Part shown: piece by piece, positions 1-64,000 of the stretch | How positions within the stretch are numbered: the first letter of the stretch is position 1 | Layout: every line of letters starts with the position of its first letter | NCBI RefSeq assembly: GCF_007829035.1 | Contig: NZ_VIVQ01000001.1 | Location: 1,240,001 to 1,304,000 of the forward strand | Source of the DNA: Rudaeicoccus suwonensis | GTDB lineage: Bacteria > Actinomycetota > Actinomycetes > Actinomycetales > Dermatophilaceae | Direction of reading: 5' to 3' | Length of the DNA: 64,000 nt | The notes under the pieces: generated by a model | Databases searched by the model: none | What the model was told of the DNA's origin: nothing | What the model saw: the letters and a program-made list of their open reading frames with translations, nothing else | Program-made: the position numbers and the translations under genes

Positions 1-2
1 CC

Positions 3-992
3 CTGCTGCCGGGCCTGCTCTTGTGTGTCGCCGTTGCGGCGGTCGCGACCGGACTCGGACGCGAGGTGCCGGTGATCGGTGGACCGGTGCTGGCGATCGT
101 GATCGGGATCGTGCTCAGCACGTTGGTCCCGTGGGCGCGGAACGAGTCGCTCACGCCGGGTCTGGTGTTCGCATCGCGGCCGGTGCTGCAGACCTCGATC
201 GTGGTGCTCGGGACAGGTCTGTCGTTGCAGGAGGTGCTGCGGGTCGGCGGTGCGTCCCTCCCGGTGATGTTCGGCTCGTTGGCGGTGTCGTTGATCGGTG
301 CGCAGCTCATCGGCCGAGCGTTGGGAGTGAGTCGGGACGTTCGCACGCTGATCGGTGTCGGCACCGGCATCTGCGGCGCGTCGGCGATCGCCGCGTCGAC
401 GGCTGTGATGAAGCCACGTGACAGTGATGTGGCATATGCCATCGGGACGATCTTCACCTTCAACATCGCCGCGGTGTTGCTGTTTCCGCCGCTGGGACAC
501 CTGATCGGCATGTCGGGTCATTCCTTCGGCCTGTGGAGCGGCACCGCTGTCAACGACATGTCGTCGGTGGTGGCAGCGGCCTACAGCTTCGGCGACGGTG
601 CCGGGCCCTACGCGATCGTGGTGAAGCTCACCCGGTCGTTGATGATCATCCCGATCGTGGTCGTGCTCGCGTGGGCGACCTCCCGGCGCACCGGCGTGGG
701 TGTGGCCGAGCGTGGCGCTCTGCCGTGGCGCAAGGTGGTGCCTGCCTTCCTGGTCGGCTTCGTGATTGCTGCAGCGCTGGACACCGTCGGCGTCATACCG
801 CACTCGTGGCACGGCGGTCTGAGCCAGCTCGGCACCTTCCTGATCACCGTTGCGCTCGCCGGCATCGGCCTGTCGATGCGCCTGCGGCAGCTGCGTCAGG
901 CGGGATTGCGACCGCTGGTGCTTGGCGGGATCCTGTGGATCTGCGTGGCGGGCACGAGCCTGGGGCTCCAACTTGTCACCGGCACCATCTGA
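3..992 (+). CDS. YeiH/UPF0324-family membrane protein (5' partial)
   Basis: This gene enters from the left edge. The reading frame is open from base 3 and starts with Leu-Leu-Pro-Gly-Leu-Leu, which matches the usual N-terminal membrane segment of the family, so the TTG at 21 is probably not the true start. About 330 residues are visible, close to the family's usual 330-350, so little is missing. The protein is almost entirely hydrophobic, with roughly ten membrane segments. It has the glycine-rich GVGTGICGASAIAA stretch and the NDMSSVVAAAYS motif typical of YeiH. The family is annotated as a putative sulfate exporter, but the substrate is not well established. It ends 55 bases before hemW, which appears to have its own promoter. 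Confidence 0.85.
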   Translation: MLPGLLLCVAVAAVATGLGREVPVIGGPVLAIVIGIVLSTLVPWARNESLTPGLVFASRPVLQTSIVVLGTGLSLQEVLRVGGASLPVMFGSLAVSLIGAQLIGRALGVSRDVRTLIGVGTGICGASAIAASTAVMKPRDSDVAYAIGTIFTFNIAAVLLFPPLGHLIGMSGHSFGLWSGTAVNDMSSVVAAAYSFGDGAGPYAIVVKLTRSLMIIPIVVVLAWATSRRTGVGVAERGALPWRKVVPAFLVGFVIAAALDTVGVIPHSWHGGLSQLGTFLITVALAGIGLSMRLRQLRQAGLRPLVLGGILWICVAGTSLGLQLVTGTI

Positions 993-1035
993 CACAGGTC
1001 GTTCACGCAGTTCCTGGCGACGCCGGTTGCCTTCG

Positions 1036-1041
1036 TAGGAT
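1036..1041 (+). promoter_or_regulatory. -10 box of a leaderless hemW transcript
   Basis: TAGGAT lies six bases before the hemW ATG and there is no Shine-Dalgarno sequence between. This spacing puts the transcription start at or next to the start codon. The same 14-base word, GTAGGATGGCGGGA, recurs in front of phoH (10805-10818). Confidence 0.5.
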
Positions 1042-1047
1042 GGCGGG

Positions 1048-2289
1048 ATGCCCAGCGTGCTGCCCGACGGCGACCCAGTGCCCGTCGACGGCGCGCTGCC
1101 GCAGGCGGCTCTTGCAAGCCTGCAGCGGCGGCCGTTGAGCGTCTATGTGCATGTGCCGTTCTGCTCGGTGCGGTGCGGATACTGCGACTTCAACACCTAC
1201 ACGCTGACGGAGTTGGGTGGCCGCGGTGCAGGCATCAGCACGTATGCCGATGCTGTTCTCGCCGAACTCGATCTGGCGCAGCAGGTGCTCGGTGCAGACG
1301 GGAGTGAACCGCCCTCTGTGTCAACGGTGTTCGTCGGCGGTGGCACCCCGACCATGCTTGCAACGGACGATCTCGTGCGGATGCTCGACGGAATTCGGTC
1401 CAGGTTCGGGCTGACTGCCGACGCCGAGATCACCACGGAGGCGAACCCGGACACGATCGACGGCGATGTCGCGGCGACCCTGGCTGAGGGCGGGTTCACC
1501 AGAGTCAGTCTCGGGATGCAGTCGGCCGTGCCGCACGTGCTCAAAACCCTTGAGCGCACGCATGATCCGCGCAATGTGCTTCGTGCGGTGGACGCCGTCC
1601 GGCAGTCCGGAATGCAGGTGAGTCTCGACCTGATCTATGGCACGCCGGGGGAGTCGTTGCAGGACTGGCGCACCAGCATCGAATCCGCCACTGCGATGAG
1701 TCCGGACCACATCAGCGCCTACGCCCTGGTCGTCGAGGACGGCACGAAGCTGGCGGCCCAGGTGCGGCGGGGTCAGGTGACGATGCCCGACGACGACGAC
1801 GAGGCCGACAAGTACGAGCTGGCCGACGAACTCCTCTCGGCGGCGGGTTACGAGTGGTACGAGATCAGCAACTGGTCGCGGACGTCCGCCGACCGATGCC
1901 GACACAACGAAGCCTATTGGCGCGGCGACAACTGGTGGGGGATCGGCCCGGGTGCGCACAGTCACATCGGCGGAACCCGGTGGTGGAACGTCAAACATCC
2001 GTCGCCGTATGCCGACCGGGTGCTCGCCGGGACCAGTCCCGGCGCCGGTCGGGAAGTGCTCACCAAGGCGCAGCAGTATGACGAGCGGGTGCTGCTCGGC
2101 ATACGTCTCGGCTCCGGGCTTCCGTTGAATCAACTTGATGCCAAAGGGCATTCGGCTGTCGCCGGATTGATCGCGAGCGGCCTGCTCGACGGCCCTGCGG
2201 CACTACGTCGCGATGAGCCGGTAGCCCGGTTGACCCTGCGCGGACGGTTGCTCGCCGACACCGTGGTGCATCAACTGCTCCACGGCTGA
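1048..2289 (+). CDS. hemW: HemW heme chaperone / radical SAM protein
   Basis: This is a 413-residue radical SAM protein of the HemN-like HemW type. The CxxxCxxC cluster motif is CSVRCGYC (Cys39, Cys43, Cys46) and is followed by DFNTYT. The glycine-rich FVGGGTPTML and the segment TRVSLGMQSAVPHVLKTL are the SAM-binding and core-barrel signatures. Next come the HemW motif YEISNWS and a small C-terminal winged-helix-like region. HemW-type proteins bind heme and are thought to deliver it to client proteins. Many are misannotated as oxygen-independent coproporphyrinogen oxidase; the sequence carries only the single CxxxCxxC and no sign of the extra N-terminal residues of true HemN. In actinobacteria it commonly lies near hrcA and dnaJ, as here. 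Confidence 0.92.
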   Translation: MPSVLPDGDPVPVDGALPQAALASLQRRPLSVYVHVPFCSVRCGYCDFNTYTLTELGGRGAGISTYADAVLAELDLAQQVLGADGSEPPSVSTVFVGGGTPTMLATDDLVRMLDGIRSRFGLTADAEITTEANPDTIDGDVAATLAEGGFTRVSLGMQSAVPHVLKTLERTHDPRNVLRAVDAVRQSGMQVSLDLIYGTPGESLQDWRTSIESATAMSPDHISAYALVVEDGTKLAAQVRRGQVTMPDDDDEADKYELADELLSAAGYEWYEISNWSRTSADRCRHNEAYWRGDNWWGIGPGAHSHIGGTRWWNVKHPSPYADRVLAGTSPGAGREVLTKAQQYDERVLLGIRLGSGLPLNQLDAKGHSAVAGLIASGLLDGPAALRRDEPVARLTLRGRLLADTVVHQLLHG

Positions 2290-2340
2290 GCGGCGGCACC
2301 GACGGAAGGCGCCGTCAGGTCGTCCGGTTGGTCGCAACCG

Positions 2341-3219
2341 TCACGACACGTCGAGGTCGAGGCCGAAGTCATGACAGGTGACGCTGTGGGTGAGGGCACC
2401 CACCGAGATGGCGTCGGGTCCGGCTTCGGCCAGCGCACGCACGGACGTCTCGGTCACTCCTCCTGACACCTCGACGATCACCGGCGCCGGGTGGGCGCGC
2501 ACCTGTTCGACTCCGGCGCGCACGAGCTCCGGTGTCATGTTGTCCAGCAGGATGGCATGTGCCACCGGCGACTTGTCGCGGGCGATGCGCTCTGCGTCAT
2601 ACGTGAGGATCGTGCGCAGTTGCTCAAGGGAGTCCACCTCGATCTCGACGCGTACAAGGTGACCGGTGTGTTCGGCCAGCCGGTCGAGCACCGGCACGAG
2701 TCCGCCGCCGAGCCCGATGTGGTTGTCCTTGACGAGGATTGCGTCGAACAGGCCGAACCGGTGATTGGTGCCGCCACCGTCGAGCACTGCCTGCTTCTCC
2801 AGCGCGCGCAACCCCGGTGTGGTCTTTCGAGTGTCGACGATCCTGGTGCCGGTGCCGTCGACCAGGGCCACGAATGTGCTGGTGCGAGAAGCGATTCCGG
2901 TCAGATGCCCCAGCAAGTTAAGAGCCGTGCGTTCGCCGGTGAGGATCGACCTGGCTGAGCCGCTGAAGGTGGCGACCAGATCGCCGCCGGCCACCTTGTC
3001 GCCGGACCGACGGTGCCAGGTGACGCGCACGGCCGGGTCGACCGCTGCGAAGACGGCCTCAACTGCGGCGGTGCCCGACAGCACCCCGGGCCCCCGGCTG
3101 ACAACGTATGCCGTGCCGGTGGCGTCCTGCGGAACCGTCACCGTCGTCGTGAGGTCTCCGGCCATGCCGAGATCCTCGGCCAGGGCGCGTTCGACGACGA
3201 GTTGCAGATCGGGTGTCAT
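2341..3219 (-). CDS. nadC: Nicotinate-nucleotide pyrophosphorylase (carboxylating)
   Basis: This 292-residue quinolinate phosphoribosyltransferase converts quinolinate and PRPP to nicotinate mononucleotide, CO2 and diphosphate, the last step of de novo NAD precursor synthesis. The family landmarks are present: ERTALNLLGHLTGIAS, the substrate-binding IVDTRKTTPGLRALEKQAV, and HRFGLFDAILVKDNHI. The end, with VEVSGGVTETSVRALAEAG and ISVGALTHS, is the phosphate-binding part of the barrel. It is the third gene of nadABC, and its ATG overlaps the nadB stop codon by four bases (ATGA), so the two are probably translationally coupled. Full length, no anomalies. Confidence 0.95.
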   Translation of the reverse strand: MTPDLQLVVERALAEDLGMAGDLTTTVTVPQDATGTAYVVSRGPGVLSGTAAVEAVFAAVDPAVRVTWHRRSGDKVAGGDLVATFSGSARSILTGERTALNLLGHLTGIASRTSTFVALVDGTGTRIVDTRKTTPGLRALEKQAVLDGGGTNHRFGLFDAILVKDNHIGLGGGLVPVLDRLAEHTGHLVRVEIEVDSLEQLRTILTYDAERIARDKSPVAHAILLDNMTPELVRAGVEQVRAHPAPVIVEVSGGVTETSVRALAEAGPDAISVGALTHSVTCHDFGLDLDVS

Positions 3220-4685
3220 GCCGGAACTCCTTGTGCGGTGGTGTCATCGGTGCGCCGATGCGCTCCGATGCTGTGCGGGTGCGCCAGCGCCGATCGGGCG
3301 ACGAGCCAGGCGACGTATGCCGCATCGTCGGCGGCGATGTGCGGCTCCAAGGCATCGACGCAGTCGCGCAGGTCCCGACCGTTGCGCAGCACCCCGCAGC
3401 TGGCACCGACGAGACTGCGGATCTGCCCGAGGCCGAGCGCGGGCCCGCTCGGGAGTGCGACATTGCGTGTGACGTCGTGGCGATCTCTTGCTTCGGCGGG
3501 CGTCGACACCTGCGCCGTCGACCAATCTTCAATGGTCGTGCTGCTGCTGACAGCCGCCGCCTGACCGGTCACGACTGCTTCGAGCAGCGAGTTCGACGCG
3601 AGACGATTGGCGCCGTGCAGGCCGGTGCGCGCCACCTCGCCCACCGCCCACAGGCCGCGCACGCTCGTGCGGCAGTCGGCATCGACGGTGACGCCGCCCA
3701 TCGAGTAGTGCAGTGCTGGGCGGACCGGCAGCAGGTCCTGTGTCAGGTCGAACCCGGACTCACCGACCAGGTGCTGCACCGCCGGGAATCGTTGCGCGAC
3801 ATCGGGCACGTGTCGTGCGTCCAGGTGTACGACGCGTTCCAGCGTGAGCTGCTCCCAGACGGCCGCGGCCACGACGTCACGGGGTTGCAGTTCGTCGACG
3901 AACCGTCGGCCGTCGCTCAACAGCCGAGCGCCGGCGCCGCGGAGCGCCTCGGTGAGCAAGGGCATCGGATCGCGCGGTACGTCGAGACCGGTCGGGTGGA
4001 ACTGGACCAAGTGCAGGTCCTGTGTCCGGGCTCCGGCACGTGCGGCGAGGGCGACACCCTGGCCGAGAGCGGTGCGAGGGTTCGTGGTGTGCGGCCAGAG
4101 CCCGCCCATGCCTCCAGTGGCGAGAACGACCCGTTCACAGGCTAATTCGAGCTCTCTGCCACTGTCGTCGCGCATGCGTATCCCGTTGATGCGGCCGCCG
4201 GCATCGATCAGCAATCGGGTGACGGTGTGGTCTTCCAGGACGGTGATGTGGGACGCATCGCGCACCGCCGCTGCCACAGCAGTGGTGATCGCGGCACCGC
4301 TGCGGTCACCGGCGTGAGCGATCCGATGCCTGCTGTGGCCACCCTCCAGCGCCAGATCGAGAGTTCCGTCCGCCTGCCGGTCGAACGGGACAGCGAGATT
4401 CTCCAGATGCGCCACCACGGAGGGTGCGGCGGCGGTGATCGCGCGAATGGCGTCGCGGTCGCCGGCATAGGCCCCGGCACGCCAGGTGTCCTCGGCGTGC
4501 AGATCGACGCTGTCGCCCGAGCCGATGGCCGCCGCGATGCCACCTTGCGCCCACATGCTGGCAGCCGCTTCGGTGAGCGAACCCGCAGTGATCAGAAGGC
4601 AATCCGTGGTCGCCGACAGTGCGCAGGTCAGGCCGGCCAGCCCGGAGCCGACGACGACCAAAGGTCCAGCTGGGCGTGTGGCCAT
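3216..4685 (-). CDS. nadB: L-aspartate oxidase
   Basis: This 489-residue flavoprotein oxidises L-aspartate to iminoaspartate, which NadA condenses to quinolinate. The N-terminus is the FAD-binding VVVGSGLAGLTCALSA. MWAQGGIAAAIGSGDS and the GGHSRHRIAHAGDRSG segment are characteristic of NadB. LVQFHPTGLD and the MGGVTVDADCRTSVRGLWAVGE stretch (conserved MGGV, then GLWAVGE) mark the substrate and second FAD regions. The frame stays open further upstream, but I chose ATG 4685 because the Rossmann motif starts immediately after it and it overlaps the nadA stop by one base (TGATG). Its stop overlaps nadC by four bases. Confidence 0.94.
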   Translation of the reverse strand: MATRPAGPLVVVGSGLAGLTCALSATTDCLLITAGSLTEAAASMWAQGGIAAAIGSGDSVDLHAEDTWRAGAYAGDRDAIRAITAAAPSVVAHLENLAVPFDRQADGTLDLALEGGHSRHRIAHAGDRSGAAITTAVAAAVRDASHITVLEDHTVTRLLIDAGGRINGIRMRDDSGRELELACERVVLATGGMGGLWPHTTNPRTALGQGVALAARAGARTQDLHLVQFHPTGLDVPRDPMPLLTEALRGAGARLLSDGRRFVDELQPRDVVAAAVWEQLTLERVVHLDARHVPDVAQRFPAVQHLVGESGFDLTQDLLPVRPALHYSMGGVTVDADCRTSVRGLWAVGEVARTGLHGANRLASNSLLEAVVTGQAAAVSSSTTIEDWSTAQVSTPAEARDRHDVTRNVALPSGPALGLGQIRSLVGASCGVLRNGRDLRDCVDALEPHIAADDAAYVAWLVARSALAHPHSIGAHRRTDDTTAQGVPA

Positions 4686-5698
4686 CACCGCACCGCCAGC
4701 ATCGCTTCGATGGCTGCACGGGCCGCCGGAGCAGTCGCAGCATCGACGTGCACCTCGTGGCGGCCGGTTTCGAGCGTTGCCCGGATCGCGGCCAGCGTGT
4801 TGCGTTTCATGTGCGGGCACAGATTGCACGGCCTGATGAACTCGATGTCCGGATGATCCGCCGCGACGTTGTCGCTCATCGAACACTCGGTGATGAGAGC
4901 GACTTTCGCGGGCCGGTTGTCTTCGACGTAGTGCTGCATGTCGGCGGTCGAGCCGGCGAAGTCTGCCTCGGCGACGACCTCCGGCGGGCACTCCGGGTGC
5001 GCCAGGACGGTGACGCCTGGGTGTCCTTCTCGGATCTGCACGATGTCCAGCGGGCTGAAACGCTCGTGCACCTCACACGAACCTGGGTGGGTGACGACCT
5101 CGACACCGGTCTGCGCGGCGATGTTCCGTGCGAGGTACTGATCCGGGATCATGATGACCTTGGCGACACCGAGCGAGCGGATGATCTGCACCGCGTTGCC
5201 GCTGGTGCAGCAGATGTCACTTGCCGCCTTGACTGCTGCCGAGGTGTTGACATAAGTCACGACAGGTGCGCCCGGATGCTGTGCTCGTAGCTCCGAAATG
5301 TCTTGTGGCGTGATGCTTTCGGCGAGCGAACAACCTGACCGGAGGTCCGGCAGCAGGACTCTCTTGCCCGGGTTCAGCAGCTTCGCCGTCTCGGCCATGA
5401 AGTGCACGCCGGCCAGCACGATGGTGCCGGCGTCGACCTGCTGGGCCTCACGGGCCAGCGCGAGCGAGTCGCCACGGATGTCGGCGACCCCGTGAAAGAC
5501 CTCGGGCGTCATGTAGTTGTGCGCCAAGATCACCGCGTCCTGCTCCTGCTTGAGGCGCTGGATCGCGGTGACGTCATCCTCGTAGATCGCCCACTCGACC
5601 TCGGGTATGACGTGCCGGACCCTGGCGTAGGCGGCCTGATGGTCGTAGCCGTCGAAGCCGGTGGTGGTGGCATCGTGCGGCGTATCGGTGATGGTCAT
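4685..5698 (-). CDS. nadA: Quinolinate synthase
   Basis: This 337-residue 4Fe-4S enzyme condenses iminoaspartate with dihydroxyacetone phosphate to give quinolinate. The three cluster cysteines are visible in SGCSLAESI, CTSGNAVQI and CNLCPHMKRNTL. LAHNYMTPEVFHGVADIRGDS is the N-terminal substrate loop, and HPECPPEVVAEADFAGST belongs to the third repeat. It is the first gene of nadABC. The tandem inverted repeat at 5726-5758 lies 28 bases before the ATG, so this gene carries the operon's control region. The NUDIX-type regulator nrtR sits directly upstream on the same strand. Confidence 0.95.
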   Translation of the reverse strand: MTITDTPHDATTTGFDGYDHQAAYARVRHVIPEVEWAIYEDDVTAIQRLKQEQDAVILAHNYMTPEVFHGVADIRGDSLALAREAQQVDAGTIVLAGVHFMAETAKLLNPGKRVLLPDLRSGCSLAESITPQDISELRAQHPGAPVVTYVNTSAAVKAASDICCTSGNAVQIIRSLGVAKVIMIPDQYLARNIAAQTGVEVVTHPGSCEVHERFSPLDIVQIREGHPGVTVLAHPECPPEVVAEADFAGSTADMQHYVEDNRPAKVALITECSMSDNVAADHPDIEFIRPCNLCPHMKRNTLAAIRATLETGRHEVHVDAATAPAARAAIEAMLAVR

Positions 5699-5725
5699 GG
5701 CGTGGTCCTCAGGTCCGCTTCTTAA

Positions 5726-5758
5726 TACTCATATTGAGTAAATGCTGAGGTTGAGCAT
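5726..5758. promoter_or_regulatory. Tandem operator upstream of nadABC (probable NrtR sites)
   Basis: Two inverted repeats lie in the nrtR-nadA gap. The first is TACTCA-TAT-TGAGTA (5726-5740), with perfect 6-base arms. The second is ATGCTGA-GGT-TGAGCAT (5742-5758), with one mismatch in its 7-base arms. Both share a TGA/TCA core with a 3-base spacer, and their centres are 17 bp apart. NrtR regulators are known to bind palindromes in front of NAD genes. Assigning these repeats to the adjacent nrtR is inference from position. Confidence 0.6.
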
Positions 5759-5846
5759 AACAGGAAACTGAGGAGGTGCTCACGCTCGTCCGAAGAGGCG
5801 CCGTGCGTTCTACCCGCGGCCGAGCCGCGGTCCACGCCGCTGGGTC

Positions 5847-6761
5847 TCAGCGAGGTGAGCGCGGCAGCGGCAATTTGGTGCCGACCTGGCCGCGTTCGTG
5901 CAGCACCTCGCGGCGGAACCGGTACATCCGCGCCGGGCGGCCGCCGGTGTCGCGGGACAGTTCGTCGGTCGGCTCGACCAACTCGTGCTGCACCTCGACC
6001 GTCCGGCGAAAGTTCTGCTTGTGCAGCGACTGGCCGGCGATCGTCTCGACGGTCTCCTGCAGTTGCCCCAGAGTGAAGGTGTCATCCATCAACTCGAAGA
6101 CGACCGGGCGATACTGCAGCTTGGCGCGGACCCGTGACAGTGCCGTCGCGAGGATGCGGCGATGGTCATGCCACATCGCCGCACCGGTCAATGCGGAAAC
6201 CCTTGCTGCAGATGGCGATTCGGCGACGAGTTCGGCCTCCCACAGCAACTCGTAGCGTTGCAGTGCGAGATCCGGGCGCCACGGTTGATCGTCACACCCG
6301 AACAGGAATTTGCAGCGCTCCGAGCGCTCGCGATCAGACCCCGCCCACCTGCGCAGTGCGGCTTCGATCTCCTGCGACAGGCGGTCGACCGGCGCGTCCT
6401 CGCTGACGTGCCGCCGGTCCTCCCACGGCAGCAGGTCGTACAGCGCCGACCACTCGCCGTCGCCCGTCGAGGCGTCCGCCTTGGTCAGGCCCAGATACGA
6501 GATCGACACGACGCGGTCGTCGTTGTGACTGCGAGCCCCGTCGGCGAAGGTGTAGAGCTGCTCGACATACCCGAGACGAAGCCCGGTCTGGTCGAGGACG
6601 AAGTCACGCGCCCCGGTCTGCAGGGAGTCCTGGTCCGCCCCGAGGGGCCCGGCCGGCAGGTGGGCCGGATCTCCACTGGCGAGCACCCACGCGCGACCGG
6701 CGGCCACCGTCAGCACGACCGCGACGAGTTCGGCGCGAAGCTCCGCCGCGCGATGCGTCAT
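5847..6761 (-). CDS. nrtR: NrtR-type NUDIX-fold transcriptional regulator of NAD synthesis
   Basis: This 304-residue protein has an N-terminal NUDIX-like domain (about residues 10-160) and a C-terminal winged-helix domain (about 215-295), including FTLGQLQETVETIAGQSLHK and NFRRTVEVQHELVE. This is the architecture of NrtR, which senses ADP-ribose or related NAD metabolites and represses NAD genes. The NUDIX box (GPLGADQDSLQTGARD, then FVLDQTGL) has lost the REUxEExGU glutamates, so it looks like a sensor rather than a hydrolase. It lies upstream of nadABC with a tandem palindrome between, and overlaps the DUF3097 gene by four bases. A NUDIX hydrolase with unrelated function is unlikely given the C-terminal domain and context. 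Confidence 0.82.
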   Translation of the reverse strand: MTHRAAELRAELVAVVLTVAAGRAWVLASGDPAHLPAGPLGADQDSLQTGARDFVLDQTGLRLGYVEQLYTFADGARSHNDDRVVSISYLGLTKADASTGDGEWSALYDLLPWEDRRHVSEDAPVDRLSQEIEAALRRWAGSDRERSERCKFLFGCDDQPWRPDLALQRYELLWEAELVAESPSAARVSALTGAAMWHDHRRILATALSRVRAKLQYRPVVFELMDDTFTLGQLQETVETIAGQSLHKQNFRRTVEVQHELVEPTDELSRDTGGRPARMYRFRREVLHERGQVGTKLPLPRSPR

Positions 6762-7639
6762 ACCTCTGCCGTCACGAAGTCGATGAGTTCCTCGACGCGT
6801 CCGAGCAACTCCGGTTGCAGATCCGCGTAGCTGCGCACCTGGCGCAGGATCTGCTTCCAGCCGCGGGCGACATCAGCTTGCGAGTCGTGCGGCCAGCCGA
6901 GTTCGGCGAGGACCCCGTGCTTCCACGACGTGCCGCGGGGGATCACCGGCCACTGCGACCAGCCGAGCCGCTCGGGCTGGACGGACTGCCAGACGTCGAC
7001 GAACGGGTGACCGACGACGAGCACATGATCGCGAGCCTCAGGTATGCCGAGCGCCTCGTCGACGATCCGCTGCTCTTTGGTGCCCGGCACGAGGTGGTCC
7101 ACCAGCACGCCCATCCGCCGCTGGGCCGAGGGGCGGAAGTCGCGGATGACGGCGCGCAGGTCGTCGACGCCCTCCAACAGTTCGACGACGACGCCCTCGA
7201 TGCGCAGGTCGGCGCCCCAGACCTTCTCGACCAGTTCGGCATCGTGGCGACCCTCGACGAAGATGCGCGAGCCGCGAGCGACCCGCGCCGGCGCATCGGC
7301 AACAGCCCGCGAACCGCTGGCGGTGCGGGTCGCGGCCTCGCGGACGGCGGCCAGTGCGGCGCGGTCGCCGGCGCTGGGTGCCGGAGGCACCAGCTCGACC
7401 GGTGCTCCGTCGATGAGAAATCCGGGGCCGAGCGGGAACGCGCGGACCCGGCCGTGCCGATCCTCCAGGTGCACCACGTGCATACCGCCGGCCTTCTCGA
7501 CACGCACGATCATGCCGCACCACCCGGTCTCGACTTCCTCGACGACGAGCTCACGTTCGGCGGGGATCTGCTGCGAGCGCCCCCGCGCGGGAGCGCGCCA
7601 GTCACCGGCGAGGACGTCGGCGGAATATCTGTCGGTCAC
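6758..7639 (-). CDS. DUF3097 family protein with TOPRIM-like segment
   Basis: This is a conserved actinobacterial protein of unknown function. With the GTG start at 7639 it has 293 residues. The N-terminal third contains LVVEEVETGWCGMIVRVEKA and LEDRHGRVRAFPLGPGFL, typical of DUF3097. The middle has IFVEGRHDAELVEKVWG and GVVVELLEGVDDL, which resemble the acidic motifs of a TOPRIM fold (E, then DxD-like). A nucleic-acid role is therefore possible but unproven. ATGs at 7702 and 7690 would extend it, but TAATCT lies eight bases before GTG 7639 and family members start near the RYxxDVL segment. The gene lies between hemW and hrcA in many actinobacteria. It overlaps nrtR by four bases. Confidence 0.78.
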   Translation of the reverse strand: MTDRYSADVLAGDWRAPARGRSQQIPAERELVVEEVETGWCGMIVRVEKAGGMHVVHLEDRHGRVRAFPLGPGFLIDGAPVELVPPAPSAGDRAALAAVREAATRTASGSRAVADAPARVARGSRIFVEGRHDAELVEKVWGADLRIEGVVVELLEGVDDLRAVIRDFRPSAQRRMGVLVDHLVPGTKEQRIVDEALGIPEARDHVLVVGHPFVDVWQSVQPERLGWSQWPVIPRGTSWKHGVLAELGWPHDSQADVARGWKQILRQVRSYADLQPELLGRVEELIDFVTAEV

Positions 7640-7647
7640 GAGGCCTG

Positions 7648-7653
7648 AGATTA
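7648..7653 (-). promoter_or_regulatory. -10 box for the DUF3097-nrtR transcript
   Basis: On the minus strand TAATCT is followed by eight bases and then GTG 7639, with no ribosome-binding site. This fits a leaderless start and decides between the three possible start codons of the DUF3097 gene. Confidence 0.45.
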
Positions 7654-7703
7654 GTGCGCGCGACGCGCTGAGGTCGGCAGGCCGGGCCATGTCGGAGTGC
7701 ACG

Positions 7704-7735
7704 TAGACTTGGCACTCGGCATACGTGAGTGCCAG
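7704..7735 (+). promoter_or_regulatory. CIRCE element and -10 box in front of hrcA
   Basis: TTGGCACTC-N9-GAGTGCCAG (7709-7735) matches the HrcA operator CIRCE (TTAGCACTC-N9-GAGTGCTAA) with 9-base spacing and fully complementary arms, apart from the outermost base. TAGACT (7704-7709) directly before it can serve as the -10 box, so bound HrcA would cover the transcription start. This implies autoregulation of hrcA-dnaJ by heat shock. Confidence 0.9.
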
Positions 7736-7821
7736 GCGCTGTTGTCGGCAAGGCAGGGTGGTTGGTGAGTCGGGCCCGTTGGCAGGTCAATGTTGGTGAC
7801 GAGGACGGAAGAGGTGAGGAC

Positions 7822-8859
7822 ATGAGCGACGAGCGTCGGTTGGACGTCCTGCGCGCGATCGTCCAGGACTACGTCTCGACATCGGAGCCGGTCGGCTCCA
7901 AGGCGCTGCTCGAGCGCCATCACCTGGGCGTCAGCGCCGCGACCGTGCGCAACGACATGGCGGCGCTGGAGGACGAGGGTCTGATCGCTGCACCACACAC
8001 CAGTGCAGGGCGGATCCCGACCGACGCGGGCTATCGGTTGTTCGTCGACAAGCTCAGCCAGATCAAACCGCTGACACGCGCCGAGCGATCGGCGATCGAG
8101 ACCTTCCTGTCGCAGTCGGTCGATCTTGACGACGTCGTGACGCGCACGGTTCGCCTGCTGTCCTCGCTCACCGGCCAGGTGGCGGTCATGCAGTACCCCT
8201 CGCTCAACGCCGCGACGGTGCGGCATGTCGAGCTGGTCTCGCTCGCTGCGGACCGACTGATGCTGGTTGTGATCCTGTCGACAGGTCAGGTTGAGCAGCG
8301 CATCCTCGAACTCGGGTCGCCGACGCACCTTGACGACGAGGCGGCTGTTGCCCAGTTGCGCTCTCGCGTCAATGAACTCAGCGTCGGCCGACGACGCGCC
8401 GAAGCTGCAGTGGCGCTGGTTGCGGCGGTGGCCGAACTCGAAGCACCTCCGGGAGACGCGCAAGGCCAGTCGCGCGCCGCGGTTCTCCGGGCGGTCGCCG
8501 GGGTGCTCGCCGAGCAACGGGAGGATCGCGTCGTGCTCGCCGGCACCGCCAACCTGGCGCGCTCCAGCAACGACTTCCCGCTGACGTTGAGCCCGGTGCT
8601 GCAGGCGCTGGAGGAGCATGTCGTGCTGCTGCGTCTGCTGGCATCGATGGACGGCGAGTCACGCGAGAGTGTGGCGGTCCGCATCGGCGCGGAGAACCCG
8701 ATCTCCGATCTGGCGAGCACGTCGGTGGTGACGGCGTCATACACCGCCGGCGGCGTGGCCGGTCTGGGTGTCCTCGGCCCGACCCGGATGAACTACCCCT
8801 CGACGATGGCCGCTGTGCGGGCGGTTGCCCGCTATGTGACCGAGATCCTGAATCAGTAA
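7822..8859 (+). CDS. hrcA: Heat-inducible transcription repressor HrcA
   Basis: This 345-residue repressor binds CIRCE elements. The N-terminal winged helix has [12 protein letters not shown] and [19 protein letters not shown], followed by the family signature [19 protein letters not shown]. The centre is the GAF-like and dimerisation region. The C-terminal [20 protein letters not shown] and [18 protein letters not shown] are the usual HrcA end motifs. ATG 7822 was chosen because the homology starts there and GAGGTGAGGA gives a good ribosome-binding site. Its own operator lies 87 bases upstream. dnaJ follows after 36 bases; no grpE or dnaK is present, as is common for the second dnaJ locus of actinobacteria. 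Confidence 0.95.
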
Positions 8860-8895
8860 CGACCACAGTACTTTTCGCCCCTGACAAGGACAGTT

Positions 8896-10023
8896 GTGAA
8901 CGACTACTACGGCGACCTCGGAGTCGCGCAGAACGCCACGCCCGAGGAGATCAAGCGGGCCTACCGCAAGATGGCGCGCAAGCTGCACCCGGACGTGAAC
9001 CCCGATCCGGACGCGGCCGACCAGTTCAAGAAGATCTCCCAGGCGTATGACGTTCTCGGCGATGCCGAGAAGCGTCAGGCGTACGACATGGGCAGCGACC
9101 CGTACGGCGGTTCCGCAGGTTCCGCCGGCTTCGGCCAGGGCTTTTCGTTCAGCGACATCATGGACGCCTTCTTCAGCGGTGGCGTCGGTGGCCAGACCGG
9201 CCCACGCTCGCGGGTGCAGCGTGGCCAAGACGCCCTGATCGGTGTCGAGATCGACCTTTCAGCAGCGGTTTTCGGCAGTACGGAGGACCTCACGTTCGAC
9301 ACTGCTGTCGTCTGCGAAACCTGCCACGGCGACGGTGCCCGGCCAGGCACCGGTCGTCATACATGCGACATCTGCCACGGATCCGGCCAGGTGCAGCAGG
9401 TGCAGCGCTCCTTCCTCGGTCAGGTCATGACGACCCGCCCGTGCAATGCCTGCCGCGGCTTCGGCGAGATCATCGACAGCCCCTGCTTCGACTGCTCTGG
9501 CGAGGGCCGTGTGCGCGATCGCCGCACCATCTCGGTGAAGGTCCCTGCAGGAGTCGACAGCGGCACGCGAATCCAGCTGACCGGAGAGGGTGAGGTCGGT
9601 CCGGCAGGTGGTCCGGCCGGTGACCTGTATGTCGAGGTGCGTGTTCGCAAGCACCCGACCTTTCAGCGACAGGGCAACGACCTGCACTGCTCGGTCGAAC
9701 TCCCCATGACAGCAGCGGCTCTGGGCACGACGCTGTCGCTGGAGACCCTTGACGGCAAGCGCGATGTCGACATCCGTCCGGGAACGCAGCCCGGGGACGT
9801 CATCACGCTGCGCAACCTCGGGGTCACGCAGTTGCGCAGCAGCGCCCGTGGTGACCTCATGGTGCACGCAAACGTTCGCGTACCCACCAAGCTGGATGCC
9901 GAGCAGGAGCAACTCCTGCGTCAGCTCGCCGACCAGCGCGGCGAGGATCTGTCGCAGGCGCGTTTCGACCGGGTCGAGAAGGGCTTGTTCGGCAAGTTGC
10001 GCGACGCCTTCCAGCAGAAGTGA
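8896..10023 (+). CDS. dnaJ: Molecular chaperone DnaJ
   Basis: This is a 375-residue type I J-protein with the full domain order. The J domain has the HPD tripeptide in [19 protein letters not shown] short glycine/phenylalanine segment includes [19 protein letters not shown]. The zinc domain has four CxxCxGxG repeats ([32 protein letters not shown]). The C-terminal peptide-binding domains follow. It stimulates DnaK ATP hydrolysis and delivers unfolded clients. The GTG start at 8896 places [10 protein letters not shown] at the N-terminus, as expected. Expression is probably heat-controlled with hrcA through CIRCE. The stop overlaps rsmE by four bases (GTGA). Confidence 0.95.
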
Positions 10024-10760
10024 CCGCTCCGCTGTTCTTCGTCGACGACGGCGCGCTGGCCGTCGCCGAGGTGCACGGTGAACTCGTGCTCGCCGGGGCA
10101 GAGGCCCGGCACGCTGTTGTCGTGCGTCGCATCGGCGCCGGAGAAGTCGTGCACCTCGCCGATGGCAGCGGACGTGTCGCAGAGTGCCGTGTGGTCGCTG
10201 CGGCTGCCGACGCGCTCACCGTCACGGTGCTCGCACTGCACGAAACCGATGCGCCCGCAGTGCGATTCGTGTTGATGCAGGCGCTCGCCAAGGGTGACCG
10301 CGACGACCAGGCGATCGAGGCGGCGACCGAACTCGGCGTCGACGTGGTCGTTCCGTGGCAGGCCGAGCGCAGCATCGTGCAGTGGCGCGGCGAACGCGGG
10401 GCAAAGGCGCATCGCAAGTGGGCCGCGCTGTTGCGCGCCGCAGCCAAGCAGTCGAGGCGGCCGACGGTGCCCGATCTGGAAGATGTCGTCAGCTCTCGTA
10501 TGGCGGTGGACCGGCTTGCTGCAGCGACGACAGCGCTGGTGCTGCACGAGGAGGCCACGGCGCGCCTCACCGACGTCGACCTTCCGGGTGAGGGCGAGGT
10601 CATGGTCGTCGTCGGTCCCGAGGGCGGCATCACGCCGGGAGAGGTGGCAGCGTTCGAGGCGGCCGGCGCCATACCGGTGCGCCTGGGGCCGACGGTGCTG
10701 CGCGCGTCGAGCGCAGGACCGGCTGCACTGGCTGTGCTTGCGGCCCGATGCCGTTGGTGA
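10020..10760 (+). CDS. rsmE: 16S rRNA (uracil1498-N3)-methyltransferase
   Basis: This 246-residue SPOUT-class enzyme methylates U1498 of 16S rRNA. The N-terminal PUA-like part carries [20 protein letters not shown]. The C-terminal knotted SAM-binding domain has [14 protein letters not shown] (written here as [15 protein letters not shown]) and [18 protein letters not shown], both strong RsmE signatures. [20 protein letters not shown] is the conserved central helix. It starts with GTG overlapping the dnaJ stop, so it belongs to the hrcA-dnaJ transcript. Length and motifs are normal. Confidence 0.93.
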
Positions 10761-10805
10761 CGGCGGGCGGACGGTATGAAGTCGCCGCCTGTCACGGGCC
10801 GACCG

Positions 10806-10811
10806 TAGGAT
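10806..10811 (+). promoter_or_regulatory. -10 box in front of phoH
   Basis: TAGGAT stands nine bases before the phoH ATG, within the 14-base word GTAGGATGGCGGGA that also precedes hemW. It probably starts a transcript with a very short or absent leader for phoH-ybeY and downstream genes. Confidence 0.45.
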
Positions 10812-10820
10812 GGCGGGACG

Positions 10821-11966
10821 ATGACACGTGACGATCAGGCCCATCTGCCCGCAACGACCGCCAGCGCGGACGCCACCGAGTCGAGTCCGGTGAGCCGATC
10901 CGCCGACATCGAGGCGGAGCACACCATCGAAATTCCACCGGACGTCGCGATGGTCACCCTGCTCGGCCCGCGCGATGAGCTCTTGCGCACCATGGAGCGT
11001 GCCTTTCCCCGACTGCGACTGCACGTGCGCGGCAACGTCTTCCACCTGGCCGGTGCGCCCGCGGACATGGCGCTGGTCGAAGAACTCATCGACGAGCTCC
11101 TGGTCATCATCGACGCCGGTCAGCCGCTCAACCGCGACGCCGTCGAGCGGTCGATCGGCATGCTGCGCGGCCGCACGCGCGAGCGTCCTGCGGACGTGCT
11201 GACGATGAACATCGTGAGCAACCGCGGACGCACGATCCGTCCCAAGACGCTGGGCCAGAAAGGGTATGTCGACGCGATCGACGCCAACACCATCGTCTTC
11301 GGGATCGGCCCGGCCGGCACCGGCAAGACCTATCTGGCAATGGCCAAGGCGGTCGCGGCGCTGCAGGCCAAGCAGGTCAACCGGATCATCCTGACCCGTC
11401 CGGCGGTCGAGGCCGGCGAGCGGCTGGGGTTCCTGCCCGGCACACTCAACGACAAGATCGACCCTTACCTGCGCCCGCTCTACGACGCACTGCACGACAT
11501 GGTCGACCAGGATTCGCTCTCCCGACTCATGGCCTCCGGCACCGTCGAGGTCGCTCCGCTGGCCTACATGCGCGGCCGCACGCTCAACGACGCGTTCATC
11601 ATCCTCGACGAGGCGCAGAACACCTCCGCCGAACAGATGAAGATGTTCCTCACCCGGTTGGGCTTCGGGTCCAAGATGGTTGTCACCGGCGATGTCACCC
11701 AGGTCGACCTGCCGGGGGGCACCCAGTCAGGTCTGCGGGTGGTGCAGGACATCCTTGGCAACGTCGACGACGTGCACTTCTCCCGACTCACCGCCGACGA
11801 CGTCGTGCGGCACCGGCTGGTCAGCGCGATCGTCGAGGCCTACGAGGAATTCGACGCCGCAACCACGGCCACCTCCGGTCATCAGCGGCCCGCGCGCCAC
11901 GGCGCCCGTCGCAGCAGCGGTGGCAGCGCGACCGGCACGAGCAGCGAACGCGGTGAGCGCTCGTGA
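10821..11966 (+). CDS. PhoH-like ATPase
   Basis: This 381-residue protein of the PhoH (YbeZ-type) family is a cytoplasmic nucleotide-binding protein associated with ribosome and RNA metabolism. Residues 30-100 form a KH-like N-terminal region. The Walker A motif is GPAGTGKTYLA. ILTRPAVEAGERLGFLPG, the Walker B-like FIILDEAQNTSAEQM, and VVTGDVTQVDLPGGTQSGL are diagnostic. The last 30 residues are a low-complexity basic Ser/Gly-rich tail that also overlaps the start of ybeY by four bases. PhoH-YbeY coupling is widely conserved and supports a shared role in rRNA maturation. The E. coli equivalent is YbeZ. Confidence 0.93.
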   Translation: MTRDDQAHLPATTASADATESSPVSRSADIEAEHTIEIPPDVAMVTLLGPRDELLRTMERAFPRLRLHVRGNVFHLAGAPADMALVEELIDELLVIIDAGQPLNRDAVERSIGMLRGRTRERPADVLTMNIVSNRGRTIRPKTLGQKGYVDAIDANTIVFGIGPAGTGKTYLAMAKAVAALQAKQVNRIILTRPAVEAGERLGFLPGTLNDKIDPYLRPLYDALHDMVDQDSLSRLMASGTVEVAPLAYMRGRTLNDAFIILDEAQNTSAEQMKMFLTRLGFGSKMVVTGDVTQVDLPGGTQSGLRVVQDILGNVDDVHFSRLTADDVVRHRLVSAIVEAYEEFDAATTATSGHQRPARHGARRSSGGSATGTSSERGERS

Positions 11967-12460
11967 GCATCGATCTGCGCAACGAGACCGACGCGGTCAT
12001 CGACCTCGAAGAGTTGCACGACTGCGCGGCCTTCGTGCTCGACCAGATGCGCGTTCACCCGGGCGCCGACCTGTTCGTCGGGGTGATCGACGAGGCTGCG
12101 ATGGAGACACTGCACCGGCAGTGGATGGATCTGCCCGGGCCGACCGACGTCATGAGCTTCCCGATGGACGAGTTGCGCCCGGGCTCCGCCGACGAAGAAC
12201 CCGCCGAAGGCGTGCTCGGTGACATCGTGCTGTGCCCGACGGTGGCGGCTCGCCAAGCCGCCGACGCCGGTCACACGATGGACGAAGAGCTCTTGCTGCT
12301 GACGGTGCACGGCATCCTGCACCTGCTCGGTTTCGACCACGCCGAGCCGGACGAGCGGCGCGAGATGTTCGAGTTGCAGCGCACCCTGCTGCTGACCTTC
12401 CTGGCCGGCCTTGGGCGCAGTGGTGCCGCGGTGCGGATCAAACCGCCGTCGGGGGAGTAA
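11963..12460 (+). CDS. ybeY: Endoribonuclease YbeY
   Basis: This 165-residue metalloprotein is required for 16S rRNA 3'-end maturation and ribosome quality control. The zinc motif HGILHLLGFDHAEPDE (HxxxHxxxxxH) is intact. The upstream TDVMSFPMDE and GDIVLCPTVAARQA segments are family signatures. It starts with GTG overlapping phoH (GTGA) and is followed six bases later by the CNNM/CBS gene, the usual order phoH-ybeY-ybeX-like-era. Confidence 0.95.
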   Translation: MSIDLRNETDAVIDLEELHDCAAFVLDQMRVHPGADLFVGVIDEAAMETLHRQWMDLPGPTDVMSFPMDELRPGSADEEPAEGVLGDIVLCPTVAARQAADAGHTMDEELLLLTVHGILHLLGFDHAEPDERREMFELQRTLLLTFLAGLGRSGAAVRIKPPSGE

Positions 12461-12466
12461 CTCGCC

Positions 12467-13852
12467 ATGGTGCTGCTGCTCGTCGCTGCACTTGCCTCTG
12501 TCGTACTCGGATTCCTCTTCGCAGCAATCGAATCCGCGCTCAGCCGAATCGGGCGCCATGGCGCAGATGCGCTCGTCGACGAAGGTCGTCGTGGCGCTCC
12601 GGCGCTGAGCCGACTGGTCGACGACAGCGCCGCGGTTGCCATGGTGCTGACCTTCCTGCGCGTCGTCACCGAGGCGACCGCGGCTGTGCTGGTGACCTTC
12701 GCCTGCCGTGAGGCGCTGCACGACTTCTGGGCCGCGTTGCTGGTGGCGATCGCTGTCATGGCGATCGTGTCCTTCGTCCTCGTCGGCGTCTCGCCGCGCA
12801 CTCTCGGGCGGCAGCACTCTGCGGCTTTCGCCCTGTCGACAGCACCTGCGGTTCTGTGGTTGCACCGGTTGCTCAGCCCCGTCGCCCGAGCGCTCGTCGC
12901 TCTCGGCAACGCGGTGACACCGGGTCGCGGATACCGCGACGGGCCCTTCGACTCAGAGGCCGAACTCCGCGAATACGTCGATCTGGCAACTGATTCCGAT
13001 TTCATCGAAGACGACGAGCGCAAGATGATCCAGTCGGTCTTCGAACTCGACGAGACGGTCGCACGCGGGCTCATGGTGCCACGCACCGACATGATCACCG
13101 TCGACCGGCGCAAGACACTGCGCCAGGCCATGTCGCTACTGCGCCGCTCCGGTTTCTCCCGGATCCCGGTGACGGACGGCAGTCCTGACGACATACAAGG
13201 CGTCATCTACTTCAAAGACGTGGCGGCCCGCGTGATCGGCCACGAGGCGATGCTCGACCACCCGGTGGCCGAGGTGATGCGCGACGTGTGGTTCGTGCCC
13301 GACAGCAAACCGGCCGATGACCTGCTGCGCGAGATGCAGACCGCGCGCACCCACTTCGCGATCGTGATCGACGAGTACGGCGGCACCGCCGGCCTGGTGA
13401 CCCTCGAGGACATCGTCGAGGAGGTCGTGGGTGAGATCGACGACGAATACGACCGTGTGACACCGGGTTTGGAAGATCTGCCCGATGGCACCACCCGGGT
13501 GCCGGCCCGCATGTCACCACGCGACCTGGCCGAACACTTCGACGTCACCATCGACGATGACGACGACGTCGAGACCGTCGGCGGTCTGCTGGCGAAGCTC
13601 GTCGGTCGGGTCCCGCTGCCAGGCGCGTCCGCGCAGGTGGCCGGCCTGCAGCTCACCGCCGAACGTATGGCGGGCCGCCGACATCAGCTCGCCACCCTCA
13701 TCGTCGAGCCGGTCGACACCGAGGGCCGTGATGACCCCAATTCCGTCAGCCACGGCTCCGACGCGCGTCCCGAGGAGAGGGCGAGCGAGCGGGAGGCCCG
13801 CGGCATACGCGATGATGGCGCACGCGGGTCGGATGAGGAGAGAGTGTCGTGA
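12467..13852 (+). CDS. CNNM/CorC-type transporter with CBS pair
   Basis: This 461-residue membrane protein has an N-terminal DUF21 domain with about four hydrophobic segments (residues 1-150). A CBS pair follows (about 205-330, with [19 protein letters not shown] and [17 protein letters not shown]). The C-terminal CorC_HlyC domain ends near residue 425, and [20 protein letters not shown] is the strongest family signature. Relatives are proposed Mg2+/Co2+ efflux proteins; haemolysin naming is historical. The last 35 residues are acidic and basic low-complexity sequence. It sits in the ybeX position between ybeY and era, and its stop overlaps era by four bases. Confidence 0.9.
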
Positions 13853-14760
13853 GCGAATATCGAGCGGGTTTTGCCTGCCTGGTCGGCCGACCCAATGCGG
13901 GCAAGTCGACGTTGACCAATGCGCTGGTCGGACAGAAGGTGGCGATCACCTCCAGCAAGCCGCAGACGACCCGGCACACCATCCGGGGCATCACCACCTC
14001 GGACGCCGGTCAGCTGATCCTGGTCGACACCCCCGGACTGCACAAGCCGCGCACTCTGCTCGGCCAGCGGCTCAACGACGTCGTGCGCGAGACCCTGCTC
14101 GACGTCGACGTGATCGGATTCTGTCTGCCGAGTGATCAGCGCATCGGCCCCGGGGACCAGTTCATCGCGGCCGAACTCGACGAGATCCGGCGAGGCCGTC
14201 GCCGGCCAGTGGTAGCCATCGCGACCAAGAGCGACACCGTCGACAAGGACCGCCTCGCCGAGCATCTGCTGGCGATCGACCAGCTGGGTCAGTGGGATGA
14301 CATCGTTCCGTGCTCGGCCACACGTGGTGACCAGGTCGAGACGGTGCAGCAGGTGCTCACCAGCCATCTGCCGGTGTCGCCGCAGCTGTATCCCGACGGC
14401 GTGCTGACCGACGAGCCGGACGACGTGATGATCGCCGAACTCGTGCGGGAGGCCGCCCTGGAGGGTGTGCGCGACGAGCTGCCGCACAGCATCGCCGTCG
14501 TCGTCGAAGAGATGACACCACGCGAGGACCGTCCCGCCGACAAGCCGTTGATGGACATCCGTGTCAACGTCTTCGTCGAGCGATCCAGCCAGAAGGCGAT
14601 CATCATCGGCCGCGGTGGCTCGCGGCTGCGGGAGGTCGGCACCAACGCGCGCACTGCCATCGAGGAGCTGCTCGGGCAGCGGGTCTACCTCGACCTGCAC
14701 GTCAAGATCGCCAAGGACTGGCAGCGCGATCCCAACCAGCTCTCGAAGCTGGGATTCTGA
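13849..14760 (+). CDS. era: GTPase Era
   Basis: This 303-residue GTPase binds 16S rRNA and assists 30S assembly. G1 is GRPNAGKS (residues 13-20). SKPQTTRHTIRG is the G2 region, LVDTPGLHKP is G3 and ATKSD is G4. The C-terminal KH domain is recognised from IIIGRGGSRLREVGTNARTAIEELLG and VYLDLHVKIAKDWQRDPNQL, read as separate segments. The GTG start overlaps the preceding stop (GTGA), so era is translated from the phoH-ybeY operon. Confidence 0.95.
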   Translation: MSEYRAGFACLVGRPNAGKSTLTNALVGQKVAITSSKPQTTRHTIRGITTSDAGQLILVDTPGLHKPRTLLGQRLNDVVRETLLDVDVIGFCLPSDQRIGPGDQFIAAELDEIRRGRRRPVVAIATKSDTVDKDRLAEHLLAIDQLGQWDDIVPCSATRGDQVETVQQVLTSHLPVSPQLYPDGVLTDEPDDVMIAELVREAALEGVRDELPHSIAVVVEEMTPREDRPADKPLMDIRVNVFVERSSQKAIIIGRGGSRLREVGTNARTAIEELLGQRVYLDLHVKIAKDWQRDPNQLSKLGF

Positions 14761-14764
14761 GCGC

Positions 14765-15511
14765 GTGAGTGAGGATCCGGAGAACCTCGCCTGGGCGGAG
14801 TTCAGTGATGTGCTGCGGCTGTCCGGTCTCGAGGAGGACGGTGAACCGCACCAGATCCCTTGGGACGCAGCACGATTCAACACCGACCACCCACTGGTCG
14901 ATATCGGTTGCGGCAGCGGCCTGTCCACGGTCGGCCTTGCGCAGCAGTTTCCTGATGCCGAGATCCTGGCCGTCGAGCCCGACGATCGGATGCGCTCGCT
15001 GCTGATGCTGCGGGTCGCCGAGCGGGCGGAGCTCCGCGACCGCATCACCGTGCTGCCCGAGTCGATTCTCGACGCCTGGCTGCCGACGCAGTGCGGGGGA
15101 GCGCTGCTGCTCAACGTGATCTACTTCCTCGGTGGCCGCGCCCGGGATGAGTTCTGGGCACGTATGGCGCAGGTGATGGTCCCCGGAGCGCCGATCCTGA
15201 TGAGCCGCTCGTATGGCGGGGTTCCGGACAAGCCGGTCGAACTGTCGATGATCCGCTCGGCGCGGATGGGCCGCCATGAGTACCAGCGGTGGTTCCAGTC
15301 CGAGCCGGTGCGCGACGGTCGCGTCGAGATCACCAACATCTACCGGGTGCTGCGCGACGGTGAGCAGGTCCGCGAGATCGTGACCCGTGTCGCGCCGCTG
15401 GGTCTGGACGAGGACCTGGTGCTGGGTGAGGTGCCGATCGGCACGTTCGGCATCGAGGAGATCGACGAGCGGTATTTCGCCATTCGCCGGCAGCCGGACA
15501 TCGTCCGATGA
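14765..15511 (+). CDS. Class I SAM-dependent methyltransferase
   Basis: This 248-residue protein has motif I VDIGCGSGLSTVGLA, an acidic motif II (ILAVEPDDRM) and GGALLLNVIYFL at the motif IV position, the pattern of class I methyltransferases. The substrate cannot be read from the sequence. The C-terminal half (RMGRHEYQRWFQSEP, IYRVLRDGEQVREIV) is not one I recognise. GTG 14765 lies five bases after the era stop, and the frame upstream overlaps era, so this start is favoured. It is the last gene of the run from phoH onward; the leuA leader follows. Confidence 0.8.
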   Translation: MSEDPENLAWAEFSDVLRLSGLEEDGEPHQIPWDAARFNTDHPLVDIGCGSGLSTVGLAQQFPDAEILAVEPDDRMRSLLMLRVAERAELRDRITVLPESILDAWLPTQCGGALLLNVIYFLGGRARDEFWARMAQVMVPGAPILMSRSYGGVPDKPVELSMIRSARMGRHEYQRWFQSEPVRDGRVEITNIYRVLRDGEQVREIVTRVAPLGLDEDLVLGEVPIGTFGIEEIDERYFAIRRQPDIVR

Positions 15512-15599
15512 GTGCCGAGCCTGCCCCCGGCTGCGCCGGCGCCGGGAGCGATCGGTGCGGCGACACCGATCTCGCCATACGGACTCTTTGGTCAAAACG

Positions 15600-15629
15600 T
15601 GGACGCACTCAGGACCACCGGCCTACAGT
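15600..15629 (+). promoter_or_regulatory. Promoter of the leuA leader transcript
   Basis: TGGACG (15600-15605) and TACAGT (15624-15629) are 18 bases apart and resemble -35 and -10 hexamers. The GTG of the leader peptide starts eight bases after the -10 box, so the transcript should begin with the leader-peptide start codon. Confidence 0.5.
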
Positions 15630-15636
15630 CGCTGAC

Positions 15637-15668
15637 GTGCGTGCGGCATCCTCGCTTCTCCTTCGTTG

Positions 15669-15684
<16 letters not shown>
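15637..15684 (+). CDS. Leucine-rich leader peptide of leuA
   Basis: This 15-codon ORF encodes VRAASSLLLRCRGGA. It has three consecutive leucine codons, CTT CTC CTT, two of which are codons seldom used in a genome this GC-rich, where CTG dominates. It has no Shine-Dalgarno sequence, but a TANNNT box lies seven bases upstream, so it is probably translated from a leaderless mRNA. The stop codon falls in the loop of the hairpin at 15669-15707, and the Leu codons end six bases before the hairpin's left arm. A ribosome stalled for leucyl-tRNA would cover that arm. Leucine leader peptides before leuA are known in actinobacteria; function here is inferred. Confidence 0.65.
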
Positions 15685-17541
<1,857 letters not shown>

Positions 17542-17548
17542 CGATCTG

Positions 17549-18346
17549 TCACTGCAGGCCCGCGGCGAGGATCTCGTCGAGGGCCTGCAGTGCGTCGCTG
17601 TCGCCGGACCGCGTGAGCTGACCGGATGTAGGGCGATTCCACAGCCACAGGTCAAGGTCGGCGACGGTCCCGCTGACGGTCGCAGCAGAGGCGATGTCGT
17701 CGACAGGACGGAAGTTCGCGTCGTCGATGTGTTCGCCCGACTCAGGGATGACGCCGCGCTCCCGACCCAACTGCAGAGTCCATGCCACAGAAGCATCCGT
17801 TGCTGCGATGCGGACGACCTGACCCTGCGTGGGTGCAAAGGTGAGGAGTGCGTGTTCTCGGCCGTACATCACGTGCACCACCTCATCGATGCCGTCGGCT
17901 GCGAGAGCGGCATCGATGACTGAAACCGGTTGTCTCGCAACAAGTTCGGCGTCGACCCGGTGAACGAGAGCCTCGTGTGCCTGGCGACGCCGGATGTAAC
18001 CAGCGGTGTGCAGGGCCGGGTCCGCCGTCCACATCCAGCGTTCGGTGGCGTCGGGCAGCGCTTGCAGAGCCGCTTGCAGATGTTCACCGGCATCGTCATA
18101 CATCGCGAACAGGTCGGCCAGATCCGCCGGACGTTCGGGGCGGTCGAGTGACTGCGGGTCGCGTACGTCGTGCGCCACGACCTGCCCCCAGAACCACTGC
18201 ACCTCGGTCAGATGCCACAGCAGATCGGTCGCTGACCAGTCGGGACAACTGGGCACCGGCGCATCGGGCTCGGCTGTCTGGAGTGCGGTGCGGAATGCGG
18301 CCGATTCGGTTCGCAGCGCTGCGGCGAAATCCGGCGTGATCGTCAT
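17549..18346 (-). CDS. Maleylpyruvate isomerase family mycothiol-dependent enzyme
   Basis: This 265-residue protein has the DinB-like N-terminal fold of the MDMPI family, shown by VPSCPDWSATDLLWHLTEVQWFWG, here read as CPDWSATDLLWHL followed by the helix VQWFWGQVV. QAHEALVHRVDAELV supplies the conserved metal histidine (HEALVHR), and GIDEVVHVMYGREH follows. The C-terminal domain has ATVSGTVADLDLWLWNR, typical of the family. Such enzymes use mycothiol as cofactor for isomerisation or transfer; the substrate here is unknown. ATG 18346 is the first start that keeps the family N-terminus. It converges on leuA, with seven bases between the stops. Confidence 0.82.
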   Translation of the reverse strand: MTITPDFAAALRTESAAFRTALQTAEPDAPVPSCPDWSATDLLWHLTEVQWFWGQVVAHDVRDPQSLDRPERPADLADLFAMYDDAGEHLQAALQALPDATERWMWTADPALHTAGYIRRRQAHEALVHRVDAELVARQPVSVIDAALAADGIDEVVHVMYGREHALLTFAPTQGQVVRIAATDASVAWTLQLGRERGVIPESGEHIDDANFRPVDDIASAATVSGTVADLDLWLWNRPTSGQLTRSGDSDALQALDEILAAGLQ

Positions 18347-18419
18347 ACCCGACGACGATAGGTCCGGGTGAGGTCGGCGCACCAGGTAAATTCGAACCGG
18401 ATCGAGTTTCTGTGAGCAA

Positions 18420-19661
18420 ATGAGGTGTGCGGTGGGCGCGTTCTGGCATCCGTTCTCGGACATGGGCGCGGTCGAGCGCGCCGGTGACTTCGTGATCACC
18501 CGGGGCGAGGGGGTCCACGTCTGGGACGACCAGGGGCGGCGATATCTCGATGCGACAGCGGGACTGTGGTTCACCAATGTCGGGCACGGTCGTCGCGAGC
18601 TCGCCGACGCGGCTGCTGCGCAGATGGCGCGGCTGGCGCACTACTCGACCTTCGGTGACTACACCCCCGACGTCACCCTCGAGCTCGCCGAGCGACTCGC
18701 CGGCATCGCACCCGTGCCCGGGTCGAAGGTCTTCTTCACCTCTGGTGGGTCGGACTCAGTCGAAACGGCAGCCAAGATCGCCCGGAGATACTGGGTCGAG
18801 ACGGGGCAGCCCAGCCGCCGCATCATCATCGGGCGCGACAAGGCCTACCACGGAATGCATTACGCCGGAACATCGCTCGGAGGCATTCCCGGTAACACCC
18901 AGGGATACGGCGAACTGATCGCCGATCAGGCGCACGTCGCATGGGATGACCCCGAGGATCTGCGTTCCACCATCGAAGGTCTCGGCGCCGAGAATGTCGC
19001 AGCCTTCTTCTGCGAGCCGGTCATGGGGGCCGGCGGGGTCTATCCGCCCCCGGCGGACTATCTGATGGAGGTCCGCAAGATCTGCACCGAAAGTGAGGTG
19101 CTCTTCGTCGCTGACGAGGTCGTGACCGGTTTCGGTCGGATAGGTGGATCGTGGTTCGCATCAACCCGATTCGGCCTCGAGCCCGACTTCGTCACCACCG
19201 CGAAGGGCCTCACGTCCGGCTACCTGCCGATGGGTGCTGTCCTGGTCGCTCCCAAAGTTGCGGCACCGTTCTTCGAGCCAGACGCCGGTCGCTGGCTGCG
19301 GCATGGGTACACCTACTCCGGCCATGCGGCTGCCGCCGCAGTGGCTCTGGCGAATCTCGACCTCATCGAGCGCGAAGGTCTGATCGACGAGGCGTTGCGT
19401 CTGCAGGACTCGCTGGCAGCCCGGCTCTCACCCCTCGATGTTCACGAGTCCGTGTCCGAAGTCCGTTGCGGCACAGGCGCGCTCGCCGCCGTTCAGCTGA
19501 ACGACGCGAGCGCCGCCGCGGGCCTGGCGACGGCCCTGCGCGGCCACGGCATCGCGACACGCGCCGTCGGGGCCGGCGGCATACAGATTTCACCCGCCTT
19601 CACGATGACCGATGCGCAGGTCGATGAACTCGCCTCGGCGATCGAGGCGGCGCTGGGCTGA
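18420..19661 (+). CDS. Class III (omega-type) aminotransferase
   Basis: This PLP enzyme of about 413 residues has the class III hallmarks. FFTSGGSDSVETAAKIARRYW is the phosphate-binding region (GGSDSVE core). Asp232 lies in LFVADEVVTGFGR. Lys262 in TTAKGLTSGYLPMGA would form the Schiff base. Glu-Pro-Val-Met-Gly-Ala-Gly-Gly and HGYTYSGHAAAAAVAL are conserved. FWHPFSDM near the N-terminus is typical of omega-amino acid:pyruvate aminotransferases. The ATG at 18420 and a GTG at 18432 are both possible starts. The stop overlaps the P450 ATG by one base, so amine or amino-acid transfer and P450 oxidation may act on one substrate. The substrate is not identifiable from sequence. Confidence 0.88.
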   Translation: MRCAVGAFWHPFSDMGAVERAGDFVITRGEGVHVWDDQGRRYLDATAGLWFTNVGHGRRELADAAAAQMARLAHYSTFGDYTPDVTLELAERLAGIAPVPGSKVFFTSGGSDSVETAAKIARRYWVETGQPSRRIIIGRDKAYHGMHYAGTSLGGIPGNTQGYGELIADQAHVAWDDPEDLRSTIEGLGAENVAAFFCEPVMGAGGVYPPPADYLMEVRKICTESEVLFVADEVVTGFGRIGGSWFASTRFGLEPDFVTTAKGLTSGYLPMGAVLVAPKVAAPFFEPDAGRWLRHGYTYSGHAAAAAVALANLDLIEREGLIDEALRLQDSLAARLSPLDVHESVSEVRCGTGALAAVQLNDASAAAGLATALRGHGIATRAVGAGGIQISPAFTMTDAQVDELASAIEAALG

Positions 19662-20938
19662 TGGCAGGATCTCGGCTGGCTGACGGCGCGGGTCAGGTCA
19701 AGCAGGCTGCCCGATTCGCCACCGCCCTGTATGCCGATCGGGTGGGTCGCTTCTATGCCGCCAACATGCGCGGCAACCTTCCGGCGAAGCTTGCCGGAAG
19801 GCCCGGGCGGGCCGACCCCTATCCGATCTACGAGCAGATGCGTGAGCAAGGAACGTTCTGCCGCAACAGGTTCGGCAGCTTCGCGACCGTTGAGCACGCC
19901 GTTTGCGACCAGGTGTTGCGCAGCAGGCGATTCGGCCCACGACCGGAGCTGCCGGCCTATGACCCGGCCAAGACCGAGGACGCCGAAGCGACGATCCTGT
20001 CGATCAACCCGCCCGACCACACGCGGTTGCGTCGGATCGCAACTCCGGCATTCGGCCCCAAGGCGATCGGTGCGTTCGAGCCGATGGTGCAGGCGCGGAT
20101 CCATGAAATCGTCGACACGGCAGAGCGATTGGGAGAGTTCGATTTCGTGGAGCAGATCGCCGCACCGTTGCCGATTGCGGTGATCACGACGTTGCTCGGC
20201 ATACCGGGTGACCATCGACGCGAGTTCGAGAAGTATGGCGCGGTGATCGGCGGCGCGCTGTCGGGAATCCGCGGCCTGCGCCACGCGGCTGCCTTGCAAC
20301 AGGCGGACCGGGCGCTGAACGCGATGTTCACGCAGTTGTTCGAATTGCGACGTAACGAACCCGGTGACGATGTCATCAGCAGACTGGTGGCGGTCGAGGG
20401 GGAGCAGATCGAGCCGGCGGAGATGGCGCCGATGTGTCAGTTGCTGTTGATCGCCGGATTCGAGACGACGGTGAACGCGCTGGGCAACGGCATGCTGGCT
20501 TTCGACCGGCACCGCGATCAATGGGAGCGGCTGGTCGCCGACCCGACCCTCGCGGCGGGCGCGACTGAGGAGGTGTTGCGCTTCGACTCGTCCGTCCAAC
20601 GCACAGCGCGAATCTCCTTTGACGACACCGAGATCGCCGGGCAGCCGATCCGCGCCGGGCAGTTCGTGCAGTTGATGCTGGGTGGCGCCAATCGCGATCC
20701 GGCTGTCTTCGACGCGCCTGACACGTTCGACATCACCCGCGCCAACGCGGCCAGCCACCTGTCGTTCTCCAGCGGCATCCACTACTGCCTTGGTCAGCCA
20801 CTGGCCCGACTCGAACTCACGACGGCCTTCGGCATCCTCGCCGAACGCCTGCCTCGCCTGCGTCCGGTGGCGGCGCCGCGATACCGAGCGTCGACTTTGT
20901 TGCGCGGGCCGCGGTCCCTGCAGGTGACATGCCGCTGA
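19661..20938 (+). CDS. Cytochrome P450
   Basis: This 425-residue soluble bacterial-type P450 has all core motifs. The I-helix oxygen-activation segment is AGFETT (265-270), the ExxR is EEVLR (303-307) and the heme ligand is Cys376 in FSSGIHYCLGQPLARLE. SINPPDHTRLRRIATPAF is the usual C-helix stretch. No ferredoxin or reductase gene adjoins it, so electrons must come from elsewhere. The N-terminal 45 residues before DPYPIYEQM are longer than in many relatives and basic. It is translationally coupled to the class III aminotransferase (TGATG). The substrate cannot be inferred. Confidence 0.93.
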   Translation: MAGSRLADGAGQVKQAARFATALYADRVGRFYAANMRGNLPAKLAGRPGRADPYPIYEQMREQGTFCRNRFGSFATVEHAVCDQVLRSRRFGPRPELPAYDPAKTEDAEATILSINPPDHTRLRRIATPAFGPKAIGAFEPMVQARIHEIVDTAERLGEFDFVEQIAAPLPIAVITTLLGIPGDHRREFEKYGAVIGGALSGIRGLRHAAALQQADRALNAMFTQLFELRRNEPGDDVISRLVAVEGEQIEPAEMAPMCQLLLIAGFETTVNALGNGMLAFDRHRDQWERLVADPTLAAGATEEVLRFDSSVQRTARISFDDTEIAGQPIRAGQFVQLMLGGANRDPAVFDAPDTFDITRANAASHLSFSSGIHYCLGQPLARLELTTAFGILAERLPRLRPVAAPRYRASTLLRGPRSLQVTCR

Positions 20939-20956
20939 AGAGCTGTTGTGCTCTCG

Positions 20957-21910
20957 TCAAGGCATCGGCGTCGCAAGGGCGTCGTAGATCAACTGCGAGA
21001 CGCCGTTGATCGTGGTCTGGCCGTAGTAGAACCCGGCCGGCGCCTGGGTCAGGATCACCGCGGTGTAGTTGCGGCCGTTACCAGTGATGTGACCCGCTGA
21101 ATTCAGCACATAAGCGCTACCCAGTGGGCCCCAGCCGTTCTTGGTCGCCCACGTGTTGCTCGTCGGCAGCGGTGGCGCGCAGACGCCCCAGCGTTCGATG
21201 GCGATCACCTGCGACATCAAGGTGAGCACATAGGTGCGATGCGCCGCGGTGAGCACGGTGGTGCCCCAGACCAGACCGTTGATCAGCGACAGCAGATCTT
21301 TGCTCGTGGTTGTCGAATAACCCCACCAGTTGGAGCTACCGGCGACGATGCCGCCTTGCACGTGCGTGCTGGTCATGCCGTAGTACCCAGCCACCCGCTG
21401 CACGTTCGCGACGCCTGCCCAGGTGATCAGCGCGTTGGCGGCGTCGTTGTCGCTCTGGGTGATCATGGCGGTGGCCAGTTGCATCTGTGTTGTCGACAGG
21501 TTGATCCGCAACTCCTGACAGCGCCGCAGCACGGTCGCCATGATCACCATCTTGACCGTGCTGAGGGTGTCGTTGACCCAGGTGTCGCGGTAGCCGTAGT
21601 AGCCACCCGTCGTCCTGTCGTACACCGCGCACGCGATCGTGCCACCACGTGACTTCTGGTAGTTCGTGATCGCGGTGGTGAGCCGGGTGCCCCATGCGGT
21701 CGTCGTGGCGGCGGCCGTGGTTGCCGCCACCGTCGGGCTCGTGATGGTCGTGGCAGGTATGTCGGTGGTGATCGCGGTCGATGCCACGCGCCCGGCGCCC
21801 CCCGCGGTCGATTGGCGCGCTTCCGCGCGAACTCCGATGGCAGTGAATCCGGCTGCGAGCGTGACGCCCGCACCTCCGATGAGCAGGTTGCGCCGGCTGG
21901 GTTCGATCAT
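20957..21910 (-). CDS. Exported class-A-lactamase-like serine hydrolase
   Basis: This 317-residue protein starts with a Tat-type signal, SRRNLLIGGAGVTLAAG, followed by a Thr/Ala/Ser-rich linker (residues 33-75). The domain has the serine-transferase triad of the class A fold: Ser117-Thr-Val-Lys120, Ser153-Asp-Asn155, and Lys257-Asn-Gly259 in place of KTG. An ExxxN omega loop with the deacylating glutamate is not visible between the SDN and KNG motifs. It is therefore more likely a cell-wall peptidase-like or uncharacterised serine hydrolase than an active beta-lactamase. It converges with the P450 gene, leaving 18 bases between stops. Confidence 0.8.
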   Translation of the reverse strand: MIEPSRRNLLIGGAGVTLAAGFTAIGVRAEARQSTAGGAGRVASTAITTDIPATTITSPTVAATTAAATTTAWGTRLTTAITNYQKSRGGTIACAVYDRTTGGYYGYRDTWVNDTLSTVKMVIMATVLRRCQELRINLSTTQMQLATAMITQSDNDAANALITWAGVANVQRVAGYYGMTSTHVQGGIVAGSSNWWGYSTTTSKDLLSLINGLVWGTTVLTAAHRTYVLTLMSQVIAIERWGVCAPPLPTSNTWATKNGWGPLGSAYVLNSAGHITGNGRNYTAVILTQAPAGFYYGQTTINGVSQLIYDALATPMP

Positions 21911-21957
21911 GAATGAGGAACCTAGAAAGCCGCGGTATCAGCGATGCATGCGAAACG

Positions 21958-21963
21958 TATGCT
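21958..21963 (+). promoter_or_regulatory. -10 box of the GNAT gene
   Basis: TATGCT is followed by six bases and GTG 21970, without a ribosome-binding site. This suggests a leaderless mRNA and supports the GTG over the in-frame ATG at 21913. Confidence 0.5.
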
Positions 21964-21969
21964 CAGGCT

Positions 21970-22533
21970 GTGATCGCATCTTCCACCGGTCCGGTGTTCG
22001 TCGACGACGTCATCATGGGTACTGGCAGTCTGCGACTGCGCGCATTGGATGAAGCGGATGCCGAGGCAGTCGCCGAGGGTTGTGCCGATGCGGAGACGCT
22101 GCGCTGGTTGCCGCTGCCGACCCCCTATCCGCGTGATCTGGCGGCAGAGTGGATCAGAGACGATGTGCCGTTACAACGCACGAGTGGCCGAGGCATCGTG
22201 CGGGCCATCGAGTATGACGGAGCCTTCTGTGGCGTCATCGATCTGAAGAAGACCAACTGGCGGGCGCTGACCACGGAGATCGGATTCTGGGTGATGCCTG
22301 CCGCGCGTGGGCAGGGTCTGGCCGGTCGCGCATCGCGATTGTTGTCCGACTGGGCGATGGAGATGGCGGGCATCGAGAGAGTCGAAATCCGTTCGGCCAC
22401 AGGAAATTTCGGCTCGCAACGCAGCGCCGTCGCTGCCGGCTTCACCCAAGAAGGCGTGTTGCGCTCGGCCGGGATCGTGCACGGCGGACGCGTCGACCTG
22501 GTGGTCTTCGGCCGCACGCGCGACGACGTCTGA
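21970..22533 (+). CDS. GNAT family N-acetyltransferase
   Basis: This 187-residue protein has the RimJ/RimL-type GNAT pattern. SLRLRALDEADAEAVAEGCAD is the N-terminal strand and helix (LRLRALDEADAEAV core). IGFWVMPAARGQGLAGRASRLL contains the acetyl-CoA loop (ARGQGLAGRA). VEIRSATGNFGSQRSAVAAGF is the NxxSxxxAxxxGF signature, which begins after the conserved ATGN. Acetylation target unknown. The gene starts 59 bases from the divergent serine hydrolase. A 218-base gap with degenerate repeats follows before the converging alkB. Confidence 0.87.
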   Translation: MIASSTGPVFVDDVIMGTGSLRLRALDEADAEAVAEGCADAETLRWLPLPTPYPRDLAAEWIRDDVPLQRTSGRGIVRAIEYDGAFCGVIDLKKTNWRALTTEIGFWVMPAARGQGLAGRASRLLSDWAMEMAGIERVEIRSATGNFGSQRSAVAAGFTQEGVLRSAGIVHGGRVDLVVFGRTRDDV

Positions 22534-22586
22534 CGAGCGGCGCCACTGTCGAAGTCGCGGGAACGCCGAGGTCACGCGACCTCCGC

Positions 22587-22696
22587 AATATTTGACGCCA
22601 AGGCGGTTATTGCGGCCGTGCCGTCGAATATCGACGCTAGGGATGGCGCGATTTTCGACGTGAGGGCGGCAATTACGGTCGTGGCGCCGAATATCG
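22587..22696. repeat. Two-copy degenerate 63-bp repeat with phased AT islands
   Basis: Bases 22591-22633 and 22654-22696 are about three-quarters identical at an offset of 63. Each ends in CGAATATCG within a short palindrome (CGTCGA-ATA-TCGACG at 22622-22636, CGCCGA-ATA-TCGGTG at 22685-22699). Short A/T runs occur near 22590, 22609, 22629, 22653, 22673 and 22692, about 19-24 bases apart. The rest of the GNAT-alkB gap shows nothing recognisable. Confidence 0.6.
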
Positions 22697-22751
22697 GTGG
22701 GTGGGGTGGCGCAGGGCGGGCGTGGAATGTCGGACTGATCTGCAGCGGTCG

Positions 22752-23393
22752 TCAGCGAACGCCGTGCGGCCGGAACTGGATGCTGATCCGCGGACCGACC
22801 GGCTGACTTGTCTTGGGGATGCAGTGCTCCCAGGTCCGCTGACACGAACCGCCCATCACGAGCAGGTCGCCATGGCCGAGGGTGTAGCGCAGCGACTCGC
22901 CGCCACCGGCCGGACGCAAGGCAAGTACGCGCGGCGCGCCGACCGACACGATCGCCACCATCGTGTCCTGGGTGCGGGACCGGCCTTCGCGGTCGCCATG
23001 CCAGGCGACGGAATCAGACCCGTCTCGGTAAAGGCACATGCCGGTCGTCGCGAACGATTCGCCCAACTCGCGCCGGTAGTGCGCCGAAAGCTCCGAACGT
23101 GCTTGTAGAACAACAGGATCCGGCAGTGTTTCCGATGCTGAATAGAAACGCAGGAGGCGTGGCGTCGCCACCTCGCGGTCGTACATCATCCGCCGCTCGG
23201 ACTCCCACTCGACACCGGCGCTTCCGCCCAGTGACAGTCGCGTGAACAACTCGTCGGCGCCGGTGACCCAGCCGGGCCGCAGGTCGATCCACGCCCCGCG
23301 AGTAAGGACGGTTCGTCTCACCGCCCCCTTGAGCGGACGCAGCCCGACTTCATCGACCTGGTCCAGCAGCGAACCCTGCAACGCGAATGCCAT
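22752..23393 (-). CDS. AlkB-like 2-oxoglutarate/Fe(II)-dependent DNA repair dioxygenase
   Basis: This 213-residue protein has the AlkB iron triad: His132 and Asp134 in WHGDREG, and His190 in WEHCIPK. Arg202 in GPRISIQFRPH would bind 2-oxoglutarate. PRLLRFYSASETLPDP and TGMCLYRDGSDSVAWHGD match the nucleotide-recognition region of bacterial AlkB proteins. It would directly reverse N1-methyladenine and N3-methylcytosine damage. It converges on the GNAT gene. In its upstream region TCGAACATATGTC (minus strand, 23406-23418) resembles half of an actinobacterial LexA box, but the other half does not match. Confidence 0.88.
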   Translation of the reverse strand: MAFALQGSLLDQVDEVGLRPLKGAVRRTVLTRGAWIDLRPGWVTGADELFTRLSLGGSAGVEWESERRMMYDREVATPRLLRFYSASETLPDPVVLQARSELSAHYRRELGESFATTGMCLYRDGSDSVAWHGDREGRSRTQDTMVAIVSVGAPRVLALRPAGGGESLRYTLGHGDLLVMGGSCQRTWEHCIPKTSQPVGPRISIQFRPHGVR

Positions 23394-23550
23394 ATGGCGA
23401 TTCTAGACATATGTTCGAATAACGTCCAGGGTGTCTGGCACGTCGGCCGCCCGCCGTCAGCGCGAAGCCTGGCTGCGTCCCGGCGGCGTCATGTGCCCTC
23501 GACGACTTGTCCGGCCGCGTGCTGTGTCCCTGACGCGGCCGTCGACCGCG

Positions 23551-25095
23551 TCACGCGTCCTCGAGCACCGCCCGAGCCGCGTGATAGCCGCCCAGGCCGC
23601 TGACGCCGCCACCGCGGCGACTGCCTGCGCCTGCCAGCAGGATGCTGCCGTAGGGAGTGGCGACCCCCCAGCGCTGCGCCGGTGTGGTCAACGGCTCCTC
23701 GTCGTCGGCGAACGGCCAGGACAGTGGTCCGTGGAAGATGTTGCCGCCAGGCATCGCCAGGGTGTCCTGCAGGTCGCGCGTCGTCTTGGTCTCGATGCAC
23801 AGCGCGCCCGAGGGGCCGCGCATCACGACGTCCTCGATGGGTTCGGCGAGCACGCTCGACAGTGAATCCAGCACTGCCTGCTGCAGTTTCGCGCGTTCTG
23901 CATCCGATCCGTCCAGCAGCCGATCCGGGGTCTGCAGCGAGAAGACCGTCAGCGTCTGCGCACCCGACTCGCGCAGCGCAGGCGACAGGATGCTCGGATC
24001 GGTGATCGAGTGGCAGTAGATCTCGGCCGGCACCGGTGTCGGCACCTGACCGGAAATCGCTGACCGATAAGCACTCTCGAGCTGCGTGTAGGTCTCGTTG
24101 ATGTGGAACGTCCCACCGAAAGCGGCCTCAGGTGCCAGTGCGGCGTCCCGCAGTCGAGGCAGTCGCGACAGCAGCAGATTCACCTTGACCTGAGCGCCTT
24201 CTGCAGCGCCGGGGGAGGTGGCCATCAGTGAGTCGAGCACCGCCGGCGCCGCGGCCCAGAGCACTCGCTTGGCGTGCACGGTGTGCAAGTCGTCACCGCT
24301 CACCCAGGTGATCTTGTCGTCGGCGACTGCCGTGACCTGCGCGTCGGTGCGAAGGTCGGCACCGGCCGCGGTCGCGGCCGCCAGCAGGGCACCGGAGACC
24401 TCGCCCATCCCGCCCACGGGGACGTCCCACGCGCCGGTGCCGCCGCCGATCACGTGATAGAGGAAGCACACGTTCTGCTGCAGGTCGGCGTCATGCGCAG
24501 AGGCAAACGTCGAGATCAGGCCGTCGGTCAGGATCACCCCACGCACCAGATCGTGGGCGACGCTGCGTTCGATGACCTCACCCAGGGGCCGTTGCAGGAA
24601 GTCGCGGACGATCGTGTCGTCGCCGATGCGACGCGAGACCTCCGACATACGTGCCAGAGGTTCGGTCACCGTCGGCCACAACGCGTGCGCCAGGTGCGCG
24701 GTGCGGGCATAGAACCCGTGCCAGCCGTCCACGTCACCGCCGGCGCCGATCGCTTCGAACGACGCGCGGGTCGCCGCAGCGTCGCCGTTGTCGACCAGCA
24801 GGCCGAGGTCACCACCCGGTACCGGGGTGTATGACGCAAACCGCCTGCGGGCCAACGTGATCCGCAATCCGAGGTCGTCGATGATCTGCTGAGGCAGCAG
24901 GCTCACCAGATAGGAATAGCGGGACAGCCGGGCACCCATTCCCGGGAACGCCTCGGCCGACACCGATGCGCCGCCGAGGTGGTCTTGGCGCTCCAGCAGC
25001 AGCACCGACTTGCCGGCTCGAGCGAGGTAAGCGGCTGCGGTCAGTCCGTTGTGACCACCACCGACGATGACGACGTCATACGACTTGGTCTGCAT
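23551..25095 (-). CDS. PYROXD2/CrtI-like FAD-dependent oxidoreductase
   Basis: This 514-residue protein begins with a clear FAD/NAD Rossmann motif, [20 protein letters not shown], and continues with [17 protein letters not shown]. The C-terminal [22 protein letters not shown] is the second nucleotide-binding signature. The arrangement is that of the phytoene-desaturase-like family, and the length and N-terminus resemble PYROXD2-type oxidoreductases. There are no carotenoid genes nearby, so a CrtI role is unlikely. ATG 25095 is chosen because the Rossmann motif starts seven residues later, although the frame stays open upstream through the recO promoter. It is divergent from recO, with 66 bases between. 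Confidence 0.85.
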
Positions 25096-25161
25096 GGGCA
25101 CGCAGCCTACGAGGCGCGCCTGCAGTCGGTCCGTGGCCCGATCGGCGACAATGGAGCCGAT

Positions 25162-25908
25162 ATGGCCACCTATCGAGACGTCGGCATCGTGCTGCGCACC
25201 CACAAGCTGGGTGAGACCGACCGCATCGTGACGCTCCTGACCCGCAATCGGGGCAAAGTCCGTGCCGTCGCCAAGGGCGTCCGGCGCACCAAGTCCCGCT
25301 TCGGCGCCCGGCTCGAGCCGGGCATGATCGTGGATCTGCAGTGTTACGAGGGTCGTTCGCTCGACACGGTCACCCAGGCCGAGATGCTCGCGCCGTATGG
25401 CGATCAGATTGCCCGCGACTACCCGTCGTTCACGGCGGCAACCGCCGCCCTCGAGACCGCCGACCGTCTCAGCGAGGAACACGAGCCCGTCCTGCAGCAG
25501 TTCAACCTGCTGGCCGGTGCGCTGGCGTCGCTGGCGCACCGCGAGCACGCGACCGATCTGGTGCTCGACTCGTATCTGCTGCGCGCTCTGTCGATCGCCG
25601 GCTGGGCGCCCAGTTTCGTCGACTGCGCGGGATGCGGGGCCACTGGGCCGCACCGGGCATTCAACCTGGCCAGCGGCGGAGCAGTCTGTTTCAGCTGTCG
25701 CACACCAGGCAGCTCCGCCCCTGATCCGCGCACCTTTGCGCTCCTGGCCGCGCTGCTGACCGGTGACTGGGACGCCGCAGATGGTTCCGACCAGCAGACG
25801 CGCCGCGAAAGCAGCGGCCTCGTGGCGGCCTACCTGCAATGGCACCTCGAACGTGGCGTGAGATCGTTGCGACTCGTGGATCGCACCAGCACCGGGGCAG
25901 TGTCATGA
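25162..25908 (+). CDS. recO: DNA repair protein RecO
   Basis: This 248-residue recombination mediator loads RecA in the RecFOR pathway. The N-terminal OB fold reads [20 protein letters not shown] and [19 protein letters not shown] four-cysteine zinc site is visible as CAGCG and CFSC. ATG 25162 gives the normal [11 protein letters not shown] start. The preceding bases (GACAAT nine bases upstream) fit a short or absent leader. The stop overlaps uppS by four bases, the common actinobacterial order recO-uppS. Confidence 0.93.
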
Positions 25909-26693
25909 GCAGCCTCAGCGGCGTCGTCGCGCCTTTCCCACACGCGGGCGGCGCGACACCTCCCGTCATACCGAACGGTCTGGTGCCGCAGCACATCGCG
26001 ATGGTGATGGACGGCAACGGCCGCTGGGCGAACCAGCGCGGCCTGCCCCGCACTCGTGGGCACGAAGCCGGTGAGGCGCAGCTGATCGATGTGATCGCCG
26101 GCGCGATCGAGGTCGGCGTGCCGAATCTGTCGGCATACATGTTCTCCACCGAGAACTGGCGACGGTCGCCCGACGAGGTGAGATTCCTGATGGGCTTCAA
26201 CCGTGACGTGATCCGGCGCCGGGTGGACCTGTTGCACTCGTGGGGTGTGCGCTGCCGTTGGTCCGGTCAGCGACCGCGGCTGTGGCGCTCGGTGCTGAAG
26301 GAGTTGCAGCGCGCCGAGGAGATCACCGCCGGCAACACCGTCATGACGTTGCAGATGTGCGTCAACTACGGCGGTCGCGCTGAGATCGCGCAGGCCACCC
26401 GTCGCATCGCCGAGCAGGTGCAGGCCGGCAAGCTCAAGGCATCCGCCATCGACGAGCGCACCATCGCGCGCAATCTCACCTGGCCGGACATGCCGGATGT
26501 CGACCTGTTCGTGCGGTCATCGGGGGAGCAACGCACCAGCAACTTCATGCTGTGGCAGTCGGCGTATGCCGAGATGGTCTTCCTCGACACGCTGTGGCCC
26601 GACTTCGATCGGACGCACCTGTGGGAGGCGATCAGGATCTTCGTCGACCGCGACCGGCGGTTCGGCGGGGCGGTCGACGCATCCGGCAGTTGA
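25905..26693 (+). CDS. uppS: Isoprenyl transferase (undecaprenyl diphosphate synthase type)
   Basis: This 262-residue cis-prenyltransferase makes polyprenyl diphosphate for the cell-wall lipid carrier. The signature [20 protein letters not shown] holds the catalytic aspartate, followed by [12 protein letters not shown] and the late [20 protein letters not shown] motif (RSSGEQR is the diphosphate-binding arginine region). The extended N-terminus (residues 1-30) is usual for actinobacterial homologues. ATG 25905 overlaps the recO stop (ATGA). Chain length cannot be decided from the sequence. A perfect hairpin shared with zur follows. Confidence 0.93.
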
Positions 26694-26710
26694 CCGTTGC
26701 CGCAGCGGTC

Positions 26711-26739
26711 TGCTCGGCTCAGGCGTTCTGAGCCGAGCA
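26711..26739. terminator. Bidirectional hairpin between uppS and zur
   Basis: TGCTCGGCTCA and TGAGCCGAGCA form a perfect 11-bp stem around the seven-base loop GGCGTTC. It begins 18 bases after the uppS stop and contains the last codons and stop of zur on the opposite strand, so it can end both transcripts. There is no strong T-run. Confidence 0.75.
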
Positions 26740-27135
26740 TTCGGCACACATGCCGAAGATCTCGACGGTGTGCTCGACGTTGGTGAAACCGTGCTCCTCG
26801 CTCACCTTGGCGGCCCAGCGCTCGACGGCGGGACCCTCGACCTCGACGGCGCGACCGCACTGCCGGCAGACCAGGTGGTGATGGTGACCGGTGCTGCACC
26901 GGCGGTAGATCGACTCGCCCTCGGGATTGCGCAGAACGTCGACCTCACCGTCGGTGGCCAGCGTCTGCAGCACGCGGTACACCGTTGCCAGTCCTACGGA
27001 TTCGCCGTTGTCCCGCAGCGACGCATGAAGCTCTTGAGCCGAGACGAAGTCGCTCAACTCATCGAGTCGGTGGGCTACAGCCGCCTGCTGTTTGGTGCTG
27101 CGGCGCACCGGTCCGACGTTTCCAGACATGCTCAT
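26719..27135 (-). CDS. zur: Fur-family zinc regulator Zur
   Basis: This 138-residue Fur-family protein has an N-terminal winged helix (SAQELHASLRDNGESVGLATVYRVLQTL). The metal-binding half contains STGHHHHLVCRQCGRAVEVEGPAVERW; the key run HHHHLVCRQCGRAVEVEG and the final CAEC supply the structural zinc cysteines. The CRQCG..VEVEGPAVE wording is characteristic of actinobacterial Zur rather than Fur. It would repress zinc uptake genes when zinc is sufficient. ATG 27135 or 27129 are both possible starts. Its 3' end forms part of the terminator shared with uppS. A small membrane-protein gene lies just upstream on the same strand. Confidence 0.88.
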   Translation of the reverse strand: MSMSGNVGPVRRSTKQQAAVAHRLDELSDFVSAQELHASLRDNGESVGLATVYRVLQTLATDGEVDVLRNPEGESIYRRCSTGHHHHLVCRQCGRAVEVEGPAVERWAAKVSEEHGFTNVEHTVEIFGMCAECSAQNA

Positions 27136-27155
27136 CGCACTCCTGATCCTCGACG

Positions 27156-27464
27156 TCAGCCTGCGGCGCACACGACGGTGAGGGCGACGGCGAGCAGCAG
27201 GACGGCGGATCGCATCATCCGTTCTGTCGAACCTGCCCGTGGCCATGCCAGATAGAGCAGCCACGCGAGCACCACGGCGATGGCGCCGAAGCAGATCGCG
27301 CCGGTGGCGCCGCGGAAGATGGCTCCGACCACGATCAACAGCAGGTCCACCACAGCGGGCACGGCGCGCGGCACCCGGGCCAACGCCTGCACGGCCGGGT
27401 CACTGGCGTGCTCGACGCGCGCCCGCAACGGCGACACGGACACAGAAGGCTGCGAAGAACTCAT
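27156..27464 (-). CDS. Small two-helix membrane protein (DUF6703-like)
   Basis: This protein of about 102 residues has two hydrophobic segments around VVDLLLIVVGAIFRGATGAI and CFGAIAVVLAWLLYLAW, an arginine-containing linker and a third short hydrophobic end (SAVLLLAVALTVVCAAG). It resembles the small actinobacterial membrane proteins filed as DUF6703; that assignment is from memory and unverified. It is 21 bases upstream of the zur start on the same strand and may share its transcript. ATG 27464 was chosen over ATG 27503 because the longer form adds only a short divergent extension. No function can be given. Confidence 0.6.
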   Translation of the reverse strand: MSSSQPSVSVSPLRARVEHASDPAVQALARVPRAVPAVVDLLLIVVGAIFRGATGAICFGAIAVVLAWLLYLAWPRAGSTERMMRSAVLLLAVALTVVCAAG

Positions 27465-27562
27465 CGGGACAAGCGTAAGCCGTCCTGCCATGACCGATGT
27501 CATGGCAGGGACATGACGCTCGCCGGGTGTGGTGAGCCGCGATGCCCGCCAGAGTTGCTGTC

Positions 27563-28525
27563 ATGACAACGACACCAGGCCAGGCGCCGGCCGTCACCAT
27601 GGCGCCCACGGGACAGAGGCCGGCGATCGACCTGTCGTCGGTGACCAAGAGTTTCGGCAAGGTGCACGCAGTTCGCGGCATCGACCTGCAGGTCCAGCCC
27701 GGGGAGGTCGTGGCCTTCCTCGGACCCAACGGCGCAGGCAAGACCACCACGATCGACATGCTGCTGGGCCTGTCCAAGCCGGACTCCGGCACGGTCGAGG
27801 TCTTCGGTATGCACCCGCGGCAGGCTGTCGCACGCGGACTGGTCGCGGCCGTGATGCAGACCGGCGGTCTGCTCAAGGATCTCAGCGTCCGTGAAACGGT
27901 TCAGTTGACGGCGAGTCTGTTCGTGCAGACTCGGTCACCGCAGGAGTGCCTCGAGCGGGCCGGGATCGCGGACATCGCGGACCGCAAGGTGAGCAAGTGC
28001 TCCGGAGGTCAGCAGCAGCGGCTGCGGTTCGCGATGGCACTCGTCTCCGATCCGGCGTTGATCGTGCTCGACGAACCCACGACAGGCATGGACGTCACCG
28101 GTCGCCGCGACTTTTGGAACGCCATACATCGAGACGCAGAACGCGGTCGCACGGTGCTTTTTGCGACGCACTACCTCGAAGAGGCCGACATGTATGCCGA
28201 TCGCATCGTGCTGCTGCGGCAGGGCCAGATCGTGGCCGACGGCACCGGGCCGCAGATCAAGGCGATGACCTCCGGCCGCACGGTGCGTGCCACGCTGCCG
28301 GGCGCCGACGAGCACGCACTTGCTGCGTTGGCGGGCGTGGATTCGATTGAGGTGCGCGGAGATTCGGTCATGCTCCACTCACGCGACAGCGATGCCGTCG
28401 CGCGCTTCCTGCTCACACAGACACCCGCAAGGGACATCGAGATCGAGGCCCGTGGCCTGGAGGACGCCTTCATCGCCCTCACCTCGGACGACTCGGACAA
28501 CAACGGACAAGGAGAACAGCGATGA
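27563..28525 (+). CDS. ABC transporter ATP-binding protein
   Basis: This 320-residue ATPase subunit of an ABC-2-type exporter has all nucleotide-binding motifs. Walker A is GPNGAGKTTT. The Q-loop is in VMQTGGLLKDLSVRE. The signature is CSGGQQQRLR, with Cys in place of the usual Leu, Walker B is LIVLDEPTTG, and the H-loop is ATHYLEEAD. A C-terminal extension of about 80 residues resembles those of drug/antibiotic exporter ATPases. ATG 27563 is preferred, with ATG 27542 as an alternative. It overlaps the permease gene by four bases and is followed by a two-component system, so the four genes probably form one operon. Confidence 0.9.
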   Translation: MTTTPGQAPAVTMAPTGQRPAIDLSSVTKSFGKVHAVRGIDLQVQPGEVVAFLGPNGAGKTTTIDMLLGLSKPDSGTVEVFGMHPRQAVARGLVAAVMQTGGLLKDLSVRETVQLTASLFVQTRSPQECLERAGIADIADRKVSKCSGGQQQRLRFAMALVSDPALIVLDEPTTGMDVTGRRDFWNAIHRDAERGRTVLFATHYLEEADMYADRIVLLRQGQIVADGTGPQIKAMTSGRTVRATLPGADEHALAALAGVDSIEVRGDSVMLHSRDSDAVARFLLTQTPARDIEIEARGLEDAFIALTSDDSDNNGQGEQR

Positions 28526-29328
28526 GCATCGAGGGTGCAGCCATTCATCCGCTCGACACACCGATCAACCTGGACAGGAAGGTTCCACCCAGGGGCGGAT
28601 TCAACGGGGAACTGCTGCTGATCGAGTTGCGGCGCGTGTTGCGCAACCGCCGCACGATGATCTTCACGGTGGCGTTGCCGGTGATCTTCTTCGTGGCCTT
28701 CGGCCTGCCGCAGAAGGGCAATCTGACCGGCTCGATCAACGCTCGGGCCTACGAGATGATCAGCTTCGCGATCTACGGGGCCTTTGCGGCCTCGACCGCG
28801 ATCGGAGCCTCGGTGTCGGTCGAGCGGGCGCAGGGCTGGTCACGGCAACTGCGGCTGACTCCGTTGAGCGGCGCGGCATACATCGCGGTGAAGGTCATCG
28901 CAGCGATGGCGGGGGCGGCGCTGCCGGTCATCATCGTTTTCGCGATCGGGATGGGCTCAGGCGCCAAACTCGGCACCGGGGCGCTGATCGCCTCGCTGCT
29001 GCTCACCTGGATCTGCGGCAGTGTGCTGGCCTCGCTGGGGCTCTTCGTCGGCTACGTCGTGCCCTCGGAGAACGCCATGCAGATCCTCGGCCCGGCTCTG
29101 TCGATCCTGGCCTTCGGCGGCGGCATCTTCTACCCGCTGGCCGTGATGAGTCACACCATGCAACAGGTCGCGTCGTTCACGCCCCTGTGGGGACTGTCGC
29201 AGATCGCGCGTTACCCGCTGCTGGGAGGCAGTTTCGATGTGATGTGGATGGTCAGCGGTGTCGCCTGGGTGGCCGCCTTCACCCTGGGAGCCATCTGGCG
29301 GTTCCGTTCCGACACCAAGCGCGTCTGA
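28522..29328 (+). CDS. ABC-2 type permease
   Basis: This 268-residue integral membrane protein has about six hydrophobic segments, the first after the basic stretch RRVLRNRRTMIF. SVERAQGWSRQLRLTPLSGAAY is the conserved cytoplasmic loop of ABC-2 permeases (QLRLTPLS core). SLGLFVGYVVPSENAMQ and GGIFYPLAVM belong to later helices. It would form the export channel with the preceding ATPase. Substrates of this class include drugs and lipids; none can be assigned here. The histidine kinase starts 32 bases downstream. Confidence 0.88.
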   Translation: MSIEGAAIHPLDTPINLDRKVPPRGGFNGELLLIELRRVLRNRRTMIFTVALPVIFFVAFGLPQKGNLTGSINARAYEMISFAIYGAFAASTAIGASVSVERAQGWSRQLRLTPLSGAAYIAVKVIAAMAGAALPVIIVFAIGMGSGAKLGTGALIASLLLTWICGSVLASLGLFVGYVVPSENAMQILGPALSILAFGGGIFYPLAVMSHTMQQVASFTPLWGLSQIARYPLLGGSFDVMWMVSGVAWVAAFTLGAIWRFRSDTKRV

Positions 29329-29359
29329 GCTCCCTACGGTCCCTCGAGATGGTGCAAGG

Positions 29360-30643
29360 ATGAGCGACATGAACGACCGGCGAACCCGATTCGGCATCGT
29401 CCGGATCGGGTCCGCCGGCACGACACCCGAGGACGGGCGAGGCAGCTACGACCGTTGGATGGCCTACTTCTGGGGCGGTGTCTGGCTCTTCTGGCTCCTC
29501 CAACCGCTGAGCGTCGCCTACGACCGCCGGGCGACCTTCGGCGGCGCGAGCGCGCTCGTGCTGGTTCCGGCCTTCGTGGCGGTGTATTTCTGGCACTTCG
29601 GCAGCCGGATGGCTGCCTTCGGCGGCGAGAAGCTGACACTCACCGGTTCTCGTCTGGTGCTCGACCGGTGCCGCTACCTCGTGCAATGGGTGATCGCCCT
29701 GGCCACCGTCGTCGCCATCGGACAGATCGGATTCACGCCGGTCGTCTTCGCGGCCATCTCGACGATGTGGACCTTTCGCGTGCGCATCGGCTTCATCGTG
29801 GCTCTGGTGACCGGGGTGCTCTACGTCGTGGCCTGGAGGTCATTCGCAGGATGGACCTCCGACCCAGGGTCACTCGTGGGTCTCGGCTTCGGCACGCTGG
29901 CGTGTGGTGTGGGCAGGGTCGCGGGGGAGCGTCAGCATCAACTGCGACAGGCCCGCTCCGAGAACGCCGCTCTGCTCGTGCAGCAGGAGCGCAACCGGAT
30001 GGCTCGCGATCTGCACGACATCCTCGGGCACTCGCTGACGGTGATCACGGTCAAGGCCGAACTCGCGGGTCGGTTGCTCGACGCCGATGCGGTCGATCGG
30101 GCGCGGGCCGAACTGGCCGACCTCGAGCAACTGTCCCGCTCGGCTCTCGGCGACGTGCGTCGCGCGGTGGAGGGGTACCGAGAGATCTCGTTGTCCGGCG
30201 AACTGACCCGGTCGAGGGACGCCTTGCGCGTCGCAGGCATAGAGGCACGTATGCCGACCGCACTGGGCCAGGTGTCTGCCGACCTGGTCGAGGTCTTCGC
30301 GTGGACGGTCCGTGAAGGGATCACGAATGTGTTGCGGCACAGTGAGGCGACCACCTGCACGGTCAGCGTCACCCCACGTTCGATCACGATCGAGGATGAC
30401 GGGATCGGCTGCCGGGCCGGCTCGTCGACGGGCAACGGACTGCATGGACTCACCGATCGTGCCAATGCCGCCGGTGCTGTGCTGCTGACGTCGTCAGTGC
30501 AGCCACATGGTTTCCGGATGGCGGTGATCGCCCGAGACGCGCTGCAGGACGGCTCATCCCCGCGGTCCGAGCCGTCGGCAGCGGCCGGCGAGCGGAACAC
30601 CGCACGGTCCGGCGCGGTCACAGAAGGCGAGGCGCTGGCGTGA
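29360..30643 (+). CDS. Sensor histidine kinase (NarL/DesK-type)
   Basis: This 427-residue membrane kinase has about five N-terminal membrane segments (residues 35-185), a coiled linker, and a HisKA_3 dimerisation domain with the phosphorylated His219 in RMARDLHDILGHSLTVI. The ATPase domain follows, with the N box in EGITNVLRHSEATTC and the G box in IEDDGIGC and GNGLHGLTDRANAAG. Family members pair with LuxR-type regulators, and that gene follows with a four-base overlap. The long membrane part and short external loops suggest that it senses membrane state or the transporter itself, as in DesK/LiaS/BceS-like systems; this is inference. Confidence 0.9.
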   Translation: MSDMNDRRTRFGIVRIGSAGTTPEDGRGSYDRWMAYFWGGVWLFWLLQPLSVAYDRRATFGGASALVLVPAFVAVYFWHFGSRMAAFGGEKLTLTGSRLVLDRCRYLVQWVIALATVVAIGQIGFTPVVFAAISTMWTFRVRIGFIVALVTGVLYVVAWRSFAGWTSDPGSLVGLGFGTLACGVGRVAGERQHQLRQARSENAALLVQQERNRMARDLHDILGHSLTVITVKAELAGRLLDADAVDRARAELADLEQLSRSALGDVRRAVEGYREISLSGELTRSRDALRVAGIEARMPTALGQVSADLVEVFAWTVREGITNVLRHSEATTCTVSVTPRSITIEDDGIGCRAGSSTGNGLHGLTDRANAAGAVLLTSSVQPHGFRMAVIARDALQDGSSPRSEPSAAAGERNTARSGAVTEGEALA

Positions 30644-31248
30644 CGATCAAGGTCATGCTCGTCGACGACCAGGCACTGGTCCGTGGCGCGCTGGCGGCTC
30701 TGTTGGATCTCGAGACCGACTTGAGTGTCGTGGCAGAGGTGGCCGACGGCACCGAGGTGGTCGAAGCCGCCAGAACTCACCAGCCGGACGTGGTCGTGAT
30801 GGATGTGGAGATGCCCGGGCTGGACGGCATCTCGGCCACAGCTCAGTTGCGCCGCGCCTATCCGGATGCGCGCGTTCTCATCGTGACGACCTTCGGGCGC
30901 CCGGGTTACCTGCGCCGCGGGTTGCAAGCAGGGGCAGTTGGATTCGTCGTCAAGGACACTCCCGCGCGCGAACTGGCGGATGCCGTGCGGCGGGTACACC
31001 GCGGCCTGCGTGTGGTCGACCCGGCGCTCGCGACCGACTCGCTCATCGCGGGGGAGTCGCCGCTCACCCCGCGCGAGACCGATGTGCTGCGAGCGGCACG
31101 CAAGGGAGGCACGGTCGCTGACATCGCGGGTGAGCTGTACCTCTCCGAGGGCACCGTGCGCAATCACCTGTCCGCGATCATCGGCAAGACGAACGCCCGA
31201 ACGCGCGCCGAAGCTGCGCAGATCGCGGAGTCGAACGGCTGGCTGTGA
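30640..31248 (+). CDS. NarL/LuxR-family response regulator
   Basis: This 202-residue regulator has a receiver domain with the acidic pair Asp9-Asp10, phosphoacceptor Asp55 in VVVMDVEMPGLDG, and the conserved lysine in VVKDTPA. The C-terminal LuxR helix-turn-helix reads LTPRETDVLRAARKGGTVAD and LYLSEGTVRNHLSAIIGK. It is the partner of the upstream kinase and presumably controls the ABC genes in the same operon. I see no clear inverted repeat in front of the ABC gene to name as its site. Confidence 0.92.
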   Translation: MTIKVMLVDDQALVRGALAALLDLETDLSVVAEVADGTEVVEAARTHQPDVVVMDVEMPGLDGISATAQLRRAYPDARVLIVTTFGRPGYLRRGLQAGAVGFVVKDTPARELADAVRRVHRGLRVVDPALATDSLIAGESPLTPRETDVLRAARKGGTVADIAGELYLSEGTVRNHLSAIIGKTNARTRAEAAQIAESNGWL

Positions 31249-31321
31249 CGGCGCCCGACCCGGCTGTCCACCCGGATGGCGAACGCCCGGATTTGCGCCG
31301 TGCTGAGACGATGGAGGGGTT

Positions 31322-32551
31322 ATGACCCAGACCCTCACCGACTCCGCCCCGCGCATCGAGGCGCCGACAGCAGTGCTGCCTGCGCTGCACATCGGGCGGC
31401 ACACGATCGAATCACCCGTCGTGCTCGCCCCGATGGCGGGCATCACCAACCGTGCCTTCCGGCGCCTGTGTCGGCAGTATGGCGATGCCGGTTCGGCTGC
31501 CGGCGGTGCGAGCGGCGCGACGAGCCTTTATGTGAGCGAGATGATCACCTCGCGCGCTCTCGTCGAGCGCACACCGCTCACCATGCGACTCATCGAGCAT
31601 GACCCCGACGAGTCGCCGCGCTCGATCCAGCTCTACAGCGTGGACCCCGAGACCACCGGTCGGGCAGTGCACATCCTGGCCAGCGAGAACCGTTGCGATC
31701 ACATCGATCTCAACTTCGGCTGCCCCGTGCCCAAGGTCACCAGGAAGGGCGGCGGCGCCGCTCTGCCGTGGAAGACCGAGCACTTCCGCAGGATCGTCGC
31801 CAGCGCCGTGCGCCAAGCAGCGCCGTATGACATCCCCGTGACGGTCAAGATGCGCCGCGGGATCGACGAGGACCATCTGACCTTTCTCGAGGCCGGCCGG
31901 ATCGCTGAGGGCGAAGGCGCGGCGGCTGTCGCGCTGCACGCGCGCACCGCCGCGCAGGCGTACTCCGGGACCGCACAGTGGGAGGCCATCGCCCAACTCA
32001 AGCAGGCCGTGACGTCGATTCCCGTGCTCGGCAACGGTGACATCTGGTCGGCGGAGGATGCCGTGCGGATGGTGCGCGAAACCGGCTGCGATGGCGTCGT
32101 CGTAGGGCGTGGTTGCCTGGGGAGGCCGTGGCTGTTCACCGATCTGGCCGCCGCCTTCGCCGGTGCACCCACCCGCGTCCAGCCCACCCTGCGCGAGGTC
32201 GCGACCACGTTGCGACTGCACACGGTCTACCTCGCTGAGTTCTTCGAATCCGAGACCAAGGCATGCCGCGACATCCGTAAGCACATCGCCTGGTATCTCA
32301 AAGGCTTCCGCGCCGGGTCCGAGATCCGCAGCCGGCTGGGTCTGGTCGACTCGCTGGCCGCGCTGGACGACCTCATCGACTCCCTCAATCTCGACCAGCC
32401 CTGGCCCGGTGCGCCAGCGGAGGGTCAACGCGGCAGAGCCGGTTCGGAGCGCCATGTCGTGTTGCCCGAACACTGGCTCGAGTCGCGCGAACTCGACGAC
32501 AGTGCACGCGCCGAGGTGGCACAGGCAGAGGTCTCGGCCTCCGGCGGCTGA
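31322..32551 (+). CDS. dusB: tRNA-dihydrouridine synthase
   Basis: This 409-residue flavoenzyme reduces uridines in tRNA. LAPMAGITNRAFRRLCRQYG is the FMN-binding start. HIDLNFGCPVPKVTRKGGGA contains the catalytic cysteine. VTVKMRRGID and the barrel end VLGNGDIWSAEDAVRMV and GVVVGRGCLGRPWLF are the DusB-type signatures. It is longer than E. coli DusB, with extra N- and C-terminal residues that are usual in actinobacteria. GGAGGGG just before ATG 31322 is a strong ribosome-binding site. It converges with the MFS gene, leaving ten bases between stops. Confidence 0.92.
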   Translation: MTQTLTDSAPRIEAPTAVLPALHIGRHTIESPVVLAPMAGITNRAFRRLCRQYGDAGSAAGGASGATSLYVSEMITSRALVERTPLTMRLIEHDPDESPRSIQLYSVDPETTGRAVHILASENRCDHIDLNFGCPVPKVTRKGGGAALPWKTEHFRRIVASAVRQAAPYDIPVTVKMRRGIDEDHLTFLEAGRIAEGEGAAAVALHARTAAQAYSGTAQWEAIAQLKQAVTSIPVLGNGDIWSAEDAVRMVRETGCDGVVVGRGCLGRPWLFTDLAAAFAGAPTRVQPTLREVATTLRLHTVYLAEFFESETKACRDIRKHIAWYLKGFRAGSEIRSRLGLVDSLAALDDLIDSLNLDQPWPGAPAEGQRGRAGSERHVVLPEHWLESRELDDSARAEVAQAEVSASGG

Positions 32552-32561
32552 CCGTCGGGGC

Positions 32562-33806
32562 TCAGGCGTCTGCCTCTGCCGCCGTGGCTGCTGGCAACCT
32601 GGTCAGGCTTCGCACCGACGGCACCAGCAAGGTGCTGAGTGCCACGACGGCATAACAGGAGCCGGCGATGATCAGCAGGGGCCGGATCTGGACGTGTGAC
32701 GCCAGGTAGCCGAATGCCATGGTGCCGACAGGTATGGCGATGAACGAGCCGAGCATGTCGTAGCTCGACACGCGCGACAGCACCGCCGAGGGGATCCGCT
32801 CCATCATCGCGACGGTCCAGGCGGTGCTGAACACCTGCGTCCCTGCGCCGCCGACGAAGGCCGCGACCGCCAGCGGCACGGTGTGCGGATGAATCCCCAG
32901 CAGCAGCAACGGTATGGCGATGAGCGAGACTCCCGCCATACCGTCGAGCAGCAGCCGGTGGATGTGCACCCGCATGAGCACGACCGACATCACGAGCATG
33001 CCGATGGCCTCGGCCCCGAGCACGATTCCCCAGCCGCTGATGCCCAGCGACGGGTTGTTCTTCGCGACGGTCGGGCCGACGACCACCCAGACGCCGATCT
33101 GGATGGCGTTGAGCACACCGAATGCGAGCACGACCACCCACAGCCATGACCGTGACCTGAATTCGTTCCACCCTTCGCGCAGTTGTCCGAACAGCGACGT
33201 CGCAGCGCGGGCCGCCGGTGGCAGCATCACCCGGGCCAGCAGCGCGGCGGCAACCAGGAACGACGCGCCGTCCACCGCCAGAGCCAGCTCCAGCCCGAGT
33301 GACGCGACCAGCAGGGTGCCGATCACAGGGCCGATGAACGTAGCGCCGTTGCGCACGAACGACATCAGCGAGTCGGCCTGTTGCAGATGCTCGCGCGCCA
33401 CCAGTTGTGGGATCAGCCCCTGTTGCGCGGGCATCGAGAAGGCCGACGCGCCACCCGCAACCGCGCCGAGAAGTGACATCCAGAGCACCGTCGCCCAGCC
33501 GCCGGCCAACAAGGTGACCAGCGTCAGCTGGACAGCAGCCATCACGAGATAGCACGTCTGCATCACGGTCCGGCGTGGCAGCCGGTCGGCGATGACGCCA
33601 CCGAACAACAGGCACAGCACGTTCATGCCCATCTCGGCGGTCACGACGATGCCCAACGCTTGTGGCGAGTTGTCGATCGTCAGCACAGCGAAGGCGATGG
33701 TGACCGGCGTCATCATCCCGCCGATCGTGTTGATCGACCGGGACAGGAAGAACCACCGGAAATTCCGCTCGCGCAGCACCGGCAGGGCGGCAGCCCACTT
33801 GTTCAC
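32562..33806 (-). CDS. MFS transporter, drug-exporter type
   Basis: This 414-residue protein has twelve predicted hydrophobic segments. It starts with LRERNFRWFFLSRSINTIG, the common opening of the DHA3-type exporters. FGGVIADRLPRRTVMQTC is the conserved loop between helices 2 and 3. The GTG at 33806 is preferred because AGGAG lies upstream and the family N-terminus begins there, although the frame stays open further. The substrate is unknown. It is a single gene between dusB and the rhodanese gene. Confidence 0.87.
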   Translation of the reverse strand: MNKWAAALPVLRERNFRWFFLSRSINTIGGMMTPVTIAFAVLTIDNSPQALGIVVTAEMGMNVLCLLFGGVIADRLPRRTVMQTCYLVMAAVQLTLVTLLAGGWATVLWMSLLGAVAGGASAFSMPAQQGLIPQLVAREHLQQADSLMSFVRNGATFIGPVIGTLLVASLGLELALAVDGASFLVAAALLARVMLPPAARAATSLFGQLREGWNEFRSRSWLWVVVLAFGVLNAIQIGVWVVVGPTVAKNNPSLGISGWGIVLGAEAIGMLVMSVVLMRVHIHRLLLDGMAGVSLIAIPLLLLGIHPHTVPLAVAAFVGGAGTQVFSTAWTVAMMERIPSAVLSRVSSYDMLGSFIAIPVGTMAFGYLASHVQIRPLLIIAGSCYAVVALSTLLVPSVRSLTRLPAATAAEADA

Positions 33807-33888
33807 GACCGCGCCACTCCTCTTCTTCGTCGATGTGCCGCACCACGCGGTCTTGTCCGATGCCCCGGCCCAGATGTACCCCGACCGG

Positions 33889-34719
33889 TCAGCGTGCCAC
33901 GGGTCGTGCCGGATCGGTGATCCAGTGCGACCAGGACCCGACATACACCTCGGGCCGCGGGGCAACTCCGGCGATCTGCAAGGCCAACGCGAGGTGGGCC
34001 GCCTGCACCCCCGAGCCGCAGTAGACACCGACGCGTGAATCCTCCGTCACGCCCAGTTCGCCGAACCGGGCAGCGAGCTCGTCGGCCGGCAGGAAGTGCC
34101 CGTCCGCCGTCACGTTGGTCAGCGCAGGAGCCGACACGGCACCCGGGATGTGGCCCGCGACGGGGTCGATCGTCTCGTTGTGTCCGGCGAAGCGGTCGGC
34201 AGGGCGCGCATCCAACAGGATTCCCTCGGCTGCGATCCGGGCAGTGTCGTCGGCGTCGATGAGGTCGATTTCGCCGACCGTCGCCGTGAAATCACCAGGT
34301 ATGACGCTGCCGGCCTCGTCGGTGACCGCTAGTCCGGCATCGACCCAGCCTGCGTAACCTCCGTCCAACACCCGCACGTCCTGCTTGCCGAAATGCCGCA
34401 GCAGCCACCAACACCGACTCGCCGCAAGGGAATTGGCTGCGTCATACACCACGACGGGCCGGTCGTCGCGCACTCCGGCTTCCCGCATCGCGGCCTCGAA
34501 CACGTGACGGTCCGGCATCGGATGCCGACCGTCCTTGCCCGGCTCTCCGGAGCAGGCGGCCTCGAACTCCACCCAGGCCGCCCCTGGCAGGTGCCCCTGG
34601 TCGTATGCGGGTCGTTGCGAAGGCGCGCCCAGTTGCCAGCGCACGTCGAGAACGGTCACGTCGGTGAGGATCTGCGCAAGTGCGGAAGCCGTGATGAGTG
34701 GATTGCTGCGATCGGTCAT
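33889..34719 (-). CDS. sseA: Rhodanese-type sulfurtransferase (3-mercaptopyruvate/thiosulfate)
   Basis: This 276-residue protein has two rhodanese domains. The first (about 1-130) contains VLDVRWQLG, YDQGHLPGAAWVEFE and VVVYDAANSLAASRCWWLL. The second carries the active-site loop YCGSGVQAAHLAL with catalytic Cys and LDARPADRFAG. The CGSGVQA loop is closer to mercaptopyruvate sulfurtransferases (CGSGVTA-like) than to classical thiosulfate rhodanese. It would transfer sulfane sulfur to thiophilic acceptors such as cyanide or thioredoxin. ATG 34719 keeps the family N-terminus. It is divergent from the DoxX-like gene. Confidence 0.9.
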   Translation of the reverse strand: MTDRSNPLITASALAQILTDVTVLDVRWQLGAPSQRPAYDQGHLPGAAWVEFEAACSGEPGKDGRHPMPDRHVFEAAMREAGVRDDRPVVVYDAANSLAASRCWWLLRHFGKQDVRVLDGGYAGWVDAGLAVTDEAGSVIPGDFTATVGEIDLIDADDTARIAAEGILLDARPADRFAGHNETIDPVAGHIPGAVSAPALTNVTADGHFLPADELAARFGELGVTEDSRVGVYCGSGVQAAHLALALQIAGVAPRPEVYVGSWSHWITDPARPVAR

Positions 34720-34863
34720 GGGTGGAGTCTGGTCGGCCGCCGGTCGGCGCTGCAACGCGCACTCATCCGCGAGGGTGAACCCGATGGCCGACCCCGCATG
34801 GGTAGGCTCGGAGGAAAGCCGCAGTTGTGGCAGACAAGTTCCCGACCTCGAAGGAAACGCCCG

Positions 34864-35661
34864 ATGCTGATCCGCCGTCTCGCCCGCCCGATGCTCGCCT
34901 CGATCTTCATCGCAGGCGGCATCAAGTCGCTGCGCAACCCCGACGTGGCGGCGCCCCTGGCGGCTCCGGTGGTGGACAAGACCCGTGCGCTCCTGCCCGA
35001 GCCGGTGGCGTCTTTCGTCCCTCGTGACCCGGCCGCCGCCGTGCGTCTGAACGGAGGGGTGCACGTCGTGGGCGGCCTGATGCTCGCGACCGGGCGGTTC
35101 CCGCGAGTGTCATCCTTCGTGCTCGCGGCCTCGCTGGTGCCGACGACCCTGGCGGGCCACCCGTTCTGGCAGGAGCAGGACAAAGCCAAGCGTGCGCAGC
35201 AGCAGACCCAGTTCTTCAAGAACCTCAGCCTCATGGGCGGCCTGATCATCGCCGCAGTCGACACCGAGGGTCGTCCCGGCGTGGCCTGGCGCAGCAAGAA
35301 GGCCGCAGCTGCTGCCGGCTCGGCGGTCGCCGGCGCGTTGCCGAGCGGCAGCGACGGTTCCGACACGGTCGAATCGTTGAAGTCCACGGTCGGGCACCTG
35401 GCCGAGGCTGCGAAAGAGCACTCCGCACATCTGGCGGAGGCCGCCAAGGAGCACGCACCCGAGTTCGCCGATGCCGTCAAGACGCAGGCGGCTTCGGTCG
35501 CCGAGATCGCCAAAGAGCACGGCCCCGGCATCGTCGAGGCCGTCAAGACCCAGGGCGCCGACCTTGGTCGCCGTGCTCAGAAGCGCGCCGCCAAGGCGTC
35601 CAAGCAGGCATCGAAGCAGGCCGCGAAGGCGCAGAAGCAGGCGCGCAAGCAGTTCGCCTGA
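34864..35661 (+). CDS. DoxX-like membrane protein with 11-residue-repeat basic tail
   Basis: This 265-residue protein has two parts. Residues 1-140 look like a DoxX-family membrane protein: MLIRRLARPMLASIFIAGGI, GGVHVVGGLMLATGRFPR and LAGHPFWQEQD are conserved there. Residues 167-265 are exactly nine units of 11 residues without cysteine, proline-poor and helical. Early units are amphipathic (HLAEAAKEHSA, SVAEIAKEHGP) and the last three are strongly basic (KASKQASKQAA). DoxX proteins are inner-membrane proteins linked to thiol or quinone redox chemistry, but the tail is not part of that family. GAAGGAAA before ATG 34864 is the ribosome-binding site. It may be a membrane-tethered protein that binds nucleic acid, polyphosphate or lipid surfaces; this is inference. 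Confidence 0.8.
   Translation: MLIRRLARPMLASIFIAGGIKSLRNPDVAAPLAAPVVDKTRALLPEPVASFVPRDPAAAVRLNGGVHVVGGLMLATGRFPRVSSFVLAASLVPTTLAGHPFWQEQDKAKRAQQQTQFFKNLSLMGGLIIAAVDTEGRPGVAWRSKKAAAAAGSAVAGALPSGSDGSDTVESLKSTVGHLAEAAKEHSAHLAEAAKEHAPEFADAVKTQAASVAEIAKEHGPGIVEAVKTQGADLGRRAQKRAAKASKQASKQAAKAQKQARKQFA
35362..35658 (+). repeat. Nine in-frame 33-bp units coding for 11-residue repeats
   Basis: The stretch encodes nine hendecads, ending at the stop codon. Positions 4 and 7 of the first five units are mostly Glu or Asp and Lys (xxxExxKxxxx). The DNA repeat is clearest in the second and third units (CACATCTGGCGGAGGCC after CACCTGGCCGAGGCT). Confidence 0.85.
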
Positions 35662-35679
35662 GCCGCCACACAGCACGTC

Positions 35680-35718
35680 CGAACCGCACGTCGGGACCTG
35701 TCTCCGGCGTGCGGTTCG
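35680..35718 (+). terminator. Hairpin after the DoxX-like gene
   Basis: CGAACCGCACG and CGTGCGGTTCG are perfectly complementary 11-base arms separated by 17 bases. It begins 18 bases after the stop codon. No T-run follows. It probably ends the transcript before the DUF2277 promoter. Confidence 0.65.
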
Positions 35719-35757
35719 CCATACCTGCTCATCGGTTCGACCCATCGTTGGTCGGAC

Positions 35758-35763
35758 TAGGCT
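35758..35763 (+). promoter_or_regulatory. -10 box of the DUF2277-dnaG region
   Basis: TAGGCT lies six bases before ATG 35770, with no ribosome-binding site, consistent with a leaderless transcript for DUF2277 and the coupled genes after it. Confidence 0.45.
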
Positions 35764-35769
35764 GTTGGC

Positions 35770-36042
35770 ATGTGCCGCAACATCCGCCCGCTGAACAATT
35801 TCGAGCCGCCCGCCAATGACGACGAGATCCGTGCTGCCGCGGTGCAATACGTCCGCAAGGTGAGTGGCACCACCAAGCCGTCCGCGGCCAACAGCGACGC
35901 CTTCGACGCGGCGGTGGAGGCGGTGACGGCGGCTACTCGCGAGCTCATCGACGCACTGGTCACGACTGCTCCGCCCAAAGATCGTGAGGTCGAGGCAGCC
36001 AAGGCGCGCGCTCGTTCGCAGCAGCGCTTCCAGACCGCCTGA
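35770..36042 (+). CDS. DUF2277 family protein
   Basis: This 90-residue protein matches DUF2277 from end to end: MCRNIRPLNNFEPPANDDEI at the start, followed by AAVQYVRKVSGTTKPS. The family is short, widespread in actinobacteria and proteobacteria, and of unknown function. The conserved N-terminal Cys-Arg-Asn and FEPPA motif suggest a binding site, but nothing more can be said. The stop overlaps the next ATG by one base (TGATG), so it is part of a coupled group with the DUF3806 gene, dgt and nitronate monooxygenase. Confidence 0.85.
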   Translation: MCRNIRPLNNFEPPANDDEIRAAAVQYVRKVSGTTKPSAANSDAFDAAVEAVTAATRELIDALVTTAPPKDREVEAAKARARSQQRFQTA

Positions 36043-36464
36043 TGGCAGACGGAGACATCACGGTCCGGCCGCTGGACCGCATCGCACAGCGCGCGCTGAC
36101 CGGCTGGCTGGGCGACGCCCACGCCGCCGGAATCGACGTTGACGACATCGATTCGATCGGTGGCGCCTACGACGATTACGTGCACGAGATGCTGCTCACC
36201 CCGGCCGACGAACGCTCCGACCCGACGGCATTCCTGACGATGATCGGTATGGCGCTGGGCGAACACCTGCGACGCAATTCCAGCTTGCACTGGCGGATCG
36301 TCTCCGACTCGCACGGCACCGATCTGGCGCTCGCGTCGGCCGATGACCTCGGCGTGCTTTACCCGGTGGATCCAGTCGCCGAGGCATGGTCGGCACAGCA
36401 ACGCGGCTGGCTGCCCGAGTTCGCGACCGGTGTCCTCGGCCAACTCGGAGCTGCCTGGTCGTGA
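36042..36464 (+). CDS. DUF3806-like small protein
   Basis: This acidic 140-residue protein has no membrane segment. IGGAYDDYVHEM and FLTMIGMALGEHLRRNSSLHW (core IGMALGEHL) resemble DUF3806, and LGVLYPVDPVAEAWSAQQRG is the conserved end. The function of the family is unknown. It overlaps DUF2277 by one base and dgt by four bases, so its product may be made in proportion to dGTPase. Whether the two work together cannot be told from the sequence. Confidence 0.65.
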   Translation: MADGDITVRPLDRIAQRALTGWLGDAHAAGIDVDDIDSIGGAYDDYVHEMLLTPADERSDPTAFLTMIGMALGEHLRRNSSLHWRIVSDSHGTDLALASADDLGVLYPVDPVAEAWSAQQRGWLPEFATGVLGQLGAAWS

Positions 36465-37696
36465 GCTACTCGACCGAGGACCGGCAACGGTTCGTGCGTG
36501 AGGATCCCGCGCTCAAACGCGCCGATCGAGACGACTTCGCCCGTGATCGTGCTCGCGTGCTGCATTCCGCCGCTTTGCGGCGGCTGGCCGCGAAAACTCA
36601 GGTCCTGCAACCGGACTCGGATGACTTCATCCGTAACCGGTTGACCCATTCTCTCGAAGTCGCACAGATCGGTCGTGAGTTCGGGCAGGCGCTCGGCTGC
36701 TCGGCGGATGTCGTCGACACCGCCTGCCTGGCGCATGACCTCGGCCATCCGCCGTTCGGCCACAACGGCGAACGTGCCCTCGACGAGCTCGCCCGCGACA
36801 TAGGTGGCTTCGAGGGCAACGCCCAGACGCTGCGCATCCTGACTCGTCTGGAAGCCAAGCGTGCCCGCCCCGACGGCACCTCCGTCGGGCTCAACCTCAC
36901 TCGCGCCAGCCTCGATGCGACATCCAAATATCCATGGTTTCGTGGCGCCAACGACGCCAGCCCCGCGAAATTCGGCAGTTACGTCGATGATCGCGAGATC
37001 TTCGAGTGGATCCGCTCGACGGCGCCGGCCGACCGGCATCAGCAGCGCTGCGTGGAGGCGCAGGTCATGGACTGGGCCGACGACGTTGCCTACTCGGTCC
37101 ACGACGTCGAGGACGGCGTGATCGCCGGGCTGATCGATGTGGGGGTGATGCGTTCGTGCAGCGAGGTCGACCACCTGGCTGACCTCGCCCACGACTTGTA
37201 CGCACCCGGTTTCGACACGGCCTTCCTCGCTGCAGCCTTCGAGCGGCTGCTCGAGTCCGGCGTCGTACCAAGCGAACACCGCCCTGACCGGCAGGGTGTC
37301 GCAGCGCTGAAGGACATGGCCAGCCGGCTCATCGGGCGCTTCGTCGGTGCGGCAGAGACCGCAACCCGTGACCGCTTCGGCCAGGGCCCGCTCACCAGGT
37401 ATGCCGCGGACGTCGTCATACCCGACACGGTTCTCGCCGAGTGCGTGATGCTCAAAGCAGTCGCTGCGCGTTACGTGATGCTCACCGACGACCGCATCCA
37501 CTTGCTCGAGCAGCAGCGCGAGGTGATCCACATGCTCGTCGACACGTACCGCCGCCGACCCGAGCTGCTCGACCCGATGCTTGCGCCTGACTTCGCGCAC
37601 GCGCCCGACGATGCGGCCGGGACCCGGGTGATCATCGACCAGGTCGCCTCGCTGACCGACAAGCGTGCGTGGTCGCTGGCCAGGGAGTGGCAGTGA
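36461..37696 (+). CDS. dgt: Deoxyguanosinetriphosphate triphosphohydrolase
   Basis: This 411-residue HD-domain enzyme cleaves dGTP (and often other dNTPs) to nucleoside and triphosphate. The metal site is RNRLTHSLEVAQIGR plus CLAHDLGHPPFGHNGERAL, with the HD pair intact. WADDVAYSVHDVEDGVIAGL supplies the third metal aspartate. RDRARVLHSAALRRLAAKTQ is the conserved N-terminal nucleotide-binding region. GTG 36461 overlaps the preceding stop (GTGA). The position before dnaG is typical for actinobacteria and suggests a role in dNTP control during replication. Confidence 0.94.
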   Translation: MSYSTEDRQRFVREDPALKRADRDDFARDRARVLHSAALRRLAAKTQVLQPDSDDFIRNRLTHSLEVAQIGREFGQALGCSADVVDTACLAHDLGHPPFGHNGERALDELARDIGGFEGNAQTLRILTRLEAKRARPDGTSVGLNLTRASLDATSKYPWFRGANDASPAKFGSYVDDREIFEWIRSTAPADRHQQRCVEAQVMDWADDVAYSVHDVEDGVIAGLIDVGVMRSCSEVDHLADLAHDLYAPGFDTAFLAAAFERLLESGVVPSEHRPDRQGVAALKDMASRLIGRFVGAAETATRDRFGQGPLTRYAADVVIPDTVLAECVMLKAVAARYVMLTDDRIHLLEQQREVIHMLVDTYRRRPELLDPMLAPDFAHAPDDAAGTRVIIDQVASLTDKRAWSLAREWQ

Positions 37697-38715
37697 GCGG
37701 CGGCTGGGACCTGTCGCGGCAACCGGTGGTGGGTGCTCCGATGGCCGGCGCCGGCACACCGCAGCTTGCCGCGGCGGTCAGTGCCGCGGGCGGATTCGGG
37801 ATGCTGCCGGCCGGTTATCTGTCGACCGCCAAGTTAGGCGAAAACATCTCGCGCACAAGGGAACTCACCGATCGTCCGTTCGGCGTGAACATCTTCGTCC
37901 CCGCGCCCAGTTCCCGGCAGCGGGACGAGGCCGAGGTCCGTGCGTATGCCCATCGGCTCGCACCGGTCGCGGCGGATCTGCGAACCCACATTCCCGAGCC
38001 GCGCTGGAACGACACCGACGAGTTCGACGCGAAGGTCGATCTGCTGGTGGGGGAGCGGTTGCCGATGGTGTCGTTCGTCTTCGGGTGTCCGCCGCAGGAC
38101 GTCGTCGAACGGTTGCACTCGGTCGGCACCCGGGTCGTCACCACCGTCACCGACGCCGACGAGGCGCTGGCAGCCGTCCGCGGTGGTGCTGATGCGCTGT
38201 GCGTTCAGGGCTGCGACGCGGGCGGTCACCGTGGCACCCACACGGTCGCCGGCATCCCGAACGAGCATTCCTTGCACCACCTCTTGCGCGAGGTGCGCAG
38301 TGTGACCGGTGTGTCGCTCATCGCGGCCGGCGGAATCATGGACCCGCACGATGTCGACCTCGCGATTCGGCTCGGAGCCGTGGCCGTGCAATGCGGCACT
38401 GCTTTTCTGCTCACCGATGAGGCGGGCACCACGGTTGCCCACCGCGCCGGGCTGACCGACCCGGCCCTCGACTCACTCGTTGTCACCCGGGCGTTCAGCG
38501 GCCGACCGGCACAAGGCCTGCGCAACCGGTTCGTCGACACCTTCGACGAGCACGCCCCGTCGGTCTTCCCCATCGTCGACCAGTTGACCAAGCCGCTGCG
38601 CGCCGCCGCCGCGGCCGTGGAGGACCACCACTGGGTGAGCCTGTGGGCCGGATCGGGATGGCGTCGTGCCCGCACCGGTTCGGCGTCCGACGTCGTCCGC
38701 CACCTGTGCCCGTGA
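37693..38715 (+). CDS. Nitronate monooxygenase
   Basis: This 340-residue FMN enzyme of the 2-nitropropane dioxygenase family would oxidise alkyl nitronates. The start has VVGAPMAGAGTPQLAAAVSA and FGMLPAGYLS, and GVNIFVPAPSS is the next barrel strand. CVQGCDAGGHRGTHTV contains the catalytic histidine region (GxEAGGHxG-like), and LIAAGGIMDPHDVDLAIRLGA and VQCGTAFLLTDE are the phosphate-binding end. GTG 37693 overlaps dgt by four bases. Its link to dgt and dnaG is probably only transcriptional. Confidence 0.88.
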   Translation: MSGGWDLSRQPVVGAPMAGAGTPQLAAAVSAAGGFGMLPAGYLSTAKLGENISRTRELTDRPFGVNIFVPAPSSRQRDEAEVRAYAHRLAPVAADLRTHIPEPRWNDTDEFDAKVDLLVGERLPMVSFVFGCPPQDVVERLHSVGTRVVTTVTDADEALAAVRGGADALCVQGCDAGGHRGTHTVAGIPNEHSLHHLLREVRSVTGVSLIAAGGIMDPHDVDLAIRLGAVAVQCGTAFLLTDEAGTTVAHRAGLTDPALDSLVVTRAFSGRPAQGLRNRFVDTFDEHAPSVFPIVDQLTKPLRAAAAAVEDHHWVSLWAGSGWRRARTGSASDVVRHLCP

Positions 38716-38744
38716 GCAACGCAGCCGCCGTCGCAGCACCGCCA

Positions 38745-38750
38745 TACACT
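38745..38750 (+). promoter_or_regulatory. -10 box of dnaG
   Basis: TACACT is followed by eight bases and ATG 38759. No ribosome-binding site is visible, so dnaG appears to have its own leaderless promoter in addition to read-through from dgt. Confidence 0.5.
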
Positions 38751-38758
38751 CGGTGATC

Positions 38759-40657
38759 ATGGCGGGTCGGATCAAAGCGGAGGACGTCGAGCTCGTCAAA
38801 GAGCGCTCGTCGATCGAGGACGTCGTGCGCGAGCACGTCACACTCCGTCGTTCCGGTGCCAACCTGATGGGGCTGTGCCCGTTCCACGACGAGAAGTCGC
38901 CGTCCTTCTCGGTCAACCCCGGCGCCGGTTTCTACCACTGCTTCGGCTGCCAGAAGGGCGGCGACGTCATCTCCTTCGTCATGGAGGTCGAGCACCTGAC
39001 CTTCACCGAGGCGATCGAGCGACTCGCGGGCAAGGCCGGGGTCGAGTTGCACTACGAAGACGGTCCGCGGCCCCGTGACGAGTCGGTCGGCCGGCGCGGC
39101 CGGTTGATCGAGGCGCACCGGGTGGCTGCGGAGTTCTACGCCGAAGCCCTCATCGGTATGCCGGAGGCGCGTGCAGGGCGAGACTTCCTGCGCGCGCGCG
39201 GATTCGACAGTGGCGCGGCGGCACGGTTCGGTGTCGGGTTCGCCCCCCGCGGCGGCCAGGTGCTGGCAGATCGCTTGCGGCAGAAGGGTTTCAGTGAGGA
39301 GGAGCTGGTGCTCGGCGGGCTCGTCGGGCGTGGCCAGCGGCGCATCTACGACCGATTCCGTGGCCGCCTCGTCTGGCCGATCCGCGACATCACCGGCGAC
39401 ACCATCGGGTTCGGTGCCCGGCGGTTGTATGACGACGACCGGATCGAGGCGAAATACCTCAATACCGCCGAGACCCCTGTCTACAAGAAGCAGCAGGTGC
39501 TCTACGGCCTGGATCTGGCGAAGAAGTCGATCGCGGCAGACCGCAAGGCGGTCGTCGTCGAGGGTTACACCGACGTGATGGCTGCCCACCTGTCCGGCGT
39601 CGAGCAGGCCGTCGCCACCTGCGGCACCAGCTTCGGCGTCGACCACATCAAGTTGCTGCGGCGGCTGATCCGCGACGAGAGCAGCGGTGTGCCCGCGCGC
39701 GTCGTCTTCACCTTCGACGGAGATGCCGCTGGTCAGAAGGCCGCGCTCAAGGCCTACGAGCAGGACCAACGGTGGGCCTCACAGTCCTACGTTGCCGTCG
39801 CCGCCGACGGGCAGGACCCGTGCGAGTTGCGCCAGAGTGGCGGCGACGAAGCCTTGCGTGCGCTGATCGACGGCGCGGTGCCGATGTTCGAGTTCGCGGC
39901 ACGTATGACGATCGCCCGATTCGACCTGGATTCGGTCGAGGGTCGCGTCTATGCGACGAGGGCGGTCGCACCGATCGTGGCCGGTATCCGCGACGATGCG
40001 ATGCGCAACGCGCAACTGCACGAGGTCGCGCAGTGGCTGGGCGTCTCTCTCGAACAGATGGCGCAGGAGGTCCGCAAAGCGCCCAAGGACGGATTCGCCA
40101 AGGCAGCCGCGCAGGCAGGTCAGCGGACCCGTGACGCCGACCGCGCACCGGAGCCCGCGCCATACGAGAGCGGTATGCCGATGCCGGATCTCAGCGACCC
40201 CATCGTGCGGGCCGAGCACATGCTCCTGCAGTGCCTGGTGCAATTTCCGAGCACGATCCCCGTGCAGCAGTTGGAGCTGATCGACCCGGCCGCCTTCACT
40301 GCGCCGGCGCATCGTGCCGTCTTCGAGACGGCGCTCGCGGTCGGCATCGACACCGGCCGGTCCCAGGCCGGCTGGGTGTCGGCGATCAGCGACAACGTGC
40401 CGCAGGTCGTGCGGCCGATGGTCGCTGCGCTCGCCGTCGAGCCGTTGCCCACCAAGCTCGACAGTCAGGGTGTGCCGGACTGGCATTACGTGCGAGCGCT
40501 CATCGTCCGGGTCCGCGAGATCGCGCTGCGCCGGCAGATCGGTGAGGCGATGTCGGCACTGCGACGCAGCGACGACGCCGAGCGAAGCCGAGCCATCTCG
40601 GTGCGGCTGACGGACCTGCAGCGCACCGTCACCGAATTGCTGGCATCGCTCGAGTGA
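38759..40657 (+). CDS. dnaG: DNA primase
   Basis: This 632-residue primase has all domains. The CHC2 zinc finger uses Cys40, His43, Cys61 and Cys64 (CPFHDEKSPSFSV, YHCFGCQKGGDV). The catalytic core has FGARRLYDDD and a TOPRIM with VVVEGYTDVMAAHLSG and VFTFDGDAAGQKA. The C-terminal helicase-binding region ends with LRRQIGEAMSAL and RLTDLQRTVTELLASLE. It makes RNA primers at the replication fork. The longer open frame upstream lies inside the monooxygenase gene and is not used. Confidence 0.95.
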   Translation: MAGRIKAEDVELVKERSSIEDVVREHVTLRRSGANLMGLCPFHDEKSPSFSVNPGAGFYHCFGCQKGGDVISFVMEVEHLTFTEAIERLAGKAGVELHYEDGPRPRDESVGRRGRLIEAHRVAAEFYAEALIGMPEARAGRDFLRARGFDSGAAARFGVGFAPRGGQVLADRLRQKGFSEEELVLGGLVGRGQRRIYDRFRGRLVWPIRDITGDTIGFGARRLYDDDRIEAKYLNTAETPVYKKQQVLYGLDLAKKSIAADRKAVVVEGYTDVMAAHLSGVEQAVATCGTSFGVDHIKLLRRLIRDESSGVPARVVFTFDGDAAGQKAALKAYEQDQRWASQSYVAVAADGQDPCELRQSGGDEALRALIDGAVPMFEFAARMTIARFDLDSVEGRVYATRAVAPIVAGIRDDAMRNAQLHEVAQWLGVSLEQMAQEVRKAPKDGFAKAAAQAGQRTRDADRAPEPAPYESGMPMPDLSDPIVRAEHMLLQCLVQFPSTIPVQQLELIDPAAFTAPAHRAVFETALAVGIDTGRSQAGWVSAISDNVPQVVRPMVAALAVEPLPTKLDSQGVPDWHYVRALIVRVREIALRRQIGEAMSALRRSDDAERSRAISVRLTDLQRTVTELLASLE

Positions 40658-40751
40658 GACGATGGGCGTTCTGTTTGCCGACACGAGGAGTTGCCACCGT
40701 GCCCGACCACACTCCAGGTCGTCGTACCGTCCGCCGCGCACTTGCCCGCTG

Positions 40752-41270
40752 ATGGCCTTGTTCAAGGCGCGCACCGCGTCACTGCCCGCCGACGTCGAGC
40801 ACGCTCTGGCGCTGTCGCGCGGCGAGCGGGTGCTGGCATTCGGTGTCGATGACAACTCCGGCCAGTTCGTGGTGGCAACCACCTTCCGGTTGCTGGCCGT
40901 CGGCGACAACACGCTGCGGCTGGATCGACCTTGGCATCTCGTCGACGTCGGGCAGTGGCAGTCCGAAACTTTTACCCTCACGGTCACCTGGGTCGATCAC
41001 GCACGTGGTGACCAGTGGACTTTCGCCCGGCAGGCGACCCGTCTGCCGGAGGCATTCCGCGAGCGGGTGCAGGCGAGCGTGGTGCTGTCCGAGCCACTGC
41101 CGCTGACCGGTCCTCGCGCGAAGGGCCGTGTGGTGATCCGTCGTGAGCTGAGCACGGGGGAGTTGCTTGCACAGACCGTTCTGGGTCGGTCCACGCGCGG
41201 CGACGATCCGCAGGTCCAGGCCGCCGTCGAGCGCCTCACCGCGGACCTCAAGGAGCAAGTCGGGTTGTGA
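40752..41270 (+). CDS. Conserved actinobacterial protein next to dnaG
   Basis: This 172-residue cytoplasmic protein starts MALFKARTASLPADVEHALA and continues with LSRGERVLAFGVDDNSGQFV and ATTFRLLAVGD. The alternating strands (LRLDRPWHLVDVGQW) resemble a pleckstrin-like beta fold, and a helical C-terminus ends in ERLTADLKEQVGL. Homologues often follow dnaG in actinobacteria, from memory. No catalytic motif is visible and I assign no function. A hairpin terminator begins at its stop codon. Confidence 0.7.
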   Translation: MALFKARTASLPADVEHALALSRGERVLAFGVDDNSGQFVVATTFRLLAVGDNTLRLDRPWHLVDVGQWQSETFTLTVTWVDHARGDQWTFARQATRLPEAFRERVQASVVLSEPLPLTGPRAKGRVVIRRELSTGELLAQTVLGRSTRGDDPQVQAAVERLTADLKEQVGL

Positions 41271-41303
41271 GGAAGCGACATTCGATGAGCCTCGACGCTT
41301 CCT
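41270..41303 (+). terminator. Hairpin at the end of the dnaG transcript
   Basis: AGGAAGCG (41270-41277) pairs with CGCTTCCT (41296-41303), and inner TCGA (41282-41285) with TCGA (41292-41295), leaving a four-base bulge and a six-base loop. It starts at the last base of the preceding stop codon. No T-run follows. Confidence 0.65.
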
Positions 41304-41529
41304 GATGCGCGTGCAGGATCCGCGGAAAGTGTTGTTTGCCAACGTGATTCGAGGACAACGCGCGCCTGTCCGGGCTCTGTGATGCCCGACGAGTGTTCTG
41401 TTTTGGCAACAGCTGTGCCCAGGCTGGATTCGTCGCACGCTGACTGGAAGAGCCGATGCAGCAGAGGTCAACGAACGCTAAGAAGTAGCCGGCGCACCCG
41501 TCTCATCGACGCCGACAGGAGGACGCATC

Positions 41530-41762
41530 GTGGCCATCTCGACCACGAGGCGGCGCCCGATGCGCAATCGACTACGGGAACTACGCACGCAGCATGGGCT
41601 CTCGCGCCGCGAGTTGGCGGACCGGATCGGGTCAATGTGCAGACGGTCGGTTCGCTCGAGCACGGGCAATATTCCCCGACCGTCTATCTGGCGCTGGTGA
41701 TCGCCGAGCAGTTCGGCACCCGGGTCGACGAGATCTTCTGGCTCGACACTACGGATCAATAG
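41530..41762 (+). pseudogene. XRE-family helix-turn-helix regulator with a 1-base frameshift
   Basis: GTG 41530, seven bases after a strong AGGAGG, opens a frame reading MRNRLRELRTQHGLSRRELA then DRIG. At 41629-41631 it loses register. The next frame continues exactly where the family does: VNVQTVGSLEHGQYSPTVYL, then IAEQFGTRVDEIFWL and a TAG at 41760. Restoring one base in the GGG run gives a 77-residue protein of the small YgzD-like XRE type. The bases upstream of 41530, back to the hairpin at 41303, show no other gene. Either the gene is freshly inactivated or the run was miscalled during sequencing; no slippery heptamer that would support programmed shifting is present. Confidence 0.8.
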
Positions 41763-41786
41763 GACCGGCGGCCCGCCGCCGGTCCT
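41761..41786 (+). terminator. Perfect hairpin after the XRE gene
   Basis: AGGACCGGCGG and CCGCCGGTCCT form a perfect 11-bp stem with the four-base loop CCCG. It begins inside the TAG stop codon. There is no T-run, as is common for terminators in GC-rich actinobacteria. Confidence 0.75.
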
Positions 41787-41839
41787 AGTCGGGGCGTGCC
41801 TTGACACGTCAGGTCGATTCGGAACCGGTGAGGGTGTTT

Positions 41840-41847
41840 GCTATATT
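41840..41847 (+). promoter_or_regulatory. Extended -10 box before tRNA-Asn
   Basis: TGCTATATT (41839-41847) is an extended -10 sequence 24 bases before the mature tRNA-Asn. The TTGACA at 41801 is too far upstream (35 bases) to be its -35 partner. Confidence 0.45.
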
Positions 41848-41870
41848 TTCGGACGCGCCGCAAGGTGCGA

Positions 41871-41943
41871 TCCCCTGTAGCTCAATTGGCAGAGCATTCG
41901 GCTGTTAACCGGAGGGTTCTTGGTTCGAGTCCAAGTGGGGGAG
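41871..41943 (+). tRNA. tRNA-Asn (anticodon GTT)
   Basis: The 73-base cloverleaf is complete. The acceptor stem is TCCCCTG against TGGGGGA with two G-U pairs at positions 6 and 7. The D arm starts TAGCTCAATTGGCAGAGC. The anticodon GTT is at 41904-41906 in the loop CTGTTAA. The T arm is CTTGG-TTCGAGT-CCAAG. The discriminator base is G and CCA is not encoded. Confidence 0.95.
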
Positions 41944-42065
41944 CAACACCGGGGACCTGCTCGAACGTGATCGGCATCGGACGCGTCTGTCGTATGACGC
42001 AGGTCGTCTGCCTTCAGCGCCCGCCAGGTTCACGTGCTGGTTGCGACCCGCACCATCGCGACCAC

Positions 42066-42139
42066 GGGGCGGTAGCTCAGCCGGTTAGAGCAGCGGACTC
42101 ATAATCCGTCGGTCCTGGGTTCAAGCCCCAGCCGCCCTA
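42066..42139 (+). tRNA. tRNA-Met, elongator (anticodon CAT)
   Basis: The 74-base cloverleaf has acceptor GGGGCGG against CCGCCCT, with a G1-U72 wobble pair. The D arm is TAGCTCAGCCGGTTAGAGC, the anticodon CAT (42100-42102) lies in the loop CTCATAA, and the T arm contains GGTTCAAGC. The discriminator is A and CCA is not encoded. The D arm and loop fit elongator Met; a lysidine-type Ile2 tRNA with the same CAT anticodon is the alternative. Between the two tRNAs (41944-42065) I see no gene. Confidence 0.88.
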
Positions 42140-42256
42140 CGTTTGCCCAGGTCAGAGCGTTCTCTCTCGTCATTGTCATGACTTTCAGGACCACAGTGAC
42201 CGCAAGAAACTGGGCTTGCCGTCGCGCCCTAGGCGCATCCAGTCAGTGCGAGTCGG

Positions 42257-42604
42257 TCAGTGTGACTGGGCAGACGCCTGGATCAGGACGACACCGCCGA
42301 TGATCAGCGCCATACCGATGCCGATCTTGGCCGTCAGGGCCTCGTGGAAGAACAACGCGCCGAGCAGGGCGGTGAAGGCGACACCGACACCGGACCACAC
42401 GGCATACGCGACGCCGATCGGCATGCCCTGCCGCAGCACCACCGACAGGCAGATGAAGGACCCCAGGTAGCCCACGCCCACCGGCGCCGCCCAGATCCAT
42501 TTCTGCATCCCGTCGGAAGCTCGCAGCGACAGGGTGGCCATCACCTCGAGCACGATGGCCCCGCCGAGGGTTGCCCAGGTGCCCCACGAGATTCCTGAAT
42601 TCAT
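42257..42604 (-). CDS. Small multidrug resistance (SMR) family exporter
   Basis: This 115-residue protein has four hydrophobic helices. The membrane glutamate needed for proton-coupled export is Glu20 in GAIVLEVMATLSLRASDG. YAVWSGVGVAFTALLGALFF (core AVWSGVG) is the family signature in helix 3, and AKIGIGMALIIGGVVLIQAS is helix 4. Homologues pump quaternary ammonium compounds or guanidinium; the substrate is not decided by the sequence. The start at ATG 42604 fits the family length. It is divergent from a TetR gene, which probably controls it. Confidence 0.9.
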   Translation of the reverse strand: MNSGISWGTWATLGGAIVLEVMATLSLRASDGMQKWIWAAPVGVGYLGSFICLSVVLRQGMPIGVAYAVWSGVGVAFTALLGALFFHEALTAKIGIGMALIIGGVVLIQASAQSH

Positions 42605-42739
42605 GGCGTCACAGTACGAAAGGGCCGAGTCAGCGGCGGTGAGTGTCCACCACCGACTGACGGCCGCGGCTGTCACGACGTGCTAGCGACTTCGTCAGTC
42701 AGGCGCGTGTCGCCCCATGGCGATCCAGCTGTACGACTG

Positions 42740-42749
42740 TCAAGCTTGA
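42740..42749. promoter_or_regulatory. Palindrome TCAAGCTTGA between the SMR and tetR genes
   Basis: A perfect 10-base palindrome lies 36 bases before the TetR-family ATG, between the divergent SMR and regulator genes. It is short for a TetR operator and the flanks do not extend the symmetry, so this is only a candidate site. Confidence 0.3.
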
Positions 42750-42784
42750 GCTGTCAGTATGCCCAGAACCTTTCAGGAGTCGTC

Positions 42785-43456
42785 ATGTCCAGCTTGCGAA
42801 CCACCACATCGCTGGGGTCGAGCCCCATCGTGGACGCCGTCCGGCCGGCGGTCGACGACTCGCTCGCAACTGGAGCCGACGTGAGCCTTTCGCCGAATGC
42901 CGACGATCGTCGCGGTTACTTCGTCCAGGTGGCGTTGGAGCAGTGGGCCGAATCCGGCTACCACTCCGTGACGATGCGCAATGTCGCCGGCCGGTCGGAG
43001 TTCTCCCACGGTCTGCTGAGTTACTACTTCGGTTCGCGCGAGCAACTGGTGCGCGAGTGCCTTGACTTCAGCTGCCGCAGTCTCGCGGACAGCTTCGCCC
43101 AGGTGCCGGCCGGGCCGTTGTCCGTCGACGAGGTCGCCCACGAGATCGCCGGCTCCGTGATCGAGCGGGAGGTGCACCATCGGGTGCGCCTGGACCTGCG
43201 TAACCTGGCGATGTTCGATGAAACCGGCGCCGAGTTCAGCGAATCCTGCGACGGTGCCTACGAAGCGTCGCTCGGCGCCTTGCTGGGCCGCATCACCGAC
43301 GAGAATGGTCAGGCCGCCTTCACAGTCGATGCCACTGTGCACACTGCGATAGATGGTTTGGTGCGTCGTCAACTGAGCGAGCACGCGCCTCCGATGGTCG
43401 AGGATGGCTTGCTGGAGGAAGAGTTGGTGCGGCTGCTCAACGCTCTCGCCGACTGA
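42785..43456 (+). CDS. TetR-family transcriptional regulator
   Basis: This 223-residue regulator has a 45-residue leader, then a TetR helix-turn-helix: YFVQVALEQWAESGYHSVTM, RNVAGRSEFSHGLLSYYFGS, and REQLVRECLDFS. The rest is the helical ligand domain with a BetI/AcrR-like TetR_C pattern. It probably responds to a toxic compound and represses the divergent SMR exporter. ATG 42785 lies nine bases after TTTCAGGAG, a good ribosome-binding site. The ligand is unknown. Confidence 0.85.
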   Translation: MSSLRTTTSLGSSPIVDAVRPAVDDSLATGADVSLSPNADDRRGYFVQVALEQWAESGYHSVTMRNVAGRSEFSHGLLSYYFGSREQLVRECLDFSCRSLADSFAQVPAGPLSVDEVAHEIAGSVIEREVHHRVRLDLRNLAMFDETGAEFSESCDGAYEASLGALLGRITDENGQAAFTVDATVHTAIDGLVRRQLSEHAPPMVEDGLLEEELVRLLNALAD

Positions 43457-43501
43457 ACCTCAGGACAATTCGCAGTGGCCCGGGACGCTCACCTCTAGGC
43501 A

Positions 43502-43507
43502 TAAACT
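43502..43507 (+). promoter_or_regulatory. -10 box of the general stress protein gene
   Basis: TAAACT is followed by six bases and ATG 43514, without a ribosome-binding site, which fits a leaderless mRNA. Confidence 0.45.
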
Positions 43508-43513
43508 TCAGCC

Positions 43514-44041
43514 ATGTCGAATCAGCCGATGTCCGGCGGTCTCAGCCGCAACCGCCAGGTCCCGCCCGGCGGTCTCAACCTCGAATACCCCATGTCACTC
43601 GGCATCTTCGGTGAATACCTCGACGCGCAGCGCGCCGTGGACTATCTGTCCGACAACGAGTTTCCAGTGCAGAACTGCATGATCGTCGGCACCGAACTCA
43701 AACAGATAGAACGCGTCATCGCCCGGTTGACGTGGGGTCGCGTGCTGGCCGGAGGTGCGGCATCCGGTGCGTGGTTCGGCGCCTTCATCGGACTGATCCT
43801 GTCGATGTTCTCCAACGTGCACGTGGTGCCGGCGGTCCTGTCGACCATCATCTTCGGCGCGATCTTCGGTGCCGTGTGGGCAGCCAGCGGCTACAGCCTC
43901 ACCCGTGGCCAGCGCGACTTCCAGTCGGTGACACAAGTGGTGGCGACGAAGTACGAGGTCCTCGTCGAGCACAAGTTTGCTCAGCAAGCTCGTGAACTGC
44001 TGGATCGGATGCCCGGAGCAGGCCCGACCTTGACCAACTGA
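43514..44041 (+). CDS. General stress protein (YflT-like)
   Basis: This 175-residue protein combines a cytoplasmic N-terminal part (SLGIFGEYLDAQRAVDYLSD, NCMIVGTELKQIERVI) with two glycine-rich hydrophobic helices (GAWFGAFIGLILSMF and STIIFGAIFGAVWAASGYSL). It ends in a strand-and-helix segment, VVATKYEVLVEHKFAQQARE. This layout is that of the actinobacterial proteins annotated as general stress protein with a YflT domain. The biochemical role is unknown. It converges on the next gene across a hairpin terminator. Confidence 0.75.
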   Translation: MSNQPMSGGLSRNRQVPPGGLNLEYPMSLGIFGEYLDAQRAVDYLSDNEFPVQNCMIVGTELKQIERVIARLTWGRVLAGGAASGAWFGAFIGLILSMFSNVHVVPAVLSTIIFGAIFGAVWAASGYSLTRGQRDFQSVTQVVATKYEVLVEHKFAQQARELLDRMPGAGPTLTN

Positions 44042-44045
44042 AACT

Positions 44046-44088
44046 CCCGGGGCGCCGCTGTGTGGTACCGCCCAGCGACGCAGCCGGG
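44046..44088. terminator. Hairpin between converging genes
   Basis: GCGCCGCTG (44052-44060) pairs with CAGCGACGC (44073-44081) with one mismatch, and CCCGG (44046-44050) with CCGGG (44084-44088) outside it. It fills the gap between two converging stop codons and can serve both strands. Confidence 0.6.
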
Positions 44089-44976
44089 TTACAGCCGCAG
44101 GTCCGAGTCCTGTGCGGTGAAGCGATCGCGGACGAATCGGTAGTGACTCAGCATCTGGTCATCGCGGGTTGCACTCGCTGACGCCATCACCTCGTTGACC
44201 GCGCCGTGCAGCAAGGTCAGTTGTTCCATCAACAGGTCTTCGCCGGTGCGGCCGGCGTCGAGCGGCCGTGTGCGCGCCGTGTGCGCGGGGAGGGCGAGAT
44301 AGGTCCGTATGGCGTTCGGGGCGAAGTCGTCACGGATCTGCTCCACCTCGAAGGTTTCTCGGCCGGTCAATCCGCCGGCGCTGAGATGACTCAACGTCTC
44401 CTCGCAGCGCCAGAACAATGCGTCCGCACTCTCTCGGGCGGGTGCGGGCAGGCGTGGGTCGGCCAGCATGGCAGCCACCGTGGACATTGCTTCGGCTGCT
44501 GCAGCATCGCTCGTCGGGGGCACGTCGACACTGGGCACTCGCAACGCATCGAGACGGGCCTTCTTCGCCTCGTGGCGCAGACGCCTGCGGCGGTTGCGTG
44601 CAACACCACCGGTGATCCACCACACGAACACCAGCGTTGCGAGCGGGATGAACACCCACGGAAACCGCCCGAGCGCGGCGGCTGTGATGCCGAACGCGAC
44701 AGCTCCCGCGACGGACTCCAGCAGGGCCGAGCGCACCTTGAAATAGGACCGGAAGATGAACGATGCGGTGGCCGCGAGGGTCAGCGCCATACCGACCTCG
44801 ACCGTCCACCAGCTGTTTCGGAACAGCACTGCGGCGGCCAGCAGCAGCACGATCGCCATCCGTGCGGGGCGGCGCCGCGCCGGGCGCCGGGCGAAGCCCG
44901 TCGCGCACAGCGCGACAATGCAGAATGCGCTCAGCAGCGACGCCATCCATTCGACAGCAGCTGGAATCTCGAACAT
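44089..44976 (-). CDS. Uncharacterised membrane protein with helical cytoplasmic domain
   Basis: This 295-residue protein has about five hydrophobic segments in residues 10-125 (for example SLLSAFCIVALCATGFA and VFIPLATLVFVWWITGGV). A basic stretch RNRRRRLRHEAKKARLDALR and a soluble helical domain of 160 residues follow. The soluble part contains EQIRDDFAPNAIRTYLALPA and LLMEQLTLLHGAVNEVMA, which loosely recall XpaC-like proteins, but I would not assign that family. It is monocistronic, facing a 274-base region (44977-45250) in which I see no gene, only the likely promoters of this gene and the LCP unit. Confidence 0.6.
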   Translation of the reverse strand: MFEIPAAVEWMASLLSAFCIVALCATGFARRPARRRPARMAIVLLLAAAVLFRNSWWTVEVGMALTLAATASFIFRSYFKVRSALLESVAGAVAFGITAAALGRFPWVFIPLATLVFVWWITGGVARNRRRRLRHEAKKARLDALRVPSVDVPPTSDAAAAEAMSTVAAMLADPRLPAPARESADALFWRCEETLSHLSAGGLTGRETFEVEQIRDDFAPNAIRTYLALPAHTARTRPLDAGRTGEDLLMEQLTLLHGAVNEVMASASATRDDQMLSHYRFVRDRFTAQDSDLRL

Positions 44977-45250
44977 GTGCGGGGCTCCCGGGGTGGCGAT
45001 GCGGCGCTGACGGCACCGCGTCCGACCACCGTACGCCGATCCGGTCCATGATGCGATATGTCGCGAGTTGACGGCGGTGCCCGTCGCGTGAATTTCTCTC
45101 GCCTAACGTGCGGCTGGTTCACAGTTCTCGCACGGCAAAGTCTCACGAAGGAACTTTACGATCGTCCTTCGGCCCGGGTACGGCAAGCTGCCCCTTCCCG
45201 GCCCGGGCCCACCAACGCAGCGCGCCGCCAGCGACGAATGAGGAGAACTG

Positions 45251-45289
45251 ATGTTGGAGCGTTACGACCGGTCGTACCTCGATGACTGA
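45251..45289 (+). CDS. 12-codon upstream ORF coupled to the LCP gene
   Basis: AGGAG followed by five bases and ATG 45251 gives the best ribosome-binding site in the area. The ORF encodes MLERYDRSYLDD and stops at 45287-45289, overlapping the LCP start codon at 45282. The LCP gene itself has no Shine-Dalgarno sequence and its frame is closed just upstream by a TGA at 45249. Terminating ribosomes on this ORF would therefore be positioned to start LCP translation. Whether the peptide matters in itself is unknown. Confidence 0.55.
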   Translation: MLERYDRSYLDD

Positions 45290-46700
45290 TCGCCACCGTC
45301 TCCCAGGTCAGCCGCCGTTGGGGCCGTCGGATCGACCACAGGGGCCGTCATACACCTCAGGCGTTCCGAGTGGATCACCCGGTCCTGGACGGCGCCGCAG
45401 CCAGCTTCAGCGCCAGGCCGCACGGCGCAAGGTTCGGCGACGCCGCATCCTGGCGGGAGTTCTCGTCGTAGCGCTCGTCGTCGTCGGTGCGGGCATCGGC
45501 TTCTACCTGCATCTGGACAAGAACCTGCACACCGTGAAACTCACCAGCGGCGGTGGCAAGGAGAAGAAGGACAACCAGGGCCGCACGCCGATCAACCTGC
45601 TGATCATCGGATCGGACACGAGGTCCAGCAGCGAGGACTGCAAGATCGGTGGTGACTGCTCGACATCGACGGAAACTGCTTCAAGCTCAGCGCCGGCAAC
45701 GTCGTCGGCAGCGAATGCCGACGTCGAAATGCTGGTGCACATCTCCGCCGACCGCAGCAACGCGACCGTGATGAGCATCCCGCGCGACACCTACATCAAG
45801 GTTCCGGCCTGCACTGATCCTTCGACGGGTGCGACTGAGACGCCGCACATGGACCGGATCAACAGCACTCTGCAGTACGGCCCGAACTGCACCGTGGCCG
45901 CTGTGCACCAGCTGACGGGTGTGCCGATCGACCACTTCATGGTGATCGACTTCGCCGGTGTCGTGAAGATGTCCGATGCCGTCGGCGGTGTGAACGTCTG
46001 TGTCGACAACAACGTCTACGACCCGTACTCCCACCTGAAGTTGACGAAGGGGGACCACACGCTCAAGGGCCTCGCCGCCTTGGAGTTCCTGCGGACCCGC
46101 CACGGCTTCGGTGATGGCAGCGATATCGGACGCACCGTCGCGCAGCACATCTTCTTGTCCTCGATGCTGCGGAACATGGAGAGCGCGTCGACGCTGACCA
46201 ACCCGGTGAAGGTGGTTGAGCTCGCGGACGCTGCGACGTCGGCGATCACTGTCGACACCGGCCTGGGCAGCGTGGCCGACCTGACCAGCCTGGCCTACCA
46301 GATGAACCAGGTGCCCGGCGACCGGACCACCTTCGTGACGATGCCCAACGTGCCGTACGCGCCGAACCCGAACGTCGTGGTGCCGGCGGGCAACGCTCAG
46401 GCGTTGTTCACCAAGATCGCCGACGACGTGAGCCTGTCCCAGCCCAAGGCCACCGCTTCGGCTTCGGCTTCGGCATCGCCGTCGGCCAGTGCGTCAGCCA
46501 GCACCTCTCCGTCCACTCCAGCCACCACGACCCCGTCGTCGGCCGCGCAACCGTCGGCAACCGACTACGCGATGACTGTCGACGGAGCCCAGGGCTGTGC
46601 TCAGGTCAGTCATGCGTACACGGTCGAGGTCAACGGCGTCATCATGAATCCGATCGAGGCCTTCTCGGCCAGTCCGAACGTGCCGCTTTCGGCGCCCTGA
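45282..46700 (+). CDS. LCP (LytR-CpsA-Psr) family cell-wall ligase
   Basis: This 472-residue protein has a 55-residue basic cytoplasmic N-terminus, one membrane helix (ILAGVLVVALVVVGAGIGFY) and an extracellular LCP domain. INLLIIGSDTR, the conserved arginines in SIPRDTYIKVP, MDRINSTLQYG and ALEFLRTRHGFGDGSDIGRT are the family signatures. LCP enzymes attach wall polymers to peptidoglycan from lipid carriers. After residue 385 comes a tandem Ala-Ser region from a (GCTTCG) repeat, then a Pro/Thr/Ser stretch and a short end domain with two cysteines nearby (GAQGCAQVSH has one). The first available ATG is 45282, which lacks a ribosome-binding site and overlaps a 12-codon uORF. Confidence 0.9.
   Translation: MTDRHRLPGQPPLGPSDRPQGPSYTSGVPSGSPGPGRRRSQLQRQAARRKVRRRRILAGVLVVALVVVGAGIGFYLHLDKNLHTVKLTSGGGKEKKDNQGRTPINLLIIGSDTRSSSEDCKIGGDCSTSTETASSSAPATSSAANADVEMLVHISADRSNATVMSIPRDTYIKVPACTDPSTGATETPHMDRINSTLQYGPNCTVAAVHQLTGVPIDHFMVIDFAGVVKMSDAVGGVNVCVDNNVYDPYSHLKLTKGDHTLKGLAALEFLRTRHGFGDGSDIGRTVAQHIFLSSMLRNMESASTLTNPVKVVELADAATSAITVDTGLGSVADLTSLAYQMNQVPGDRTTFVTMPNVPYAPNPNVVVPAGNAQALFTKIADDVSLSQPKATASASASASPSASASASTSPSTPATTTPSSAAQPSATDYAMTVDGAQGCAQVSHAYTVEVNGVIMNPIEAFSASPNVPLSAP
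46455..46478 (+). repeat. In-frame hexanucleotide repeat in the LCP gene
   Basis: Three GCTTCG units and a fourth GCATCG unit code for alternating Ala-Ser. Being in frame, length changes would only alter the linker after the LCP domain. Confidence 0.7.
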
Positions 46701-46713
46701 TCTCTCGCGGCGT

Positions 46714-46750
46714 CCGTCACACCGACCCGAGGGTGGTGCTGGTGTGACGG
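46714..46750 (+). terminator. Hairpin after the LCP gene
   Basis: CCGTCACACC and GGTGTGACGG form a perfect 10-bp stem. The 17-base loop contains a nested ACCC-GA-GGGT hairpin. It begins 13 bases after the LCP stop. A CACAAT box at 46756-46761 may start the next transcript. Confidence 0.7.
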
Positions 46751-46855
46751 ATGCGGCACAATAGCTCTCGCACGCGAGTGCACAGGCGATCGAGTCTCAA
46801 TTCGTCGATCGAGGTCGTTGGGGAAGACGTCCCTCGAGATGACAAGGAGGCTCGG

Positions 46856-47371
46856 ATGTCTGCTGCACATGCCCGTGCCGTGACACGCGGGGTGGTGTTC
46901 ATTCACTCCACCCCGGCAGCGCTGTGCCCGCACATCGGGTGGGCTATCGAGAGCATTCTTGGCGTGGCGGCTCCCGTGGACTGGATCAAGCAACCTGTCT
47001 CGCCTGATCTGGTGCGTACGGAGGTGTCGTGGATGGGCGACCCCGGCACCGGTGCTCGACTGGCCAGCGCGCTGCGCGGGTGGGAGAACGTCCGTTACGA
47101 GGTGACCGAGGAGCCCAGCCCCGGCGCCGACGGCTCCCGCTGGTCGCACACGCCGTCGCTCGGTATCCACCACACCTGGACGTCCGCAAGCGGCGATGCG
47201 GTGGTGTCCGAGGACCGCTTGCGCTCGGCACTGGCTGCCAGCAAGGGGGACCCCGAGCAGTTTCGTGTCGAGATGGCCGAGTTGCTCGGCACCGCATGGG
47301 ACCAGGAGCTCGAACCCTTCCGGTATGCCGGCGACGGTGCCCCGGTCCGGTGGCTGCACCGCGTGTCCTGA
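46856..47371 (+). CDS. DUF3145 family protein
   Basis: This 171-residue soluble protein matches the actinobacterial DUF3145 family along its whole length: VTRGVVFIHSTPAALCPHIGWA, here as GVVFIHSTPAALCPHI, then WIKQPVSPDLVRTEVSW, WENVRYEVTEEPSPGADG and FRYAGDGAPVRWLHRVS. The family is conserved in most actinobacteria and its function is unknown. AAGGAGG lies eight bases before ATG 46856. It is followed by a very long palindromic terminator shared with fabF. Confidence 0.88.
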   Translation: MSAAHARAVTRGVVFIHSTPAALCPHIGWAIESILGVAAPVDWIKQPVSPDLVRTEVSWMGDPGTGARLASALRGWENVRYEVTEEPSPGADGSRWSHTPSLGIHHTWTSASGDAVVSEDRLRSALAASKGDPEQFRVEMAELLGTAWDQELEPFRYAGDGAPVRWLHRVS

Positions 47372-47397
47372 CCCAGACCGGTCTGGCAGAACCTCCG

Positions 47398-47461
47398 AAC
47401 GTCATACGTCAGCGGCGCCCACCCTTACAAGCAGAGGGTGGGCGCCGTTATGTATGACGTT
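47398..47461. terminator. Long two-tier palindromic terminator between DUF3145 and fabF
   Basis: The inner stem CGGCGCCCACCCT/AGGGTGGGCGCCG is 13 bp, perfect, with a nine-base loop (47413-47447). Outside it AACGTCATAC (47398-47407) pairs perfectly with GTATGACGTT (47452-47461) across small internal loops. The structure lies between two converging genes and ends just before the fabF stop codon. Confidence 0.85.
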
Positions 47462-47474
47462 CGCGCGTCGCGCG

Positions 47475-48719
47475 TCAGACGCTCTTGATCACGATGGCGA
47501 TGTTGTGGCCACCGAAACCGAAGGCATTGCTCATGGCGGCGATGTCACCCTCGGGCAGTGCACGGTGCTTGCCGAGCACCAGGTCGAGATCGATGCTCGG
47601 GTCGACCTCGGTCGTGTTGATCGTGGCCGGGACGATGCGCTCCTTGATGCTGAGCACGGTGATGAGGGCCTCCAGCGCACCGGCGGCGCCGAGCAGGTGA
47701 CCGGTCATCGACTTGGTGCCGGTCAGGCACACACCGTCGACGGCGTCTCCGAACGCGCGACGGATAGACACCGCCTCGGCCTGGTCGCCGACTGGGGTCG
47801 AGGTGGCGTGCGCGTTGATGTGCACGATGTCGCGCGGCGTGAGGCCGGCGAAATCGATGGCTTCGTTCATGGCGCGTGCCTGGCCCACGCCCTCCGGGTC
47901 GCCGGCCGTGATGTGGTAGGCATCGGCCGACATACCGATGCTGGCGAATTCGGCATAGATCTTGGCGCCGCGAGCCACTGCGTGCTCGTAGGACTCCAGG
48001 ATCATGACCGCCGCACCCTCTGCGAGCAGGAAGCCGTCGCGGTCGGTCGCCCATGGGCGCGAGGCGGCCGTGGGGTCGTCGTTGCGACGCGACAGTGCCT
48101 GTGCCGCAGCAAAACCGGCGATCGGCAGCGGGTGGATCGCAGCTTCGCTACCGCCGGCGATGGCGATGTCGGCGCGACCGGCACGGATCATGTCCGCCGC
48201 CATACCCATTGACTCCGCGCCGGAAGCGCAGGCCGACACGGCCGTGTGGGCACCGGCACGTGCCTTGAACTCCAGTGACACCATGCCGGATGCGGCATTC
48301 GGCATCAGCATCGGCACCGTGAGCGGGTAGACGCGACGTGGCCCTTTCTCCTTGAGCACGTCGTACTGGTCGAGCAGGCTGTGTACGCCACCGATGCCCG
48401 TGCCGATCGCGGCCAGCAGACGCTCGGGCTCGATGTCGGGCTCGCCGGCGTCGGCCCACGCCTCGCGCGCCGCGATCATCGCGTACTGCGAGAAGGGGTC
48501 CATGCGGCGGGTCTCGACCTTCTTGAGCACTTCGCCCGGCGGTTGCTTGAGATTCGCGGCGAAGGTGACCGGAAGTTCGTACCGGTCCAGCCATTCCTGC
48601 GGGAGCGGACGCGCGCCGGACTCGCCGGCCAGCAGTCCCTGCCACGTCTCCGTGGCCGTACCCCCGACGGGGGTGGTGGCACCGATGCCGGTGACGACGA
48701 CGCGCGTATGAGCGCTCAT
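47475..48719 (-). CDS. fabF: 3-oxoacyl-[acyl-carrier-protein] synthase II
   Basis: This 414-residue condensing enzyme extends acyl-ACP with malonyl-ACP. The catalytic triad is Cys164 (VSACASGAES), His304 (INAHATSTPVGD) and His341 (TKSMTGHLLGAAG). MSNAFGFGGHNIAIVI closes the protein as usual. It is the last gene of fabD-fabH-acpP-fabF, 87 bases after acpP, and ends at a long bidirectional terminator. In streptomycetes the same operon is activated by FasR, whose likely homologue lies upstream of fabD here. Confidence 0.95.
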   Translation of the reverse strand: MSAHTRVVVTGIGATTPVGGTATETWQGLLAGESGARPLPQEWLDRYELPVTFAANLKQPPGEVLKKVETRRMDPFSQYAMIAAREAWADAGEPDIEPERLLAAIGTGIGGVHSLLDQYDVLKEKGPRRVYPLTVPMLMPNAASGMVSLEFKARAGAHTAVSACASGAESMGMAADMIRAGRADIAIAGGSEAAIHPLPIAGFAAAQALSRRNDDPTAASRPWATDRDGFLLAEGAAVMILESYEHAVARGAKIYAEFASIGMSADAYHITAGDPEGVGQARAMNEAIDFAGLTPRDIVHINAHATSTPVGDQAEAVSIRRAFGDAVDGVCLTGTKSMTGHLLGAAGALEALITVLSIKERIVPATINTTEVDPSIDLDLVLGKHRALPEGDIAAMSNAFGFGGHNIAIVIKSV

Positions 48720-48806
48720 GCAATGGCTCCTGTTGTCTGGGATCTGATCGATCGGATGTGCCGCTGCTCGTGCCGCGGGGCCTGGTGGCCCCACGGCACG
48801 AGAAGG

Positions 48807-49055
48807 TCAGCCCTGGGCGTTCTGGATGTACTTGACCGCGTCACCGACGGTGGTGAGGTTCTTGACCTCGTCGTCGGGGATGCGCACGCCGAACTTCTCC
48901 TCGGCGTTGACCACGATCGTCATCATCGACAGCGAGTCGATGTCGAGGTCGTCGGTGAAGGACTTCTCGGGCTGCACGTCGGCAGCCTCGACGCCGGTCT
49001 CTTCGTTGACGATCTCTGCGAGGCCCTCGAGGATCTCCTGGTCGGTCTGCGCCAT
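48807..49055 (-). CDS. acpP: Acyl carrier protein
   Basis: This 82-residue acidic four-helix protein carries growing acyl chains. The phosphopantetheine attachment site is Ser41 in DDLDIDSLSMM. VRIPDDEVKNLTTVGDAVKY is the conserved C-terminal half. ATG 49055 follows a good ribosome-binding site (AAGGAGAA). It lies 90 bases after fabH and 87 bases before fabF on the same strand. The low number of other biosynthetic genes around supports the primary-metabolism ACP. Confidence 0.95.
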   Translation of the reverse strand: MAQTDQEILEGLAEIVNEETGVEAADVQPEKSFTDDLDIDSLSMMTIVVNAEEKFGVRIPDDEVKNLTTVGDAVKYIQNAQG

Positions 49056-49145
49056 GTTAGTTCTCCTTGAATAGTGTTGCTTTTGAACAGTTTTCAATCG
49101 GGCTGACCCGGATTTCCCGCCGGGCCGCGGGTGCCTGTATGCCGA

Positions 49146-50213
49146 TCAGGGCAGTTCGATCACTTGGGCGGCGTAGACCAGCCCGGCACCGAAGCCGATC
49201 TGCAGTGCGAGCCCGCCGTGCGGCGCCTCACCCTCGCGCAGCATCCGCTCGGTCGCGAGCGGAATCGAGGCCGCCGAGGTGTTGCCGGTCTCGCTGATGT
49301 CGCGCGCGACAGGTATGTCGGCCGGCAGTTTCAGTTGCTTGATCATCGCGTCGACGATGCGCATGTTCGCCTGGTGCGGGATGAAGACGTCGAGGTCGTC
49401 GGCGGTGATTCCGGCAGCGTCGATGGCTTTCTGCGCGACTGGTGCCATCGACCAGACGGCCCAACGGAAGACCGACTGGCCCGCCATACCGATCGACACT
49501 GCGGTGCGGGTGTGACCGGGCTCGGCGGCTTCGGCGGCGCCCTCGGGGGTGTCGAGACGGTCGAGCACGTCGGTCCACGGCGTGCGCTGAGCGATGGTCT
49601 CCCAGTGGCTGCCGTCCGAACCCCAGACGGTCGGGCCGATCGCGGCGTGATCGGACGGTCCGACCACGGCGGCGCCGGCTCCGTCGGCGAAGATGAACGA
49701 GGTGCCGCGATCGTGCTTGTCGGTGAAGTCGGACAGTTTCTCGACGCCGATGACCAGGACATGCTCGGCGCTGCCGCCTCTGACCATGTCCGATGCCAGT
49801 GAGATCGCGTGACAATAGCCGGCGCAGGCTGCCGAGATGTCGAAGGCCGGCACGCCTTCGGCCCCGATGCGCGTCGCGAGCAGTGGTGCTGCGGCCGGGG
49901 TCTGGTAGGGATGGGTCACGGTCGCCACGATCACTGCGCTCAGCTGATCCGGGCGGATGCCGGCCATCTCAAGGGCAGGCAACGCGGCGGCCTCGGCCAT
50001 GTCGATGACGGTCTGCTCGGGCGCGGCCCAGCGACGGCTGACGATGCCGGTGCGTTCGCGGATCCACTGGTCGGAGGAGTCGATCCAGGTGCAGACCTCT
50101 TCATTGGTGATCACCCGCTCCGGCCGGTAGCCGCCGACGCCCATGATGCGAGCGAAGCGTGCGCCGATGCTGGCCTGCAGCGTGCCGGTGTTCTTCGGTG
50201 AGGGAGCCATCAT
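49146..50213 (-). CDS. fabH: 3-oxoacyl-[acyl-carrier-protein] synthase III
   Basis: This initiating condensing enzyme of about 355 residues joins an acyl-CoA primer to malonyl-ACP. The triad is Cys130 (SAACAGY), His280 (IPHQANMRI) and Asn311 (ETGNTSAASIP). The start is ATG 50213, overlapping the fabD stop by four bases, or the adjacent ATG 50210. Actinobacterial FabH usually accepts branched primers; this cannot be read reliably here. A 355-residue length is slightly longer than typical because of the first 20 residues. Confidence 0.95.
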   Translation of the reverse strand: MMAPSPKNTGTLQASIGARFARIMGVGGYRPERVITNEEVCTWIDSSDQWIRERTGIVSRRWAAPEQTVIDMAEAAALPALEMAGIRPDQLSAVIVATVTHPYQTPAAAPLLATRIGAEGVPAFDISAACAGYCHAISLASDMVRGGSAEHVLVIGVEKLSDFTDKHDRGTSFIFADGAGAAVVGPSDHAAIGPTVWGSDGSHWETIAQRTPWTDVLDRLDTPEGAAEAAEPGHTRTAVSIGMAGQSVFRWAVWSMAPVAQKAIDAAGITADDLDVFIPHQANMRIVDAMIKQLKLPADIPVARDISETGNTSAASIPLATERMLREGEAPHGGLALQIGFGAGLVYAAQVIELP

Positions 50214-51190
50214 GCACCTGCTGTCGTGTCGTCGGTGGTAGCCGGTGCTGCGTGGTCGCGGATCATCCGGGCGGCCGCGTCGAGGTCGTCCGGGGACTTC
50301 AGCGCCAGAATCTCGACACCGCGCAGCTCGCGCTTGGCCAGCCCGGCGAGGGTGCCGGCCGGCGGGAGTTCGATCAGACCGGTGACTCCGAGTTGCCGCA
50401 TCGTCTTCATGGTGAGGTCCCATCGCACCGGGCTGCTGACCTGGGTGACCAGGCGCCGGAGAACCTCTGTGCCGTCGGTGACCTCGGCGCCGTCCTTGTT
50501 GCTGAGCAATCGGATGCGCGGATCGTGGGTACCGATCGCCCGGGCGTAACCCGCCAGGGTGTCGGTCGCCGATGCCATGTGCTGGGTGTGGAATGCGCCG
50601 GCGACTGCGAGCGGGATCACCTTCGCCTTCGCCGGGGGCGCGTCCTTGAGCGCGGCGAGCTGGTCGAGGGTGCCGGCCGCGACGATCTGACCGGCGCCGT
50701 TGATGTTCGCCGGGGTCAGGCCGTGGGAAGCCAGCGTGTGCAACACGTCGTCGACCTCGCCGCCGAGAACCGCCGTCATGCCGGTCGGGGTCACGGCGCT
50801 GGCCCGGGCCATCAGTCGGCCGCGTTCGCGCACAAAGACCATTGCCTGCTCGCCGGAGATGACACCTGCCGCGGCGGACGCGGTGATCTCACCGACGGAG
50901 TGACCGGCGGTGACGCCGACGACACCCGACAGTGCCGTGTCGTGCCCGACGACCGCGGGCAGGGTCACCAGACCGGCGGCCACGAGCAGGGGCTGAGCGA
51001 CTGCGGTGTCCTTGATCGTGTCCGCGTCAGAGGTGGTGCCGTGTGCCACGAGGTCGATGCCGGCAGTGGCGGACAGCCAGGTCAGCTGGTCGCGCACGCC
51101 GGGGAGTTCGAGCCATGAGGCCAGGAAGCCGGGTTTCTGGGAGCCCTGTCCGGGGCACACGATCGCAAGCACAGGACCACTCTCGTGCAT
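50210..51190 (-). CDS. fabD: Malonyl-CoA:ACP transacylase
   Basis: This 326-residue enzyme loads malonyl onto ACP. The nucleophile is Ser98 in TAGHSVGEI and the partner His201 in AGAFHTQHM; AIVCPGQGSQKPGFL is the usual N-terminal motif. ATG 51190 was chosen because this motif follows closely, although the frame is open to 51256. It is the first gene of the fab operon. The upstream region carries two inverted repeats that could be regulator sites, and the fasR-like gene lies just before them. Confidence 0.94.
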   Translation of the reverse strand: MHESGPVLAIVCPGQGSQKPGFLASWLELPGVRDQLTWLSATAGIDLVAHGTTSDADTIKDTAVAQPLLVAAGLVTLPAVVGHDTALSGVVGVTAGHSVGEITASAAAGVISGEQAMVFVRERGRLMARASAVTPTGMTAVLGGEVDDVLHTLASHGLTPANINGAGQIVAAGTLDQLAALKDAPPAKAKVIPLAVAGAFHTQHMASATDTLAGYARAIGTHDPRIRLLSNKDGAEVTDGTEVLRRLVTQVSSPVRWDLTMKTMRQLGVTGLIELPPAGTLAGLAKRELRGVEILALKSPDDLDAAARMIRDHAAPATTDDTTAGA

Positions 51191-51205
51191 GGTCGGCTGT
51201 GACGA

Positions 51206-51259
51206 GGTCACCGAAACCGACCAAGCTGGTGACCAGGTTTTGTAGGAGTTCCACAACTC
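51206..51259. promoter_or_regulatory. Inverted repeats in the fabD upstream region
   Basis: GGTCACC (51206-51212) and GGTGACC (51228-51234) are perfect inverted arms 15 bases apart. GAGTT-CCAC-AACTC (51246-51259) lies beside them. They are in the 113-base gap between fasR and fabD and are candidates for the FasR activator site; no consensus is known to me for comparison. Confidence 0.35.
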
Positions 51260-51303
51260 TGGGCAACGTCCCGGGTGCTACGAGCAGTGCAGTATGACGC
51301 AGG

Positions 51304-52434
51304 TCACAATCGTGACAAAGCCATCGCCAGCCTGATGCTGAAAGCGTCGCGCGGGTTGGTCACGTCATAGCCGGTCAGTTCGGTCACGCGGCCCAGCCGG
51401 TAGCGGACAGTGTTCGGATGCACGAACAGCAGGCGAGCCGTCGCCTCCAGGTTGGTGTGGTCGAGATAGACCGCGATCGTCTCGCGCAACGCCGGGCGGT
51501 CGGCAAGGGGCCGGGTCACACGATCGATGAGGCCGCGGCGAGCGCGGCCGTCGCCGGCGAGAGCGCGTTCGGCCAGCAGTTCCTCCGCCAGGCACGGTCG
51601 TGGAGCGTCCGGCCACGCGGGCGCTGCGGCATACCCGGACAGAGCGGCACGGGCACTGCGGCCTGCGGCATACAAGTGGGGGACCAGCGGACCGGCAACG
51701 ACCGGCCCGGCGCCCCACAGGTGCTGGATCTGCGCGGCGGTCGCCACCGGATCGCTCACACCGCCCAGAATCGTGACGAGCATGCGGCCCTGCACAGAAC
51801 CCAGGGCGACGAGTCCGGCGTGGGAAGCACTGTGCCGCAAGCGTTCCAGCGCTTCGCTGCCGGAGCCGGACGGCGCTGATCCGGCCACCACCGTCACGCC
51901 GCGCACCTCGTCCCAGCCGAGCGCTGCGACCCTCGAACGCAGCGACTCGTCGGCCTCGCCGCGCAGCACCGCGTCGACCACGAGCGCCTCCAGCCGGGCA
52001 TCCCAGGCGCCCCGTGACTCCGCCGCCTGGGCGTAGACGTGGGCGGCGGCGAACGCGATCTCGCGCGAGTAGGTCAGCACCGCCTCACGCAGTTGCTGCT
52101 CCTCGCCGGGCGCGGCCAGCAAGGGCACCTCTGTCTCGACGACGTCGATGACCGTGCGAACCATCTCCAGGGTCTGCTGCAACGCGATCGAGCGGGTGAG
52201 GTCGCGCGGGGCCGTGGCAAAGACGTCGATCGTCATCGGTGCTGCCGAGGTCGGATCGCGATACCAGTCGATGAAGGCGCCGATCCCGGCCTGGGCGATC
52301 AGGCCCACCCACGATCGGTCGTCCGCGCTCAGCTCGCGATACCAGTCGAAGCCGGCCTCCAGCCGGGCGATGGCAGCGGTCGACAGCTGACCGGCCTGCC
52401 GTTCGAGGCGTTCGCGGGTCGTCGGTGACGTCAC
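51304..52434 (-). CDS. fasR: PucR-family regulator, probable FasR
   Basis: This 376-residue protein has a C-terminal PucR-type helix-turn-helix, HTNLEATARLLFVHPNTVRY followed by RLGRVTELTGYDV. A GGDEF-like CdaR/PucR central region and an N-terminal helical domain with SWVGLIAQAGIGAFIDWYRD precede it. In Streptomyces coelicolor the regulator of this class next to fabD, FasR, activates the fabDHPF operon; position and architecture agree. GTG 52434 is preferred because TATGCT at 52442-52447 is placed for a leaderless start, and the alternative ATG 52446 overlaps that box. Confidence 0.85.
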   Translation of the reverse strand: MTSPTTRERLERQAGQLSTAAIARLEAGFDWYRELSADDRSWVGLIAQAGIGAFIDWYRDPTSAAPMTIDVFATAPRDLTRSIALQQTLEMVRTVIDVVETEVPLLAAPGEEQQLREAVLTYSREIAFAAAHVYAQAAESRGAWDARLEALVVDAVLRGEADESLRSRVAALGWDEVRGVTVVAGSAPSGSGSEALERLRHSASHAGLVALGSVQGRMLVTILGGVSDPVATAAQIQHLWGAGPVVAGPLVPHLYAAGRSARAALSGYAAAPAWPDAPRPCLAEELLAERALAGDGRARRGLIDRVTRPLADRPALRETIAVYLDHTNLEATARLLFVHPNTVRYRLGRVTELTGYDVTNPRDAFSIRLAMALSRL

Positions 52435-52441
52435 GCAGGCC

Positions 52442-52447
52442 AGCATA
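52442..52447 (-). promoter_or_regulatory. -10 box of fasR
   Basis: TATGCT on the minus strand is followed by seven bases and GTG 52434. The ATG at 52446 is part of this box and so unlikely to be a start codon. The rest of the 252-base gap to the glycerophosphodiesterase gene shows nothing recognisable. Confidence 0.5.
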
Positions 52448-52686
52448 TTTGGAGAACGTGCACAGGTGGCGCCGCTGGCGCCTGGGCCGGGCTCGGGCGC
52501 CGCCGGAGCACCGGACCACGAGTGCGACGAGATGTCGATCGCGGCCGCGCGAGCTGCGAGGTCTGCGACGACCAGCGTTCACCCACTGGTCGGCTCGATG
52601 CTGTCTCGCGGATGCCGTGCCGTCGAACCGGAGCAGTCGACTGGTGCTCGCGTACGACGACGATCGACGAACGGGATGAGTGTCAG

Positions 52687-53751
52687 ATGCCAACGACGGC
52701 CACGAGACAGCGACGCGACATCGCCTCGACTTTTTCGATCGGCGGTCCGCCGATGGTCGTGGGCCACCGCGGCGCCAGTGGGTACCGTCCGGAGCACACT
52801 CTCGCGTCATACGAGCTCGCGGCGCGGCTGGGCGCGGACTCGCTCGAACCGGATCTGGTGTCGACCGGCGATCACGTGCTGGTCTGCGCGCACGACTTGG
52901 AGATGTCGGCGACGACGGATGTTGCGCAGCGGCCGGAGTTCGCTGCACGTCGCACGACGCGGCGTGTTGCCGGGCAGGAGAAGTCCGGCTGGTTCTACAG
53001 CGACTTCTCGCTCGCGGAGGTCAAGACGCTGTGGGTGCGCGAGCGTTATGCCGACCTGCGGCAGTCGAACACGATCTACGAACGCCGTTTTCGCATCACG
53101 ACCTTCGAGGAACTGTTGCGACTGCGCGCTCGGCTGTCCGACGAACTCGGACGCACGGTGGGACTCAGCGTCGAGCTGAAGGATCCGGCCCACCACCGTT
53201 CGATCGGGCTGCCGTTGGAGGAACCGATGCTGGCCGCACTGCGTGCTGCGGGTGTCGACCGGGTCGGCGGTCCGGTCTTCGTGATGACCTTCGAGCCGAC
53301 AGCGCTGATCCGGTTGCGGGCGGACTTGGGAATGCAGGCGCCGTCGGTGCTGCTGGCCGCGACGGGCGAGGTGCCGGTGGATCTGCGCGGGGGCGCGGAC
53401 GAGCCGACGTATGACGAACTGCTCACCCCGACGTCCTTGCGCCGACTCGCGACCTGGATCACGGCCGTCGGGCCTGAGAAGGACATGGTGATCCCGCGAC
53501 GTGGTGATGGTTCGCTGGGTGGCCCGACCGACTTGGTGCGCCACGCCCACGAGGCGGGTCTGCGGGTGCACGTGTGGACCTTCCGTGCCGAGAACGCCTT
53601 CCTGCCGACGAACTTCCGCTCCAGCGACCGAGCCGGCGACTACGGCGACGTGCTGGGGGAGATGACGACGTTCGTGCGGGCCGGCATCGACGCGTTGATC
53701 AGCGACCACGCCGACCTTGCGGTGCTCGCGCGGGCCGAAGTCTTCGCCTGA
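52687..53751 (+). CDS. Glycerophosphodiester phosphodiesterase
   Basis: This 354-residue enzyme hydrolyses glycerophosphodiesters to glycerol-3-phosphate and an alcohol. The catalytic motif VVGHRGASGYRPEHTLASYE has both key His/Arg and Glu residues. LEPDLVSTGDHVLVCAHD supplies the metal-binding Glu-Asp and the second histidine. VELKDPAHHRS, VFVMTFEP and VHVWTFRAENAFLP follow the GlpQ pattern, including the long insertion of the GlpQ-type branch. No signal peptide is seen, so it is probably cytoplasmic. ATG 52687 is the nearest start to the domain. Confidence 0.9.
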   Translation: MPTTATRQRRDIASTFSIGGPPMVVGHRGASGYRPEHTLASYELAARLGADSLEPDLVSTGDHVLVCAHDLEMSATTDVAQRPEFAARRTTRRVAGQEKSGWFYSDFSLAEVKTLWVRERYADLRQSNTIYERRFRITTFEELLRLRARLSDELGRTVGLSVELKDPAHHRSIGLPLEEPMLAALRAAGVDRVGGPVFVMTFEPTALIRLRADLGMQAPSVLLAATGEVPVDLRGGADEPTYDELLTPTSLRRLATWITAVGPEKDMVIPRRGDGSLGGPTDLVRHAHEAGLRVHVWTFRAENAFLPTNFRSSDRAGDYGDVLGEMTTFVRAGIDALISDHADLAVLARAEVFA

Positions 53752-53832
53752 CGCAGCAGGCATGAGCCGACAGCCCGGTCAACCACTCCGGATGGTGCGC
53801 GCAGGCGCGAGTTGCCGCCCACGTGCTCGTGG

Positions 53833-53952
53833 CTACTTTCCGCCGCGCATGCGGTGGACGACCTCGTCCAGGAAGTCGTCCACCTCACGCGGGTCGTAAC
53901 CTCGGCGTCCTCCGGACCCGAATTCGGTCCGGACGACGTCATCCGGCGTCAT
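53833..53952 (-). CDS. Miniature DivIVA-domain protein (39 residues)
   Basis: This ORF lies three bases after the aceE stop on the same strand. It begins MTPDDVVRTEFGSGGRR and has the DivIVA domain signature GYDPREVDDFLDEV, then ends HRMRGGK. DivIVA domains are the N-terminal membrane-curvature and dimerisation modules of polar-growth and septum proteins (Wag31/DivIVA, SepIVA-like); here only that module exists, without a coiled-coil tail. Stop TAG 53833. The in-frame signature, the start position just behind aceE and the clean stop support a real gene. Its function is unknown. A short CCACG-TGCT-CGTGG hairpin follows at 53819-53832. Confidence 0.75.
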   Translation of the reverse strand: MTPDDVVRTEFGSGGRRGYDPREVDDFLDEVVHRMRGGK

Positions 53953-53955
53953 GGG

Positions 53956-56718
<2,763 letters not shown>

Positions 56719-56857
56719 GAGTGGCTCCTCTCACATGGGCGCCGCGTGCGGCTGCGACGGCGGCGTCATTCATTCCATCTTCTACCCGCGAGTCGCTGTG
56801 GGCCCGCGGGGGTCCCTGACTTGTGAGTAGCGAGGTGGGTCGGTTATACGGTTGCTG

Positions 56858-57679
56858 TCACGGCAGGTTGAGCAGGGCGTGGCGGTTGACGTCCTTGTAG
56901 AGCAGGTAGCGGAATCTCCCGGGCCCACCCGCGTAACACGCCTGCGGGCAGAACGCGCGCAACCACATGAAGTCACCCGCCTGCACCTCGACCCAGTCAC
57001 GGTTGAGCAGGTAAACCGCCTTGCCCTCCAGGACGTACAGACCGTGTTCCATGACGTGCGTCTCCGGGAACGGTATGGCGCCGCCGGGTTCGAAGTTGAC
57101 GATGTTGACGTGCATGTCGTGCCGTATGTCGGTGGGGTCGGCGAAGCGCTGGGTGGTCCAGGCGCCATCCGTGCCGGGCATCTCGCCACCCACGACCTCG
57201 CTGTCGTGGGTCACGAAAGCCGGCGGCGCGTCGATGCCCTCGACGACCTCGTAGCGCTTGCGGATCCAGTGGAAGGTCGCCGTCGCGTCGCTGTCGTTGT
57301 GCAGTGTCCACTGTGCCGCCGGCGGGACGAAGACGTAACTGCCCGCAGTCAGCGCGTGAGCGTTGCCGTCCAGTGTCAGACGCAACTCGCCCTCGACGAC
57401 GAACAGCACGCCCTCGGCCGCCGGGTTGAGCTCGGGACGGTCGCTGCCACCGCCGGGGGACACCTCGACGATGTACTGCGAGAAGGTCTCGCTGAAACCC
57501 GTGAGCGGCCGCGCGATGACCCACAGCCGGGTGTTGTCCCAGAACGGCAGCAGGCTGGTCACGATGTCGGTCATGGTCCCGCGCGGCAGCACGGCATACG
57601 CCTCGGTGAACACGGCACGGTCGGTGGTGAGCTGTGTCTGCGGCGGCAGGCCACCGGCCGGGGTTGCGTAGGAGGTCAT
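56858..57679 (-). CDS. allE: (S)-ureidoglycine aminohydrolase (bicupin)
   Basis: This 273-residue bicupin would convert (S)-ureidoglycine to (S)-ureidoglycolate and ammonia. The N-terminal cupin has LLPFWDNTRLWVIARPLTGF and EGVLFVVEGELRLTLDGNAH. The C-terminal metal cupin has HDMHVNIVNFEPGGAIPFPE, THVMEHGLYVLEGKAVYLLN and FMWLRAFCPQACYAGGPG. These are AllE/UGlyAH signatures. It is the last gene of the allantoin operon, one base after allB. The 139 bases after it, up to aceE, contain the aceE promoter region and no other gene. Confidence 0.92.
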   Translation of the reverse strand: MTSYATPAGGLPPQTQLTTDRAVFTEAYAVLPRGTMTDIVTSLLPFWDNTRLWVIARPLTGFSETFSQYIVEVSPGGGSDRPELNPAAEGVLFVVEGELRLTLDGNAHALTAGSYVFVPPAAQWTLHNDSDATATFHWIRKRYEVVEGIDAPPAFVTHDSEVVGGEMPGTDGAWTTQRFADPTDIRHDMHVNIVNFEPGGAIPFPETHVMEHGLYVLEGKAVYLLNRDWVEVQAGDFMWLRAFCPQACYAGGPGRFRYLLYKDVNRHALLNLP

Positions 57680-57680
57680 G

Positions 57681-59027
57681 TCAGGAGCCTTTCGTCAGCA
57701 GGGTGCCGTGCGGGTCGTCCAGGATCGTGACCTGACGGCCGCGCAGCCAGACGCGCCGGGCATCGCCGTCGAGGGTCAGGTCCTGGTATGCCGTGAGCTT
57801 GTTCTTGTGCTCGAGCGTCGCGGCGTCGATGAGGTGGTGATGGTCGGGCGCGAAGGCGATCAGGTCGGCGGCTGCGCCGACGGCGATGCGGCCTTTGTCG
57901 GTCAGGCCGACCAGGTCGGCAGGGGCGGTGCTCATCCACCGGACGACATCGGTCAATGCGAAACCGCGTGACCGTGCCTCGGTCCAGACCGCCGACAGTG
58001 CCAGTTGCACGCTGGCGACCCCACCCCAGGCCTGACCGAAATCGCCGCTCTGCAACTGCTTGAGGTGGACGGTGCAGGGGGAGTGGTCGCTGACGACCAG
58101 GTCGATCGTGCCGTCGGCGAGCGCATCCCACAGCTGAGTTCGGTTGGCATCACTACGGATCGGCGGACAGCACTTGTGCGCGGTCGAGCCGTCGCGGATG
58201 GTTTCGGCGGTGAAGGTCAGGTAGTGCGGGCAGGTCTCCACCGTGAGCGGAAGGCCGGCGGCCTTCGCAGCCCGTATGGCGGGCAGCGCTTTCGCGGAGG
58301 ACAGGTGCAGGATGTGCGCCCGCCCGCCCGTCTCGCGCATCGCGGCGATCACCGACTCGATCGCGGTGACCTCGCTCTCGTCGGGTCGGGACGCCACGAA
58401 GTCGGCATACTTCGGCCCGGCAGCCGGTGGTGCCGAGTCCAGTGCGGCGGCATCCTCGGCGTGGACGATGAGCAGCGCGTCGAGTTCGGCGCAGCGGGCG
58501 AGGTAGGTTCGCAGCTCCTCGCGAGACAGGGGCGGAAACTCCGGCACACCCGAGTCGACAAGAAAGCACTTGAAGCCGAAAACGCCTGCGGTGTCGAGCT
58601 TTTCGAGTTCCTCGAGATTGCCGGGGACGGCGCCTCCCCAGAAGCCGACGTCGACGAACGCCTGAGGTGCCGCCGACGCCCGCTTGATCTGCAGGCCCTC
58701 GAGCGTTGTGGTGGGCGGCAGGCTGTTGAGCGGCATGTCGATGATCGTCGTGGTGCCACCGCGCAGGGCGGCTCTGGTGGCGGTCGTGAAGCCCTCCCAG
58801 TCGGTGCGCCCCGGCTCGTTGACGTGCACATGGCTGTCGACCATTCCCGGCAACAGCACCTCGTCGGCAGCCAGGTCGACGCTCGAGGTCGCCGTCCAGC
58901 CGGTTGTGTCGCCGCCGAGACTGATCGCCGCGATCACACCGCTGTGTATGCCGATCGTCGCGGGCTGCTCGACGCCGTCGACGACAGCGCGCGCTGCGCG
59001 GACGACCAGATCGAAGTGGTGGGTCAT
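57681..59027 (-). CDS. allB: Allantoinase
   Basis: This 448-residue amidohydrolase opens the hydantoin ring of allantoin to allantoate. LLPGMVDSHVHVNEPGRTDW has the HxH metal motif. VFGFKCFLVDSG has the lysine that is carbamylated. Further metal ligands are in IVHAEDAAAL, HILHLSSAKALP and VVSDHSPCTVHLK. Length and motifs are normal for bacterial AllB. ATG 59027 overlaps the glycerate kinase stop by four bases; allE follows one base after its stop. Confidence 0.95.
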   Translation of the reverse strand: MTHHFDLVVRAARAVVDGVEQPATIGIHSGVIAAISLGGDTTGWTATSSVDLAADEVLLPGMVDSHVHVNEPGRTDWEGFTTATRAALRGGTTTIIDMPLNSLPPTTTLEGLQIKRASAAPQAFVDVGFWGGAVPGNLEELEKLDTAGVFGFKCFLVDSGVPEFPPLSREELRTYLARCAELDALLIVHAEDAAALDSAPPAAGPKYADFVASRPDESEVTAIESVIAAMRETGGRAHILHLSSAKALPAIRAAKAAGLPLTVETCPHYLTFTAETIRDGSTAHKCCPPIRSDANRTQLWDALADGTIDLVVSDHSPCTVHLKQLQSGDFGQAWGGVASVQLALSAVWTEARSRGFALTDVVRWMSTAPADLVGLTDKGRIAVGAAADLIAFAPDHHHLIDAATLEHKNKLTAYQDLTLDGDARRVWLRGRQVTILDDPHGTLLTKGS

Positions 59028-60157
59028 GACGTCCTTCGGTCGTGGATGATGGCGGCGCCGATGCGTTCCAGGTAGGGGCCGGGGTCACGCATCGAGGTCT
59101 CAGCGTCGGGCGCGAGATCGATCACAGCGTATGCCGCTTGGATTCCGTGCTCGGCCAACGTTTCGTGGTCCAACTCGATCCGGCCGCCGACGACGACGAC
59201 CGGCACGTGCGCGGTCGCCGCGGCACGGGCGACGCCGATGGGCGCTTTGCCGTTCAGGCTCTGCCGATCCACCGATCCCTCGCCGGTGACGACCAGATCC
59301 GCTCCGTCGAGCACGGTGGCAAGATCGCACAGCTCCAACACCACGTCGATACCGGGACGGAACGCCGCGCCGATCAGCAATGCGGCGTAACCGCAGCCGC
59401 CGGCTGCGCCGGCACCTGCGAAAGTGACTGCCTGCGAGGCTATTTCGCCGATTCCGGCAGTGGCGGCCAGCACGTTGCTGAATCTGGTCAGAGCGAGCTC
59501 CAGGACACGCACCTGCTCGGGATCGGCGCCCTTCTGCGGTGCGTAGATCGCGGCGGCGCCATCGTCGCCCAGCAGCGGGTTGCTGACATCGCTGGCGACG
59601 ATGAGACGCACGTCGCGCAGCAGGTCGTGGACGCCAGACAGGTCGATACGTGCGATGGCGGCGAGTCCGGCACCGCCGGGGGCGATGTCACCGCCGTCCT
59701 CGTCGTGGAGCGCGGCGCCGAGAGCCTGCAGCATTCCGGCGCCGCCGTCCGTGCTCGCCGACCCGCCGAGACCGACGACGACCTCGCGTGCGCCAGCTTC
59801 GACAGCCGCACGGATCGCCTCGCCCACACCCCGGCTGGAGGCGGTCATGGGCGCGGATCCACCTGCGGGCAGCAGTTGCAGCCCGCAGGTGGATGCCAGC
59901 TCCACGACGGCGCGAGCGCCGAGCATCGCGTAACTGGCGCTGACGACCGCACCGGTCGGTCCGGTGGTCGTGACCGGCACACGCCGGTATCCGGCCGCGA
60001 CCGCGGCGTCGACCGTGCCGTCACCCCCGTCGGCGATGGGGAGTTCGACCACGTCGAGGCCGGACCGCTCGCGCGTCATACCCGTGGCGAGATGACGTGC
60101 GACCGCGCTCGCCGGCATGGAGCCTTTGAACTTGTCGACGGCCAGGACGACTCTCAT
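59024..60157 (-). CDS. Glycerate kinase
   Basis: This 377-residue type-1 glycerate kinase (GarK/GlxK class) phosphorylates D-glycerate, normally giving 2-phosphoglycerate. Recognised motifs are VVLAVDKFKGSMPA at the N-terminus, LPIADGGDGTVDAAVAAG, VGLGGSASTDGGAGMLQALG, SDVSNPLLGDDGAAAIYAPQ and DLVVTGEGSVDRQSLNGKAP. ATG 60157 is the start before MRVVLAVDKFKGS; the frame stays open upstream over the gcl end but is not conserved. Within this operon it takes the glycerate made by GlxR into glycolysis. It lies 49 bases after gcl and overlaps allB. Confidence 0.92.
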   Translation of the reverse strand: MRVVLAVDKFKGSMPASAVARHLATGMTRERSGLDVVELPIADGGDGTVDAAVAAGYRRVPVTTTGPTGAVVSASYAMLGARAVVELASTCGLQLLPAGGSAPMTASSRGVGEAIRAAVEAGAREVVVGLGGSASTDGGAGMLQALGAALHDEDGGDIAPGGAGLAAIARIDLSGVHDLLRDVRLIVASDVSNPLLGDDGAAAIYAPQKGADPEQVRVLELALTRFSNVLAATAGIGEIASQAVTFAGAGAAGGCGYAALLIGAAFRPGIDVVLELCDLATVLDGADLVVTGEGSVDRQSLNGKAPIGVARAAATAHVPVVVVGGRIELDHETLAEHGIQAAYAVIDLAPDAETSMRDPGPYLERIGAAIIHDRRTS

Positions 60158-60206
60158 GACACCAGTGTGGTCGTGCCGGCGCCGGTTGCGCGATCTGTGG
60201 TCATTG

Positions 60207-61973
60207 TCAGTCCAGCAGCGCGATCGTTGCGGTCGGTGCGTCGATGCCGCTCTGCGCGAGATCCTCGAACTCGACGACGTTGTCGATCTCGGTGCCCATC
60301 GACACATTTGTCACCCGCTCGAGGATGACCTCGACGATCACCGGCACCTCGAACTCCACGATGAGCTTCTTGGCCTGCTCAAGCGCGGGCCGGATGTCGT
60401 CGGGTTCGGTGACGCGAATTGCCTTGCAGCCCAAGCCTTCCGCGACCTTGACGTGATCGACGCCGTAGTTGCCCAGGCCGGGTGAGTTGATGTTCTCGAA
60501 GGACAACTGCACGCAGTAGTCCATGTCGAAGCCGCGCTGGGACTGACGGATCAGCCCGAGGTAGGCGTTGTTCACCACGACGTGGATGTAGGGGATGTTG
60601 AACTGTGCACCGACCGCGAGCTCCTCGATGAGGAACTGGAAGTCGTAGTCACCGGACAGGGCGACGACGGTGTCGTCCGGGGCGCCGGTGGCGACACCGA
60701 TGGCCGCCGGCACGGTCCAGCCGAGCGGACCGGCCTGACCTGCGTTGATCCAGTGGCGCGGTTTGAAGACGTGCAGCAGCTGCGCGGCCTGGATCTGGGA
60801 CAGGCCGATCGTCGACACGTATCGCGTCTCTGGTCCGAAGGCCTTGTTCATCTCCTGGTAGACCCGCTGCGGCTTGATCGGCACCACCTCGAAGTTGGTC
60901 TTGCGCTGCAGGGTCGCCCGGCGGGCACGGCAGTCGTCGGCCCACTCCCTGCGGTCCGGCAGAGCTTGTTCCCGAGCGGCCCGGATGAGTGCGTCCAGTG
61001 CGGCTCCGGCGTCGGAGACCACGCCGTAGTCGGGCGCGAAGACGCGGCCGATCTGGGTGGGCTCGATGTCGATGTGCACGAAGGTGCGGCCCTGCGTGTA
61101 GGTCTCGACCGATCCGGTATGACGGTTGGCCCAGCGGTTGCCGATGCCGAGGACGAAGTCGGACGCCAGCAAGGTCGCGTTGCCGTAGCGGTGCGATGTC
61201 TGCAAGCCCACCATGCCCGCGGTGAGCGGGTGGTTGTCGGGGATGCTGCCCCAACCCATGAGGGTGGGAACCACCGGAATGCCTGTCAGCTCTGCGAATT
61301 CGATCAGCCGGTCACCCGCGTCGGCGTTGATGATGCCGCCACCGGCAACGATCAGTGGTCGCTTTGCGGCAGCCAGCATCTCGAGCACACGCTGCGCCTG
61401 GGCCGAGGTCATGGCCGGTTTCGACACCTGCATCGGCTCGTAGGTGTCGATGTCGAACTCGATCTGCGCCAGTTGCACGTCGATCGGCAGGTCGATCAGC
61501 ACCGGCCCGGGCCGACCGCTGCGCATCAGGTGGAAGGCCTGCTGGAAGGTGCCCGGCACCTGGCCCGGCTCCATCACCGTCACGGCCCACTTCGTGACTG
61601 CGCCGGCGATGGTTGCGATGTCGACCGCCTGGAAGTCCTCCTTGTGCAGCTTGGCCACGGGGGCCTGGCCGGTGATCGCCAGCAGCGGCACGGAGTCCGC
61701 GGATGCGGCATACAGCCCGGTGACCATGTCGGTGCCGGCCGGGCCCGAGGTGCCGACGCACACGCCGATGTTGCCGGCTCGCGCACGGCTGTAACCGTCG
61801 GCCATGTGCGAGGCGGCCTCGACGTGGCGGGCCAGCACGTGGTGCAGGCCACCGTGGTCACGCACCGCGCTGTAGAACGGGTTGATCGCAGCGCCCGGAA
61901 GACCGAAGAGCTGTGTGGCGCCTTCCTTTTCGAGGATCAGGACGGCCGCGTCGACGGCGCGCATGCGGGTCAT
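60207..61973 (-). CDS. gcl: Glyoxylate carboligase (tartronate-semialdehyde synthase)
   Basis: This 588-residue thiamine-diphosphate enzyme condenses two glyoxylates to tartronate semialdehyde and CO2. The catalytic region [20 protein letters not shown] has Val51 where other enzymes of the family have glutamate, the hallmark of Gcl. [37 protein letters not shown] and [20 protein letters not shown] (the C-terminal ThDP site) agree. GTRWA-type FAD-binding residues are consistent. It overlaps glxR by four bases and glycerate kinase follows after 49 bases. Confidence 0.95.
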
Positions 61974-62866
61974 TCCGCACCTCCCTCGGACAGGCCGGAC
62001 AACCGTCGCACGCCGCGCAACAGGGCGCTGTGGTCGAGGCTGCCGTCGCCGTTGGCGCGTGCCGAGGCCATCAGCTGGGCGACATTCGCCCCGAGCGGGA
62101 TCACGACTCCCGCCTCGCGTGCGGCGGAGGTGACGATGCCCATGTCCTTGTGGTGCAGGTCGATCCGGAATCCGGGCTCGAACGAGTCCTGCGACATGTT
62201 GCCGCGCTTCTGCTGCAGCACGGCGCTGCCGGCGAGACCGCCGCCGAGCACGTCGAGCGCCGCGCCGAGGTCGACGCCGTAGGCCTGCAGGAAGACCACG
62301 GCCTCGGCGAGGACCTCGATGTTGCAGGCCACGATCAACTGATTGGCAGCCTTCACGGTCTGCCCTGCGCCGGCAGGGCCGACGTGGACGACGGTCGTGC
62401 CGACGGCGTCCAGCACGGGTCGAGCGGCAGCGAAGTCGTCGGCCGCGCCGCCCACCATGATCGACAGCTTGGCGTTCTTGGCACCGGCCTCACCACCGGA
62501 GACCGGAGCATCGATCAGCCGAAAGCCCTTCTCCGCGGCGACTTTCGAAAGGCCGGTCGTGACATCGGGGCGGATCGAGGAGAAGTCGATTACCAGGGTG
62601 CCGGGTGCTGCGTGGGCAAAAACGCCGTCCTCGCTGAGCAGCACATCCTGCACGTCGGGGGAGTCCGGCACCATCACGCAGACGACGTCGGCGCCCTGCA
62701 CCGCCTCGGCCAGCGAGTCGGTGGCAGTGCCGCCGGCCTCGACCAGTGCGTCGGTGCGTGCCGGTGGTGGGTTGTAGCCGCGCACCGTGAAGCCCGCGCG
62801 TTGGAGGTTGACGGCCATGGGATTACCCATGATTCCCAGGCCGATGAAGGCGATCGTCTGTGACAT
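61970..62866 (-). CDS. glxR: 2-hydroxy-3-oxopropionate reductase (tartronate semialdehyde reductase)
   Basis: This 298-residue NAD(P)-dependent enzyme reduces tartronate semialdehyde to D-glycerate. [20 protein letters not shown] is the cofactor motif of beta-hydroxyacid dehydrogenases, [20 protein letters not shown] the substrate-binding segment, and [15 protein letters not shown] carries the catalytic lysine. The end, [18 protein letters not shown], is the cofactor-binding C-terminus. It lies between hyi and gcl in the operon and its stop overlaps the gcl ATG by four bases. Confidence 0.94.
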
Positions 62867-62907
62867 GACTGGCTCCTGGTGGATCGATGAAACGATGGGT
62901 GGTGACG

Positions 62908-63732
62908 TCAGCGGCCGGCGCGAGCCTCGCGCGGCAGCCACTGATCCAGACCGTCCACGGTGGTGGACGTCGTCTTGTATTCCAGGGCGATCGCCCCGTC
63001 GTAGCCGGCCGCGACGAGTGCGTCGAGATGCCGGTCGAGGTCGAGTTCGCCGGTGCCGGGTTCGCCGCGCCCGGGCAGGTCGGCGATCTGCACGTGAGCC
63101 GTCCGTGCGGCATACCTGTCGATGACCACGTCGAGGTCGTCGCCGTTGGCGGCCAGGTGGTAGAGGTCGCACAGAAAGCCGAGATTGTGCACGTCGTGCT
63201 CGGCAGCGACACGGTCGATGACTGCGATCGCGTCGGCGGCGGTCTTGATCGGGTATGCCGGGCTGCCGCTCACCGGCTCGATGAGCACCGTGCCGCCGAG
63301 CGGTTCGACGACTCGGCCCGCCTCGGCGAGCGCACCGGCGGCGTAGGCGTCGGCTGCCGCTTCATCATCGGCAGGCAGGCGGTTGCCGTAGAGCGCGTTG
63401 AACGCGCGGCAGCCGAGACGCTCGCCGATGGAGGCGACGATCGGCAGGTTGGCGCTGAGTTCGGCCTCGCGGTCCGGTTGGCAGAAGAGCCCACGCTCAC
63501 CGCCTGGCATGTCGCCGGCGAAGAAGTTGAGCCCGATCAGCTGCACCCCGGCGTCCTGGATTGCTGCGACGAAGGCGTCGACGTCGGCGGGCTCAGGGGT
63601 TGCGGTCGCCCATGGCCACCAGGTCTCGACCTCGGTGAAGCCTGCCTCGCGGGCCGCGGCCGGCCGGTCGAGCATCGGCAGTTCGGTGAACAGGATGGAC
63701 AGGTTGACGGCCCACCGTCGGTCGGGATTCAT
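62908..63732 (-). CDS. hyi: Hydroxypyruvate isomerase
   Basis: This 274-residue TIM-barrel enzyme interconverts hydroxypyruvate and tartronate semialdehyde. WAVNLSILFTELPMLDRPAA is the family start, GLNFFAGDMPGGERGL the central loop, and VLIEPVSG contains the metal glutamate, as do LCDLYHLAANGDD and ALEYKTTSTTVDGL. It is the first gene of the operon in the window. ATG 63732 follows AGGAG; an ATG at 63765 would run into the operator. Two direct-repeated inverted repeats stand in front of it. Confidence 0.93.
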   Translation of the reverse strand: MNPDRRWAVNLSILFTELPMLDRPAAAREAGFTEVETWWPWATATPEPADVDAFVAAIQDAGVQLIGLNFFAGDMPGGERGLFCQPDREAELSANLPIVASIGERLGCRAFNALYGNRLPADDEAAADAYAAGALAEAGRVVEPLGGTVLIEPVSGSPAYPIKTAADAIAVIDRVAAEHDVHNLGFLCDLYHLAANGDDLDVVIDRYAARTAHVQIADLPGRGEPGTGELDLDRHLDALVAAGYDGAIALEYKTTSTTVDGLDQWLPREARAGR

Positions 63733-63745
63733 CTGATCTCCTGAT

Positions 63746-63782
63746 ATTCCGTATAATGGAATCATAATTCCGTATGACGAAT
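63746..63782. promoter_or_regulatory. Two-copy operator of the allantoin/glyoxylate operon
   Basis: ATTCCGTAT occurs twice, at 63746 and 63767, a 21-bp (two-turn) offset. The first copy is a palindrome, ATTCC-N7-GGAAT (63746-63762). The second has ATTC-N8-GAAT (63767-63782). The middle GGAAT-CATA-ATTCC (63758-63771) is a further perfect palindrome. It covers the hyi promoter region. An IclR- or GntR-type regulator of allantoin genes is the likely ligand, but its gene is not in the window. Confidence 0.65.
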
Positions 63783-63819
63783 AGTGGCACTGGATCCATG
63801 GAAGGTCAAGAGGGGTCCG

Positions 63820-63999
63820 TCAGTGCGTGAAAGCGGTCAGTCCGGCGAGGTCGAGTCCGCTGGCTGCCTCGACCTCCGTGAGGTCGATGGCACCGCAGTG
63901 GATGCCGCGCAGCAGCGCGAAGGCGAGCATGCGCGCCGTCGCGGGTTCGTCCATCACGTCGCCCTCGATGCGCTGCAGGTAGGCGCGCAGTCGCGAGCA
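63820..63999 (-). CDS. Unidentified protein, C-terminal 59 residues only
   Basis: A minus-strand frame is open from the right edge to a TGA at 63820-63822. It ends with MLAFALLRGIHCGAIDLTEV and EAASGLDLAGLTAFTH, an acidic helical C-terminus. The codon use and lack of stops in this frame support a real gene, read in the same direction as hyi with an 85-base gap that holds the operator. No domain can be recognised from so short a piece. Confidence 0.55.
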   Translation of the reverse strand, partial: CSRLRAYLQRIEGDVMDEPATARMLAFALLRGIHCGAIDLTEVEAASGLDLAGLTAFTH

Positions 64000-64000
64000 G

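Follow-up and report, generated by a model that had tools for sequence, protein, structure and literature searches.

A DivIVA-motif mini-ORF lies directly behind aceE

The window, a 64,000-nt stretch of the Rudaeicoccus suwonensis genome, carries an unusual and rare DivIVA-motif mini-ORF that belongs to a patchy set of aceE-linked ORFs in the family. We consider the chances about even that this is a true gene for a minimal DivIVA motif, co-expressed with aceE and probably shortened from a longer ancestor. The ORF occupies positions 53833–53952 on the minus strand and translates to 39 residues, MTPDDVVRTEFGSGGRRGYDPREVDDFLDEVVHRMRGGK*, which comprise one N-terminal motif and a short tail ending in GGK. 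The preceding gene, aceE (53956–56718, minus strand), encodes a 920-aa pyruvate dehydrogenase E1 of the homodimeric type (TIGR00759, 1385 bits). It ends at 53956; between its TGA and the ATG of the small ORF lie exactly three bases (CCC), and the two ORFs share the same frame. A first-pass annotation had described a 39-residue ORF three bases behind aceE, and both the sequence and the translation bear this out.

This ATG is the earliest possible start, since the codon that precedes CCC in the same frame is the stop of aceE. A GGAG within the last aceE codons (53964–53967, minus strand, read from the sequence), 11 nt before the ATG, is a possible Shine-Dalgarno sequence; it is weak evidence as such, since its codons belong to the conserved AceE tail GNAGGD. 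The G+C contents at the three codon positions of the small ORF are 77, 44, and 79%, with the third-position value (79%) set against 89% in aceE, and this composition is compatible with coding. The annotation also held the ORF to be too short for most gene callers, which is doubtful, as its 120 nt exceed the 90-nt minimum gene length of Prodigal.

A glycerophosphodiester phosphodiesterase gene (52522–53751, plus strand; PF03009, E = 1.7e-35) converges on this locus, and a comparison of flanks found the same gene convergent behind aceE in relatives both with and without the DivIVA ORF. No consensus terminator was found behind the small ORF, and the folding of the following 96 nt was not above that of shuffled sequences (z = 0.63). 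Genes for (S)-ureidoglycine aminohydrolase and allantoinase (56858–59027, minus strand) immediately precede aceE and share its strand; a ureide catabolism pair thus adjoins the pyruvate dehydrogenase gene in the window.

The ORF matches the entire TIGR03544 (DivIVA domain) model, with residues 1–35 aligned to model positions 1–34 of 34 (49.3 bits, cut-off 22, E = 2.7e-13), and positions 1–34 of 131 of the Pfam DivIVA model PF05103 (31.5 bits, gathering threshold 28, E = 1.9e-7). These E-values rule out a chance ORF. Judged by the profiles, the small ORF is homologous to DivIVA, with the N-terminal motif alone present. Because it stops after the motif, the earlier description of a bare DivIVA module without coiled coil is supported. 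Against TIGR03544, the small ORF scored 47.6 bits and the full-length DivIVA of the same genome 44.8 bits.

That full-length DivIVA (contig C1, about 2.22 Mb) is a 373-aa frame, and the genome also encodes a DivIVA repeat protein (C1, about 95 kb; 228-aa frame) and a small membrane protein with one DivIVA motif (C3:165812; 118-aa frame). A recent copy of the genome's own divIVA was rejected as the source of the small ORF: this best own-genome match reaches 61% identity across a 36-residue alignment, and where the residues agree, about one codon in three differs silently. The membrane protein (L007), of about 100 aa, has likely homologues at L241–L243, L245, L254, L260, L262, L265, and L268, and such proteins of several related genomes likely form a separate DivIVA-motif family.

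Occurrence of aceE-linked DivIVA-motif ORFs

A search of 149 family genomes, among them a single representative of the window genome's genus, found AceE in 146. About 130 of the 3′ flanks were read and screened with the DivIVA profile, all filters off. A DivIVA-motif ORF was present behind aceE in four of them, each from a different genus: the window genome, G076, G023, and G009. In G076, which is identical in sequence to Luteipulveratus sp. YIM 133296 (L172), the ORF is 83 aa long, contains two motifs, and overlaps the aceE stop as ATGA. The G023 ORF (L061:4236–5264) overlaps it as TGATG and encodes a 343-aa protein that joins two motifs to a class I SAM methyltransferase; a literature search brought up no such architecture. 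In G009, aceE is followed by a hairpin and then by a 138-residue two-motif protein. The tight placement behind aceE pointed out earlier therefore has counterparts of the same kind in two other genera (G076 and G023). Other DivIVA-motif frames of the family are much longer than the small ORF (88 aa or more among the matches listed).

None of the nearest relatives by AceE (G026, G122, G080, G047, and others) has a DivIVA ORF behind aceE. G026 and G122, whose AceE is 90% identical, have a different sequence between aceE and the phosphodiesterase gene. In these two genomes of the sister genus (L042 and L043), a palindromic repeat-like GGTCTCGATACG...GGTGGTCGAGTAG fills this gap. Conservation in relatives, which the first-pass annotation had proposed as a check, was thus only partly found: it fails in the nearest relatives, and longer aceE-linked ORFs occur in three genera.

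An aceE partner conserved across the order was rejected: among 65 loci taken from an aceE search of the whole order, including a few from the family, none carried the ORF. Junction pattern searches, which require GNAGG-type codons of the AceE tail and leave lineages with other tails outside their reach, returned only Luteipulveratus sp. (L172) and a chance match (L171, a universal-stress-protein-like frame) from 84,980 species genomes, and only the window genome (G000), G023, and G076 from 186 family genomes; wide occurrence was rejected on these results. The conservation of the aceE-linked DivIVA ORF is patchy and rare. A tree of the 30 nearest AceE sequences scatters the four carriers over four positions, and at each of them the close sisters have no such ORF. 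This placement leaves two histories: many losses of an aceE-linked gene present in the ancestor, or repeated arrival of the motif.

Deletion history and neutral drift

The two-motif ORF of G076 is followed by GFEPYEGERTYTGAGTIFTAS*, which matches the methyltransferase C-terminus of G101 (EPYDGERTFTGAGTVFVAS), G039, and G023. In G101 and G039 the methyltransferase stands alone behind aceE, and in G023 it is fused to the two DivIVA motifs. The C-terminal scrap indicates that the bare ORF of G076 arose by deletion of most of the methyltransferase; as read from these sequences, it is most simply the remainder. Two genomes of the same genus as G076 keep an intact methyltransferase without DivIVA at the same place (L051 being the G076 flank). 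Methyltransferase homologues located elsewhere in five genomes (G018, G096, G058, G087, and G009) have no DivIVA motif, which ties the motif pair to the aceE position. By analogy, the single-motif ORF of the window is probably a further reduced form of a longer aceE-linked gene. Neither a second motif nor a methyltransferase remnant was seen behind it. Against a profile built from G076 and G023, the window ORF scored 32.9 bits and ordinary DivIVA 25–34.5 bits; with G009 added, it scored 43.8 bits and most DivIVA 44–48 bits. On these scores, the window motif is no clearly nearer to the other aceE-linked motifs than ordinary DivIVA N-termini are, and common descent with those motifs is a candidate relation.

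At fourfold-degenerate aceE sites, 38% differ from the sister genus, with 61% expected at saturation, which we converted to a divergence of roughly 0.6 substitutions per site between the genera and 0.3 on the window lineage. In simulations of neutral drift that ignored indels and started from the present sequence, the frame and eight key residues were kept in 0.1% of 1000 runs at 0.3 substitutions per site, in 10% at 0.1, and in 32% at 0.05. Such rapid loss implies that the ORF was constrained most of the time, was gained recently, or lost its function only recently.

A minimal gene and its alternatives

Most likely the small ORF is still a gene, and the main rival is a relic. The complete, high-scoring motif argues for a gene, as do the ORFs adjacent to the aceE stop in three genera, with a fourth shortly downstream, the deletion seen in G076, the drift simulations, the predicted helix-loop-helix, and the septal localisation of the Wag31 N-terminal domain. 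Against it stand the nearest relatives, which lack the ORF, the missing second motif or methyltransferase, a third-codon G+C below that of aceE, profile scores no clearer toward the aceE-linked motifs, the incomplete loop tip described below, and the greater length of the Wag31 domain studied in another species. The relic reading, in which the ORF is what remains of the 5′ end of a longer DivIVA-motif gene, was recently inactivated and yields no useful product, is in our judgment unlikely, though a serious contender. It draws on the longer homologues that other genera have in this position, the deletion traced in G076, the loss of everything in the sister genera, and the length of the other DivIVA-motif frames among the family matches listed. 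However, the frame and all key residues are intact, the TIGR03544 score is above that of the genome's own DivIVA, and drift would erase the motif fast, so the inactivation must be recent. A distinctly improbable alternative is that the motif came to lie behind aceE by a separate duplication or transfer, and is expressed there with no functional link to pyruvate dehydrogenase. The four scattered occurrences with ORF-less sisters and the ordinary type of the window motif are consistent with such a capture, but an ancestral gene with later losses accounts more readily for its recurrence at one position in one genus group, set against its absence from all 65 order-wide flanks, and the genome itself offers no close donor (next best match 61% identity).

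If the small ORF is such a minimal gene, ribosomes that end aceE at its TGA would restart at the ATG three bases on, and its connection with the pyruvate dehydrogenase complex would consist in co-expression. That the ORF continues the aceE frame, with a C after the TGA, would also allow occasional readthrough into an AceE-DivIVA fusion; we give this next to no credence, as the DivIVA ORFs of G076 and G023 are in another frame with their own overlapping starts and a fusion was therefore not kept. The gene would have originated from a longer aceE-linked DivIVA-motif gene, like those of Luteipulveratus sp. and G023, that was cut by deletion. Its predicted product is two helices, the first of them short, joined by a glycine/arginine loop; this corresponds to the DivIVA/GpsB tip module and lacks the coiled coil through which full DivIVA polymerises. 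A single-sequence AF2 model placed helices at residues 3–11 and 21–36 around a glycine-rich loop (mean pLDDT 73), and helix-loop-helix is the layout expected of the DivIVA/GpsB tip. Sequence matches were found to solved GpsB, Wag31, and DivIVA chains. The loop keeps two arginines and lacks the hydrophobic residue before them, which in relatives is the F of FRRGYD; the peptide may therefore bind membranes weakly.

In Corynebacterium glutamicum, the isolated Wag31 N-terminal domain, which at about 60 residues is longer than the 39-aa ORF, suffices for septal localisation even with its membrane tip mutated, and the authors ascribed this to protein contacts (PMC12393619). A motif-only peptide could likewise compete for or bind such partners. 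If translated, the product would most likely serve, should it have a role, as an LBD-like, partner-binding peptide, with DivIVA or its partners as targets at the septum and pole. The first-pass annotation had suggested localisation of the complex or a regulatory microprotein, both of which are candidate roles. It is very unlikely that the aceE-coupled peptide, by binding DivIVA or its partners, positions or tunes the actinobacterial pyruvate/2-oxoglutarate dehydrogenase complex at the septum and poles; were this so, a metabolic-enzyme operon would carry its own polarity tag. A rival reading, in which the peptide ties the complex to DivIVA at the pole or septum, is extremely unlikely. The position behind aceE would ensure co-expression, the N-terminal domain of DivIVA acts as a hub for protein binding (PMC12393619), and AceE and its partners are found at the poles and mid-cell in C. 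glutamicum (PMC10581250). However, the same study, which does not mention DivIVA or Wag31, explains this distribution by nucleoid exclusion (PMC10581250), most relatives lack the ORF, and no AceE-binding feature is visible in the 39 residues. Given nucleoid exclusion and the patchy occurrence, a targeting role is possible, neither needed nor backed by conservation.

A literature search found no motif-only DivIVA proteins and no paper linking DivIVA to aceE. If translated, the small ORF would be the smallest natural version of the DivIVA domain seen in this analysis, and would put to the test whether the tip module can function with no coiled coil attached. Taken as a series, the aceE-linked forms (two motifs with methyltransferase, two motifs, one, none) resemble a DivIVA gene that was fused and trimmed in place. 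The small ORF could also serve as a simple genetic handle on the cause of the polar position of the pyruvate dehydrogenase complex in actinobacteria.

Comparison with known DivIVA-domain proteins

The small ORF shares with the N-terminal lipid-binding domain of DivIVA/Wag31 the complete 34-position motif (TPDDV..EF....RRGYD..EVDDFLDEV) and the predicted helix-loop-helix. It differs in its length of 39 aa, in having neither coiled coil nor C-terminal domain, in its loop without the hydrophobic tip residue, and in its place directly behind aceE; its score against the full-length DivIVA/Wag31 model NF050102 is 18.7 bits, compared with 260. GpsB (NF010725) likewise has the N-terminal motif in common with it (phmmer E = 0.0027 to the solved chain 4ug1), but the small ORF lacks both the dimeric coiled coil and the C-terminal domain of GpsB (model 111 aa); it scored 27.9 bits (cut-off 91) over model positions 8–39 of 111. 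Proteins of the DivIVA domain repeat type (TIGR03543) resemble it in using motifs some 35 residues long with no extended coiled coil, but carry several in tandem where the small ORF has one (15.4 bits, cut-off 154.2). Closest in setting are Luteipulveratus sp. YIM 133296 and G023, in which, as in the window, a DivIVA-motif ORF starts at the aceE stop; their ORFs have two motifs, in 83 aa or in 343 aa with the methyltransferase, whereas the window ORF has one, and orthology is a candidate relation.
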